NCBI GenBank assembly: GCA_012026685.1
Contig: VEOY01000072.1
Location: 1-43,691 of the forward strand
Source of the DNA: Nitrospirota bacterium
Lineage (GTDB): Bacteria > Nitrospirota > Thermodesulfovibrionia > Thermodesulfovibrionales > UBA6898
Length of the DNA: 43,691 nucleotides
Direction: 5' to 3'
The first letter of the stretch is position 1; each line of letters opens with the position of its first letter. Positions 1-43,691 of the stretch are shown piece after piece. A program made the translations under genes and the position numbers. The notes under the pieces are model-generated. The model worked only from the letters and a program-made list of their open reading frames with translations, was not told the DNA's origin and did not search any database.

Positions 1-42
1 GAGGACGAAGAAGACGAGCGGTCATCAGAGGAGGAATCATGA
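1..42 (+). CDS. 3' end of an unidentified protein with an acidic tail (partial)
   Basis: The frame starting at base 1 is open and runs to a TGA at 40-42. It encodes 13 residues, E-D-E-E-D-E-R-S-S-E-E-E-S. The stop overlaps the dapB start in an ATGA arrangement, the same coupling seen elsewhere in this window, which is why I read it as a real gene end. Nothing about function can be said from an acidic tail alone. Confidence 0.45.
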   Translation, partial: EDEEDERSSEEES

Positions 43-842
43 TAAAGATCGGTGTTGCAGGCGCAGCAGGGAAAATGGGAAGCCGGATAGTGGCCCTTTG
101 CAGAGAATATGACGGATTGAACCTTGCCGGCTCATTCGAACGAACAGGCCACGCAGCGATAGGCCAGGACATCGGTCTTGTTTCCGGTATCGGAAATAAC
201 GGGGTTACGCTTCAGGAAGGTATCGGCAAGGTGATCGATGCGGTGGATATCATCATAGATTTCACGTCTATCGAGTCCACAAAAGAGAACCTGAAGCTCG
301 CGTCACAAAAAGGCAAGGCGATGGTCATCGGCACGACCGGATTCACCAGGGATGATATGAAGGAGATCGATCCCTTGCTCAGAAAAATACCGTGTGTCAT
401 GGCGTCGAACATGAGCCTGGGCGTAAACCTCCTTCTCAAAGTACTGGGGGATGTAGCCAGGGTGCTCGGAGACGATTACGACATCGAGATCGTCGAGGCA
501 CATCACAGGCTCAAAAAGGACGCGCCGAGCGGCACCGCCCTGAAAATGGCAGAGGTTCTGGCTGATGCCGTGAACAGGAACCTTGATGAAGTAGCTGTTT
601 ACGCCAGAAAAGGCCTGATCGGCCAAAGGACAAAACAAGAGATCGGTATTCAGACCGTACGCGCAGGCGATATTGTCGGCGAACATACCGTTTATTTTGG
701 CGGGCTTGGCGAGCGCATAGAGATCACCCATAAGGCATCGAGCAGGGATACGTTTGCCAGGGGAGCCCTCAAGGCCGCCCTTTGGCTGGCAGGCAAACCA
801 GCAGGGCTGTATAATATGCAAGATGTACTTAATTTAAAGTAA
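39..842 (+). CDS. dapB: 4-hydroxy-tetrahydrodipicolinate reductase DapB
   Basis: DapB reduces 4-hydroxy-tetrahydrodipicolinate with NAD(P)H in the diaminopimelate/lysine pathway, feeding peptidoglycan and lysine synthesis in the cytoplasm. The 267-residue product has the family's normal length. The N-terminus carries the nucleotide-binding glycine motif GVAGAAGKMG (residues 5-14). The catalytic segment EAHHRLKKDAPSGTA lies at about 154-168, with the conserved His pair and Lys. The ATG lies in an ATGA overlap with the preceding gene's stop and is preceded by GAGGAGG, a strong ribosome-binding site. dapA is not in view but may lie upstream. No terminator is evident after the stop; an AT-rich spacer follows. 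Confidence 0.97.
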   Translation: MIKIGVAGAAGKMGSRIVALCREYDGLNLAGSFERTGHAAIGQDIGLVSGIGNNGVTLQEGIGKVIDAVDIIIDFTSIESTKENLKLASQKGKAMVIGTTGFTRDDMKEIDPLLRKIPCVMASNMSLGVNLLLKVLGDVARVLGDDYDIEIVEAHHRLKKDAPSGTALKMAEVLADAVNRNLDEVAVYARKGLIGQRTKQEIGIQTVRAGDIVGEHTVYFGGLGERIEITHKASSRDTFARGALKAALWLAGKPAGLYNMQDVLNLK

Positions 843-1032
843 AACTTTAATTATAATTAATCAACCATCTGTTTTTTAATGCTTGTTTATATTAAGATAT
901 TAACAATTGCATATACTCTTTCTGATCCAGGTGAAAACAAGGCGCAGGCAAAATCATCCGTTGAAATGAAAAAGCGAACAAGTAAATAACCCCGGACTTA
1001 CGTCAAGGGCTTTCTAACAGCATGCAACCTGC
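843..1032. other. AT-rich intergenic spacer after dapB
   Basis: About 190 bases with no credible reading frame. The first 70 bases are very AT-rich. A TATACT hexamer at 912-917 could be a rightward -10 element, but I see no matching -35 at normal spacing. No tRNA fold and no known riboswitch consensus were recognised. Two strong palindromes follow (described separately), so a short untranslated RNA here is conceivable but unsupported. Confidence 0.4.
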
Positions 1033-1057
1033 GTTTGTCCGCCTCCGGCGGATAAAC
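1033..1057. repeat. Intergenic palindrome, 11-bp stem
   Basis: GTTTGTCCGCC pairs with GGCGGATAAAC around a three-base TCC loop, giving 11 pairs with one G-T. It resembles a REP-type extragenic palindrome. It lies between the 3' ends of dapB (plus) and the rubredoxin gene (minus). No T-tract follows on either strand, so it is not a standard intrinsic terminator. Confidence 0.6.
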
Positions 1058-1062
1058 TTCGT

Positions 1063-1082
1063 CCCCGGAGTGACCTCCGGGG
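1063..1082. repeat. Intergenic palindrome, 8-bp GC-rich stem
   Basis: CCCCGGAG and CTCCGGGG are perfect complements around a TGAC loop, five bases after the first palindrome. Two adjacent strong hairpins without T-tracts suggest a bidirectional 3'-end block or a dispersed palindromic repeat unit. Confidence 0.6.
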
Positions 1083-1100
1083 GTTTGCGGTGGATGAACT

Positions 1101-1131
1101 AAAAAAAAAACGGGCCGCCCTATGCGGCCCG
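1101..1131 (-). terminator. Intrinsic terminator of the rubredoxin gene
   Basis: Read on the minus strand, CGGGCCGC-atagg-GCGGCCCG (1111-1131) forms an 8-bp GC-rich stem directly followed by ten T residues (1101-1110). This is a textbook rho-independent terminator about 50 bases past the rubredoxin stop, and it confirms that the transcribed strand here is minus. Confidence 0.93.
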
Positions 1132-1179
1132 TTCACAGTGTTTCTCCGATCCTATCAGCGTGAGCCGGAAACAGTTCGG

Positions 1180-1338
1180 CTACATCTTCTCGAATTGGTC
1201 CTTCGCTGCCCCGCAGACCGGGCAGGACCAGCCGTCAGGTATATCTTCAAACTTGGTTCCCGCAGCTATCCCTCCATCCGGATCACCGTACTCAGGATCA
1301 TAGACATAACCGCAAATTGTGCATCTCCACTTTTCCAT
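1180..1338 (-). CDS. Rubredoxin
   Basis: A 52-residue iron protein that shuttles electrons in the cytoplasm, for example to oxidoreductases that detoxify oxygen or reactive oxygen species in anaerobes. Both metal-binding knuckles are present: CTICGY at residues 6-11 and CPVCGA at 39-44, giving the four Cys that hold one Fe. The family's [10 protein letters not shown] turn and the aromatic residues Y11, Y13 and W37 are also there. Length is typical for rubredoxins. The ATG at 1338 is preceded by GAGGTGAT. The gene is monocistronic, ending in an intrinsic terminator. It is easily missed because it is short and an open frame runs opposite to it. The electron-transfer partner is not in this window, unless it is the oxidoreductase at the right edge. 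Confidence 0.95.
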
Positions 1339-1460
1339 AGATCACCTCATTAAGCAGGAATAACAACTTTGAAAAAATTTTACCCTTTTCTCACGATAAA
1401 TACAATATGCGCTCCTCGATCCCTGAATCTCTCCAAAAGAATGATTTTTCCTGCACTTTT

Positions 1461-1469
1461 TGCTATACT
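1461..1469 (+). promoter_or_regulatory. Extended -10 promoter element of scpB
   Basis: TGCTATACT is an extended -10 (TGn plus TATACT) ending 12 bases before the scpB ATG at 1482. The predicted transcript would start around 1476, leaving almost no leader. No good -35 is visible, which is tolerable for an extended -10. Confidence 0.5.
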
Positions 1470-1481
1470 TATCCGGAAATT

Positions 1482-2012
1482 ATGGATGTAAAAGAAAGAA
1501 CATCCCTCATAGAGGCCATGCTGTTCGTCTCAGGGGAACCGATAAACCTGGATTCTCTCAAGGGAGTGCTGGATATTCCTGAGGCGGACATTAAAGTTGC
1601 ATTGGACGAACTCATCGCAGAATACAAAGAGCGTGACCGGGGGCTGCTGATTCTTGAGATAGCGCAAGGATACCAGATGGTAACCAATCCGGCATACGCC
1701 AAGCTGCTGCGAAAATTTACCAATGCTGCAACATCAAACAAACTCTCCATGCCGGCACTCGAAACGCTTGCGATTGTTGCGTACAAACAACCTCTCATCA
1801 AGGCTGAGATCGAGCAGATACGGGGCGTAAATTCCGACGGCGTAATCAAGAGCCTACTTGACAAAAGACTTGTCAAGATCGTCGGGCAGAAGGAAGCTCC
1901 CGGCAAACCCATGCTCTATGGTACTACAAAGGAATTCCTCCAGTATTTCGGCTTAAAGGACCTGACAGAATTGCCGACATTGAAGGAATTGACCCGGGAA
2001 GAGGCCGCGTAG
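1482..2012 (+). CDS. scpB: Segregation and condensation protein B (ScpB)
   Basis: ScpB binds ScpA and the SMC ATPase to form the bacterial condensin that compacts and segregates the chromosome. The 176-residue product shows the paired winged-helix architecture. Family-typical stretches include EAMLFVSGEPI near the start, the central ETLAIVAYKQPL-KAEIEQIRGV segment, and GKPMLYGTTKEFLQYFGL near the end. An in-frame ATG exists at 1407, but it would add 25 residues foreign to the family and lies upstream of the -10 element, so I start at 1482. There is no obvious ribosome-binding site. scpA is not adjacent in this window. The stop overlaps the next gene's GTG by one base. Confidence 0.93.
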   Translation: MDVKERTSLIEAMLFVSGEPINLDSLKGVLDIPEADIKVALDELIAEYKERDRGLLILEIAQGYQMVTNPAYAKLLRKFTNAATSNKLSMPALETLAIVAYKQPLIKAEIEQIRGVNSDGVIKSLLDKRLVKIVGQKEAPGKPMLYGTTKEFLQYFGLKDLTELPTLKELTREEAA

Positions 2013-3196
2013 TGAAAAAGCTCTCGCTCCTGACGCTTGTCTTCGTACTTTTCATCCTCACCTCCGGGGCTTCTGCAAAGGTCACCTATACGGTCAAAAA
2101 AGGCGACAACCTCTACGATATTGCAAAAAAATTCCATGTCAGCACCAAAGACCTTGAAAAAGCGAACAAGGTCGGAGCAAAGAACCTGAAGCCCGGAACA
2201 AAACTCGTAATCCCCGGAAAGAACAGCCGCATCGAAAAAGCGAATAAAAAAAGCGTACAGGAATCCGCAGAGCCTGCAGTCTCTTCAAAGCCGTTGGCAG
2301 GGAAAACGGCCGCGATTCGTACGACGGACGCACAAACCCTGAAAGCGGAGGACAAGGGTGCTGCTGAGACCACAAAAACATCGTCCGATTCCGGAAAATA
2401 CCATACCGTCAGAAAAGGCGATACGCTGAAAGGTATCGCGAGAAAATACAGCGTATCGGCATCTGATATCAAGGCACTTAACGGACTGAAATCTGCGAAA
2501 CTCAGAACCGGCCAAAAACTCATGGTAAGGCAGGCAGGCCCCCGGACGTATGCCGTGCGAAAAGGCGACACCCTCACCAAGATAGCAAAGAAATTCGACA
2601 TGGACGCCGATGATCTTATGGAGATAAACGAACTGCCCTCCCCTTCGCTTAAGGTCGGCCAGAAACTGTATCTTGACGAGAAGCAGGATGTGGTCAACGT
2701 CGATCAGAAATATCTCATCATGGCAAACAATATCGAAGCCGAGATCAAGAAAGTCTCCGAGTCCGCGGACTTTGCAGAGATGACGACACAGGATAAGCTT
2801 GTCGTATTTGCCCGGAAGCTCCTTAACATCCCGTACAAGTTTGGTGGCAATACCATCCTCGGCATCGACTGCTCGGCGTACGTAAAGAAGGTATACGGAC
2901 TGCTCGGCGTTGAGCTCCCGAGGACTGCCAGAGAACAGTTCAATGAAGGACAGCAGATAGCGAAGGAAGAGCTTTCGATCGGAGACCTGGTCTTCTTTAA
3001 GACATACGCGTCCTTCCCGTCCCATGTAGGCATATATCTCGGGAACAACCTCTTCATCCACGCGTCGTCCAAGGGCAAGAAGGTTACGATCAACAGTCTT
3101 GACACCCCTTATTATTTCAAACGTTTCATCGGCGCAAAACGCCTCATTTCCGGTGCCGGTGAAAATGATCTCGCATCTGCCGACCCGTCCAGTTAA
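2012..3196 (+). CDS. Secreted LysM (x3) NlpC/P60 peptidoglycan hydrolase
   Basis: Probable cell-wall endopeptidase cutting peptide crosslinks (D-Glu/DAP type bond) in the periplasm. A GTG start gives a signal peptide (residues 1-22: KK, hydrophobic core, A-S-A cleavage site). Three LysM peptidoglycan-binding modules follow at about 25-69, 130-172 and 179-221, the first two separated by a Lys/Ala/Ser-rich linker. The C-terminal NlpC/P60 domain spans about 262-380, with catalytic Cys287 in GIDCSAYV, His338 in PSHVGIYL and a third polar position at His350 (FIHAS). The start overlaps the scpB stop by one base, so the two are probably co-transcribed. Specific substrate is inferred from the family only. 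Confidence 0.93.
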   Translation: MKKLSLLTLVFVLFILTSGASAKVTYTVKKGDNLYDIAKKFHVSTKDLEKANKVGAKNLKPGTKLVIPGKNSRIEKANKKSVQESAEPAVSSKPLAGKTAAIRTTDAQTLKAEDKGAAETTKTSSDSGKYHTVRKGDTLKGIARKYSVSASDIKALNGLKSAKLRTGQKLMVRQAGPRTYAVRKGDTLTKIAKKFDMDADDLMEINELPSPSLKVGQKLYLDEKQDVVNVDQKYLIMANNIEAEIKKVSESADFAEMTTQDKLVVFARKLLNIPYKFGGNTILGIDCSAYVKKVYGLLGVELPRTAREQFNEGQQIAKEELSIGDLVFFKTYASFPSHVGIYLGNNLFIHASSKGKKVTINSLDTPYYFKRFIGAKRLISGAGENDLASADPSS

Positions 3197-3274
3197 TCCG
3201 TGCAGCGGATCCCCCGTAAATGATCCCTTTCCCCGCAGATACTTGGATCTTGCGCAGGCACATAACAACCTGAT

Positions 3275-3649
3275 ATGCAGAATATTATCATCGTAGGTCT
3301 GGGAGGCTTCCTTGGGGCAGCAGCCCGTTTTGTCATCGGGCTGTGGATAGGCCAAAAATGGGGCAGGATATTCCCCCTCGGCACATTCATTATTAATGTG
3401 AGCGGCAGTTTTTTCATCGGCTTTCTCATGGTGCTCTTTACCGAGCGGTTCATGCTTAATCCGCAGTGGCGCATGTTCTTTGTGATCGGCTTTTTGGGTG
3501 CTTATACGACCTTTTCAACGTTTGAATATGAAACCGGAGCGCTCCTCAGGGATAGTGAATGGCTTATGGCAGCACTGAATGTCGTTCTCAGTGTTATAGT
3601 AGGATTTGCGGCCCTCAAACTCGGCGAGGGAGCCGCCCGCATTTTATAG
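3275..3649 (+). CDS. crcB: Fluoride channel CrcB/FluC
   Basis: A 124-residue inner-membrane protein that lets fluoride leave the cell, working as a dual-topology dimer. Four hydrophobic helices are visible. Family signatures are GGFLGAAARF at the N-terminus, NVSGSFFIGF in helix 2 and the GAYTTFSTFEYE pore segment with the Phe/Thr track in helix 3. It is a single copy here, so it is expected to homodimerise. No crcB-type fluoride riboswitch core was recognised upstream. The ribosome-binding site is weak. A DUF190 gene follows 10 bases later, a frequent pairing. Confidence 0.95.
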   Translation: MQNIIIVGLGGFLGAAARFVIGLWIGQKWGRIFPLGTFIINVSGSFFIGFLMVLFTERFMLNPQWRMFFVIGFLGAYTTFSTFEYETGALLRDSEWLMAALNVVLSVIVGFAALKLGEGAARIL

Positions 3650-3659
3650 GAGGATCTCG

Positions 3660-3995
3660 ATGGCAACGACGCCCGCAAAAAAACTCTCGATATATGTGGA
3701 TGAAACCGACAAGATCTCGGGAAGACCCGTCTATGAGGCCGTCATGGAGATCTGTTTCCGGAACAGGGTGTCAGGCGTGAGCGTTTTCAGGGGCGTTGCC
3801 GGTTACGGCGGTCACCGAATCTTCCACACATCCAAGATCCTCGAACTGTCGACATGTCTTCCGGTAAAGATCGAGACCGTAGATACAGAAGATGTCATAA
3901 CCAGGATCCTTCCCGAGATATCCGAAGTCGTGCTCAAAGGTCTTATTGAGATCAGCGATACGTCCATCATTAAGCCCACTGCCAAGGATTCCTGA
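3660..3995 (+). CDS. DUF190 family protein
   Basis: A 111-residue cytoplasmic protein of the DUF190 family, small PII-like folded proteins commonly encoded next to crcB. Family features are the YVDE start strand, R-PVYEAVMEICFRN, the GVAGYGGHRIFHT glycine-rich loop and the C-terminal VKIETVDTEDVITRILPEI. The ATG at 3660 is chosen because AGGAGG precedes it by 7 bases; an upstream in-frame start at 3606 would overlap crcB and lacks a ribosome-binding site. The role is unknown. A regulatory or accessory function in fluoride export is inferred from neighbourhood only. Confidence 0.88.
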   Translation: MATTPAKKLSIYVDETDKISGRPVYEAVMEICFRNRVSGVSVFRGVAGYGGHRIFHTSKILELSTCLPVKIETVDTEDVITRILPEISEVVLKGLIEISDTSIIKPTAKDS

Positions 3996-4106
3996 ACCCC
4001 GCCGCGCGGCAGCACATTTGCTTATGACACGCGCCTCGTTGATCCCCGCATGCTTTATTGCCCGTCTAATTAAAGGAATACATGGATTAATAATTTAAAG
4101 TTCACG

Positions 4107-4135
4107 TTGACAATTCGGGCGGACGCTTTTAACCT
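4107..4135 (+). promoter_or_regulatory. Predicted sigma-70 promoter
   Basis: A perfect -35 TTGACA (4107-4112), a 17-base spacer and TAACCT (4130-4135) as -10. It points at the membrane-protein gene starting at 4190 and would give a leader of about 48 bases. That leader contains a small TGCCT/AGGCA hairpin. The upstream DUF190 gene ends 111 bases before the -35. Confidence 0.55.
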
Positions 4136-4189
4136 ACTGAAAGAAACGGGTATGCCTCTTTGAAAGGCAGAACGAAAAGAAAACCATAA

Positions 4190-4720
4190 ATGATAGCATG
4201 GGGGGTAATACCGGACTATGATTACCATCCTTACGGACTCGGCGCTGATATGACACATTCACGATATTTTCAATTGTCCCTTTCTTTTCCCTTTATCCTG
4301 TGGGCGATCGGTCTGGGCGGATACTCGATAGCGACAACACAGAATTATGAGTTCATCGCGACACATTTGCTCGACGCACTTCGGGTCTTTGTACCGTACC
4401 TTCTTTTCGCTGCAGTAGTATGGAGACTGGCAAAAAACAAACCCTACCGGTCATTGATCGCGCTTGCATTCGTCATACCGATAGCCTGGGGTATCTTTTT
4501 CACCGTGTGCTATATGCCGTACTCCTATTTCAAGGAAAAGATGCTGGACTGGTACATTCTCTGCATCATGGGCTTTTGGGCCACCTTTGTTGCATACGTT
4601 GCAGAGATCATCCCCTATGTCATCCTCGCCGCATTCAGGGACAATTTCACGAGCGAGACAGTAAACAGTAATGCAGCATCGTCGCTCGATGCTGCTCCTG
4701 CGTCGCCGGAAAGGTCTTAG
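4190..4720 (+). CDS. Small multi-pass membrane protein, unknown function
   Basis: A 176-residue protein with four hydrophobic segments, at about residues 27-48, 56-82, 88-113 and 118-146, and a hydrophilic Ala/Ser/Pro-rich C-terminus. I do not recognise the family. The ATG at 4190 has no clear ribosome-binding site; an internal ATG at 4250 (21st codon) would still retain all four membrane segments and may be the true start. Its own promoter is predicted at 4107-4135. It converges with the M48 peptidase gene, 74 bases away, with no clear terminator between them. Confidence 0.6.
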   Translation: MIAWGVIPDYDYHPYGLGADMTHSRYFQLSLSFPFILWAIGLGGYSIATTQNYEFIATHLLDALRVFVPYLLFAAVVWRLAKNKPYRSLIALAFVIPIAWGIFFTVCYMPYSYFKEKMLDWYILCIMGFWATFVAYVAEIIPYVILAAFRDNFTSETVNSNAASSLDAAPASPERS

Positions 4721-4794
4721 CTGTCGACCAGCTTGTGTCGGGAAGGCAAGGCACAGCCCGATCGTGCAAGCAACGAAATTCAGACGTGTACACC

Positions 4795-6417
4795 TTATGT
4801 TTCGGCACGGTCGGTCAATGAGCCGGTTATTTTATTCTCTATCAGACACTGAAGCATTTCCAGTTCGTCTGCCTCGAACCAGGTTGTCCGACACATATTG
4901 CACCGGTCGATCTCGATAAGGTAAGCGCCGCTGTAAAATGTCCTGAACATCACGTTGCCGCATTTTCGGCATCTGTTCCCCGTCTTCTGGCGGGAGTCCC
5001 TGCCCGTAACTTTGCTTATCGTTGCAGTCCGCTGATTGTCCCTGAGAACAGCAGTCGCCAATGATTTCACCCGGTCCGTGCATCTTTTCTCCCGCCGCGC
5101 AATGATCCGGGGGATCTTGTCATTCTCCACCAGCGTTCCACCGCAGGAATGACACTGGTGGACCTGCGTCCCTTCATACTCGATCATCTTAAGAGGCTGG
5201 CTGCAATTCGGACAAGTATAGCCGGAAGGAGACACCATGCGGAGACTGAGCGCAGAGCTTATCAACTCGCTGTCCGCAGCGCGGAAGGCTGGGCTGCCGG
5301 CCTCTCCCGAAATCCAGGTTCGGGGTGTCAGCCAGGGAATGGCCGTAAGATCTGCAGCGTTGAACGGTCCCTGCCACTGTTGTTTCCTGTCAAGAGCATA
5401 ATATTGGGTGGGAGCTCCGGCATCACCTTCGACCGCTGCATCGGGGCGGTCCTGCAGCGCTGCAAAATCGCCGTATGTCCGATGTGCGTACTGCAGGACA
5501 GTGCGAATACGTTTTATCATCGGCGGATGAGTAGAAAACAGATCAGCGAGCCACCCTTCGGACCCGTCACGGGATTCCGCTGGGCTGGTGATGCACAGCA
5601 TCTCAAGTCCGCTGCTGATCATACCGCCCCCATTCCAGTTCCGTGAGATAATATGAAGCGCTTCGGCAAGGGCGATGGGGTTTTTCGTCATCCTGACCGC
5701 AGCCGCATCGGCGCGATACTCGCGCTCCCGTGATATGAACATGCTCAGCAGACTGCTCAGGTTCAGGAGAGCGAAGAACGCAAAGAAATCAGGCTGATAT
5801 AGCGTCGGCCTGTCATCAGCCGACCATGACTTCAGCTGATCGATGAGAGAGGCGTAGACCCCGAAAAGGCTGGTCGCGATTGAGCTTTCAAGGCAGTCGC
5901 CGGAGATCACGTGATAGGCTTCGTGCGCAATGACCGCCTCAAGCTGCGGCCGGGACAGGCGCGACACAAGACCCTCGGTAATCGCGATTACGGCGTTTCC
6001 CTTCATGTCCGCAGCGGCAAGGGCGTTCAGAGACAGGCTCGGTATGACCAGGCATTCCACCCTGCGCCTGTTCGTGAGCAGCTGCACCTCCTGCATAACA
6101 TTCAGCAGCCTCTGGTGCACAATGTCCTCGGGGTCCGGCTTTACGGCCTTTAACGTCCTGGCAACGGAACCGAGCACGGTCGAGGCCGATATCCAGAAAT
6201 GGATAAACGCTGTGGCAAGGGCACCGACGACGATCACGACGAAAGGAGCATAGGAAGAACTGAGACCTTCCGCGGCAAACCGGAACGGCATCAGAACAAT
6301 GAATATGAGGCCGTAAAGGGCGAGTGCGGTAAAGATGTATAACGACACGAGGAAAGCAAAGAGCAGGCCGATCCGCCATCTCGATCTGCGTTCGATATCA
6401 ATAACGGTAAGGGGCAT
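4795..6417 (-). CDS. Membrane M48 metallopeptidase with GYF-like and zinc-ribbon domains
   Basis: A zinc endopeptidase of the HtpX/M48 type, anchored in the inner membrane and probably acting on membrane proteins. Two membrane helices lie at about residues 15-45 and 55-80. The active-site HEAYH motif is at 165-169, and EYRADA (233-238) supplies the third zinc-binding Glu. After the peptidase come a GYF_2-like module (about 338-385, YYALDRKQQWQGPF) and two zinc-ribbon segments: CPNC-CHSC, then CRKC-CNMC, the latter like zf-TFIIB. At 540 residues it is almost twice the length of HtpX. It lies 15 bases after lemA, and the LemA/M48 pairing is common. Whether the C-terminal modules bind substrate is inference. 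Confidence 0.87.
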   Translation of the reverse strand: MPLTVIDIERRSRWRIGLLFAFLVSLYIFTALALYGLIFIVLMPFRFAAEGLSSSYAPFVVIVVGALATAFIHFWISASTVLGSVARTLKAVKPDPEDIVHQRLLNVMQEVQLLTNRRRVECLVIPSLSLNALAAADMKGNAVIAITEGLVSRLSRPQLEAVIAHEAYHVISGDCLESSIATSLFGVYASLIDQLKSWSADDRPTLYQPDFFAFFALLNLSSLLSMFISREREYRADAAAVRMTKNPIALAEALHIISRNWNGGGMISSGLEMLCITSPAESRDGSEGWLADLFSTHPPMIKRIRTVLQYAHRTYGDFAALQDRPDAAVEGDAGAPTQYYALDRKQQWQGPFNAADLTAIPWLTPRTWISGEAGSPAFRAADSELISSALSLRMVSPSGYTCPNCSQPLKMIEYEGTQVHQCHSCGGTLVENDKIPRIIARREKRCTDRVKSLATAVLRDNQRTATISKVTGRDSRQKTGNRCRKCGNVMFRTFYSGAYLIEIDRCNMCRTTWFEADELEMLQCLIENKITGSLTDRAET

Positions 6418-6432
6418 GAAGAGCCCGGAGCC

Positions 6433-6993
6433 CTACTGTTGCACCGCAGCGGACGGAAGCGCTCTGCGATCATCCGATGAGACAGAAAAGTATTCCGCAC
6501 CTTTGAACCCGAATAGTGACGCAATGATAACATCAGGAAAGACCTGAAGCAGGGTCATGTAGTTTGCTACGAGATCGTTGTACAGCTGCCGGGAAAAGGC
6601 AATGCGATTCTCGGTAGAGACCAGTTCGTCCTGCAGCCTGAGAACATTCTGGTTTGCCTTGAGCTCGGGATAGGCCTCCATTGCGGCAAAAAGCGCCTTT
6701 ACTTCAAGTGACAGCCGGCTTTCTGTTACTGATTTTTCCGGGATCTTCCGTGCAGCAAGAGCTAGGGAACGGGCTTCTGCTACATGCTCGAGGATGTGCC
6801 GCTCATGCTCCATATACCCCCTGACGGCTGCCACGAGATTGGGAATAAGATCATGACGACGTTTGAGCTGGATATCGATCTGGCTCCAGGCATTCTGAAC
6901 ATCATTGCGGGCTGTTACGATCCTGTTATATGAGAATATGCTCCAGAGAAAAAGAGTGACAATGAACGCTATGACGATCCATGCGATCACCAT
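6433..6993 (-). CDS. lemA: LemA family protein
   Basis: A 186-residue membrane-anchored helical protein. An N-terminal hydrophobic helix (residues 2-20) is followed by the family core YNRIVTARNDVQNAWSQID, by QLKRRHDLIPNLV and by a long antiparallel helical domain ending in the YNDLVANYMTLLQVFPDVI segment. LemA proteins have no known enzymatic role. They are usually encoded with M48 peptidases or TPM-domain proteins and are thought to be exposed outside the membrane. The downstream M48 gene is 15 bases away, so the pair is an operon. There is no obvious ribosome-binding site at the ATG; it follows the charge-polarised protein gene by 9 bases. Confidence 0.93.
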   Translation of the reverse strand: MVIAWIVIAFIVTLFLWSIFSYNRIVTARNDVQNAWSQIDIQLKRRHDLIPNLVAAVRGYMEHERHILEHVAEARSLALAARKIPEKSVTESRLSLEVKALFAAMEAYPELKANQNVLRLQDELVSTENRIAFSRQLYNDLVANYMTLLQVFPDVIIASLFGFKGAEYFSVSSDDRRALPSAAVQQ

Positions 6994-7002
6994 GGTTCCG
7001 GG

Positions 7003-7242
7003 TTAGTCGCAGGCGGATCCTTCCTGCGGCCGGTCTTCAGCAGGGGCCTGGTCATCATCAGACTCATCCCCTGTTTCCGGTGCCTGCCCTTCAGCACCTT
7101 CCTCGACCACTGCTTCTTCCGTACCCTCGGCAGACTCGCCCCCTTTGCCCATCCGGCGCAGCCGTTTTTCTTCCTGCTTTTTCTGGCGCTTGAGCTCCTT
7201 CTTTCTCTTTTCGCTCCGGTACGCGCCTGCTCTCTTTGCCAT
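7003..7242 (-). CDS. Small charge-polarised protein, unknown function
   Basis: A 79-residue protein of two halves. Residues 1-31 are almost all Lys/Arg/Glu (RSEKRKKELKRQKKQEEKR) and are predicted helical; residues 35-79 are rich in Glu/Asp/Ala/Gly with almost no hydrophobic residues. GGGAGGG lies just before the ATG. It lies upstream of lemA on the same strand. I recall similar short basic proteins (MAKRAG-YRSEKRKKELKR) in deltaproteobacteria-like genomes, but I know of no function. Binding of nucleic acid or ribosome by the basic half is speculation. Confidence 0.7.
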   Translation of the reverse strand: MAKRAGAYRSEKRKKELKRQKKQEEKRLRRMGKGGESAEGTEEAVVEEGAEGQAPETGDESDDDQAPAEDRPQEGSACD

Positions 7243-7320
7243 GCATCCCTCCCTGAATTATCCGACGATGCAGGGATTATACCATGACGCTTACGATAAT
7301 TGCCTTCCCTGAAATTGGCA

Positions 7321-7353
7321 TTGACAATTGACGCGTATCAATGTCATCATAAT
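7321..7353 (+). promoter_or_regulatory. Possible promoter upstream of the cold-shock gene
   Basis: A perfect -35 TTGACA at 7321-7326 with only moderate -10 candidates (CATCAT at 7345-7350, 18-base spacer; CATAAT at 7348-7353, 21-base spacer). If used, it would give a leader of about 110 bases for the csp gene, with a terminator hairpin inside it. Confidence 0.4.
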
Positions 7354-7386
7354 CCCGAAGTTTCAGAAGTTTTTGTACGAGTGTCA

Positions 7387-7420
7387 GGTCACAAAGACTT
7401 TTAGCTTTGTGGCCTTTTTT
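7387..7420 (+). terminator. Terminator-like hairpin in the csp leader
   Basis: GGTCACAAAG (7387-7396) pairs with CTTTGTGGCC (7405-7414), one G-T pair, around an eight-base loop, followed immediately by six Ts. It has all features of a rho-independent terminator on the plus strand, yet no plus-strand gene ends upstream; the nearest upstream gene is on the minus strand. It therefore ends either a short RNA or an attenuated csp leader. Confidence 0.8.
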
Positions 7421-7470
7421 GTTGAGCAGCGCTGTCTGAGACTTTAGTTTATATGTAAGGAGGGAGTATC

Positions 7471-7671
7471 ATGGCTAATGGAACAGTGAAATGGTTCAAT
7501 GAGGCAAAAGGGTTTGGCTTCATCACCTGCGAAGACGGAAGCGATGTGTTCGTGCACTATTCATCTATCCAGGGCAACGGCTTCAAGTCGCTTGCCGAGG
7601 GAGATGCAGTAAGCTTTGACACCGAAAAGGGCCCGAAGGGTCTTAAGGCAGTTAATGTAAGCAAGGTCTAG
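7471..7671 (+). CDS. Cold-shock protein, CspA family
   Basis: A 66-residue single-domain OB-fold RNA chaperone that melts RNA secondary structure and can act as a transcription antiterminator. The RNA-binding motifs are intact: KGFGFI (RNP1, residues 14-19) and VFVHY (RNP2, 27-31), with W8 and the aromatic surface conserved. AAGGAGGGAG lies six bases before the ATG. An intrinsic terminator follows 26 bases after the stop, so it is monocistronic. A terminator hairpin within its probable leader suggests regulation by antitermination. Confidence 0.97.
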
Positions 7672-7697
7672 GACAGAAAGAAATAATTGACCGCTAA

Positions 7698-7724
7698 AGC
7701 CCCCGATTTCAGGGGGCTTTTTTT
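7698..7724 (+). terminator. Intrinsic terminator of the csp gene
   Basis: AGCCCCC and GGGGGCT form a 7-bp stem around GATTTCA, followed by a run of seven Ts. It lies about 25 bases past the cold-shock stop. Confidence 0.93.
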
Positions 7725-7732
7725 ATACCTGA

Positions 7733-7762
7733 TTTACACCCCGCTCTGCATTCTGCTAACAT
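7733..7762 (+). promoter_or_regulatory. Predicted promoter of ppnP
   Basis: TTTACA (7733-7738) and TAACAT (7757-7762) with an 18-base spacer, starting nine bases after the csp terminator. The predicted leader is about 40 bases and contains a CAGGAGAGG ribosome-binding site. Confidence 0.5.
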
Positions 7763-7810
7763 ACGACGGCGCGCAGCAAAGCGCGCGATTTCACCAGGAG
7801 AGGTACATAC

Positions 7811-8125
7811 ATGGATGATTTTCACGAGGTAACCGTCCTAAAAAAAGCAAACGTTTATTTTAACGGTGCGGTCACCAGCCGGACGGTACTGTTTAAAGAC
7901 GGCTCAAAAAAGACGCTCGGTATCATGCAGCCGGGTGAATATGAGTTCAGTACCGCGGATAGAGAGATCATGGAGATACTCTCCGGAGAACTCGATGTTC
8001 TTCTCCCGGGAGAAAAGTCCTGGAGGCACGTACGGAACGGGGAGACCTTTGATGTGCCTGCGCAGTCGAAATTCACCATGAAGGTCACATCCCTGACCGA
8101 TTACTGCTGTTCATTCATAAAGTGA
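7811..8125 (+). CDS. ppnP: Pyrimidine/purine nucleoside phosphorylase PpnP
   Basis: A 104-residue cupin-fold protein (formerly YaiE/DUF1255) that splits nucleosides with phosphate to the base and ribose-1-phosphate. The whole protein aligns with the E. coli enzyme: the YFNGAVTSRT start, the G-MQPGEYEFSTADREIMEILSGEL core, VLLPGE and the NGETFDVPAQSKF turn. Length is standard. A good ribosome-binding site precedes the ATG. It probably has its own promoter, and priA follows 38 bases later on the same strand. Confidence 0.93.
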   Translation: MDDFHEVTVLKKANVYFNGAVTSRTVLFKDGSKKTLGIMQPGEYEFSTADREIMEILSGELDVLLPGEKSWRHVRNGETFDVPAQSKFTMKVTSLTDYCCSFIK

Positions 8126-8163
8126 ATCCTGAAATCCGCGGTCATTTTTTCTGCTAAAGTCCC

Positions 8164-10062
8164 ATGTCATTCGTTGACATCCTCTTTCCCCTGAGCCTGG
8201 GTCCGCTTACCTATCGCTGCCCGGAGGTCCTCGATGAGGCAGCAGAGCCTGGTATGCTCGTGTCTGCCCCGATCAAAAAAAGCATCTCCACAGGTATAAT
8301 CCTGACGAAAAACGTTACCCCCCCCGGCATCCGCGTTAAGGAGATCGCAGGAGTTCATGGAGAGAGGCCGCTATTCAGCCGGACTATGATAAGACTGCTG
8401 ATCTGGATGTCTGAGTATTATCTCGCCACTGCTGGTCTCATCCTTAAACAGGCTGTTCCCAATGAAATGCTCATACCGGTAACATCGAGACGGTCAGCGG
8501 ACGAGTTCCGGGCTGAACCGTACGACCTTCTTTCCATTCCCGGTCCTCACCTCGAGATCAGCACCCGAAGCCTGGGCGCACATTCATATCAAACCATGCT
8601 CCTTCACGCAGCTTCGTCACTGCATGAAATATCTCTTGCGGCATCCCTGGTCCGCACAACTGATAATGTACTGGTCCTTTTCCCGGAGATCACTGCCGCA
8701 AACCGATTCTTCAATACTATCAGGGATCTCGGCAGCCGGACCTGTATTTTACACAGCGATATGTCCGCGGGCAGACGCTCGGACGCCCTGCAGGGCATCA
8801 TCTCAGGCATGCACGATATCGTGATCGGTACCCGTACCGCTCTTTTCGCTCCGATGATGAGGCCCAAACTGATCATCATCATGCACGAGCAGTCAGGCTC
8901 GTACAAGCTTGAGGACGGCATCCGGTTCAATGCACGGGATTGCGCCATCATGCGTGGTTTCCTGGAAAAAATTCCGGTCATGCTCACTTCTGCCGCTCCT
9001 TCAATGGAATCGTGGGCAAATGCAGCCAGCGGCAAGTATCGCCTGATAGATGTGCGGGAAGGTATCACGGTGCCGAAGGCCCGCACCATTGATATGCGTT
9101 TTACCAAAAAAGCTCGTCCCTACCTTTCGAATGCAGTAATCGACACGGCAAAGAGATCAATGAAAAAAAATGAGAAGGTCCTTCTCCTGATCAACAGAAG
9201 AGGACACTCGACCATGCTTCACTGTGCTGAGTGCGGCAATACAGAACGGTGCGACAGCTGCAGCATTCCGCTTGTATTGCACAAAGACGGAAATTTCCTG
9301 CAGTGTCATTACTGCGGAAACAAGGTCCTTATTGCGGAGACCTGCGGGAAGTGTCACAGTCCGCGCCTCGAACTTTTGGGGGCCGGCACACAGAAGATCG
9401 AGGAAGATATACGAGAACTCTTCGGTGTCGAGACCGTGAGGTTCGACAGCGATAAAGCGGTGCGCAAGACAGAGGTCAGGGCCATGCTTGCCCGGGCATC
9501 AGACGCCGCAACAGAGATTGTGGTTGGAACAAAGATACTGCACCGCGTTCTGGGAGGAGTCGCCCGCTTCGGTATGGCCGCCATGCTGAATCCGGATGCC
9601 AGCCTCAATGTGCCCGATTTCAGGGCGAGGGAAAAAGCCTTTCATGAGATTGTCGCGATCCGGGACCTTGTGCATTCTTCAGGAGAGATGCTGCTGCAAA
9701 CCCGATTCTCCCGTGATCCGTTTTTCAAACATATCAGGGATAACGATTTTGCATCTTTTGCCAGCGAAGAACTTTCGCTTCGAAAGGAACTCCGTTTCCC
9801 CCCGTACGCAAAAATGATGGACATCACTGTTTCGGGCAATGCCGGCATCGCCGATAAGGCCGCCCATCTCCTCTCCCTCTTCTCAAAGGAGATAGATATC
9901 CTCGGCCCGTCAGAGAGACGAACGAAAAAGGGGAACATCGAATATTCCATACTCATCAGGCATTCCCAAAGAAAGATCTTGCAGAATGCTGCGCGGGTTG
10001 TGCTGGAAAAGATCGGTCAGACAAAAGGTGTCGAGATCAGGATAGACGTGGACCCTTATTGA
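8164..10062 (+). CDS. priA: Primosomal protein N' (PriA) with degenerate helicase motifs
   Basis: PriA recognises stalled forks and reloads the replicative helicase. This 632-residue product keeps the DNA-binding N-terminus and all eight zinc-binding Cys (354, 357, 363, 366, 381, 384, 394, 397). The motor is altered. The P-loop position reads LLHAASSLHEIS (146-157) instead of a GSGKT motif. The Walker B/DEEH box reads MHEQ (240-243). Motif V reads GTKILHRVL (455-463) rather than the usual GTQMxxKGHDF. The GRAGR arginine-finger region is RDLVHSSGE (500-508). ATP hydrolysis is therefore not expected. Flanking landmarks such as NPDASLNVPDFRARE are intact, so the gene is under selection. Actinobacterial PriA proteins are also known to lack helicase motifs. 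The 3' end overlaps convergent coaE by 26 bases. Confidence 0.9.
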   Translation: MSFVDILFPLSLGPLTYRCPEVLDEAAEPGMLVSAPIKKSISTGIILTKNVTPPGIRVKEIAGVHGERPLFSRTMIRLLIWMSEYYLATAGLILKQAVPNEMLIPVTSRRSADEFRAEPYDLLSIPGPHLEISTRSLGAHSYQTMLLHAASSLHEISLAASLVRTTDNVLVLFPEITAANRFFNTIRDLGSRTCILHSDMSAGRRSDALQGIISGMHDIVIGTRTALFAPMMRPKLIIIMHEQSGSYKLEDGIRFNARDCAIMRGFLEKIPVMLTSAAPSMESWANAASGKYRLIDVREGITVPKARTIDMRFTKKARPYLSNAVIDTAKRSMKKNEKVLLLINRRGHSTMLHCAECGNTERCDSCSIPLVLHKDGNFLQCHYCGNKVLIAETCGKCHSPRLELLGAGTQKIEEDIRELFGVETVRFDSDKAVRKTEVRAMLARASDAATEIVVGTKILHRVLGGVARFGMAAMLNPDASLNVPDFRAREKAFHEIVAIRDLVHSSGEMLLQTRFSRDPFFKHIRDNDFASFASEELSLRKELRFPPYAKMMDITVSGNAGIADKAAHLLSLFSKEIDILGPSERRTKKGNIEYSILIRHSQRKILQNAARVVLEKIGQTKGVEIRIDVDPY

Positions 10063-10660
10063 ACTGATTCCTGCTCTCTTCAGCGAACAGCTGATAAAGC
10101 TTTTTTACCTGCGATCCGGTATGACTCCTGGTGCCGCTGTTGTCAATGCAGTAATCAGCAAGCCGCTTCTTGGTCCGGATATCCATCTGGCTCCGAAATC
10201 GCGCCATGGCATCCTTCCGGCAAACCCCTGAGCTGCTTAACCTTGCAAGAGCGGTCTTCCTGTCGGTAAATACCGTTATCGTCCTGTCAAACTGTCCCTG
10301 GTATCCGCCCTCAAACAGAAGAGGAACCTCAACGATAATAATGCGTCCCCCGCCCTTGACCTTCTTTGCGGAGTCATCAATCCTCATAAGGACAAGGGGA
10401 TGGAGCAATGTTTCAACTTTCTTCCTTAATCTATTGTTATTAAATATCTTGTTTGCCATATATGTTTTATCGATATTGCCGTCGGGGTTCATCAGGCCGA
10501 CTCCGAAAATCCCCATGAGCTGTCCTTTAACAGATTCGTCCTTTAACAGCGACGCGACAATCCTGTCGCTGTTAATAATGACAGCACCCAGATGCCTGAA
10601 CATTTCAGAGACCGTGCTCTTCCCCATGCCATAGTTCCCTGTCAATCCGACCTTCAGCAT
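10037..10660 (-). CDS. coaE: Dephospho-CoA kinase CoaE
   Basis: Phosphorylates the ribose 3'-hydroxyl of dephospho-CoA with ATP, the last step of coenzyme A synthesis. The 207-residue protein has the P-loop GNYGMGKST at residues 8-16, IINSDRIV (Asp of the substrate site), PLLFEGGYQ and the lid/adenine segment ending in RLADYCIDNSG. A perfect TATAAT lies only five bases upstream of the ATG, so the message is probably leaderless. The extreme 3' end overlaps convergent priA. Confidence 0.95.
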   Translation of the reverse strand: MLKVGLTGNYGMGKSTVSEMFRHLGAVIINSDRIVASLLKDESVKGQLMGIFGVGLMNPDGNIDKTYMANKIFNNNRLRKKVETLLHPLVLMRIDDSAKKVKGGGRIIIVEVPLLFEGGYQGQFDRTITVFTDRKTALARLSSSGVCRKDAMARFRSQMDIRTKKRLADYCIDNSGTRSHTGSQVKKLYQLFAEESRNQFNKGPRLS

Positions 10661-10665
10661 GACCT

Positions 10666-10671
10666 ATTATA
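10666..10671 (-). promoter_or_regulatory. -10 element of coaE (leaderless geometry)
   Basis: TATAAT on the minus strand ends five bases before the coaE ATG at 10660. Transcription would start at or within one or two bases of the start codon. A weak -35 (TTCAGT, 16-base spacer) lies upstream. Confidence 0.6.
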
Positions 10672-10757
10672 CAGAATTTCATCCTGAACTGAAGCAGCTG
10701 CTTGCATTCATGTTGTCTGCGACACCGCCGCCCGGTTGCGTGCGTGCATGACATCCA

Positions 10758-10787
10758 TTGACGCCCGTCCGGACAGTTCGTTATAGT
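10758..10787 (+). promoter_or_regulatory. Predicted promoter of the fmdB-TIM barrel pair
   Basis: TTGACG (10758-10763) and TATAGT (10782-10787) with an 18-base spacer, 36 bases before the ATG of the zinc-ribbon gene. Confidence 0.6.
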
Positions 10788-10823
10788 AAGAGCGAAAATA
10801 ATCATAACCGAAAGGTCAGCTCA

Positions 10824-11123
10824 ATGCCGATATACGAGTACAAATGCGAGAAGTGTCGAAAACATCATGAAATCATGCAGAAGATCACGGAAAAACCGCT
10901 GACCATATGCCCCAGTTGCGGCGGTGTGATGAAGAAACTGATATCGAATACGTCCTTCGTACTTAAAGGGTCCGGATGGTATGTGACCGATTACGCCGGC
11001 AAAGGCAAGAAAGATACGAAGGAGACGGCTGGCAAGAAGGAAAAGACAGAAAATACTGCGAAGAAGGAATCAAAAAAAGAGCCCAAGCCAGAAAAAAAAT
11101 CATCTACAGATACCGCGAAGTGA
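10824..11123 (+). CDS. FmdB-type zinc-ribbon protein with Lys-rich tail
   Basis: A 99-residue small protein of the FmdB/CxxC-CxxC regulatory family. The [11 protein letters not shown] start and the CPSCGG second knuckle form one zinc ribbon (Cys 8, 11 and 31, 34). A conserved [17 protein letters not shown] segment follows, then a Lys/Glu-rich low-complexity tail from about residue 62. The start at 10824 is fixed by the invariant MPIYEY and an AAAGGT ribosome-binding site; an upstream in-frame ATG at 10758 lies inside the promoter. The role is unknown; FmdB was first described as a putative regulator of amide metabolism. The stop overlaps the next gene's GTG (GTGA). Confidence 0.88.
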
Positions 11124-11893
11124 TCGCTCCCCACGTTCATATACCCTTCGATCGGCTCTCAGCGCACCTTGATCTCATTCGAGAAAGGTCGCTCAATCTC
11201 GAGATCTATTTTCCCGGCGATGTCCTTGACAAGATCACGCCAGCGGATGTGAAAAAGGCAAAGAAAGAGCTCAACCACAAGCCTTCACTCTCCTTTCATG
11301 CCCCGTTCATGGATCTGTCCCCGGGTGCGGTGGATTCGCTCGTCAGGGAAGCTACCCTCAAACGTATCAACGATATACTGGATATCGCCGAAGTACTTAA
11401 ACCTAGGATCATCGTCTTTCATTCAGGGTACGAGAAATGGCGTTACGCACTGAAGGTCGACTGGTGGCTTGAGAAAAGTCTCCTTACCTGGAAGCCGGTA
11501 CAGAAACGGGCAGGAGCGATGAACGTGAAAATTGCGATCGAGAACATTTTCGAAGATGATCCTTCCAGTCTGAAGATGCTCATGGAGGGTGTCAGGTCGC
11601 CTGATTTCGGCATCTGCTTCGACACCGGGCATTTCAACCTTTTCTCTAAGGTTCGCCTTGAGGACTGGATGGAAGCGCTCAATCCGCATATCCTGGAAAT
11701 TCACTTGCATGATAACGACAAGACTTCCGACCAGCATCTGCCGGTGGGTGACGGGACATTTGATTTTGGCAAGTTCTTCTATCTGCTCAAGAACAAGAAT
11801 TGCGTCCATACCATCGAGGCGCATTCACCCGAAAAAGTGCTGCGCAGCATGGAGAGTATCCGCCGCTTTACAAGGTCCTCAGCTGGTTCCTGA
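11120..11893 (+). CDS. TIM-barrel sugar-phosphate isomerase/endonuclease-like protein
   Basis: A 257-residue protein of the xylose isomerase-like TIM barrel superfamily (AP endonuclease family 2). Typical metal-site strands are seen: [56 protein letters not shown] and the C-terminal TIEAHSPE. These supply the His/Glu/Asp residues for divalent metals. The GTG start at 11120 is chosen because it overlaps the preceding stop as GTGA and gives a normal-length barrel; the frame further upstream overlaps the zinc-ribbon gene. The substrate cannot be told from sequence. It converges with the MidA gene with a 26-base overlap. Confidence 0.82.
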
Positions 11894-13025
11894 TCGAAAA
11901 CCCTTTCAGCTTTGGGACATCGCTTCCCGCATACTGGATCATGACCTTGTGTGATTCACCCAGCCCCTGCGGCATGAAGAGTTTCTTTATCCGGGCGAGC
12001 TCGAACAGGTAATCGGGTGATATCTCTGCAAGCAGTGCTATTTCCCGGTCGATCCCGTTCGCCAGCAGAAAGGTGCCCTGACTGCAATATCCGACAGGCT
12101 GCAGGCCCATTTCAGCTCCCCATCGTTTCAGACAGGAAAAATCCACATGCGCAGTGATATCCTGCTGGCCGATATGGGCAAACACGTCCTCGCTGAGCTG
12201 ATGCCGGTGGTAGCACATGAGCGTTCCCCTGTTCCTGTCATCGCAGAAATATTCTTCAGCAGGATATCCGTAGTCGATCGTAAACACGAATCCTCTGCGG
12301 AGCACGGCGACTATTTCTGACAGCCAGTCCTTTATGCGCAGATTGACCTCGGTAGTATGCCCCGGGCTAAGCGTGATCCCCGAATCGGCGAAATAACGCG
12401 CGAGCGCTTCTGTTGACGGGGGAAATGTCCGTTCATGAAATGCATGCCCGTCGTGATCTATGAAGATCTCTTTAAGTGTGTCTCCCATTCTGACAAGGTG
12501 TACAGGAAACGCATCGAGCAGTTCATTCGAAAATACACAGCCTGTTACGCTTCCGGCGTCACGGACGTCAGCTACCCAGGTAACCTTACCGCCGTGCTCC
12601 TTCACGCGTCCTTTCTGCCGCGGTATCAGGAGGGGGTTCTTTTCCACGATAATGTACCGGACGCGGCCATAGAAATCGTGACCGGCATTCCATTTGCCAC
12701 TTTCTCTTTCGTGAGGCGCATCGCGCAGCCAGGTAAGGATGTCATTGCACATGTATCCCTCACCCGCCCCCATCTCGATGATCGCGAAATCTTCCGGCAT
12801 TCCGATGACGGTCCACATCTCCATGATCTGCTTCGCCACTATTGCCCCGAACACCGGATGGAGATGAGAACTGGTATAGAAGTCTCCTTCTCTGCCGATC
12901 CGCTGCCTGTCGGAGGCATAGAATCCATAGTCCGGATCATACAGTGCCATTTCCATGAAGGATGCGAACGTCAGGGGGCCTTCCCTTCGGATTCGCCGGC
13001 TTATCTTTATTTCCAGAGCGTTCAT
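11868..13025 (-). CDS. SAM-dependent methyltransferase, MidA/NDUFAF7 family
   Basis: A 385-residue class I methyltransferase of the DUF185 family. The bacterial role is not established; the mitochondrial homologue NDUFAF7 methylates an arginine of complex I subunit NDUFS2. Diagnostic stretches are the N-terminal FMEMALYDPDYGFYA, then FYTSSHLHPVFG, the SAM-binding IIEMGAGEGYMCNDIL and the FSNELLDAFPVH active-site loop. It follows nadA by 55 bases on the same strand and may be co-transcribed, although a TATAAT at 13055-13060 offers its own promoter. Confidence 0.92.
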   Translation of the reverse strand: MNALEIKISRRIRREGPLTFASFMEMALYDPDYGFYASDRQRIGREGDFYTSSHLHPVFGAIVAKQIMEMWTVIGMPEDFAIIEMGAGEGYMCNDILTWLRDAPHERESGKWNAGHDFYGRVRYIIVEKNPLLIPRQKGRVKEHGGKVTWVADVRDAGSVTGCVFSNELLDAFPVHLVRMGDTLKEIFIDHDGHAFHERTFPPSTEALARYFADSGITLSPGHTTEVNLRIKDWLSEIVAVLRRGFVFTIDYGYPAEEYFCDDRNRGTLMCYHRHQLSEDVFAHIGQQDITAHVDFSCLKRWGAEMGLQPVGYCSQGTFLLANGIDREIALLAEISPDYLFELARIKKLFMPQGLGESHKVMIQYAGSDVPKLKGFSIRNQLRTL

Positions 13026-13054
13026 GAAAAGGATATCACAGGCAGCGGTCGGTA

Positions 13055-13060
13055 ATTATA
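13055..13060 (-). promoter_or_regulatory. Possible -10 element upstream of midA
   Basis: TATAAT on the minus strand, 29 bases before the ATG at 13025, in the nadA-midA gap. No convincing -35 is visible, so confidence is low. Confidence 0.35.
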
Positions 13061-13080
13061 TCGCTGGTGTCTGCCAAGGA

Positions 13081-14067
13081 TTACGCTACGCGGAGCATCC
13101 TGTCAAGGGCCAGCTTTGCCGGGATGCGTACATGCTCGGGAACGTTGACGACAAAAGTGTTTTCCCGGAACGACCGCAGTATGCTCTGCAGCGTCGTCTT
13201 CTTCATGTTCGGGCAGACCATATCGTTTCTGAGCGGATAAAACACCTTGTTCGGGGTTTCTTTGCGAAGTCTGTGCAGGAGACCGATCTCCGTACCAACG
13301 ACAAATTCTGTTTCCGGGGACGCTGTCGCGAACCTGAGCATGCCGGATGTGCTTGTCACGTGATCTGCCAGTTCCAGAACCTCTATCCGGCACTCGGGAT
13401 GGGCCATGACAACAGCCTGCGGGTGTTCCCGGCGCGCCCTTCCGATATCCTCAACCGTGACCCGCTCATGTATATTGCAGTAGCCGTCCCAGGCAATGAC
13501 TTTTTTCCGTGTGTTCTTTGCGGCCCACATCGAGAGATTCTTGTCCGGGACGCAGATGACGGCATCGCCCGGAAGCGATTCGATGACCCGCACCACATTC
13601 GCCGATGTACAGCAGATGTCGCTCTCGGCCTTCACCTCTGCAGTGGTGTTCACGTACGCGACAACAGGGACACCCGGGTTCTGCTTCTTGATATCCTTTA
13701 ATGAGAACTCGGGAGGATAGACATAGGCCGGAGGATTTTCGAATCCGGGGAATGTCTTTCGGACAGGACGAGGGGCGTCGGCCCGTATCATGTCCGCCAT
13801 GGGACAGCCCGCTTCCCGTTCCGGCAGCAGTACGGTCTTTTCGGGTGAAAGGATCGATGCGCTCTCCGCCATGAAATGGACACCGCAGAACACGATCATC
13901 GCACAGTCGAGCGTGGCAGCGGTCCGCGAGAGCTCCAGGGAGTCGCCAACAAAGTCTGCGATCTCCTGCACTTCATCACGCTGATAGTTATGGGAGAGAA
14001 TGACAGCACGTTTTTCCTCCTTGAACCTCAGAATCTGATCCCGGAGGGCGGAGAGGTCTGAAATCAT
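13081..14067 (-). CDS. nadA: Quinolinate synthase NadA
   Basis: Condenses iminoaspartate with dihydroxyacetone phosphate to quinolinate in de novo NAD synthesis, using a 4Fe-4S cluster that is oxygen-labile. The 328-residue protein has the three cluster Cys in CGVHFMAE, HPECR and CPNMKK, plus LSHNYQRDEVQ, DSLELSRTAA, YVNTTAEVKAESD and TSTSGMLRF. The ATG directly abuts the stop of the upstream transglycosylase gene (TAG-ATG), so it is translated from the same message. nadC is in the window at 30974-31807, but nadB is not. Confidence 0.97.
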   Translation of the reverse strand: MISDLSALRDQILRFKEEKRAVILSHNYQRDEVQEIADFVGDSLELSRTAATLDCAMIVFCGVHFMAESASILSPEKTVLLPEREAGCPMADMIRADAPRPVRKTFPGFENPPAYVYPPEFSLKDIKKQNPGVPVVAYVNTTAEVKAESDICCTSANVVRVIESLPGDAVICVPDKNLSMWAAKNTRKKVIAWDGYCNIHERVTVEDIGRARREHPQAVVMAHPECRIEVLELADHVTSTSGMLRFATASPETEFVVGTEIGLLHRLRKETPNKVFYPLRNDMVCPNMKKTTLQSILRSFRENTFVVNVPEHVRIPAKLALDRMLRVA

Positions 14068-14769
14068 CTATAACCTGGTTTTATTGTTCTTTTCGAGCGT
14101 TGCGTTCGTAAAGAGGATCGTACCGTCATCAAGTACGACTTTGTAAATCGGCGTGTATTGTTTTGTCGCTGCTTTGGATGTATCCGAAAGCGCATAGGCC
14201 TTCTTGCCGTTATAGAGAGAATAAACTTTCTTCACATATTGCCGGGTCTCGAGGATGGGAGGCACGGTGCCATATTTCTCGACGGTCTTCGGTCCGGAAT
14301 TATACGCAGCAAGCGCAAGGGTAAGGTTTCCGTTGAAGCGGTCGATAAGCTGCTTCAGGTACCTGGCACCGCCCTCAATATTCTCCTCGGGGTTGAACGG
14401 ATTAGCGACATTCAGGTCATTTGCCGTACCGGGCATCAGCTGCATAAGCCCCATGGCGCCCTTCCGGGACACCGCCCTGTGGTTGCCGTTCGATTCGGTC
14501 TTGATCACAGCCTTGATCAACTCGGGTTCCAGGTCATATTTCGCAGCAGCCTGGTGTACATAGCCGACAAAATCCGAAGGGGCACCAACAACGGGAGTCC
14601 TGCCCCTCTTCGTCATAACCTTATCTCTTGAGACCTGCTCCGACGTCTTGCCGAAAGGTGCGTCCGTATAACAAACAACACCATTTTCATCGACATATTT
14701 GTAGATATCTGCGGACGATGCTGATACCGCCAGCAAAAAGGAACAGAACACCATCAGCGCTATTCGCAT
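14068..14769 (-). CDS. Lytic transglycosylase (SLT) with DUF4124 domain
   Basis: A periplasmic enzyme that cleaves the glycan strands of peptidoglycan, forming 1,6-anhydro ends. The 233-residue product has a signal peptide (residues 1-20), a DUF4124 module (about 21-60, IYKYVDENGVVCYTD) and a Slt-type domain (about 70-190). Catalytic Glu92 is in IKTESNG, followed by SRKGAMGLMQLMPGTA, ENIEGGARYL and LALAAYNSGP. A strong promoter ends six bases before the ATG, and no ribosome-binding site is visible, so the message is likely leaderless. nadA follows with no gap. Confidence 0.94.
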   Translation of the reverse strand: MRIALMVFCSFLLAVSASSADIYKYVDENGVVCYTDAPFGKTSEQVSRDKVMTKRGRTPVVGAPSDFVGYVHQAAAKYDLEPELIKAVIKTESNGNHRAVSRKGAMGLMQLMPGTANDLNVANPFNPEENIEGGARYLKQLIDRFNGNLTLALAAYNSGPKTVEKYGTVPPILETRQYVKKVYSLYNGKKAYALSDTSKAATKQYTPIYKVVLDDGTILFTNATLEKNNKTRL

Positions 14770-14775
14770 GTTTCA

Positions 14776-14804
14776 ATGATAACACGGATGAGCACCTGAG
14801 TCAA
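14776..14804 (-). promoter_or_regulatory. Promoter of the transglycosylase-nadA unit (leaderless geometry)
   Basis: TTGACT (14799-14804), a 17-base spacer and TATCAT (14776-14781) on the minus strand. The -10 ends six bases from the ATG at 14769, so RNA would begin at or next to the start codon. Confidence 0.7.
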
Positions 14805-14920
14805 TATTGCTTTTATTATGTATAGTTACATCGGCTTTCGATGTTTTTACTTTAAGTTTATGGTAAGATTCCATCAGTTCCGGGATGCAGCGTGAATGAA
14901 GAGTACCCGAAGGATGAGAA

Positions 14921-15604
14921 ATGAAAAAAAAGATACTGATTGCTGACAGTCTGAATAATGCTCTCGAACGTGAAAGGTCTATACTCAGCAGGGCCAGCTT
15001 TGAGGTGTTCACGACCCTGTCGGGCACGGAAGCGCTATCTATCCACAGGAACCGGCATGTTGACCTTATCATCGCCTCCCTCGAGCTGGCAGACATGGGC
15101 GGCGATGCCCTTTGTTCCCTCATCAGACAGGACAAGGAACTGAAAGGCGTTTCGATCATCCTCACCTGTGACAACAACCCTGCCTGTGCTGCGCGCGCAG
15201 CCGGTTGCGGCGCGAATGCGTACATAACGAAACCCTTCCATTCGGAGCAACTTTCCGAGAAGGTCACTGCCCTGCTCACAATACCCCGCCGGCAGAGCTA
15301 CCGCGTGCTCATGAAGGCATCGGTCATGGGTACCGACGCGAACGAATCCTTCTATTGCTCGACGCGCGATATCAGCTTGTCAGGACTCATGATAGAGGCC
15401 GAACGTCCCCTGAAAAAAGGGCAAGTACTGACTGTATCTTTTGTCCTGCCGGGCCACGGCCAGATCACGGCGGAGGGAGAAATCGTGCGGATCGATTCCA
15501 GAGGTACGGTCCCCGGGTATGGCATTCATTTCCGCTATCTGCCGCACAAGCAGCGTCAGGCCATCGAGGCGTTCATAGCAGCCCGCTCCGGGCAAAAGAC
15601 CTGA
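14921..15604 (+). CDS. Atypical receiver domain fused to PilZ (c-di-GMP effector)
   Basis: A 227-residue two-domain regulator. The receiver fold (about 4-118) keeps Asp9, the Thr of ILTC and Lys104 (ITKPF), but the phospho-acceptor position is Ser53 (DLIIASLEL) instead of Asp, and the second acidic residue is Ser10. Phosphotransfer is therefore unlikely. The PilZ domain (about 122-222) has both c-di-GMP motifs, R124-QSY-R128 and D150-IS-LSG155, so it should bind c-di-GMP and act on motility, adhesion or secretion. GAAGGATGAG precedes the ATG. It is divergent from the transglycosylase, with a NUDIX gene one base downstream. A diguanylate cyclase lies about 5 kb away. Confidence 0.9.
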   Translation: MKKKILIADSLNNALERERSILSRASFEVFTTLSGTEALSIHRNRHVDLIIASLELADMGGDALCSLIRQDKELKGVSIILTCDNNPACAARAAGCGANAYITKPFHSEQLSEKVTALLTIPRRQSYRVLMKASVMGTDANESFYCSTRDISLSGLMIEAERPLKKGQVLTVSFVLPGHGQITAEGEIVRIDSRGTVPGYGIHFRYLPHKQRQAIEAFIAARSGQKT

Positions 15605-15605
15605 C

Positions 15606-16133
15606 GTGGAACATGTGGAAGAATCATACGAGATCATCGATATGTCAGGCAGGGTACTGGGGATTGCACCGCGTTCAGCGTTCCATGCAAATCCTTCTCT
15701 TATCCACCGAGTCGTCCATGTGCTCGTTTTTAACCATCGTGGCGAACTTCTCCTTCAGAAACGATCCGTGCTCAAGGATATAGAGCCCGGCAAATGGGAC
15801 TCGTCGGTAGGTGGCCATGTCAACATAGGCGAAGACATCCGCTCAGCCGCGGAAAGAGAGATGAGAGAAGAACTCGGTATCGCTGTGTCTTCATTTAGCT
15901 ACCTTTATGATTACGTTTTCAGCAATCAGCAGGAAACCGAACTCGTCAGTACATTCTCCTGCATCTATGAGGGATCGTTCCGTATCAATAATGAAGAAAT
16001 CGATGAGATCCGGTTCTGGGATATCGATGCCATCAGGAAGAAACTTGAAAGCGGCATCTTCAGCAGCCATCTCATGCAGGAATTCTCACGGCATGAGGAA
16101 TTCAGACGTCGCGTTCACCACGAGAACGGATAA
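15606..16133 (+). CDS. NUDIX hydrolase
   Basis: A 175-residue enzyme that hydrolyses nucleoside diphosphate-linked or pyrophosphate compounds. The NUDIX box is complete from Gly of GGHVNIGE through REMREELGI, including the metal-binding Glu residues. The sequence around it (EPGKWDSSVGGHV, LLLQKRS) resembles the isopentenyl-diphosphate isomerase-like/YfcD branch. The GTG at 15606 starts one base after the receiver-PilZ stop, and a second in-frame GTG is at 15615; neither has a good ribosome-binding site, so the start is uncertain by a few residues. The substrate is unknown. Confidence 0.88.
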   Translation: MEHVEESYEIIDMSGRVLGIAPRSAFHANPSLIHRVVHVLVFNHRGELLLQKRSVLKDIEPGKWDSSVGGHVNIGEDIRSAAEREMREELGIAVSSFSYLYDYVFSNQQETELVSTFSCIYEGSFRINNEEIDEIRFWDIDAIRKKLESGIFSSHLMQEFSRHEEFRRRVHHENG

Positions 16134-16169
16134 GGACTCAGATCCTTACATGCAGTCGGGGGAATCCCG

Positions 16170-17669
16170 TCAGTACTTCAGCATCCGGGGATCCGTATGC
16201 GGGATGAACAGCGCGCCCTGAAGGACATTCAGCAGATCTGCGTCTTCGCTCATCTCGCGGTAGGTGATCAACGATCTGATCCGTCGTACATCGTCACGCA
16301 GGCCGCTGTCTGTCAGCACCATGGAGGCGCCCTTCAGTGAGGTATTTCCCATCGGCACGATCCTCTTCCGATCAATGTCCGGCAGCATGCCGATGTTTAC
16401 GGCGCTATCGACATTGATGCCGCATCCGAGAGCGCCTGAAACATAGACCCGGTCAACATCACCTGTCTTCATTCCGACGGACCGGAGAAACACATACAGG
16501 AACGCGAACATGGCGGCCTTGGACCGCAAAAAGTTCTGGAGCTCATGTTCGGTTATGACCAGTTCCTTTTCGGGTGACCCGTAGACCAGGTATGCCGGAA
16601 CCCCGTCTTTTACTACAACTCCTTTTTCTGATACGTTGAACTTTCCGGCACGGTCGATGATGCCTGTACGATAGAGCTCTGAGACAAGATCGATCAGGCC
16701 TGAGCCGCAGATGCCGACCGGTTCCCCTCCCGATATCACGGTGAGGTTCATGCGAGACGTCTGGTGGTCCATCGAAACCCGGCTTATCGTCCCCGGCCCG
16801 GCTTTTCTGCCGATGCCGGCGATGCCACCTTCAAGCGCGGGACCGGCAGCTCCGGCACCAACCATGATCCATTCACTGCAGCCGAGAGTGATTTCGACAT
16901 TCGTGCCTACATCCATGAACAGCACCGGGGCGTCCTGTTTCAGCATCTCCAGGGCTATCATTCCGCTGATGATATCTCCACCGACATAACTTCCGGCATT
17001 CGGAAAAACATAGACCGTGGCCTTGGGATTGACAGAGACCCCAAGGTCTGCTGCAGCGCAGAACACGGGATCCCCGGCCGCAGGAATGTTCGGAACTAAC
17101 GGTATATTCGTGGTATCAAGACCCAGGAAAAAATGCGACATGATCGTGTTGCCGGAGACGGTCAGCGCATATACAGACCGCGTATCAATGAAATTCCTGT
17201 CGCACACGGCACGGACCAGATGGTCGATGCCTGCCCGCAGCACCCTGACAAGTTCGTCATGCCTGCCCGCCATTGCCAGCTGCACACGCGCAAGAACGTC
17301 TGCACCGTAGACCGATTGGGGATTTGGGATATCCTGCACATCGATCTGCCGTTTATCTCTCAGATCATACAGCGCGCATTCGATCGTTGTGGTACCAATA
17401 TCGAGGGCTACGCCATGAACGCCACCGGTACCGCCCACTTCCAGCACCTCATATCCCTCTTCCGTGCAACCGATGACCAGATCAGCAGAAAAGTCATGTT
17501 CCCTCAGAACACGCGGCAGCCGCTGCATGATGTCAAGAGACATATGGACGTGCCGCATGCCCAGTTTCTCAAGCGCATCTCTCAGGCGGTCGGCATCAGC
17601 ACCTTTATCGATGGACGAAGGTTTCGGCAAAACGACGGAACAGCTGAACGCAAGGGGTCTATGATTCAT
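16170..17669 (-). CDS. ASKHA-domain activator (RACo-like, DUF4445) lacking a ferredoxin domain
   Basis: RACo-type proteins use ATP to drive reduction of the cobalt in corrinoid proteins, restoring Co(I) after accidental oxidation. This 499-residue protein has the ASKHA phosphate-binding loop GVALDIGTTT (about 87-95), FLGLDTTNIPLVPNIPA, the PNAGSYVGGDIISGM segment, VLFMDVGTNVE and a C-terminal YVSGALGCGINV. The usual N-terminal 2Fe-2S domain is absent. The frame stays open to 17915, but those residues overlap moeA out of phase and look non-coding, so I start at the ATG at 17669, which overlaps the moeA stop by 11 bases. No corrinoid or methyltransferase gene is in the window. Confidence 0.85.
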   Translation of the reverse strand: MNHRPLAFSCSVVLPKPSSIDKGADADRLRDALEKLGMRHVHMSLDIMQRLPRVLREHDFSADLVIGCTEEGYEVLEVGGTGGVHGVALDIGTTTIECALYDLRDKRQIDVQDIPNPQSVYGADVLARVQLAMAGRHDELVRVLRAGIDHLVRAVCDRNFIDTRSVYALTVSGNTIMSHFFLGLDTTNIPLVPNIPAAGDPVFCAAADLGVSVNPKATVYVFPNAGSYVGGDIISGMIALEMLKQDAPVLFMDVGTNVEITLGCSEWIMVGAGAAGPALEGGIAGIGRKAGPGTISRVSMDHQTSRMNLTVISGGEPVGICGSGLIDLVSELYRTGIIDRAGKFNVSEKGVVVKDGVPAYLVYGSPEKELVITEHELQNFLRSKAAMFAFLYVFLRSVGMKTGDVDRVYVSGALGCGINVDSAVNIGMLPDIDRKRIVPMGNTSLKGASMVLTDSGLRDDVRRIRSLITYREMSEDADLLNVLQGALFIPHTDPRMLKY

Positions 17670-19590
17670 AGAGCAACTTACCCATATCCGTGACGTCATA
17701 TCCGCCGAGGGCGGCAACCGCGCCCCTGAACTCCCTGCTGTTCCGGATGATATCAAGCAGCGCAGCGATATTCGGCAGTTCGACGAAATCAGCGGGTATC
17801 GCAAGATCGTATCTCTCGTGAGCAACAGGAATAAATTCAAGATCAAGTGCCTGCGCAGCCGCAAGAATACCCACTCCGGTGTCCGCAATGCCGGTGAGCA
17901 CTGCAGATGCCACACCCATGTGCGTGTATTCTTCGCGTTCGTACCCGGCCACCTGCTGCGGTGATATTCTCCTGTCTCTGAGATGTTTGTCCGTGAGCAG
18001 ACGGGTGCCTGAACCTCCCTGCCTGTTTATGAAACATATGTCGCTTCGCGTAAGGTCCTCGAATCCCCTGATGTTCTTCGGATTACCCCGCAGGACCATG
18101 AATCCCTGTTCACGGTATACGAGATTGAACAGAAACATCCTCTTTTCGCCGAATATTTTCTTTATGTACGGAACATTGTATTCTCCACTCTCCTCGTCAA
18201 GAAGGTGCGTGCCTGCAATATGGGCCTCGCCTTTCCGAAGGGCGATAAGACCTCCCATGGAGCCCACATGAGCCGACGACAGGGAAAATCTCGGGTGTTC
18301 CCGTCTCAGCAGATTGGCCAATAGATCAAGCGCATTGTCATGACTTCCTATGCATACGATGGTTTGTTCGATCTCGTCTTTTCCCCTGAGCATTTCAACC
18401 TGCACTTCTGCGCCGGCGCCGAAGCCCTCTGACGTGGCAGGGACCCTCACAAAACCGTCGGCCCGAACAAGCGACATCAGCACCCCTGCCCCCCTGCTCA
18501 CCGGAGTGGCGATCAGATTTCCGCCAACCCTTCCGAGTTTTACCCTCAGAAATTCCTCCTGTCCGAGCGACGATGCAACCTGCCGCGAAAGACGCGCTGT
18601 CATTTTTTCCGGTTCCGGAGGTTCAATGCCCTGCAGTGCATGCACAAGTTTTTTTGCAAACAGATTAAACGTTATATAGGCAGACACCGGATAACCGGGA
18701 ATTCCGAGCACCGGCTTTCCCTGCACCAAACCGAGGATGACCGGTTTGCCCGGTTTGATATCAACCCCGTGAAGGACGACTTCCCCCAGCGCTCTGATGC
18801 ACGCCGCAGTATAGTCCTCTGATCCCGCCGAGGAGCCTGCATTGATCACAACGACATCATAGAGTTCACATGCTTTTTTCAGGGTCTGCTGCAACAGTTC
18901 AGGCTCATCAGGGACCGGCCCGAAGCGGATCGGTTTCCCGCCCCATTCGGTAACAAGAGCCGAGAGGATCCTTGAGTTATATTCAATGATGTCGCCCTTC
19001 TTCAGCGGTCCGCCCGGTTCAACAAGCTCTGTCCCGGTCGGGATCACCGCGATCCTCGGATGTTTTCGCACCTTGATCTCCGTATGTCCTCCGGACAGGA
19101 GAGCACCGATATCCACAGGCCGTATCTTATGATTTTCCGGAAGGATCAATTCCGTGCTCACGATATCCTCTCCGATCACCCGTACGTGCTGCCAGGGAGT
19201 GGCGGGACTCAGGATCTCGATCCCCTCCCCGCCGTCGCACTGTACCGGGTTTACGTCCTCTATCATGATAACCGCAGTGAACCCGTCCGGGACCGGGTCA
19301 CCGGTATCCACATAACGTGCCTGCTCCGGGATGCAAAGGGTCTTCGGATGTGATTCGCTTGCGCCGAATGTCTCGGCGAATTTTACGGCATAGCCGTCCA
19401 TGGCTGACGAGTGATAAAAGGGTGATGAAATTCGCGCGAATACCGCTCCGGCGGTCACCCGTCCCAGCGCTTCATGAACCTTTACATCCTCTGAAGGCAT
19501 TTGCCGGAAATTTACCCTGTCCAGGGCTTTTCTCCATATCTTCAAAGCCTCATCCAGCGGTGTATTTTCAAGGTAGATGCCCTTCTTCAC
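17659..19590 (-). CDS. moeA: Molybdopterin molybdenumtransferase MoeA fused to a PBP-like domain
   Basis: MoeA inserts molybdate (or tungstate) into adenylylated molybdopterin. Residues 1-405 are a complete MoeA: ARISSPFYHSSAMDGYAVKF, VIPTGTELVEPGGPL and AGSSAGSEDYT of the active-site pocket, then KPVLGIPGYPVSAYITF. Residues from about 410 to 643 form a substrate-binding-protein-like domain (VCIGSHDNALDLLANLL, INRQGGSGTRLL) of the kind found with MoeA in anaerobes and archaea, probably a molybdate/tungstate or cofactor sensor. A GTG start has CAGGAGAG upstream. The stop overlaps the ASKHA gene's start region, suggesting translational coupling. Confidence 0.94.
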   Translation of the reverse strand: MKKGIYLENTPLDEALKIWRKALDRVNFRQMPSEDVKVHEALGRVTAGAVFARISSPFYHSSAMDGYAVKFAETFGASESHPKTLCIPEQARYVDTGDPVPDGFTAVIMIEDVNPVQCDGGEGIEILSPATPWQHVRVIGEDIVSTELILPENHKIRPVDIGALLSGGHTEIKVRKHPRIAVIPTGTELVEPGGPLKKGDIIEYNSRILSALVTEWGGKPIRFGPVPDEPELLQQTLKKACELYDVVVINAGSSAGSEDYTAACIRALGEVVLHGVDIKPGKPVILGLVQGKPVLGIPGYPVSAYITFNLFAKKLVHALQGIEPPEPEKMTARLSRQVASSLGQEEFLRVKLGRVGGNLIATPVSRGAGVLMSLVRADGFVRVPATSEGFGAGAEVQVEMLRGKDEIEQTIVCIGSHDNALDLLANLLRREHPRFSLSSAHVGSMGGLIALRKGEAHIAGTHLLDEESGEYNVPYIKKIFGEKRMFLFNLVYREQGFMVLRGNPKNIRGFEDLTRSDICFINRQGGSGTRLLTDKHLRDRRISPQQVAGYEREEYTHMGVASAVLTGIADTGVGILAAAQALDLEFIPVAHERYDLAIPADFVELPNIAALLDIIRNSREFRGAVAALGGYDVTDMGKLLYES

Positions 19591-19679
19591 GGTTCTCTCC
19601 TGTTCATGCTATGTGGTTTATCGGATTATGATCAAAAAACGGGGGGAAATCAATATCGCGGTTGAACGTGGGACAACAT

Positions 19680-20636
19680 CTACTCTTCTACATATTCGAG
19701 TTCTGTCGCCTCGGCAGTCACCGTGCGGTCCCTGCCGAGCTGTTTTGCACGATAAAGCGCAAAGTCAGCACACCTGATAAGTTTTTCCTCACTTTCGGCC
19801 TTCGCATCCGGCATGCCGGAAATACCGATACTCACGGTTATGTTCCTGTCAATTCCGCCGAAAGCATGCTGCCCGATCATCAGCCGTATGCGCTCAGCCA
19901 CGACCCGAGCATTCTCCCTTGCCGTATTCGGCAGGATCGCAATGAATTCTTCGCCGCCATACCGTGATGCAGTATCAATCTCCCTTATACTGTTCTTCAT
20001 GATCGTAGCCACTTCCTTCAGAACGCTGTCTCCGACCGAATGTCCAAAGACATCGTTTACCCGTTTAAAATGATCGATATCCATCATAACAAGGGAAAAA
20101 GGTGTGGCATAACGTTTGGCGCGTTCAAATTCGCTGGTAAGCACATCATGAAATCTCCTCCGGTTGAAAAGACCGGTCAGGGCATCCGTGATCGCCATGT
20201 AGTTGACCTTATGGAGAAGTTCTTCAAGCTGTTTATTCTTCATTCTCAATTCATCCTGAAGCGCCTTGGTCCTGAGCAGCGCATATATGCGTGCGTTCAG
20301 TTCAAGCTCATTATAGGGTTTCGGCAGGTAGTCATCGGCTCCGATATGCAGACCGGAAATCTTGTCAGAAAGCTCCTTCTTTACCGTCAGCATGATGACC
20401 GGGATGCCTTTCGTGGTCTCTTCGATCTTCAGCCATCGGCAAACCTCATAGCCATCCATGCCGGGCAAAATGAGATCGAGCAATATGATATCCGGCCTCT
20501 CGGTCTTGACCGCCTTGATGGCATTGATACCGTCTTCGGCCAGCAGGACGTCATAACCGACCTTCGTGAGGATCTCTCTTGTTGCCGAGGCCTGCACAGG
20601 GTCGTCTTCTACAAGCAGCACTTTGGCCTTTGCCAA
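19680..20636 (-). CDS. Receiver-GGDEF diguanylate cyclase (PleD-like)
   Basis: A response regulator that makes c-di-GMP when phosphorylated. The 318-residue protein has a receiver domain with phospho-acceptor Asp54 (ILLDLILPGMDG) and Lys106 (LPKPY), a coiled-coil linker at about 125-147, and a GGDEF domain with active-site GGEEF at 227-231. The RxxD product-inhibition site (R218-EI-D221) lies five residues before it, so feedback control is expected. AGGGGGAGG precedes the ATG. It lies 90 bases after the unknown 165-residue gene and 89 bases before moeA on the same strand. The cognate kinase could be the 1397-residue sensor upstream; this is inference. Confidence 0.95.
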   Translation of the reverse strand: MAKAKVLLVEDDPVQASATREILTKVGYDVLLAEDGINAIKAVKTERPDIILLDLILPGMDGYEVCRWLKIEETTKGIPVIMLTVKKELSDKISGLHIGADDYLPKPYNELELNARIYALLRTKALQDELRMKNKQLEELLHKVNYMAITDALTGLFNRRRFHDVLTSEFERAKRYATPFSLVMMDIDHFKRVNDVFGHSVGDSVLKEVATIMKNSIREIDTASRYGGEEFIAILPNTARENARVVAERIRLMIGQHAFGGIDRNITVSIGISGMPDAKAESEEKLIRCADFALYRAKQLGRDRTVTAEATELEYVEE

Positions 20637-20726
20637 TTATCCTCCCCCTTTGGAATAATATACAATAACAGTAAAAAAACGCTTATTCAAGCTCTTTTAC
20701 CACCCGCACGGGGTGCTTCAGCACCT

Positions 20727-21224
20727 TCAAAGGCTGCTGGCGACTATTTTGACCTTATCGTCGGCGACAAGATGACAGATGATATGCAGATGCTTTCGTC
20801 CTATGTGCGACTCTGCCTTTGTTTTGGCTGCATTGCAGATCTTTCTCAATATATCAACCTTGCTTCCGTAATAGAGCCAGGGAAAGAGATCGTTTATGTC
20901 AGAGTTCCTGAAGGGTGCCAGTTCGGCCTCGCCTGCGCCGGATTTCCTGAGCAGGCCCATGACCTCGAAGCGGGACGGTGTCGATGGCGTCCAGAGGGCG
21001 ATCATAAGGAGATGCATCCAGTCAGCGGTGATGTGCATTTTATCCACGCCCTCTGCAGCGAGGGCGAGAATGGAATCTAGGATATTGGTTCCAGCTGTCA
21101 CATACCGGCTGTTTTCAAAAGAATACAGTTCCTGATGCGCCTGTCTTGATGCCTCATGCTGAACAAGCGCGACCTCACGGTATGCTGCACCCGCCGTCTC
21201 CCCCGTCTCTCGTGACACATGCAT
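20727..21224 (-). CDS. Conserved-looking protein of unknown function (165 aa)
   Basis: I do not recognise this protein. It is soluble, with no signal peptide or membrane segment. The N-terminal half (ETGETAGAAYREVALVQHEASRQAHQ) looks helical, followed by TNILDSILALAAEGVDKMHI. The second half contains SRFEVMGLLRKSG and a basic helix VDILRKICNAAKTKAE. GGAGGT precedes the ATG at a good distance, and the gene is in line with rlmD (31 bases upstream) and the diguanylate cyclase (90 bases downstream), which supports it being real. A small GGTGC/GCACC hairpin overlaps the region just past its stop (20712-20725) without a T-tract. Confidence 0.7.
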   Translation of the reverse strand: MHVSRETGETAGAAYREVALVQHEASRQAHQELYSFENSRYVTAGTNILDSILALAAEGVDKMHITADWMHLLMIALWTPSTPSRFEVMGLLRKSGAGEAELAPFRNSDINDLFPWLYYGSKVDILRKICNAAKTKAESHIGRKHLHIICHLVADDKVKIVASSL

Positions 21225-21255
21225 CTTTTGATACCTCCATCGGGCAGCCTGCCAT

Positions 21256-22461
21256 TCAGCGAATCTGCAGAAAAACAGCCGCCTCTATATGAAATGTATT
21301 GGGAAAGAAATCTATCATCCGGATTGATGTTATCTCATATTTCTCCTTCAATTTCTTCAGGTCGCGCGCAAGTGTCGACGGGTTACAGGATATATAGATG
21401 ATCCTCGCGGGAGCATGCTCAATGATCTTTTTTGCAACCTCTGCCGCAAGGCCGGGCCGCGGGGGATCCAGTATCAGAAGATCGGTCTTTTTCTGGATCC
21501 TGTATTTCTCGGCAGACGATTTCACGAAACGACAATTCTTCAGCCTGTTCAGCTTGATGTTCCGTGCTCCGTCCTCAATGGCACGCGGATTTTCCTCAAC
21601 AAGCAGAATCTCCCGGGCCTTTTCTGCCAGCGGCAGGGAGAAATTCCCGGCACCGGCATACAGGTCCAGGACCGTCTGTCCTTCCAGTGGTCCGGCCAGC
21701 ACCCCGATATGTTCGGCGACTTGCGTATTTAAAGACCAGTGGGCCTGAAAAAAACTCCAGGGAGATACGGTATATTTCAATCCAAGGAGGTCGAACGTCA
21801 CATAACCGGAGCCTTCTGAAAGCTCATCATTACAGGCAATCGTAGTAATGCCCGACTCCCGGAAAAGGTCCGGAACGCACGAATAGCCGCCATCGTGCTT
21901 CAGCAGAGCTGCTGCAGCGTCGGCCACGGAAAGGTGGATCTCCTTCAGACCATGAGCAAGTGCGCGTGCTTTAATGCTCTGAAGCAGAACATTGATCTCC
22001 TCTTTCATCAGAGGACAGGCTTCGAACTCTACGACATCCCGTGATGAATCCCTGAAAAAACCCGTGTTCCCGTGGCGCGATACCTTGAACTGTGCACGGT
22101 GCCGGTAGTGCCATTGCGCACCGGACATCGAAGGCCCAGGCATTATCTCGATGCCGCCGAGCCGGGCAAGGGAATCGGCCAGCACTTCCTCCTTCATGCT
22201 CAGCTGCCGTTCATAGGAAACATACTGAAGATGGCAGCCGCCGCAAATGCCAAAGACAGGGCACTTCGGCTCTACCCGGTGTTCTGAAGGCTCCACGACC
22301 TGTGAGACCGTTGCGAGCGTATAGTCGCGCTTCTTCTCCTGAACAGTCACCTCGACAACCTCTCCCGGAATGGCACCCTTGACGAGGATGATCTTGTCAT
22401 CCCGTGCAACCGTGTATCCGCCGTATGCTGGCAGCAATGGTTTTATGATCACAGAGGTCAT
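21256..22461 (-). CDS. 23S rRNA (uracil-C5)-methyltransferase, RlmD/TrmA family
   Basis: Transfers a methyl group from SAM to C5 of a uracil in RNA, most likely 23S rRNA. The 401-residue protein has an N-terminal TRAM domain (about 1-55), 4Fe-4S ligands Cys67, Cys73 and Cys76 (CPVFGICGGC) with a fourth Cys in FEACPLM, the SAM site LDLYAGAGNFSLPLA, LDPPRPGL and the catalytic ISCNPSTLARDL Cys. The frame is open further upstream, but the ATG at 22461 overlaps the preceding stop in an ATGA junction with GGAAAGG before it, so that start is preferred. RlmD versus RlmC or TrmA specificity is not decidable here. Confidence 0.93.
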   Translation of the reverse strand: MTSVIIKPLLPAYGGYTVARDDKIILVKGAIPGEVVEVTVQEKKRDYTLATVSQVVEPSEHRVEPKCPVFGICGGCHLQYVSYERQLSMKEEVLADSLARLGGIEIMPGPSMSGAQWHYRHRAQFKVSRHGNTGFFRDSSRDVVEFEACPLMKEEINVLLQSIKARALAHGLKEIHLSVADAAAALLKHDGGYSCVPDLFRESGITTIACNDELSEGSGYVTFDLLGLKYTVSPWSFFQAHWSLNTQVAEHIGVLAGPLEGQTVLDLYAGAGNFSLPLAEKAREILLVEENPRAIEDGARNIKLNRLKNCRFVKSSAEKYRIQKKTDLLILDPPRPGLAAEVAKKIIEHAPARIIYISCNPSTLARDLKKLKEKYEITSIRMIDFFPNTFHIEAAVFLQIR

Positions 22462-22808
22462 TCCTTTCCGGTAAGCTTCTTTATGACCGCCTTCAGCTCC
22501 GTGAGGTCCGATGATTTGACGATATAGGCCTCGGATGCCCACACGGAAAAATCATCGCGGTAGTCGTATGCCGTTGACATGATAATCGGCAGCCGCGGCC
22601 GCTTCTCCTTCATCTGCCGCAGCAGTTTGATGCCGTCGATATCGGGAAGATGGATATCGAGGGTAACGAGGTCAGGCTGCTCGATCTCGAACTTCTCCAG
22701 CCCTTCCACGCCGCTTGATGCCGTGACGATCGTATATCCCTCTTCTTCGAGTTCTTCCTGATAGAGCCTGAGGATGCTCTGGTCGTCATCTACGATGAGT
22801 ATTTTCAT
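22458..22808 (-). CDS. Single-domain response regulator
   Basis: A 116-residue receiver domain without output domain, like CheY/Spo0F. The acidic pocket (VDDD at 7-10), phospho-acceptor Asp (TLDIHLPDIDG, about residue 53), the switch Ser/Thr (IIMSTAYD) and Lys (IVKSSD) are all present. It starts four bases inside the 3' end of the large sensor kinase gene and ends with a four-base overlap on rlmD. It is very probably the phosphorylation target of that kinase. Confidence 0.95.
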   Translation of the reverse strand: MKILIVDDDQSILRLYQEELEEEGYTIVTASSGVEGLEKFEIEQPDLVTLDIHLPDIDGIKLLRQMKEKRPRLPIIMSTAYDYRDDFSVWASEAYIVKSSDLTELKAVIKKLTGKE

Positions 22809-25800
22809 AGTACTGCCTCCTTTATAGGTAAATAAATTCTGAAAATCGTTCCTTCTTCAAGTGCGCTCTCCACCTCGATCCTCCCGTTATGCTCCTGGAT
22901 GATGCGATGAGTGATCGCGAGGCCGAGGCCGGTACCCGATGATTTTGTCGTAAAAAACGGATTGAAGATCGACGACAGTTCTTCCGGCGGGATACCCCTG
23001 CCGGTATCGCGTATCTCGAGTACCACATCGCTTTCATGTGCATAGGTGCGTATCTCGACCGCTCCGGCGCCGGAAAGGGCCTGCACCGCATTTGTGATGA
23101 TGTTGACGATCGCCTCCTTCACCCGGTTCGGATCAATGAATATCTCGGGGATATCCTGATACGCCTTTTTCAGAACAACCCCGCGCTCTTCGATATCGGA
23201 CTCCATGAGGCGAATGATCTCATCCATCAGGAGGTTCAGATTCACAGGTTCCTTCGCAAGCCTCACGTCCTTGACGAAACCGAGTATCTCCCTCAGGATA
23301 CCTTCGAGCCGCGATACTTCCTTTACGATAATACCCGCATATTCCTGAAGATTGCCGTCCAGTTTCTTTTCCAGGCGCTTCGCGAATCCGCCGACCGAGA
23401 CCAGAGGGTTCCTGATCTCGTGCGCCACCTTCGCGGCGACCTCGCCGCGCGCCGCCATTTTTTCCGATAACACGAGCTTCTTCTGGAGGTGTTTCAGTTC
23501 CGTGATATCCCTCACTACGTGCACGGAACCGATGAACTCACCGGCAGAATCGAAGATAGGAGAACTCGAAGTGAGGAACGTACCGCCGAGATGCGGGTCA
23601 TCAAGTTCCTCGATATATGCCAATTTTGTGTTGACCGTCTTATGGTGCGGACATTTCACATAGGGTTCCGTCGTGCCGTGGAACAGCTCGTAGCATTTTC
23701 TCCCGATGATCTCGCTTTCCGGAAGCTGCAGCTTGTTCGCAACAGCCTTGTTGATCCTCTTGATGACATAATCGCTGCTGTTGAAGTACACCATATCCGA
23801 CATGGACTCGAAGATGTTCTCAAGCTGCTGTTCGGCCATGGCCACCTGCTCGAACAGGCGGGCGCTCTCAATTGCCGAGGCTATCTGGTTCGAAAAACTG
23901 GCAAGGAACTGCATATCCTCCTCGGTAATGTCCTTCCGGTTGAAATAGTTGTCAACCCAGATCAGGCCTATGACCTTATCGCGGGAGATAAGCGGCACTA
24001 CGGCATATGCCTGCGTACCGAGCTGCTGTATCAGTATTGCATCAGCAAGCTGCTCCCGCCTGACGTCATGGACGTTATAAGGCACTTTATCCCTGACGGT
24101 ACGTGTCAGCACCGTTTCATCGCCAAGAGGAATTTCGATGCCCTCAGCCAGACGTTCCAGAAACGACTGTTCCTGCGCCGAAGAGCTCACGATTTCCTGC
24201 ATGATGTCGTCCAGGGATTTGCGCTTCAGGGAAAGTTCATCCCAGATCTTCCACGCTTCCTCGGGCGTTGCGGGTCCGACGCCCATGACCCCTTTCAGCG
24301 TCTGTCTTTCCTCGTTGACGAGAAAGAGTATCGCGCGGTTGAAACCCATGCCGTCGCTCATGGTCACCGCGGGCAGCACCATTCTGAGAAGCTTATCGAG
24401 CTCAAGGGTGCTCCTCATGGCAGAGCTGATGAAGAACAGCCGCGACATCTCCTGGCTTCGTCTGATAAGCTCCTTTTCAACGCGCTTCTTCTCGGATATA
24501 TCACGGGATATGCCGCAGATACCGATGACCTCTCCCGCGGCGTCCTTGATAGGTGACAGCGTGAGACTCACTTCAATAATGCTCCCGTCCTTTTTTTTGC
24601 GCAGGGTCTCGATGTCCTTGAGCACCTCTCCCTGCTTCAGCCGCGCCATGTTCTCGTTCTCGGTTTCGAGAATTATATCGGGCACGAATGGAAGAAATCG
24701 TCCGATGACCTCTTCTTCGGTAAAGCCAAATACCTTCTCTGCCCCCTGGTTCCACGAAGTGACGATCCCGTCGAGATCACAGGTTACGATCGCGTCGGCG
24801 GAATTATCGATGATGCTTTCAAGATATTCCTTGGTCTGGATCACCTCGCGGTAAAGGCTCAGGGTCTCTTCCTGATAAAGGATCCGCTCCGTAATGTCCA
24901 TGATGAAGACAACGCACTCAGAGACATCGCCCAGTTCATTCCGTATCGGGTACGCCGTCAGTTCCGCGTAGTTCACGCCCCGTGACTGCGTTATGGTATT
25001 GATATCCCCGGTCTCAAAAGTGGGCTTGGACGCGCAGTGGGGGCAGATGCCGATCTTGTCATGGAATATCTGCTGGCTGTCCTTGCCGATCAATGAACTG
25101 GCGGAAAGGCCGATCCAGTCCTCTATATATTTATTTACCGATGTTATGACGAAATCCCGGTCGAGGGTAATGATGCCTCCCTGCACGCTGTCGAACAGGA
25201 TGTTCAGCCTCTTCTTTTCCTCAATTGCCAACCGCTGGCGGTTGACCTCTTCTTCATATATCCTCGCCTTTTCGATCGCGATGGAAGAGATCGAGGCAAA
25301 ACCCTCGAGCGTGCCCAGATCATCCGCAGTGAACGGTGTCAGCGTTCCCTTCTCATCATGCTTGTCGTACAGGCTCACCGTCCCGATAACCGTGTTGCCG
25401 ATCTTTAACGGAACGCAGATGGCGGTCTTGATGTCAAGTCCGGGGACCTTCAGGTTCACGGAGATCTTGTCGGCGTCCTCAACGAGCATCGGTTCACCGT
25501 GTTCTGCGACCCAGCCGGCAATGCCCTCGCCCACCGCGAGCTGCATGGACTGTTCGATCTCCCGGTCGAGCCCATAGGATGACTTGATCTTCAGGGTATT
25601 TTCCTCGAGCAGCCGTATAATGCATCCCCGTGATGAGACGAGATGCGAAATCTCCTCCGTGATCTTTCTGAGAAGCATTTCGAAATCGAGGACCGATGTC
25701 ACCGCCCTGCTCAGATCAAAAAGGACCGTCATCTTTTCGGCATGCTGCCGGGCAGCCTGATAGAGCTCCCCATTGCGTATGACAGATCCTATTGTGTGAG

Positions 25801-26998
25801 AGATGATCTTCAATGTGTTCTTCTCATCATCAGAAAACACATACGCAGTGGTATTACGGACAACGAGCAGGCCGATGCAGGCGGTATCCCGGATTATCGG
25901 GACCACTATCCCGGACTCCTGGTGGTCCAGCGTCAGTCCGAATCCCTGCATCAGCTCCCGGAAATCCATCTCCATGAGCAGATCGGGCTGTTGGCATACC
26001 CGGGTCCTGGACAGAGCAGCCAGGGGAAGATTCTGCCGTTTCTCCGCATCTTCGGGATCGTTCGAAGACTCGAGGCGAAATGAGTCCTTATCCGCATCGA
26101 GCATATAGACGGCGCAGCTCCCGTAATGCATGCTGTCTACGATCGTTTGAACGATATGGCCGAACGAATCTTTCCTCTCGAGGGTCGTCCCCGCGACCTG
26201 GGCGATATCGAGAAGCAGCTGGGTCTCATTCAACTTGTACTTTAACTTCGCGCTGGAGGACTCGAGCTCGCCGACCATGTCATCGAACCTTCGGGCAACA
26301 ATGCCGAATTCATCGGCCCTGTCCATATGGATCCGGTAGGAGAAGTCGCCACCGCTGATCTTGCCGGTCGCCTTCAGGAGCTCGTTGAACGGGTCCGATA
26401 TGGCGCGCTGTATCCGGATAAAGAGGAAGAGGGATATGAACGACGTGAATGCGACCAGCGATGCATGGTATAAGACCATGCGCCTTTTCGCTTTTTCCGC
26501 CGATCTCGCAGCGTCCGTTACTTTTACAAGTGTATATTCCTGCACCTCGTCGATCCGGTTAATGATCTGGAGTGCGACAGCCTCGATATTTTTTATGCGC
26601 TCCAGCGTTGCGGGAGTACCGACTTCGGCGGGCTTGCTCAACACGACCCTCGATGTCTCAAGTATCGTCTGGAACTGACGGCTCAGGGTCTGTAGGTCTT
26701 CCCGACGTTTTGACTTCACGCTGAGAGCACCGAAGCTCTTGTAGACATCGGCCAGTTTCTTGCCGTAAAGCTTCTTGTACCTGATGTCTCCGGTGAGTCC
26801 CCATTCCCTTATCACTTCAACAAAATCAGCAATGCTTCTGTCCAGTTCGTTCAGCATCTTCGTCTCTTCGCTGACCGTCGCAAGCGAGCTCAGATGCTCG
26901 TTCAGGGCATTGGAGATCAGTATGGTGCCGGTCGCAAGGATAGCGATGATAACAAGGAAGAGGGACAGCAGCAGGGAAAGCTTCTTCCGAAGGGTCAT
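22805..26998 (-). CDS. Multi-sensor histidine kinase (HAMP-GAF-GAF-PAS-PAS-GAF-PAS-HK)
   Basis: A 1397-residue membrane sensor kinase. Order: membrane helix 7-30, periplasmic helical sensor 31-173, membrane helix 175-195, HAMP to about 250, GAF about 265-410, GAF about 425-580, PAS about 600-710, PAS about 725-840, GAF about 860-1045, PAS about 1060-1170, dimerisation domain with phospho-His in VAHEIRNPLV (about 1193), and ATPase domain with NAVQAL, DTGRGIPP, FFTTKSSGTGLGL (about 1290-1395). The first and third PAS domains carry Cys/His clusters (CPHC at about 652 and CPHH at about 1116), hinting at metal or redox sensing. It is coupled to glgA upstream and to the response regulator downstream by four-base overlaps. 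Confidence 0.95.
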   Translation of the reverse strand: MTLRKKLSLLLSLFLVIIAILATGTILISNALNEHLSSLATVSEETKMLNELDRSIADFVEVIREWGLTGDIRYKKLYGKKLADVYKSFGALSVKSKRREDLQTLSRQFQTILETSRVVLSKPAEVGTPATLERIKNIEAVALQIINRIDEVQEYTLVKVTDAARSAEKAKRRMVLYHASLVAFTSFISLFLFIRIQRAISDPFNELLKATGKISGGDFSYRIHMDRADEFGIVARRFDDMVGELESSSAKLKYKLNETQLLLDIAQVAGTTLERKDSFGHIVQTIVDSMHYGSCAVYMLDADKDSFRLESSNDPEDAEKRQNLPLAALSRTRVCQQPDLLMEMDFRELMQGFGLTLDHQESGIVVPIIRDTACIGLLVVRNTTAYVFSDDEKNTLKIISHTIGSVIRNGELYQAARQHAEKMTVLFDLSRAVTSVLDFEMLLRKITEEISHLVSSRGCIIRLLEENTLKIKSSYGLDREIEQSMQLAVGEGIAGWVAEHGEPMLVEDADKISVNLKVPGLDIKTAICVPLKIGNTVIGTVSLYDKHDEKGTLTPFTADDLGTLEGFASISSIAIEKARIYEEEVNRQRLAIEEKKRLNILFDSVQGGIITLDRDFVITSVNKYIEDWIGLSASSLIGKDSQQIFHDKIGICPHCASKPTFETGDINTITQSRGVNYAELTAYPIRNELGDVSECVVFIMDITERILYQEETLSLYREVIQTKEYLESIIDNSADAIVTCDLDGIVTSWNQGAEKVFGFTEEEVIGRFLPFVPDIILETENENMARLKQGEVLKDIETLRKKKDGSIIEVSLTLSPIKDAAGEVIGICGISRDISEKKRVEKELIRRSQEMSRLFFISSAMRSTLELDKLLRMVLPAVTMSDGMGFNRAILFLVNEERQTLKGVMGVGPATPEEAWKIWDELSLKRKSLDDIMQEIVSSSAQEQSFLERLAEGIEIPLGDETVLTRTVRDKVPYNVHDVRREQLADAILIQQLGTQAYAVVPLISRDKVIGLIWVDNYFNRKDITEEDMQFLASFSNQIASAIESARLFEQVAMAEQQLENIFESMSDMVYFNSSDYVIKRINKAVANKLQLPESEIIGRKCYELFHGTTEPYVKCPHHKTVNTKLAYIEELDDPHLGGTFLTSSSPIFDSAGEFIGSVHVVRDITELKHLQKKLVLSEKMAARGEVAAKVAHEIRNPLVSVGGFAKRLEKKLDGNLQEYAGIIVKEVSRLEGILREILGFVKDVRLAKEPVNLNLLMDEIIRLMESDIEERGVVLKKAYQDIPEIFIDPNRVKEAIVNIITNAVQALSGAGAVEIRTYAHESDVVLEIRDTGRGIPPEELSSIFNPFFTTKSSGTGLGLAITHRIIQEHNGRIEVESALEEGTIFRIYLPIKEAVL

Positions 26999-28446
26999 GG
27001 TGCTGCCTTTTTCGGCGATTTCCGGTAAAGAGCAAGATACTCACGAGCGGAATCCCGCCAGAAAAACTCCCTGCTCATGGAACTCCGGACAAGATTATTC
27101 ACATATGCAGGATCCCGATAGACACATAATGCCCGTTTAACTGCATCCAGAAATGCCGACGGCGACATGTCCTGAAAAAGAATGCCGCTTCCCGTTCCCC
27201 TGAGATGATCAAGATCATCGACCGTATCTGCAATCCCCCCGGTTCTCCGGGCAATGGGGACTGTTCCATATCTCATGGCTATGAGTTGTCCGATCCCACA
27301 GGGCTCGTACAGGGAGGGCATAAGAAAAAAATCCGACGCCGCATACACCTGGTGAGCTCCCGCCTCCTCGAACCCTATGGTTATCTTCACTTTGCCTTCA
27401 TGCTGCTGTGCCTTGCGGGCAAGCGCCGTCTGGTATGCTTCGTCACCCCTGCCAAGCACCGCTACCGTCACTCCCAGCGAGACAAGATCATCAAATGCTC
27501 GCAGGACCAGATCAATACCTTTTTGGCTCGACAATCTGCTTACCATGCCGAGAAGAGGCGCTTTCCGGTCGGAGATACCGGCTTCCCGGCAGAACGCCGC
27601 CTTGCATTTGTGTTTGCCGGCGAGATCTCCGGCGGTATAATTTGCCGGCAGCAACGCATCGCCGGTCGGGTCCCATTCGACGGGGTCGATGCCGTTGATG
27701 ATCCCGTAGAGATCGCTCTCCCTCATGCGGAGAACGCCGTCAAGGCCAAACCCCTGGTCCGGGGAGAGTATCTCGCGGGCGGACGTCGGGCTGACCGTAT
27801 TCAGGATATCAGCGTAAAGAAGACCCGCCTTGAGAAAGTTCAGCTTCCCGAAGAACTCCAGTTTCTCCGGGACAAAAAATTCCCTGCCAAGCCCCGTATA
27901 TGCCATGGTGCCTGCGTCAAATATGCCCTGATAGCCGAGATTGTGCACCGTCAGGAGGGAAACCGTCTTCCTGAACCGTTTGTTTGCCCTGTAGATCGTC
28001 CTGAGATAGAGAGGGACCATGGCGGTCTGCCAATCGTTGCAGTGGATAACGTCCGGCGCAATGTCAAGAGCAAGGCACGCTTCGAGAACAGCCCGGGAAA
28101 AGAAGATATACCGGAGCGCGTTGTCCGTATAATCGCCCTCACCCGTCCCGTAGAGCTCAGGCCGGGCAAAAAAAGGATCGCACTCGATAAAATAAGTTTC
28201 AGATTGTCTGCGTCTGTCTGTTGTCCAGATGACCCCTTCGATTTCAAAGTTGCCCATCGGTACCCTGACGGTCCTTCCGGTCCTCACCAGCCTGAAGCCC
28301 TGCTTGATACCGGAATACAACGGCAGGATCAGAGAGGCGTTCAGCCGTTCCTTGCGGAATTCTCTCAGCAACGCCCCCGTCACGTCTGCAAGCCCCCCCG
28401 TCTTTGCATAGGGAACGGCCTCAGAACATGCGATCAGAATGTTCAA
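26995..28446 (-). CDS. glgA: Glycogen (starch) synthase GlgA
   Basis: Adds glucose from ADP-glucose to the non-reducing end of an alpha-1,4-glucan, building glycogen. The 483-residue GT5 protein has the ADP-glucose loop KTGGLADV (Lys15), VIHCNDWQTAMVPLYL, LLTVHNLGYQG, and the C-terminal GMVSRLSSQKG and PSLYEPCGIGQL motifs with catalytic Glu. I place the start at a TTG (28446), because it forms a TTGA overlap with the galT stop and yields the standard MNILIACSE start; the open frame further upstream is out-of-frame galT sequence. Translation is likely coupled to galT. Confidence 0.93.
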   Translation of the reverse strand: MNILIACSEAVPYAKTGGLADVTGALLREFRKERLNASLILPLYSGIKQGFRLVRTGRTVRVPMGNFEIEGVIWTTDRRRQSETYFIECDPFFARPELYGTGEGDYTDNALRYIFFSRAVLEACLALDIAPDVIHCNDWQTAMVPLYLRTIYRANKRFRKTVSLLTVHNLGYQGIFDAGTMAYTGLGREFFVPEKLEFFGKLNFLKAGLLYADILNTVSPTSAREILSPDQGFGLDGVLRMRESDLYGIINGIDPVEWDPTGDALLPANYTAGDLAGKHKCKAAFCREAGISDRKAPLLGMVSRLSSQKGIDLVLRAFDDLVSLGVTVAVLGRGDEAYQTALARKAQQHEGKVKITIGFEEAGAHQVYAASDFFLMPSLYEPCGIGQLIAMRYGTVPIARRTGGIADTVDDLDHLRGTGSGILFQDMSPSAFLDAVKRALCVYRDPAYVNNLVRSSMSREFFWRDSAREYLALYRKSPKKAAP

Positions 28447-29438
28447 ATCCTGGCCTCGCGCATGAACTTTGCAGACTCTTCCGGCGGCGTAGGGTTGATA
28501 TAGAAACCGGAACCCCACTCAAAACCTGCTATCTTGGTAAGCTTCGGCACAATTTCTATATGCCAGTGATAATAGTCATTGATCTCATCGTAAAACGGCG
28601 ACGTATGGAGGACAAAGTTATACGGCGGCGTATCAAGGATCCTGTCCATCTGACGGAGGATCCGCTGGAAGATCTCGGCAAGTTCGGAAAAGTTCTTGTC
28701 CGGCGGCCGGAACATGGAATCATGCTGCTTGGGCAATATCCATGTCTCGAATGGCGCCCGGGGTGCAAAAGGGGCGAGAGCGACATATTTGGCATTCTCA
28801 TAAATGACCCTCTTCCCGTCAGCGAGTTCCTGATTGACCACATCACAGAAGATGCACCGTTCCTTGAACTCATAGTGCTGCCGCGCGGAGTCCAGTTCCT
28901 CCCTTACCAGTTTGGGCACGATCGGGAGTGCGAGCAGTTGTGTGTGTGTATGCTCAAGAGATGCGCCGGCAACCTCGCCTTCGTTCTTGAAAACAAGGCA
29001 GTACTTGAACCGCTGGTCCTTTTTCAGGTCTGAAAGTCTGAGAAATGCGGCCCAGAGCACGTCTTCCACAGCCTTCTGCGACATCGTAGAGAGGGAAAGG
29101 TTATGGTCAGGGGTTTCAATGATGACCTCGTGGGCGCCGATCCCGTTCATCTTGTCAAAGATGCCTTCACCGGTCTTGTTGAGGTCACCATAGATCTGGA
29201 GTGCCGGAAATTTGTTTGGCATGACCCTGAGGCTCCACCCCGGGCCGTTCGCGGGCGAGCCGGCGGGTCTGAAGGCCATGATCTCGGGCGGGGTGGTATA
29301 TTCATTTCCCGGGCAGAAGGGACAGAACCCCCCTTTTTTCCTCTGGGATGTTGAAAGGAAGTCGGTCGGTCTTTTCCCCCGTTCGATCGATATGATCACC
29401 CACCGACCCACAATAGGGTCTTTCCTGAGCTCAGGCAT
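28443..29438 (-). CDS. galT: Galactose-1-phosphate uridylyltransferase GalT
   Basis: A HIT-superfamily nucleotidyl transferase that exchanges UMP between UDP-glucose and galactose-1-phosphate; some relatives act on ADP-glucose. The 331-residue product has the zinc-site CPFCPGNE near the N-terminus, the central GASLEHTHTQL motif, CIFCDV, and the nucleophile His in YYHWHIEIVPK near residue 295. GGGAGGATG precedes the ATG. It heads a run of five genes joined by four-base overlaps with glycogen synthase next, so an ADP-glucose or glucose-1-phosphate role is worth considering. Confidence 0.93.
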   Translation of the reverse strand: MPELRKDPIVGRWVIISIERGKRPTDFLSTSQRKKGGFCPFCPGNEYTTPPEIMAFRPAGSPANGPGWSLRVMPNKFPALQIYGDLNKTGEGIFDKMNGIGAHEVIIETPDHNLSLSTMSQKAVEDVLWAAFLRLSDLKKDQRFKYCLVFKNEGEVAGASLEHTHTQLLALPIVPKLVREELDSARQHYEFKERCIFCDVVNQELADGKRVIYENAKYVALAPFAPRAPFETWILPKQHDSMFRPPDKNFSELAEIFQRILRQMDRILDTPPYNFVLHTSPFYDEINDYYHWHIEIVPKLTKIAGFEWGSGFYINPTPPEESAKFMREARI

Positions 29439-29536
29439 GCATCCTCCCTCTATTCACACTAACAGGGAACACCCGTCCCCTGCCATGCTTTCTGTTGATG
29501 GTTTTCGGTATTATATCACATAACATCCCTGCGAAA

Positions 29537-30511
29537 ATGAAGCCAGCTTTCCATCATAAACTCCTGAACGGCCGCTACGGAGACCCATGCCTTGTGGTCA
29601 GGATCATCAGAGAAAGACGGGCGCTGCTCTTTGATCTCGGCGATATCCATGCTCTCTCTCCCGCAGTCCTCAGCCGCGTTACCGACGTTTTTGTCTCCCA
29701 CACACATATCGATCATTTCATAGGTTTCGATGCCATGCTGAGGGCTACGCTGAGGAGGTCAGCGCCCCTCACGCTTTACGGGCCATCGGGGATCACCCGG
29801 AACGTCGAAGGCAGGCTCCGCGGTTACGCCTGGAACCTCATCCGGGAATATCCGGCGGAGATCGTTGTGGTTGAATATAGCGGGAGATCCCTTCGCAGAG
29901 CTGTCTTCAGGGCAGAATCCGGCTTCGCGAAACAGACGCTGCCGCGCACCGCTTCCGATGGTCTTCTTCTCGAAGATCCCGCGTTTACCGTAAGAGCGGC
30001 GGTGCTCGATCATGGCATACCCTGTCTCGCCTTTTCCCTTGAAGAGCCCTTTCGGATGAATATCGACAAGGACAGGCTGCTACGGAGAAATCTCACTGTC
30101 GGTCCCTGGCTCACGGTACTGAAGCGAAAAGTGCGCGAAGGCAGCATCGCCGGCTATCTGATCGTTGGAAGGAAACGATACGCACTCAGAGATCTGCTCG
30201 ACATAGTGCGTCTGGGACGGGGGCAGAAGATCTGCTATGCGACCGACATCGGCATCAATCGTAAAAATGCCGGGAAGCTGATAGCTCTGGCAAAGAATGC
30301 CGACAGCTTCTATTGTGAGGCATATTTCATGGAAGAGGACAGGCGACTCGCCGCCGGTCGCTACCATCTGACAACGGGGGAATGCGGACGGATCGCGCGC
30401 TCTGCGGGAGTGGGAAAGCTGTATCCCATGCACTTTTCCCCGAGATACCATGGAAGCGAAGCTGAGTTGATCAAAGAGGTCGAAGAGGAATTCGGCGGCA
30501 GGATATCCTGA
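29537..30511 (+). CDS. RNase Z-like metallo-beta-lactamase fold hydrolase
   Basis: A zinc phosphodiesterase of the RNase Z/ElaC branch, possibly trimming tRNA 3' ends. The metal motif SHTHIDH is near residue 55. The distal part has the branch's HLTTGECGRIAR and a PMHFSPRY ending, which corresponds to the HFSxRY signature. The 324-residue length fits. The start is uncertain: in-frame TTG and ATG codons at 29495 and 29498 lie upstream of a likely -10 (TATTAT, 29509-29514), so I prefer the ATG at 29537, although no ribosome-binding site is seen. Long insertions between the motifs set it apart from standard RNase Z, so a different substrate is possible. Confidence 0.82.
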   Translation: MKPAFHHKLLNGRYGDPCLVVRIIRERRALLFDLGDIHALSPAVLSRVTDVFVSHTHIDHFIGFDAMLRATLRRSAPLTLYGPSGITRNVEGRLRGYAWNLIREYPAEIVVVEYSGRSLRRAVFRAESGFAKQTLPRTASDGLLLEDPAFTVRAAVLDHGIPCLAFSLEEPFRMNIDKDRLLRRNLTVGPWLTVLKRKVREGSIAGYLIVGRKRYALRDLLDIVRLGRGQKICYATDIGINRKNAGKLIALAKNADSFYCEAYFMEEDRRLAAGRYHLTTGECGRIARSAGVGKLYPMHFSPRYHGSEAELIKEVEEEFGGRIS

Positions 30512-30628
30512 CCTGAGATGTCCATCTGCTCCTCACGCAGGTACTGCCCAGCGGCAGGTCTGCATCTGAAAAAAGCACGCGCGGATATGGTATAACTAAT
30601 ACAACGTCATGAAAAGAAGGCATCGCAT

Positions 30629-30964
30629 ATGATCCCGCTCGCGATCAGACGGCACGCACCCCGTCTTCTTCTGATCATCACTATCCTGTCCGTTCCTTTA
30701 TCCGCTGCATATGCCATACAGGTCGGCAAAACGGTCGTGTATACGGGAGGGAATATGGGAAGGGTCGTGTTCGACGGCAGGGCCCATAACGAGGCGGGCT
30801 ATCACTGCATGAAGTGTCATAACGTCTATTTCATCCCGAAGATCGGCGCGGTGAAGATCACGTATGCGGATCATACAACGGGCAAGGAACTCTGCTTCGG
30901 ATGTCACGATGGTTCACGGGCCTTTGACGCCAGGGCCAACTGCAATCGCTGCCACAGGAAATGA
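30629..30964 (+). CDS. Small triheme c7-type cytochrome
   Basis: A 111-residue periplasmic electron carrier. After a signal peptide (1-30, Ala-rich cleavage site) the mature protein has three heme-attachment motifs: CMKCH, CFGCH and CNRCH. Additional His residues (RAHNEAGYH and YADHTTG) can supply the distal axial ligands, as in cytochrome c7/c3 folds. GGTATAAC upstream is an extended -10 and AAAGAAGG is the probable ribosome-binding site. It stands alone between convergent nadC and the upstream hydrolase, so its redox partners are not in view. Confidence 0.93.
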   Translation: MIPLAIRRHAPRLLLIITILSVPLSAAYAIQVGKTVVYTGGNMGRVVFDGRAHNEAGYHCMKCHNVYFIPKIGAVKITYADHTTGKELCFGCHDGSRAFDARANCNRCHRK

Positions 30965-30973
30965 CCCTCCGGA

Positions 30974-31807
30974 CTACCGGACGATCTTGAGACTGATATC
31001 GGCCGCGGTCACCGAATGGGTAAGTGCGCCGATCGAGATCATATCCACCCCTGTCGCAGCGATCTGTCTGACGTTATCGAGTGTGACATTCCCCGATGCC
31101 TCAAGGGCAACCCTGCCGTCAGTGATCTTTACCGCCTCGGCCATGTCCTGGACCGACATATTATCAAGCATGATGATATCCGCTTTTGCAGAAAGGGCCT
31201 CTTCAAGGTCTTTCAGGTTCTCGACCTCGACCTCGATCTTTGCAAGGTGATGTCCTGCTTTCGCCAGCGAAACAGCCTCCCGGATACCTCCAACCGCTTC
31301 GATATGATTGTCCTTTATAAGGATGCCGTCAAACAGTCCGAAGCGGTGGTTGACCCCTCCCCCCATCCTGACAGCGTATTTTTCCATGAACCGATGGCAT
31401 GGCGTTGTCTTGCGGGTGTCAACGATCCTCGCTTTCGTACCGGAAACCGCATCGACGAACTGGGAGGTCAGCGTGGCTATGCCCGAGAGCCTCTGCAGTA
31501 TGTTCAGACTCGTCCGTTCACCGGCCAGAAGCAGCCTCGTCTTTCCCGCGACCTCTCCCAAAACATCGCCCCTGCGAACTTTTGTGCCTTCAGCATGAAA
31601 CGTCTGGAACGATACCGACTGGTCAAGCACCTGAAAAACGAGACGTGCGAACGGAAAGCCGGCAAGCACAAAATTGCCCTTTGCGATGAAAAGGGCCCTC
31701 GCCTCGCTTTCCTCGGGAATGATCAGCGATGACGTGACATCGCCGTGGCCGATGTCCTCCTCGATCGCGTGCCTCAGAAGCTGGGTAACACTTGCCGGTA
31801 TATCCAT
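30974..31807 (-). CDS. nadC: Nicotinate-nucleotide pyrophosphorylase (carboxylating) NadC
   Basis: Converts quinolinate and PRPP to nicotinate mononucleotide with release of CO2, the step after NadA. The 277-residue product has EEDIGHGDVTS, LLLAGERTSLNILQRLSGIAT, DTRKTTPCHRFMEKYAVRMGGG with the substrate-binding Arg/Lys residues, LIKDNHI and LEASGNVT. The ATG overlaps the valS stop by one base (TGATG), so it is expressed with valS. Confidence 0.97.
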   Translation of the reverse strand: MDIPASVTQLLRHAIEEDIGHGDVTSSLIIPEESEARALFIAKGNFVLAGFPFARLVFQVLDQSVSFQTFHAEGTKVRRGDVLGEVAGKTRLLLAGERTSLNILQRLSGIATLTSQFVDAVSGTKARIVDTRKTTPCHRFMEKYAVRMGGGVNHRFGLFDGILIKDNHIEAVGGIREAVSLAKAGHHLAKIEVEVENLKDLEEALSAKADIIMLDNMSVQDMAEAVKITDGRVALEASGNVTLDNVRQIAATGVDMISIGALTHSVTAADISLKIVR

Positions 31808-34461
31808 CAGGATCCTCCGCCCTTCAGGTCGAGCATCTTCTGCAGGTTCTCCCTGACCCGCTCGATCTTTTTCATGCAGTCGTCGAATTTTTCCCTCTCT
31901 TTTGCTACGATCTGCTGAGGCGCCCTGCCGAGAAATTCCTGATTCCGGAGCTTGCTGCCGAGAAATTCCGACGTTTCCTCCAGTTTGGCCATTTCCTTCC
32001 TGATGCGCTCTATCTCGAGGTCGACATCCAGCAATCCTTCAAGGGGCACGAAGACCTCAACATGAGACCTTACCGCCACGGACGAACCGCCCGGTTTTTC
32101 AAGGTCTCCGCCGATCTTCAGGATGTCTGCCCTTGCAAGTTTCTTCAGGAAAAGCATGTTTTCGGAAAGTATCCCGCGTGCATGGTCCGAATGTGTCTTC
32201 ACCAGAGCCCTCAGTTCAAGCGTCGGTGACAGGTTAAGTTCTCCCCGGATCGTCCTAATGGCCGTAACCGTCTCCATGAGCACTTCCATCTGATCTTCAG
32301 CTGCACCGTCCCTGGGGATGTCTGCCGGAAATGGCGCCCTGACAATGCTGTTTCCCTCATGGGGCATGTTCTGCCAGATCTCCTCGGTGACATACGGCAT
32401 GAAGGGATGGAGCAGCCTGAGCGATCTCTCGAGAAGATACACGAGACATTCCTGGACAGCTGCCTTATCCGCCGAATCGCCGTACAGTACCGGCTTCACC
32501 ATCTCAATGTACCAGTCACAGAGCTCGTGCCATATGAAATGGTACATACTTCCGGCAGCATCATTGAAGCGGTATTCCTCAAGCGCCTTCCGGACATCCT
32601 CTGCTGTCGCGGACAACCGGCTGACGATCCAGCGGCTTCCCACGTCGAGGCTCTGCAGATCAGGAACTGCGGGAAGCATTTTGCCTTCGGTGTTGGCGAG
32701 AATGAACCGGGCGGCATTCCAGAGCTTATTCACAAAATGACGGTATCCTTCCACCCTTTCCTCTGAAAATTTCACATCCCTGCCCTGGGCTGCGAACGCC
32801 GTGAGGGTAAACCGGAATGCATCTGTACCATATTTGTCCATCATCACCAGGGGATCGATAACGTTTCCCTTGGACTTCGACATCTTCTGTCCGCTGGCGT
32901 CCCTGACAAGCGCATGGATATACACATCGTTGAACGGCACATCTCCCATGAACTTGATCCCCATCATCATCATGCGCGCGACCCAAAAGAAGATAATATC
33001 GAATCCGGTCACGAGCACGGAAGTAGGGTAGTATTTCTGCAGCTCTCTTGTCCTTTCCGGCCAGCCGAGCGTGGAAAATGGCCAAAGCGCAGAAGAAAAC
33101 CAGGTATCGAGCACATCTTCTTCCTGTCTGAGATTGATATTTCCGCACTTCGGACACTGCTCCGGCTCTCTGCGCGCGACCATGACCTCGCCGCAGTCGC
33201 AATACCACGCAGGGATCCTGTGTCCCCACCAGATCTGGCGCGATATGCACCAATCCTTGATATTTTCCATCCATGCGAAGTACGTATTTTCCCAGGACCT
33301 GGGCACAAAGTTCGTTTTCCCGTCACGTACGGCCTTCACGGCCTGTTCGGCAAGAGGGCCGACCTTTACATACCACTGCAACGCGGGAAGCGGCTCAATG
33401 ACCGTCTTGCAGCGGTAGCACTGGCTGATCGCGTGGCCGTGCTTTTCCTGTTTTTCGACAAGTCCCGCGTCCTGAAGGTCCCTGATGACCATCCTTCTGC
33501 ACTCATAGCGGTCCATGCCCGCAAACTTCCTTCCGGCATCAGCGGTCATTTTTCCATCGGGTGCTATCACGGTAATAAAAGGAAGCGCCGGAGACTGGCG
33601 CTTCGCTGTTGCCTCGTCATTAAAGTCATGGGAAGGGGTGACCTTGACCGCACCGGTACCGAACGCCGGATCAACTGACGGGTCAGCGATCACCGGGATC
33701 ATCCGGCCGGTCAGAGGCAGGGAAACGGTCTTGCCTATCGCATGGCTGTACCTCTCGTCATTGGGGTTTACCGCAACCGCAGTGTCACCGAGCATGGTCT
33801 CAGGCCGTGTCGTTGCCACCGTAAGATGTCCGCTGCCGTCGGAGAATGGATAGCGGATATACGTCAGCTTCCCTTCAACATCCTCGTGTTCGACCTCGAT
33901 ATCGGACAGAGCGGTGCGGCATCTCGGGCACCAGTTGATGAGCCTGTTGTCACGGTATATGAGGCCCTGCTCATAGAGGCTTACGAATACTTCCCTGACC
34001 GCATTCGAAAGCCCCTCGTCAAGCGTGAACCGCTCGCGGGACCAGTCGCAGGAAGCGCCAAGTCTCTTCAGCTGATTGATGATCCTGCCGCCGTACTCAG
34101 CCTTCCAGGTCCATACACGTTCAATGAACCTTTCCCTGCCTATCGTATGGCGGTCAACACCCTCTGCCGCAAGCTGCCGCTCCACAACATTCTGGGTAGC
34201 AATGCCGGCATGGTCCATGCCCGGTATCCAGAGCACGTTACAGCCGGACATCTTTTTCCATCGGATGAGGATATCCTGGAGAGTGGCGTTCAGGGCATGC
34301 CCCATGTGGAGCGTCCCGGTAACATTGGGAGGCGGGATGACGATCGTGAACGGCGCGGCGGTATCATCCGGGTCGGCAGTGAACATGCCGCTGCTCAGCC
34401 AGAATTCATACCATTTTTTCTCGGCGGTTTCGGGATTATAATTTTTATCTAATTCGGCCAT
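31807..34461 (-). CDS. valS: Valyl-tRNA synthetase
   Basis: Charges tRNA-Val. The 884-residue class Ia enzyme has the HIGH-type HMGHAL motif near residue 52, the CP1 editing domain with TTRPETMLGDTAVAVNP, the zinc-type CPKCGNIN segment, KMSKSKGN, an anticodon-binding domain and the C-terminal tRNA-binding coiled coil (LEIERIRKEMAKLEE). The ATG has no ribosome-binding site; instead the T-tract of a terminator hairpin lies 6-11 bases upstream. Confidence 0.98.
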   Translation of the reverse strand: MAELDKNYNPETAEKKWYEFWLSSGMFTADPDDTAAPFTIVIPPPNVTGTLHMGHALNATLQDILIRWKKMSGCNVLWIPGMDHAGIATQNVVERQLAAEGVDRHTIGRERFIERVWTWKAEYGGRIINQLKRLGASCDWSRERFTLDEGLSNAVREVFVSLYEQGLIYRDNRLINWCPRCRTALSDIEVEHEDVEGKLTYIRYPFSDGSGHLTVATTRPETMLGDTAVAVNPNDERYSHAIGKTVSLPLTGRMIPVIADPSVDPAFGTGAVKVTPSHDFNDEATAKRQSPALPFITVIAPDGKMTADAGRKFAGMDRYECRRMVIRDLQDAGLVEKQEKHGHAISQCYRCKTVIEPLPALQWYVKVGPLAEQAVKAVRDGKTNFVPRSWENTYFAWMENIKDWCISRQIWWGHRIPAWYCDCGEVMVARREPEQCPKCGNINLRQEEDVLDTWFSSALWPFSTLGWPERTRELQKYYPTSVLVTGFDIIFFWVARMMMMGIKFMGDVPFNDVYIHALVRDASGQKMSKSKGNVIDPLVMMDKYGTDAFRFTLTAFAAQGRDVKFSEERVEGYRHFVNKLWNAARFILANTEGKMLPAVPDLQSLDVGSRWIVSRLSATAEDVRKALEEYRFNDAAGSMYHFIWHELCDWYIEMVKPVLYGDSADKAAVQECLVYLLERSLRLLHPFMPYVTEEIWQNMPHEGNSIVRAPFPADIPRDGAAEDQMEVLMETVTAIRTIRGELNLSPTLELRALVKTHSDHARGILSENMLFLKKLARADILKIGGDLEKPGGSSVAVRSHVEVFVPLEGLLDVDLEIERIRKEMAKLEETSEFLGSKLRNQEFLGRAPQQIVAKEREKFDDCMKKIERVRENLQKMLDLKGGGS

Positions 34462-34467
34462 GGCAAG

Positions 34468-34499
34468 AAAAACGGGGAATCGGTAGTTCCGCTTCCCCG
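34468..34499 (-). terminator. Terminator between the response-regulator gene and valS
   Basis: On the minus strand CGGGGAA (34493-34499) pairs with TTCCCCG (34473-34479) over a 13-base loop, followed by TTTTT (34468-34472). It ends the upstream regulator's message but lies immediately before the valS start at 34461, so it may also act as a leader attenuator. Confidence 0.7.
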
Positions 34500-34521
34500 C
34501 TCGTATCAGCTTTCGTAACGC

Positions 34522-35535
34522 TTAAAACTCAGCCTTGATCTTCTCGATCTCCTTCGAGATCATCGATCCCGCAAGGTCCGGAACCGTTTCCCATATCACC
34601 TTCTCAACCTGTGCGGTCAGAGAAGAGATCGAACCCTTCAATATCTCCTTCAGCATCTTCTCTGCAAGTTCCGGTGCTACCTCCCAGAGAACTTTTTCAA
34701 CGGATTCTTTCATCGCAGGCATAAGCGATGTCAATATCGTCTCCCTGATATCGACGGATGACAGAAATGCGGTGACGCGATCATTGACCGTTCGTTCGAA
34801 CACGGCCATCATCTCCTCTTTTGACGGCGCACTCACCTCTCCCATAACTACTTCCCTTGCAGACCGCCGCCCGACCGCCTCCTCAACAGACGCAGAAAAG
34901 ACTGGCTCCGCCGCCGGGGTCTCTTCCGGCAATGCGAAAGCCTCCTCTGCGGCAGCCTCTTCGGAGACCTCCGTTACTTCCGCGACCGCCTCAGGAATCT
35001 CTTCCATTGACCAGAGGTCGTCATCAGCAGTTGCGACAGTCTCTGCGGGCTCACCAGCCGTCTCTTCAACAAGCTCGAATACATCCTCGTCGGCCTCAGC
35101 TAAAGCCTCTGCTTCCGTTTCCATCTCAGCTTCGACAGGAACCGCATATTCATCCGAGACCGCTGCACTCATGGTAAGGGCTGCATTGATCTTGCTTATC
35201 AGTTCCTGGGACTCAAACGGTTTAATGACCGAATCATCAGCGGCAACTTCGCGCGAAAGTTCCTCGTCTATCGGCTCGAATGCGCCGGCAAGAAGAATGA
35301 CCGGGATGTGAGACGTTTCAGGGTTCTTTTTGATCCTGTCACAGAGCTGGTAGCCGTTGACCTTCGGCATTTCGATATCGGCAAGAACAATATCAGGATT
35401 AAAACCCGAGAGGATTTTCAGGGCATCTTCACCGTTGCTCACAGACTTTATCTCAAAATCTTCCTCAGCGAGGACCAGTTCCACCACCTTTTGTATGGTA
35501 ATACTGTCATCCGCGAGTAACAGCTTGCGAGCCAT
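34522..35535 (-). CDS. Response regulator with acidic linker and helical C-terminal domain
   Basis: A 337-residue protein with a receiver domain at 1-120 (Asp53 in IVLADIEMPKVNGYQ, Lys in VIKPFES), a low-complexity Ala/Glu/Val-rich linker (about 125-235) and a C-terminal helical domain (about 245-337). The latter has two similar segments: VEKVLWEVAPELAEKMLKEI and VEKVIWETVPDLAGSMISKE. This arrangement is seen in response regulators of deltaproteobacteria and relatives, sometimes near type IV pilus or polarity genes, but the role of the C-terminal domain is not known to me. GAGGTGA precedes the ATG, and a terminator follows. Confidence 0.88.
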   Translation of the reverse strand: MARKLLLADDSITIQKVVELVLAEEDFEIKSVSNGEDALKILSGFNPDIVLADIEMPKVNGYQLCDRIKKNPETSHIPVILLAGAFEPIDEELSREVAADDSVIKPFESQELISKINAALTMSAAVSDEYAVPVEAEMETEAEALAEADEDVFELVEETAGEPAETVATADDDLWSMEEIPEAVAEVTEVSEEAAAEEAFALPEETPAAEPVFSASVEEAVGRRSAREVVMGEVSAPSKEEMMAVFERTVNDRVTAFLSSVDIRETILTSLMPAMKESVEKVLWEVAPELAEKMLKEILKGSISSLTAQVEKVIWETVPDLAGSMISKEIEKIKAEF

Positions 35536-35659
35536 TCTTCACCTCATTTAAAGTATTTCGACAAATTTTATTGCTAAGTACTGAAAATGTCAAGACTTTT
35601 CAAGCAGCGGGTGCTCATGTTCAGAAGGCTGAACCAACGGTTCAGCAGGAGGAAACTCC

Positions 35660-35866
35660 TCAACCGCCGCCCGAAAATCCCCCCGACGGAACAGAAGACG
35701 GAATTCCCTTTCCTGAACCGGAAGAACAGCAAAATGACGAGACCATCTTTTTCACATCATGAGACGAGCAATTCGGACATTTTGTCGCTCCCGGCTCGCA
35801 AGAGATGCTCTGAAGAAGAGAAAAGCGTTCATTGCACTTCGTGCAGATATATTCATAAATCGGCAT
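35660..35866 (-). CDS. FmdB-type zinc-ribbon protein (short form)
   Basis: A 68-residue zinc ribbon. The [11 protein letters not shown] start and CPNCSS second knuckle provide four Cys; a CC pair and a Gly/Ser-rich tail follow. The ATG at 35866 fits the family start and lies behind TTGGAGG. It is the second member of this family in the window; the one at 10824-11123 has a Lys-rich tail instead. Function is unknown. Confidence 0.87.
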
Positions 35867-35941
35867 ACAAACCTCCAAAGTCGTCTATTTCTAAGCATTA
35901 TTTTACCTGTCGTCTGAAAAACATGTCAACAAAACTGTCGT

Positions 35942-35969
35942 TTCACATACAGGCAGGACCTGATATACT
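35942..35969 (+). promoter_or_regulatory. Promoter of the AmrS-like gene (leaderless geometry)
   Basis: TTCACA (35942-35947), a 16-base spacer and extended -10 TGATATACT (35961-35969). The ATG at 35976 follows the -10 after six bases, so the mRNA should start at or beside the codon. Confidence 0.72.
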
Positions 35970-35975
35970 TTGGGT

Positions 35976-37004
35976 ATGAAGGAAGCTCTCGTTTATGATG
36001 CTCTTCCCGGCAATGAGGTCAGATGCAGATTATGCGGTCACACCTGTCTTATTAAAAACCGGCACAGGGGCATTTGCGCTGTAAGGGAAAACGTCGACGG
36101 CAGGCTGTACAGTCTCGTCTATGGCAAGGTCATTTCCCTGAATGTCGACCCTATAGAAAAGAAACCGCTTTTTCATTTTCTGCCCGGATCAACATCCCTT
36201 TCCCTTGCAACGGTCGGCTGCAATTTCAGATGCAAACACTGCCAGAATTACGAGATATCGCAGTATCCCAGGGAACGGAAATTCGAGATCCCCGGAAGAG
36301 ACATGGGGCCGGAACAGGTCGTGGAACAGGCGATCCAGTACGGATGTGAAAGCATATCCTACACGTACACTGAGCCGACGATCTTCTTTGAGTTCGCGTA
36401 TGACTGCGCACAGCGCGCAAGAGAAAAGGGGCTCAAGAACGTTTTTGTCTCCAACGGTTATACCGGACCTGACGCAGTGCGGCTCATTGCTCCGTATCTG
36501 GACGCCAACAATATCGATCTCAAGGGAAGCGACACATTCTACCGGGAGATCTGCGGAGCCCGCCTCGGGCCGGTAAGAGAAACGATCAGTCTGATGAAGG
36601 AATTGGGCGTCTGGGTGGAGGTAACAACCCTCATCATCCCTGATCTGAACGATTCAGAGGCCGACCTCACGGCAATTGCCGAATTCATCGTCTCTGTCGA
36701 CCCGGGGATTCCCTGGCATGTCAGCCAGTTCTATCCCACCTATAAACTCATTGATAAGCCGAGGACTCCGGTAGCAACGCTTCGCCACGCGTGCGAGATC
36801 GGGTATAAGGCCGGGCTCAGGCATGTGTATGAGGGCAATGTGCCGGGAGAGGGAGGGGAAAACACCTACTGTCCTTCATGCAGTCATCTGCTCATCAGAC
36901 GTTATGGATATACCATCAGGGAAAACACCCTGCGGAACGGCCGCTGTCCAGCCTGCGATACCGCTATCAGCGGCGTGTGGCAGAAAGAAGAGGACCGGAA
37001 GTAA
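35976..37004 (+). CDS. amrS: AmmeMemoRadiSam-type radical SAM enzyme (AmrS-like)
   Basis: A 342-residue radical SAM protein. The 4Fe-4S motif CNFRCKHC is at residues 82-89. An N-terminal Cys-rich segment (CRLCGHTCLI, RGICAVRENV) and a C-terminal zinc-ribbon-like pair (CPSC, CPAC) flank it. Related landmarks are PIEKKPLFHFLPGS, YTYTEPTIFFEFAYD, DANNIDLKG, LNDSEADL and WHVSQFYPTYKL. In the named system AmrS occurs with AMMECR1 and MEMO proteins, neither of which is near here; the reaction is unknown. The start at 35976 is chosen over a TTG at 35970 because it lies just behind a strong -10 element. Confidence 0.9.
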   Translation: MKEALVYDALPGNEVRCRLCGHTCLIKNRHRGICAVRENVDGRLYSLVYGKVISLNVDPIEKKPLFHFLPGSTSLSLATVGCNFRCKHCQNYEISQYPRERKFEIPGRDMGPEQVVEQAIQYGCESISYTYTEPTIFFEFAYDCAQRAREKGLKNVFVSNGYTGPDAVRLIAPYLDANNIDLKGSDTFYREICGARLGPVRETISLMKELGVWVEVTTLIIPDLNDSEADLTAIAEFIVSVDPGIPWHVSQFYPTYKLIDKPRTPVATLRHACEIGYKAGLRHVYEGNVPGEGGENTYCPSCSHLLIRRYGYTIRENTLRNGRCPACDTAISGVWQKEEDRK

Positions 37005-37015
37005 CCGTTTACCGA

Positions 37016-37489
37016 TCAGGATTTACCCGCAGGAAGATCGAGCGCCATGATCACGGCATCCTCTTCCGGCGACGTATAATATCGCTTCCGCACCGTTATC
37101 ATGCGAAATCCCGCCCTCTCGTACATCCTGAGCGCTGCCTCGTTCGATACTCTCACTTCGAGATATATCACGCTGCAGGACCTCTCTTCAAGAAGTCCGA
37201 CAATATGCCTGACCATTTCCCGGGCCATACCCTGTCCCCGATGCTCGGGATGCACGGTCACATTAAGAATATGGCCTTCATCGAGAACCTGATTCGCGCA
37301 AATGTAGCCGACGATCCTGCCCCCCGCCCTCGCCACTTTCGGCAGAGACAGAGGTTTGTAGATCTCATTCATGAACAGCGTTCCTGACCAGGGGGTCGTG
37401 AATGCGACCTGTTCGATGGCCAGCACTTCAGGAACGTCTTCCGGCAGCATTTCATCGATCACGACTTCCCTTAATGTCTTTCTGACCAT
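37016..37489 (-). CDS. rimI: Ribosomal protein S18 alanine N-acetyltransferase RimI
   Basis: A GNAT-fold acetyltransferase, 157 residues, that acetylates the N-terminal Ala of ribosomal protein S18 (or related substrates). Diagnostic segments are IEQVAFTTPW near the N-terminus, the acetyl-CoA loop HPEHRGQGMAREMV and YLEVRVSNEAALRMYERAGF. It overlaps the 3' end of tsaB by 19 bases, a common tsaB-rimI pairing. Confidence 0.93.
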   Translation of the reverse strand: MVRKTLREVVIDEMLPEDVPEVLAIEQVAFTTPWSGTLFMNEIYKPLSLPKVARAGGRIVGYICANQVLDEGHILNVTVHPEHRGQGMAREMVRHIVGLLEERSCSVIYLEVRVSNEAALRMYERAGFRMITVRKRYYTSPEEDAVIMALDLPAGKS

Positions 37490-38160
37490 TGCACCTCGGC
37501 CTCCGATCTTCTGACATACACAGGCTCAGCTGCTGCAGCATCGGCGAATTCGGAGCAGAGAGCCTTTTGGAGTCCAAGCCGCGCAACGTTCGACGGGGAC
37601 GGCACCATCGCAGGTGAAGGCGCAATGACAGCTCTCTCCCCCAGCGCTGAAACAATAAGCTCACGGTAACGCAAAACGCCTTCGCCTGCAAGGACAATCG
37701 GCCCCCTGCACTCCCTCAGAAAATCCTCGGGCCTGGTCGATACTGCTGACACCAGGGTCGTGAATTTGTCGCGCTCCCACTGGAACTTGGCAGCATATAC
37801 CTCCCCCTTCCGTGCATCGAGCATTATGCATACCGGATGTGCGCAGCACGGGAAATTCCACGCAAATGCTTCAAGTGTCGGAACGAGGACCAGGGGCTTG
37901 TCCGCGGCATAGCAGAGACCTTTCGCTGTGCTGAGCCCTATGCGCAGGCCCGTGAACGAGCCGGGGCCTGATGCCACAGCGACGGCATCGATCCCGGCAA
38001 GCGCCATATCGGACTGTTGCAGCGCGTAATCAACAGCTGTCATCAGACGTTCCGAATGCGTTGTCCTCACGTTCAGCCGGACCTCCGCAATAAGTCCTCC
38101 CTCATCGGCGATGGCAACTCCTCCAAGCATGGTGGACGTTTCAATGGCAAGTATCTTCAT
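37471..38160 (-). CDS. tsaB: tRNA threonylcarbamoyladenosine biosynthesis protein TsaB
   Basis: A partner of TsaD and TsaE in making the t6A modification next to the anticodon of ANN-decoding tRNAs. The 229-residue ASKHA-fold protein has MKILAIETST at the N-terminus, AVASGPGSFTGLRIGLSTAKGL and the later LDARKGEVYAA. The frame is open to 38421, but the extra residues are out-of-frame MFS sequence, so the start is the ATG at 38160. A TATAAT lies seven bases upstream of it, inside the 3' end of the MFS gene, so an internal promoter with leaderless geometry is likely. Confidence 0.95.
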   Translation of the reverse strand: MKILAIETSTMLGGVAIADEGGLIAEVRLNVRTTHSERLMTAVDYALQQSDMALAGIDAVAVASGPGSFTGLRIGLSTAKGLCYAADKPLVLVPTLEAFAWNFPCCAHPVCIMLDARKGEVYAAKFQWERDKFTTLVSAVSTRPEDFLRECRGPIVLAGEGVLRYRELIVSALGERAVIAPSPAMVPSPSNVARLGLQKALCSEFADAAAAEPVYVRRSEAEVQWSERH

Positions 38161-38167
38161 GTCCTGT

Positions 38168-38173
38168 ATTATA
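38168..38173 (-). promoter_or_regulatory. -10 element of tsaB (leaderless geometry)
   Basis: TATAAT on the minus strand, seven bases before the tsaB ATG at 38160. It overlaps the stop codon of the upstream MFS gene. No good -35 is visible, so confidence is moderate. Confidence 0.5.
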
Positions 38174-39377
38174 TCGTATCCCGCTTTTTCAGATACGCAC
38201 GGGCAAAAAATATCGCCGCGATCATACAGGTTACACCTGAGACCGTCACGGCGCGCGGCGTTCCCAACCGGTCTGCAACAACCCCCATGATCGCGTTGCC
38301 TATGGGGACGGTGCCGAGAAATACAAGGGAATACACGGACATGACCCTTCCCCTCAGTCCATCCGGCACCGTCATCTGTATGAAACTGTTCGCAACCGCC
38401 AGGTAGCTCACCATTCCCCATCCGCAGAGCATGAGGACAAGAAGCGACAGCCAGAAAATGCCGGAAAGGGAAAACGCAAGCAACGCAGCAGAAAAGCAGA
38501 GGCCTGTAAGCGCCATGAACTTCGTCTTGTTCCTGATGTCTCCCCGCGCTGCAATGTTGAGGGCCGCGGTCAGGGCGCCGATACCGGAAGATCCGACCAG
38601 GAATCCAAGCCCCCTGGCCCCCCGGTCAAACACCTCTGCAGCAAAGACGGGCAGGAGACTGATGTACGGCAGTCCAATGATGCTGAACACGGCTATCAGG
38701 GAAAAAACATTCCTGATATCCCTGTTGCCGGATACAAACCTGATACCCTGTGTAAAATCGTGAAGCATGCCCTCCGATGCGGTCCTGACATCTCCCTTAG
38801 CCTGTATGCGGGAAAGTGCGGCTATCACGGCAAGAAAGCTCAGGGCATTGAGGTAAAAACAGGCAGGTATGCCGAGATGCGCTATGGTCATCCCGGCAAT
38901 GACCGGTCCGATGATACGTGCTCCGTTGAATGCTGCGGAGTTCAGCGCGATCGCGTTGCCGATGTGCCCCTTTTCGACCATCTCTGCGAGAAAAGACTGC
39001 CGTACGGGAATATCAAGGGCATTGATCGTGCCGAGCAGCGCGCCCAGCATGGCAACGTGCCAGACCGTAACGATCCCTGTGCTGGTCAGGATACCAAGAG
39101 TCAGCGCGGGCAGAATTGACAGGGCCTGGGTGAACAAGAGGAGATCCCGTTTCCGGTAGCGGTCTGCGATCACCCCGCCAAACAGCGAAAAGAGGAGGAT
39201 GGGGATGGAAGTGGCTGCGGCAACCATCCCGAGATACAGCGGGGATTTTGTAAGACTGTAGACGAGCCACCCCTGTGCAACCGACTGCATCCACGTCCCG
39301 GAAAGAGATATGACCTGACCGGACCAGAAGAGCCGGAAATCCCTGTAGGAAAAAGCGGAGAATCGTTCGTTCGCCAT
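38169..39377 (-). CDS. MFS transporter, DHA3-like family
   Basis: A 402-residue, 12-helix inner-membrane transporter. It matches the MFS_3/EntS-like family: FSYRDFRLFWSGQVISLSGTWMQSVAQGWLVY at the start (given here only as a landmark; first helix at about 14-38), the loop-2 motif GGVIADRYRKRDLLL, and a repeated GLRGRVMSVY motif in the second half. Such proteins often export siderophores, drugs or macrolides; the substrate here is unknown. TACAAT lies five bases before the ATG. It follows znuB by 63 bases on the same strand and could be part of the zinc operon or independent. Confidence 0.9.
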   Translation of the reverse strand: MANERFSAFSYRDFRLFWSGQVISLSGTWMQSVAQGWLVYSLTKSPLYLGMVAAATSIPILLFSLFGGVIADRYRKRDLLLFTQALSILPALTLGILTSTGIVTVWHVAMLGALLGTINALDIPVRQSFLAEMVEKGHIGNAIALNSAAFNGARIIGPVIAGMTIAHLGIPACFYLNALSFLAVIAALSRIQAKGDVRTASEGMLHDFTQGIRFVSGNRDIRNVFSLIAVFSIIGLPYISLLPVFAAEVFDRGARGLGFLVGSSGIGALTAALNIAARGDIRNKTKFMALTGLCFSAALLAFSLSGIFWLSLLVLMLCGWGMVSYLAVANSFIQMTVPDGLRGRVMSVYSLVFLGTVPIGNAIMGVVADRLGTPRAVTVSGVTCMIAAIFFARAYLKKRDTI

Positions 39378-39382
39378 CGTCT

Positions 39383-39388
39383 ATTGTA
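39383..39388 (-). promoter_or_regulatory. -10 element of the MFS gene (leaderless geometry)
   Basis: TACAAT on the minus strand, five bases before the ATG at 39377. No clear -35. The same spacing is seen at coaE, the transglycosylase, amrS and tsaB. Confidence 0.5.
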
Positions 39389-39440
39389 CCTCAGCACCCG
39401 CCTTGGAATGCGAGGCAGCCGGTACAGCGGTCAGTAATGT

Positions 39441-40262
39441 CTATCGCACCCTAGATCCTGTGAGATTACGAACCAGGAAGGCACAGCAAAAGAAGATAAA
39501 ATTGATCAGGACAATGGATGCACCGGCCGGGAGGTCCAGAGCAAATGACAGCGCAATGCCTGTCACCAGGGACAGCAGCGATACAAGAGATGCGATGAGC
39601 ATGGCATTTCTGAACCCCCGTGCATTCTGAAAGGCCGTCACTGCCGGCAGGACCAGAAGAGCTGACGTGAGCATGATGCCCACGACCTTCATGGCAAGAA
39701 CGACCGTTACTGCGGTTAGCACCATGATGATGCTATTGATGCGGGTCACGGGTATGCCGGACGCCCGCGCGAACTCGTCGTCAAAGGTAATGGAAAATAT
39801 CTCCTCAAAGTGGATATATACCGCGGCAAGAACAGCTCCGGAAACGATGACCGCGATCACCACCTCCGGCATGCTGATCGACAGTATACTGCCGAAAAGA
39901 TAGCTGAACAGGTCCACGTTGAACCCTCCGGCCACACTGGCAAGAAGGATGCCGCACGCGATGCCGACCGATGAAACAACGCCTATGGCGGCGTCACCAT
40001 AAATTCCCGCCTTTTCCGTCAGTCTGAGTATGCCAAGCGATGCAATGGCAACGACCGGTACGGACACCGCAAGGGGATAGACATTCAGGAACATGGCCAG
40101 GGCAACGGACCCGAACGTAACATGGGAAAGACCGTCCCCGATGAGCGACAACCTCCTGAGCACCAGGATCACACCCAGTACCGCACAGATGAGTGATATC
40201 AGCGAGCCCGCCAGGAGCGCCCGCCTGATGAACCCATAGTTCAGAAATTCAAGTATCTCCAT
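39441..40262 (-). CDS. znuB: Zinc ABC transporter permease ZnuB
   Basis: The membrane subunit of a high-affinity zinc importer (ABC-3 family). The 273-residue protein has about eight hydrophobic helices, with landmarks LRRLSLIGDGLSHVTFGSVAL, the VVSSVGIACGILLAS stretch and a C-terminal LPAGASIVLINFIFF helix. It starts nine bases after the ATPase gene stop and ends the znuA-znuC-znuB set. Confidence 0.93.
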   Translation of the reverse strand: MEILEFLNYGFIRRALLAGSLISLICAVLGVILVLRRLSLIGDGLSHVTFGSVALAMFLNVYPLAVSVPVVAIASLGILRLTEKAGIYGDAAIGVVSSVGIACGILLASVAGGFNVDLFSYLFGSILSISMPEVVIAVIVSGAVLAAVYIHFEEIFSITFDDEFARASGIPVTRINSIIMVLTAVTVVLAMKVVGIMLTSALLVLPAVTAFQNARGFRNAMLIASLVSLLSLVTGIALSFALDLPAGASIVLINFIFFCCAFLVRNLTGSRVR

Positions 40263-40271
40263 GTCCCCTTC

Positions 40272-41018
40272 TCAGTGATGTTCATGACATATGATGTGCT
40301 GTGACGCGGAACCGAAGAACTGCGCCATATTCTCCGAGCGGCAAAACTCATCGAACCCGCCAAAAAAGATTATCTTCTTGTCGAGGTAAAGAAGTTTTGA
40401 AGCATATTCGCCGATACCGCCGATATCGTGGGTCACCATGATGATCGTCACCCCTCTTTTTTCATTGAGGTCCTGCAGGAGTGAGAAGAAATTACCCCTC
40501 GTTTCCGGGTCCAGAGCGCTCGCCGGTTCGTCGAGGATAAGAAGTTCCGGCTCATTGACCAGAGCACGCGCTATAAGCACCCGCTGCTGCTGACCTCCCG
40601 ACAGATCTCCGATGAGCCTGTTTCTGATACCGCTGATCTCAAGGAGTTCCAGCATGGTCTCGATCCGGTTTTTGCGGTAACCGCGCCGCGCCCGCCCCCC
40701 GGCGATCAATCCCTGGGACACGATCTCGGCAACGGTCGACGGGAATCTCGGATTGAAGAAATCGATCCTCTGCGGCAGATATCCTATTTTTTCCCTCTCT
40801 CGCATTTCGTGCGCGTCATGTCCGAAAAGCGAAACCGAACCCTTTGCCGGCCGCAGCAGACCCAGAATGCACCTGATGAGCGTTGATTTACCCGAACCGT
40901 TGGGCCCTACAAGCCCGATGTAGTCACCTTTTTGGACTCCGAACGTGACATCAGAAAGCACCGGAAGCGTGCCGAAGTTCACGCAAAGGTCCTTTGTCCC
41001 GATGATCGTCACCGGCAC
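40272..41018 (-). CDS. znuC: Zinc ABC transporter ATP-binding protein ZnuC
   Basis: Drives zinc import by ATP hydrolysis. The 248-residue protein has Walker A GPNGSGKST (near 37-45), Q-loop YLPQRIDF, signature LSGGQQQRVLIARAL, Walker B LLILDEPASALD and the switch His in MVTHDIGG. A short His pair ends the protein (ICHEHH), which could bind zinc. The start overlaps znuA by 10 bases. Confidence 0.94.
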   Translation of the reverse strand: MPVTIIGTKDLCVNFGTLPVLSDVTFGVQKGDYIGLVGPNGSGKSTLIRCILGLLRPAKGSVSLFGHDAHEMREREKIGYLPQRIDFFNPRFPSTVAEIVSQGLIAGGRARRGYRKNRIETMLELLEISGIRNRLIGDLSGGQQQRVLIARALVNEPELLILDEPASALDPETRGNFFSLLQDLNEKRGVTIIMVTHDIGGIGEYASKLLYLDKKIIFFGGFDEFCRSENMAQFFGSASQHIICHEHH

Positions 41019-41977
41019 TGGAGCCCCGTCATGAGCTGGCCGAGATTCTTTTCCATGAGCTCAGGAAACGTGGTCCCTCTGCGCAGTTCTTCGCGCGACA
41101 CGTTATGTGCCCCATGGAGCCTGAGGAGCGATGTCCCTGTCTCGCGGGCTATGGTCCTGGCAACTCTCGGCGTAAGGAGCTCCTCATAAAAGAGGTGTTT
41201 CAATCCCTCCCTGCCGAGAATGCCGCTGATCCTGGCGAGGTCCCGCGCAGTCGGCTCCGCATCAGGGGAAAATCCATAGGCCGCTATATACGCAAGGCCA
41301 TACCGCCGGGCGAGGTAGCCGAAGGTATAGTGCCCTCCGTCCACCATGGTCTTTTTTCTGCAGCGCGAAAGTGACTCGCGGTATTTCCGGTCAAGCGCGT
41401 CCAGCTCTTTCCGGTACCCCTCCGCGTTCTTCCTGTAGCTTTCCCTGTTTTGGGGAGCTTTTATGATAAATGCGTCGCGAATGGTTTCGACCATGATCTG
41501 CGCGTTGCTGAAATCGAGCCAGATATGGGGATCGGCATTCTTTTCCGCCGTACGCACCGATTCTTCTGTGCCGCCTTCACCGGTATGATCCCCATCGGTC
41601 ATTTCCAGAAAATCCACTCCCCTGCTGGCGTCGACAATGAGTACCCGGCTGCCGTCGACCGACTTCATGATGTCCCCGATCCAGGGCTCCATATAGCGAT
41701 TGGTATATATGAAAATATCCGCGCTGTTCAGCTTAACCATATCAGCGGGTTTTGGCTCGAAGCTGTGCGGTTCGACACCGGGGGGAAGCAGAAGCGTCAC
41801 CTCTGCATTGCTGCCGCCAACAGCACGCGCGAAGTCATACACCGGAAAAAGGCTTGTTACCACTTTCAGCTTTCCTGTCCGCATACCGGAACCGGCGTCC
41901 TCTCTGCTCCTGCAGGAAAAGGATGTGATCAGTGTGAGCGCGATCATGAATATCCCTGCAGACCGGCTAAGAGACAT
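41009..41977 (-). CDS. znuA: Zinc ABC transporter substrate-binding lipoprotein ZnuA
   Basis: Captures zinc in the periplasm and delivers it to ZnuB. The 322-residue protein has a lipoprotein signal (residues 1-22, lipobox ending SFSC, Cys22), cluster A-I fold landmarks VVTSLFPVYDFARAVGG and PPGVEPHSFEPKPAD (His near 70), DPHIWLDF and GGHYTFGYLARRYGL for further ligands. The Asp/His-rich zinc loop typical of ZnuA is short and poor in His (DGDHTGEGGTEE). Zinc specificity is inferred from the adjoining Zur-type regulator; manganese cannot be fully excluded. It overlaps the upstream regulator gene by 11 bases. Confidence 0.92.
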   Translation of the reverse strand: MSLSRSAGIFMIALTLITSFSCRSREDAGSGMRTGKLKVVTSLFPVYDFARAVGGSNAEVTLLLPPGVEPHSFEPKPADMVKLNSADIFIYTNRYMEPWIGDIMKSVDGSRVLIVDASRGVDFLEMTDGDHTGEGGTEESVRTAEKNADPHIWLDFSNAQIMVETIRDAFIIKAPQNRESYRKNAEGYRKELDALDRKYRESLSRCRKKTMVDGGHYTFGYLARRYGLAYIAAYGFSPDAEPTARDLARISGILGREGLKHLFYEELLTPRVARTIARETGTSLLRLHGAHNVSREELRRGTTFPELMEKNLGQLMTGLQCR

Positions 41978-42410
41978 GAACAGTCCCTTCTTTCTTCAGA
42001 CAGGCATGGCAAAGACCGTTGATCTGGAGGATATGGGAAAGGACCTTCCCCCTGATACCTGACCTGACCGCCTCCTGAAGCTCCCTCTCCGCGCAGAAAC
42101 GTACATCCTCAACACGTCTGCAGGACATGCAGATGAAATGATGGTGGTGTTCCTCATTCCTGCACAGATAGTAATACAGCTTCCGGTCAGGATGGATGAC
42201 CCGGGAAATAACACCTCCCTCGAAGAGTCCTTCGAGATTACGATACACCGTAGGGAGTCCCAGTGTTCTGAACCGCTTCTTCAACCTCAGCCAGATATCC
42301 TCGGGACTGAGGTAGACCTGCTCGTCGTCGAGCACCTCAAGCATGGCTATCCTCTTGGGTGTCGATTTCAGGTTGAGGCTCCGAAGTATGCGCTCAAATT
42401 TCGTCTTCAT
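41967..42410 (-). CDS. zur: Fur-family regulator, probably Zur
   Basis: A metal-responsive repressor of 147 residues. The winged helix (LKSTPKRIAMLEVL, LPTVYRNLEGLFEGGVI) is followed by the dimerisation domain with a HHHH ligand cluster, CMSC and CHAC for structural zinc. It heads the znuA-znuC-znuB set, so Zur is the most likely assignment; Fur or PerR type cannot be excluded by sequence alone. The ATG at 42410 is preferred over a TTG at 42470, which lies inside the -35. A candidate operator overlaps the predicted transcription start, suggesting autoregulation of the whole operon. Confidence 0.9.
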   Translation of the reverse strand: MKTKFERILRSLNLKSTPKRIAMLEVLDDEQVYLSPEDIWLRLKKRFRTLGLPTVYRNLEGLFEGGVISRVIHPDRKLYYYLCRNEEHHHHFICMSCRRVEDVRFCAERELQEAVRSGIRGKVLSHILQINGLCHACLKKEGTVHVS

Positions 42411-42427
42411 GGCATCATCTTTCAAAT

Positions 42428-42439
42428 GAAAATTGTTTC
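42428..42439 (-). promoter_or_regulatory. Candidate Zur operator
   Basis: GAAAATTGTTTC is an imperfect inverted repeat (GAAA...TTTC) just downstream of the predicted -10 of zur, covering the expected start of transcription. It differs from the canonical Zur/Fur box, so this is a position-based guess. Confidence 0.4.
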
Positions 42440-42441
42440 TA

Positions 42442-42470
42442 TTTATCTCACATTCCTTCCTCAAAGTCAA
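42442..42470 (-). promoter_or_regulatory. Predicted promoter of the zur-znuACB operon
   Basis: TTGACT (42465-42470), a 17-base spacer and GATAAA (42442-42447) on the minus strand. It gives a leader of about 25 bases before the zur ATG. Confidence 0.5.
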
Positions 42471-42510
42471 GGACGATGGTACGAATCAGTACCCTACTAT
42501 GGCCGCGGCC

Positions 42511-42539
42511 TTGCCGTTTCGCGGATATACCGGTAAAAT
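42511..42539 (+). promoter_or_regulatory. Predicted promoter of the DUF6941 gene
   Basis: TTGCCG (42511-42516), a 17-base spacer and TAAAAT (42534-42539). The ATG at 42575 follows with a CGGAG ribosome-binding site. It is divergent from the zur promoter, 41 bases away. Confidence 0.55.
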
Positions 42540-42574
42540 AACAACAAGAATTCATCCTTCTGAACGGAGCGCTG

Positions 42575-42982
42575 ATGACAGAGACAATAAAACCGACCCT
42601 TGCCTACACGATCATCTGCGATGATGTCAGACAGGAAGCCGGAGGCAAGATCAGCCTCATGGGCCTGTTCGAGAATATCTTTGCAACGAATTTTCCCGTG
42701 CTCCACCCCAGGCTTGCCCTGATGTCCGAATGGTCCGACGGCAGAGGTGATTTTTCGGTGACCACGAAGATCCTCTCACCCGACAGAAAGACCGTTCTGC
42801 GGGAGACCTCATCGAAGATCTCCCTTCGGGACACGGTAAACAAACACCGGGACATCTCCGTTCACCTGAACATCGAACTGAAGGCAGCCGGCACATACTG
42901 GATCGAACATTACCTTGACAACGAACTCATAAGCTCCCTTCCTCTCCATGTGGTCCATGTCAAGGAGCAGTCATACCACTGA
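42575..42982 (+). CDS. DUF6941 family protein
   Basis: A 135-residue protein probably of the DUF6941 family, recognised by the ICDDVRQEAGGKISLMGLF start and the all-beta pattern that follows, ending in SSLPLHVVHVK. No catalytic motif, membrane segment or signal peptide is visible. It is divergent from the zinc operon and lies 12 bases before the oxidoreductase gene, so the two may be co-transcribed. Function unknown. Confidence 0.75.
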   Translation: MTETIKPTLAYTIICDDVRQEAGGKISLMGLFENIFATNFPVLHPRLALMSEWSDGRGDFSVTTKILSPDRKTVLRETSSKISLRDTVNKHRDISVHLNIELKAAGTYWIEHYLDNELISSLPLHVVHVKEQSYH

Positions 42983-42994
42983 GGCAGCGCCGCC

Positions 42995-43691
42995 ATGAAG
43001 CACATTATCATCGGCAACGGCGTCGCCGGCACAACGGCGGCCCTGAATATTCGCAGGACCGATCCCTCGGCGTCCATAAGCATCATAACTGACGAGATGT
43101 ATCCCTTTTACAGCAGGATACGCCTCCCTCAGATGCTTGCGGGCGAGACGGATGAGGCCGGTCTGGTGATCCACAAGCCTGACTGGTATGCCGGCAACCG
43201 CATAGACCTCTTTCTTTCCACAAGCGTGTCCGCAGTAGATCCTGTTCAAAAAAAGGTCTTTACCTCATCGCGTGAGGAATATCCTTACGACCGTCTGCTT
43301 CTTTCCACCGGTGCCCATTGCTTTGTGCCCCCGGTTTCGGGATCTGACCGGAAAGGGGTCTTTACGCTCAGGAGCATCTCCGATGCGCGGGAAATATCGG
43401 ATTACCTCAAGAATTCGCCGAGAAGGGTCCTTCTTATCGGCGGCGGCGTGCTCGGCATAGAGGCAGGGTTCGGATTGATGAAGGCGGGATGCAGCATAAC
43501 GGTTGTCGAAGTATTTACCCGTCTCATCCCGAAACAGCTGGATACCGCAGGTGCTGCTCTGCTTCAGTCGCGTCTCGAAACCATGGGATTCTCATTCCAC
43601 CTCGGCATGACCGTTAAGGAGATACAGGGAACGGACAACGCACTTTCTGCTACCCTTTCAGACAACAGAAATATCGACTGCGATCTGATCA
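42995..43691 (+). CDS. FAD-dependent pyridine nucleotide oxidoreductase, 5' part (cut by window edge)
   Basis: A class of NADH:acceptor reductases including rubredoxin reductase and the NirB N-terminal module. The first 232 residues are visible. They have the FAD-binding IIGNGVAGTTAALNI at 4-18, YPFYSRIRLPQMLAGE (typical of NirB/rubredoxin reductase-like proteins), LLLSTGAHCFVPPVSG, and a second nucleotide loop LLIGGGVLGIEAGFGLMKAG at about 149-168. The ATG at 42995 is set by the family start and the GAGGC upstream. The frame remains open to the end of the window, so length and any C-terminal domain are unknown. Confidence 0.9.
   Translation, partial: MKHIIIGNGVAGTTAALNIRRTDPSASISIITDEMYPFYSRIRLPQMLAGETDEAGLVIHKPDWYAGNRIDLFLSTSVSAVDPVQKKVFTSSREEYPYDRLLLSTGAHCFVPPVSGSDRKGVFTLRSISDAREISDYLKNSPRRVLLIGGGVLGIEAGFGLMKAGCSITVVEVFTRLIPKQLDTAGAALLQSRLETMGFSFHLGMTVKEIQGTDNALSATLSDNRNIDCDLI

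Follow-up and report, generated by a model that had tools for sequence, protein, structure and literature searches.

The window (the whole stretch of DNA analysed, 43,691 nucleotides) encodes a PriA, which is the restart protein for stalled DNA replication, and as far as its sequence tells, this PriA is without a motor and is not an active helicase. By alignment, it lacks the residues with which PriA binds and hydrolyses ATP. Helicase activity is usually counted as part of the job of PriA, but mutants of E. coli can do without it. We consider it highly probable that this protein, the sole PriA of its genome, serves as an ATP-independent platform for fork recognition and helicase loading.

The open reading frame reaches 337.2 bits with the NCBIfam model of PriA (TIGR00595; curated cut-off 230.35), and Pfam matches above the cut-off were found for the 3' DNA-binding domain (3'BD; PF17764), the cysteine-rich zinc region (CRR; PF18319) and the PriA C-terminal domain (PriA_C; PF18074). 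The Pfam DEAD match is missing from the window PriA and the Helicase_C match is below threshold, while both are strong in intact relatives and in E. coli PriA. The features are as follows:

8164..10062, + strand: priA, motor-dead PriA of 632 aa plus stop, ATG start (TIGR00595, 337 bits; sole copy in the genome)
8164..8460, + strand: 3' DNA-binding domain, residues 1-99, including W81 and Y85 of the SSB-tail pocket (PF17764, 56 bits)
8599..8634, + strand: former Walker A, residues 146-157, LLHAASSLHEIS, with the Lys of GKT changed to Glu155
8881..8892, + strand: former motif II, residues 240-243, MHEQ in place of DEEH/Q
8986..9000, + strand: former motif III, residues 275-279, TSAAP in place of GSATP
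9223..9354, + strand: cysteine-rich zinc region with eight Cys, residues 354-397 (PF18319, 37.8 bits)
9526..9549, + strand: altered motif V, residues 455-462, GTKILHRV versus GTQM(V/I)AKG, with Q457 and G462 lost
9655..9684, + strand: former motif VI/arginine finger, residues 498-507, with Q, G and R lost and a 3-residue deletion
9802..10056, + strand: PriA C-terminal domain, residues 547-631 (PF18074, 34.9 bits)

A sequence-only reading of this DNA had described Walker A, DEEH and the GRAGR region as replaced and motif V as altered. All four descriptions are confirmed at the residues listed above, with RDLVHSSGE occupying residues 500-508 in the GRAGR region. The landmark peptide NPDASLNVPDFRARE that it had named is present at residues 476-490, as are all eight zinc cysteines (354/357/363/366/381/384/394/397), and motif IV (NRRG) is kept. 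A scan of the whole protein found no P-loop pattern anywhere along it. Walker A and B and motifs III, V and VI, by which an active 3'-5' SF2 helicase is recognised, are not in place in the window PriA, and what is found is the pattern of a pseudohelicase, i.e. catalytic motifs lost and the remainder of PriA maintained by selection.

An AlphaFold2 model of the window PriA (pLDDT 68.7, pTM 0.70), built on a six-sequence alignment and weakest in the 3'BD (mostly <50), matches fork-bound E. coli PriA (8fak) with Z 24.9 over 508 residues and winged-helix-deleted E. coli PriA (6dcr) with Z 24.2. Both RecA-like lobes and the PriA fold are predicted from this model to be retained. The earlier statement that the rest of the protein is intact holds for the zinc cysteines, the 3'BD, the C-terminal domain and both RecA-lobe folds, but not for the winged-helix domain, which is absent. 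In E. coli PriA this domain contacts parental DNA. Its model (PF21213) matches E. coli PriA and gives no match in the window PriA or in the class mate tested, and the old P-loop follows the 3'BD after about 60 residues in the window PriA, compared with 134 in E. coli and, for the most part, 125-150 in families f22, f25 and f29. Since the domain is also missing from most class mates with an intact motor, its loss is separate from the motor loss and probably older. For the same reason, and because the domain is not universal in PriA, its absence is not decisive against the PriA identity.

The assembly that holds the window contig (3.04 Mb, 213 contigs, 97.3% complete) was searched for a second priA, the existence of which had been raised from the sequence alone, and PriA was found only once by both protein search and family profile search. 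The other TIGR00595 matches are weak, and those on C90 and C107 fall within the open frames that the RecG profile picks up as RecG and as Mfd-like. The nearest named relatives come from Nitrospirota MAGs (UBA6898, SZUA-452 and UBA6905; 60-67% identity). NCBI classifies UBA6898 no further than as unclassified Nitrospiraceae, and the order is presumably Thermodesulfovibrionales. On the contig, priA sits between a small PpnP-like gene (7811-8125, + strand) and the convergent coaE (10037-10660, - strand), with an overlap of 26 bases between priA and the 3' end of coaE. Further upstream (4795-6993, - strand), an HtpX-like protein of 540 aa adjoins a LemA/MamQ-like protein, which is probably an ordinary LemA because the MamQ model gives 83 bits against a cut-off of 250.

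We collected 148 PriAs. The window's order contributed 77 of them (13 families); except for two sequences from elsewhere, the others belong to further families of its class and phylum. The suggestion that the loss might be clade-wide is borne out, for the motor is lost in all 77 PriAs sampled from the order, with motifs I, II and VI out of place in every one. A lysine stands at the aligned P-loop column in about 1 of 76 order PriAs, with the rest of the motif absent, and the open frames are full-length in nearly all 77 genomes. In other orders of the class (families f15-f21) all helicase motifs are intact, and the sole exception among the sampled class mates is f14, a small family whose PriA is partly eroded. 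In the PriA of genome G044 (f14; L103/L161), motifs II and III are intact, but the P-loop is broken (HIRPGIRKREIYM) and closely preceded by an in-frame TAA; the sister genome G041 (L104) encodes a PriA whose P-loop is intact and whose motif VI is eroded. The f14 PriA may represent a third motor loss in progress, or else a frameshift or assembly error. In the rest of the phylum, the motor is intact in families f22-f28, f30 and f31, and dead in f29 (13 PriAs) and f32 (2 PriAs). A reduced genome of f29 (G223; 2.0 Mb, 99% complete) gave no PriA match, PriA of this family being otherwise motor-dead.

In order to locate what was lost, 77 sites with an invariance of at least 95% among 54 intact relatives were taken as reference columns, and a site was called lost if conserved in <30% of the order and kept if in at least 80%. 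Twenty of the 77 sites are lost and 40 are kept, including all eight zinc cysteines, which are 100% conserved in both the dead and the intact sets. The lost sites are the Q-motif Gln, seven P-loop residues, Tyr159, D240 and E241, three sites of motif III, the Gln and Gly of motif V, the Gln, Gly and Arg of motif VI, and R593. Catalytic motifs hold 19 of the 20 lost sites versus 7 of the 57 remaining ones (Fisher p about 2e-11). Because the loss is so concentrated and affects identical catalytic columns in 77 of 77 order PriAs, it is not a matter of chance. The Walker A Lys, for example, is K in 100% of the 54 intact relatives and E in 81% of the order; in motif II, D240 and E241 are lost and E242 is kept in 98%. 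The set of sites lost in the f29 and f32 PriAs overlaps that of the order.

New residues have become conserved as well. In the order, the former P-loop reads H-A-P-S-x-x-x-E-x-S, with A149, P150, S151, E155 and S157 conserved in the former ATP pocket and T223, S235, N476 and E495 elsewhere, and these residues are absent or rare in intact relatives. The new P-loop residues point to a pocket that was remodelled rather than left to drift, and any role of it is a prediction. The SSB-tail pocket, whose residues were defined in Klebsiella PriA (PMC5531588), is largely preserved in the order (W81 98%, Y85 94%, K291 93%, R603 60%), and the PriB contact residues are kept only in part. In the motor-dead PriAs of f29 and f32, unlike those of the window's order, the Trp and Tyr of this pocket are mostly unconserved.

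Two separate motor losses within Nitrospirota are likely, judging from the best tree, the differing lesions and taxonomy. In a PriA gene tree built with the motif columns removed, the order is a clade of its own (support 100) that groups with the intact class mates (94), a second clade (100) unites f29 and f32 and groups with the intact f22 (96), and the best tree implies two changes from intact to dead. The lesions differ too: the Walker A Lys became Glu in the order, in f29 it became Arg and one residue was deleted, and in this comparison with f29/f32 the 3-residue deletion in motif VI is confined to the order. Moreover, a linker of winged-helix length is retained in f29/f32 and not in the order. 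A single loss, with the dead gene common to the order and f29/f32 through transfer or common descent, has to be set against these observations. Forcing all dead PriAs into one clade costs 20.9 log units, and the AU test does not reject it (p 0.219), but given the tree positions, the lesions and the linker we regard a single loss as unlikely. The convergence suggested in the earlier reading is likely, while the AU test allows one origin. A single loss would concern the history of the gene and not its function, and it is compatible with the platform explanation. A broader and tentative idea, which we think somewhat doubtful as a whole, is that motor loss is recurrent for PriA, having occurred at least twice in Nitrospirota and independently of Deinococcus-Thermus, and that the new pocket signature of the order locks the lobes or docks a DciA/DnaB-type partner.

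If the window PriA is a platform, its 3'BD, C-terminal domain and remodelled helicase lobes would bind D-loops or abandoned forks. The zinc region would shape the path of single-stranded DNA and offer a docking surface, and the conserved pocket would hold the SSB tail. DnaB, the replicative helicase, would then be delivered by PriA, probably together with DciA. Lagging-strand unwinding, when needed, could come from another helicase (such as RecG, or one of UvrD/Rep or RecQ type), or forks whose lagging arm is already single-stranded could be used. The earlier conclusion that restart must work without PriA helicase activity stands for PriA itself, but another helicase could supply the unwinding. 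DciA, a common DnaB accessory or loader, is found in 72 of 73 genomes, equally with dead and with intact PriA motors. Among the factors named in the earlier reading, DnaT and PriC gave no match over the cut-off in 28 genomes, apart from one weak sub-threshold PriC match in G026, and DciA is the probable partner for this reason. The platform role is inferred because of the precedents in E. coli and D. radiodurans, the kept SSB pocket, the presence of DciA and the lack of DnaT and PriC matches; biochemistry on any Nitrospirota PriA was not found in the literature.

Compensation involving RecG was considered, priA300 being a suppressor of recG in E. coli (PMC5055574). Of 101 order genomes, 15 have no RecG, among them most genomes of f3 and f4 (three genomes lacking a match lie outside those listed); in the class, it is also missing in 3 of 3 genomes of f15 at a completeness of at least 95%. 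No association between RecG and motor loss is seen, because f15 is also without RecG with its PriA intact and almost all f29/f32 genomes retain RecG, and the explanation was rejected.

The conserved residues that are new to the former ATP pocket and elsewhere, being absent or rare in intact relatives, could also fit a PriA repurposed as a structural or regulatory binder of forks or D-loops, which takes no part in restart and, e.g., blocks wrong restart or guards 3' ends. We judge this to be distinctly improbable, as the SSB pocket, the zinc cysteines and the C-terminal domain are retained, neither PriC nor DnaT gave a match over the cut-off that could take its place in restart, and the sole motor-dead PriA that was tested retains fork and DnaB binding (PMC4504706).

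The gene is under purifying selection across the order. By the NG86 method, with pairs of dS up to about 1.8, dN/dS is 0.09-0.31 for close pairs of motor-dead order PriAs and 0.06-0.19 for intact pairs, and helicase lobe 1 of the dead PriAs is likewise restrained. At matched divergence, conservation of lobe 2 is 0.312 in dead versus 0.400 in intact PriAs, that of the 3'BD is 0.373 versus 0.279, and that of the zinc region is equal; constraint seems to have moved from the motor to DNA binding. A decaying relic, in which relaxed selection took the motor and the gene is being lost, could draw on the weaker conservation of lobe 2 and on the f14 PriA with its in-frame stop and broken P-loop, but near-universal full-length frames (77 genomes, 13 families), the low dN/dS and the invariant zinc cysteines make it very hard to believe. 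The view of the sequence-only reading that this is a maintained non-helicase PriA and not a decaying gene agrees with the single copy, the order-wide loss, a dN/dS well below 1 and the fully conserved zinc cysteines.

The order and the two families may be taken as natural experiments in which unwinding is uncoupled from fork recognition and DnaB loading, for which the motor-intact class mates are matched controls, and the map of 20 lost and 40 kept sites gives an indication of the residues that belong to the motor and of those that belong to the platform. An order-wide loss with a probably separate second case and a differently remodelled pocket was unreported in the literature searched, most subscription journals being outside it.

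A PriA pseudohelicase is nevertheless a known kind, and the documented precedent for a motorless PriA is in Deinococcus-Thermus, a group that the earlier reading did not mention, where the D. radiodurans protein shows neither ATPase nor helicase activity but still binds forks and DnaB (PMC4504706). Motifs I and II have failed in both proteins; fork binding is kept there and by analogy predicted here, and a motorless restart role is presumed. The D. radiodurans PriA carries Lys to Arg in Walker A and was tested biochemically, whereas the window PriA carries Lys to Glu and is known from sequence; the latter is changed in motifs I, II, III, V and VI, with the motif VI deletion and no winged helix, and belongs to an unrelated phylum. 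The K230A mutant of E. coli PriA can load DnaB in vitro, and in this species the PriA ATPase is dispensable for PriA-PriB restart in vivo (PMC10175261). The window protein is like E. coli PriA in family and fold, and the E. coli mutants K230A and K230R (priA300) are ATPase-dead and still assemble primosomes. Wild-type E. coli PriA, however, is an active helicase with a winged-helix domain and the partners PriB, DnaT and DnaC, while in the window genome DciA is present and neither DnaT nor PriC gives a match over the cut-off. Actinobacterial PriA (NCBIfam PRK14873 series), the precedent named in the earlier reading, is said to lack helicase motifs; the window protein scores far lower with the PRK14873 models than with the PRK05580 models. 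A further comparison is with the class mates of f15-f21, which share the domain order, with the winged helix missing or short in most, and differ in that GVTGSGKTE, DEE[HQ], GSATP and GRAGR are all intact.
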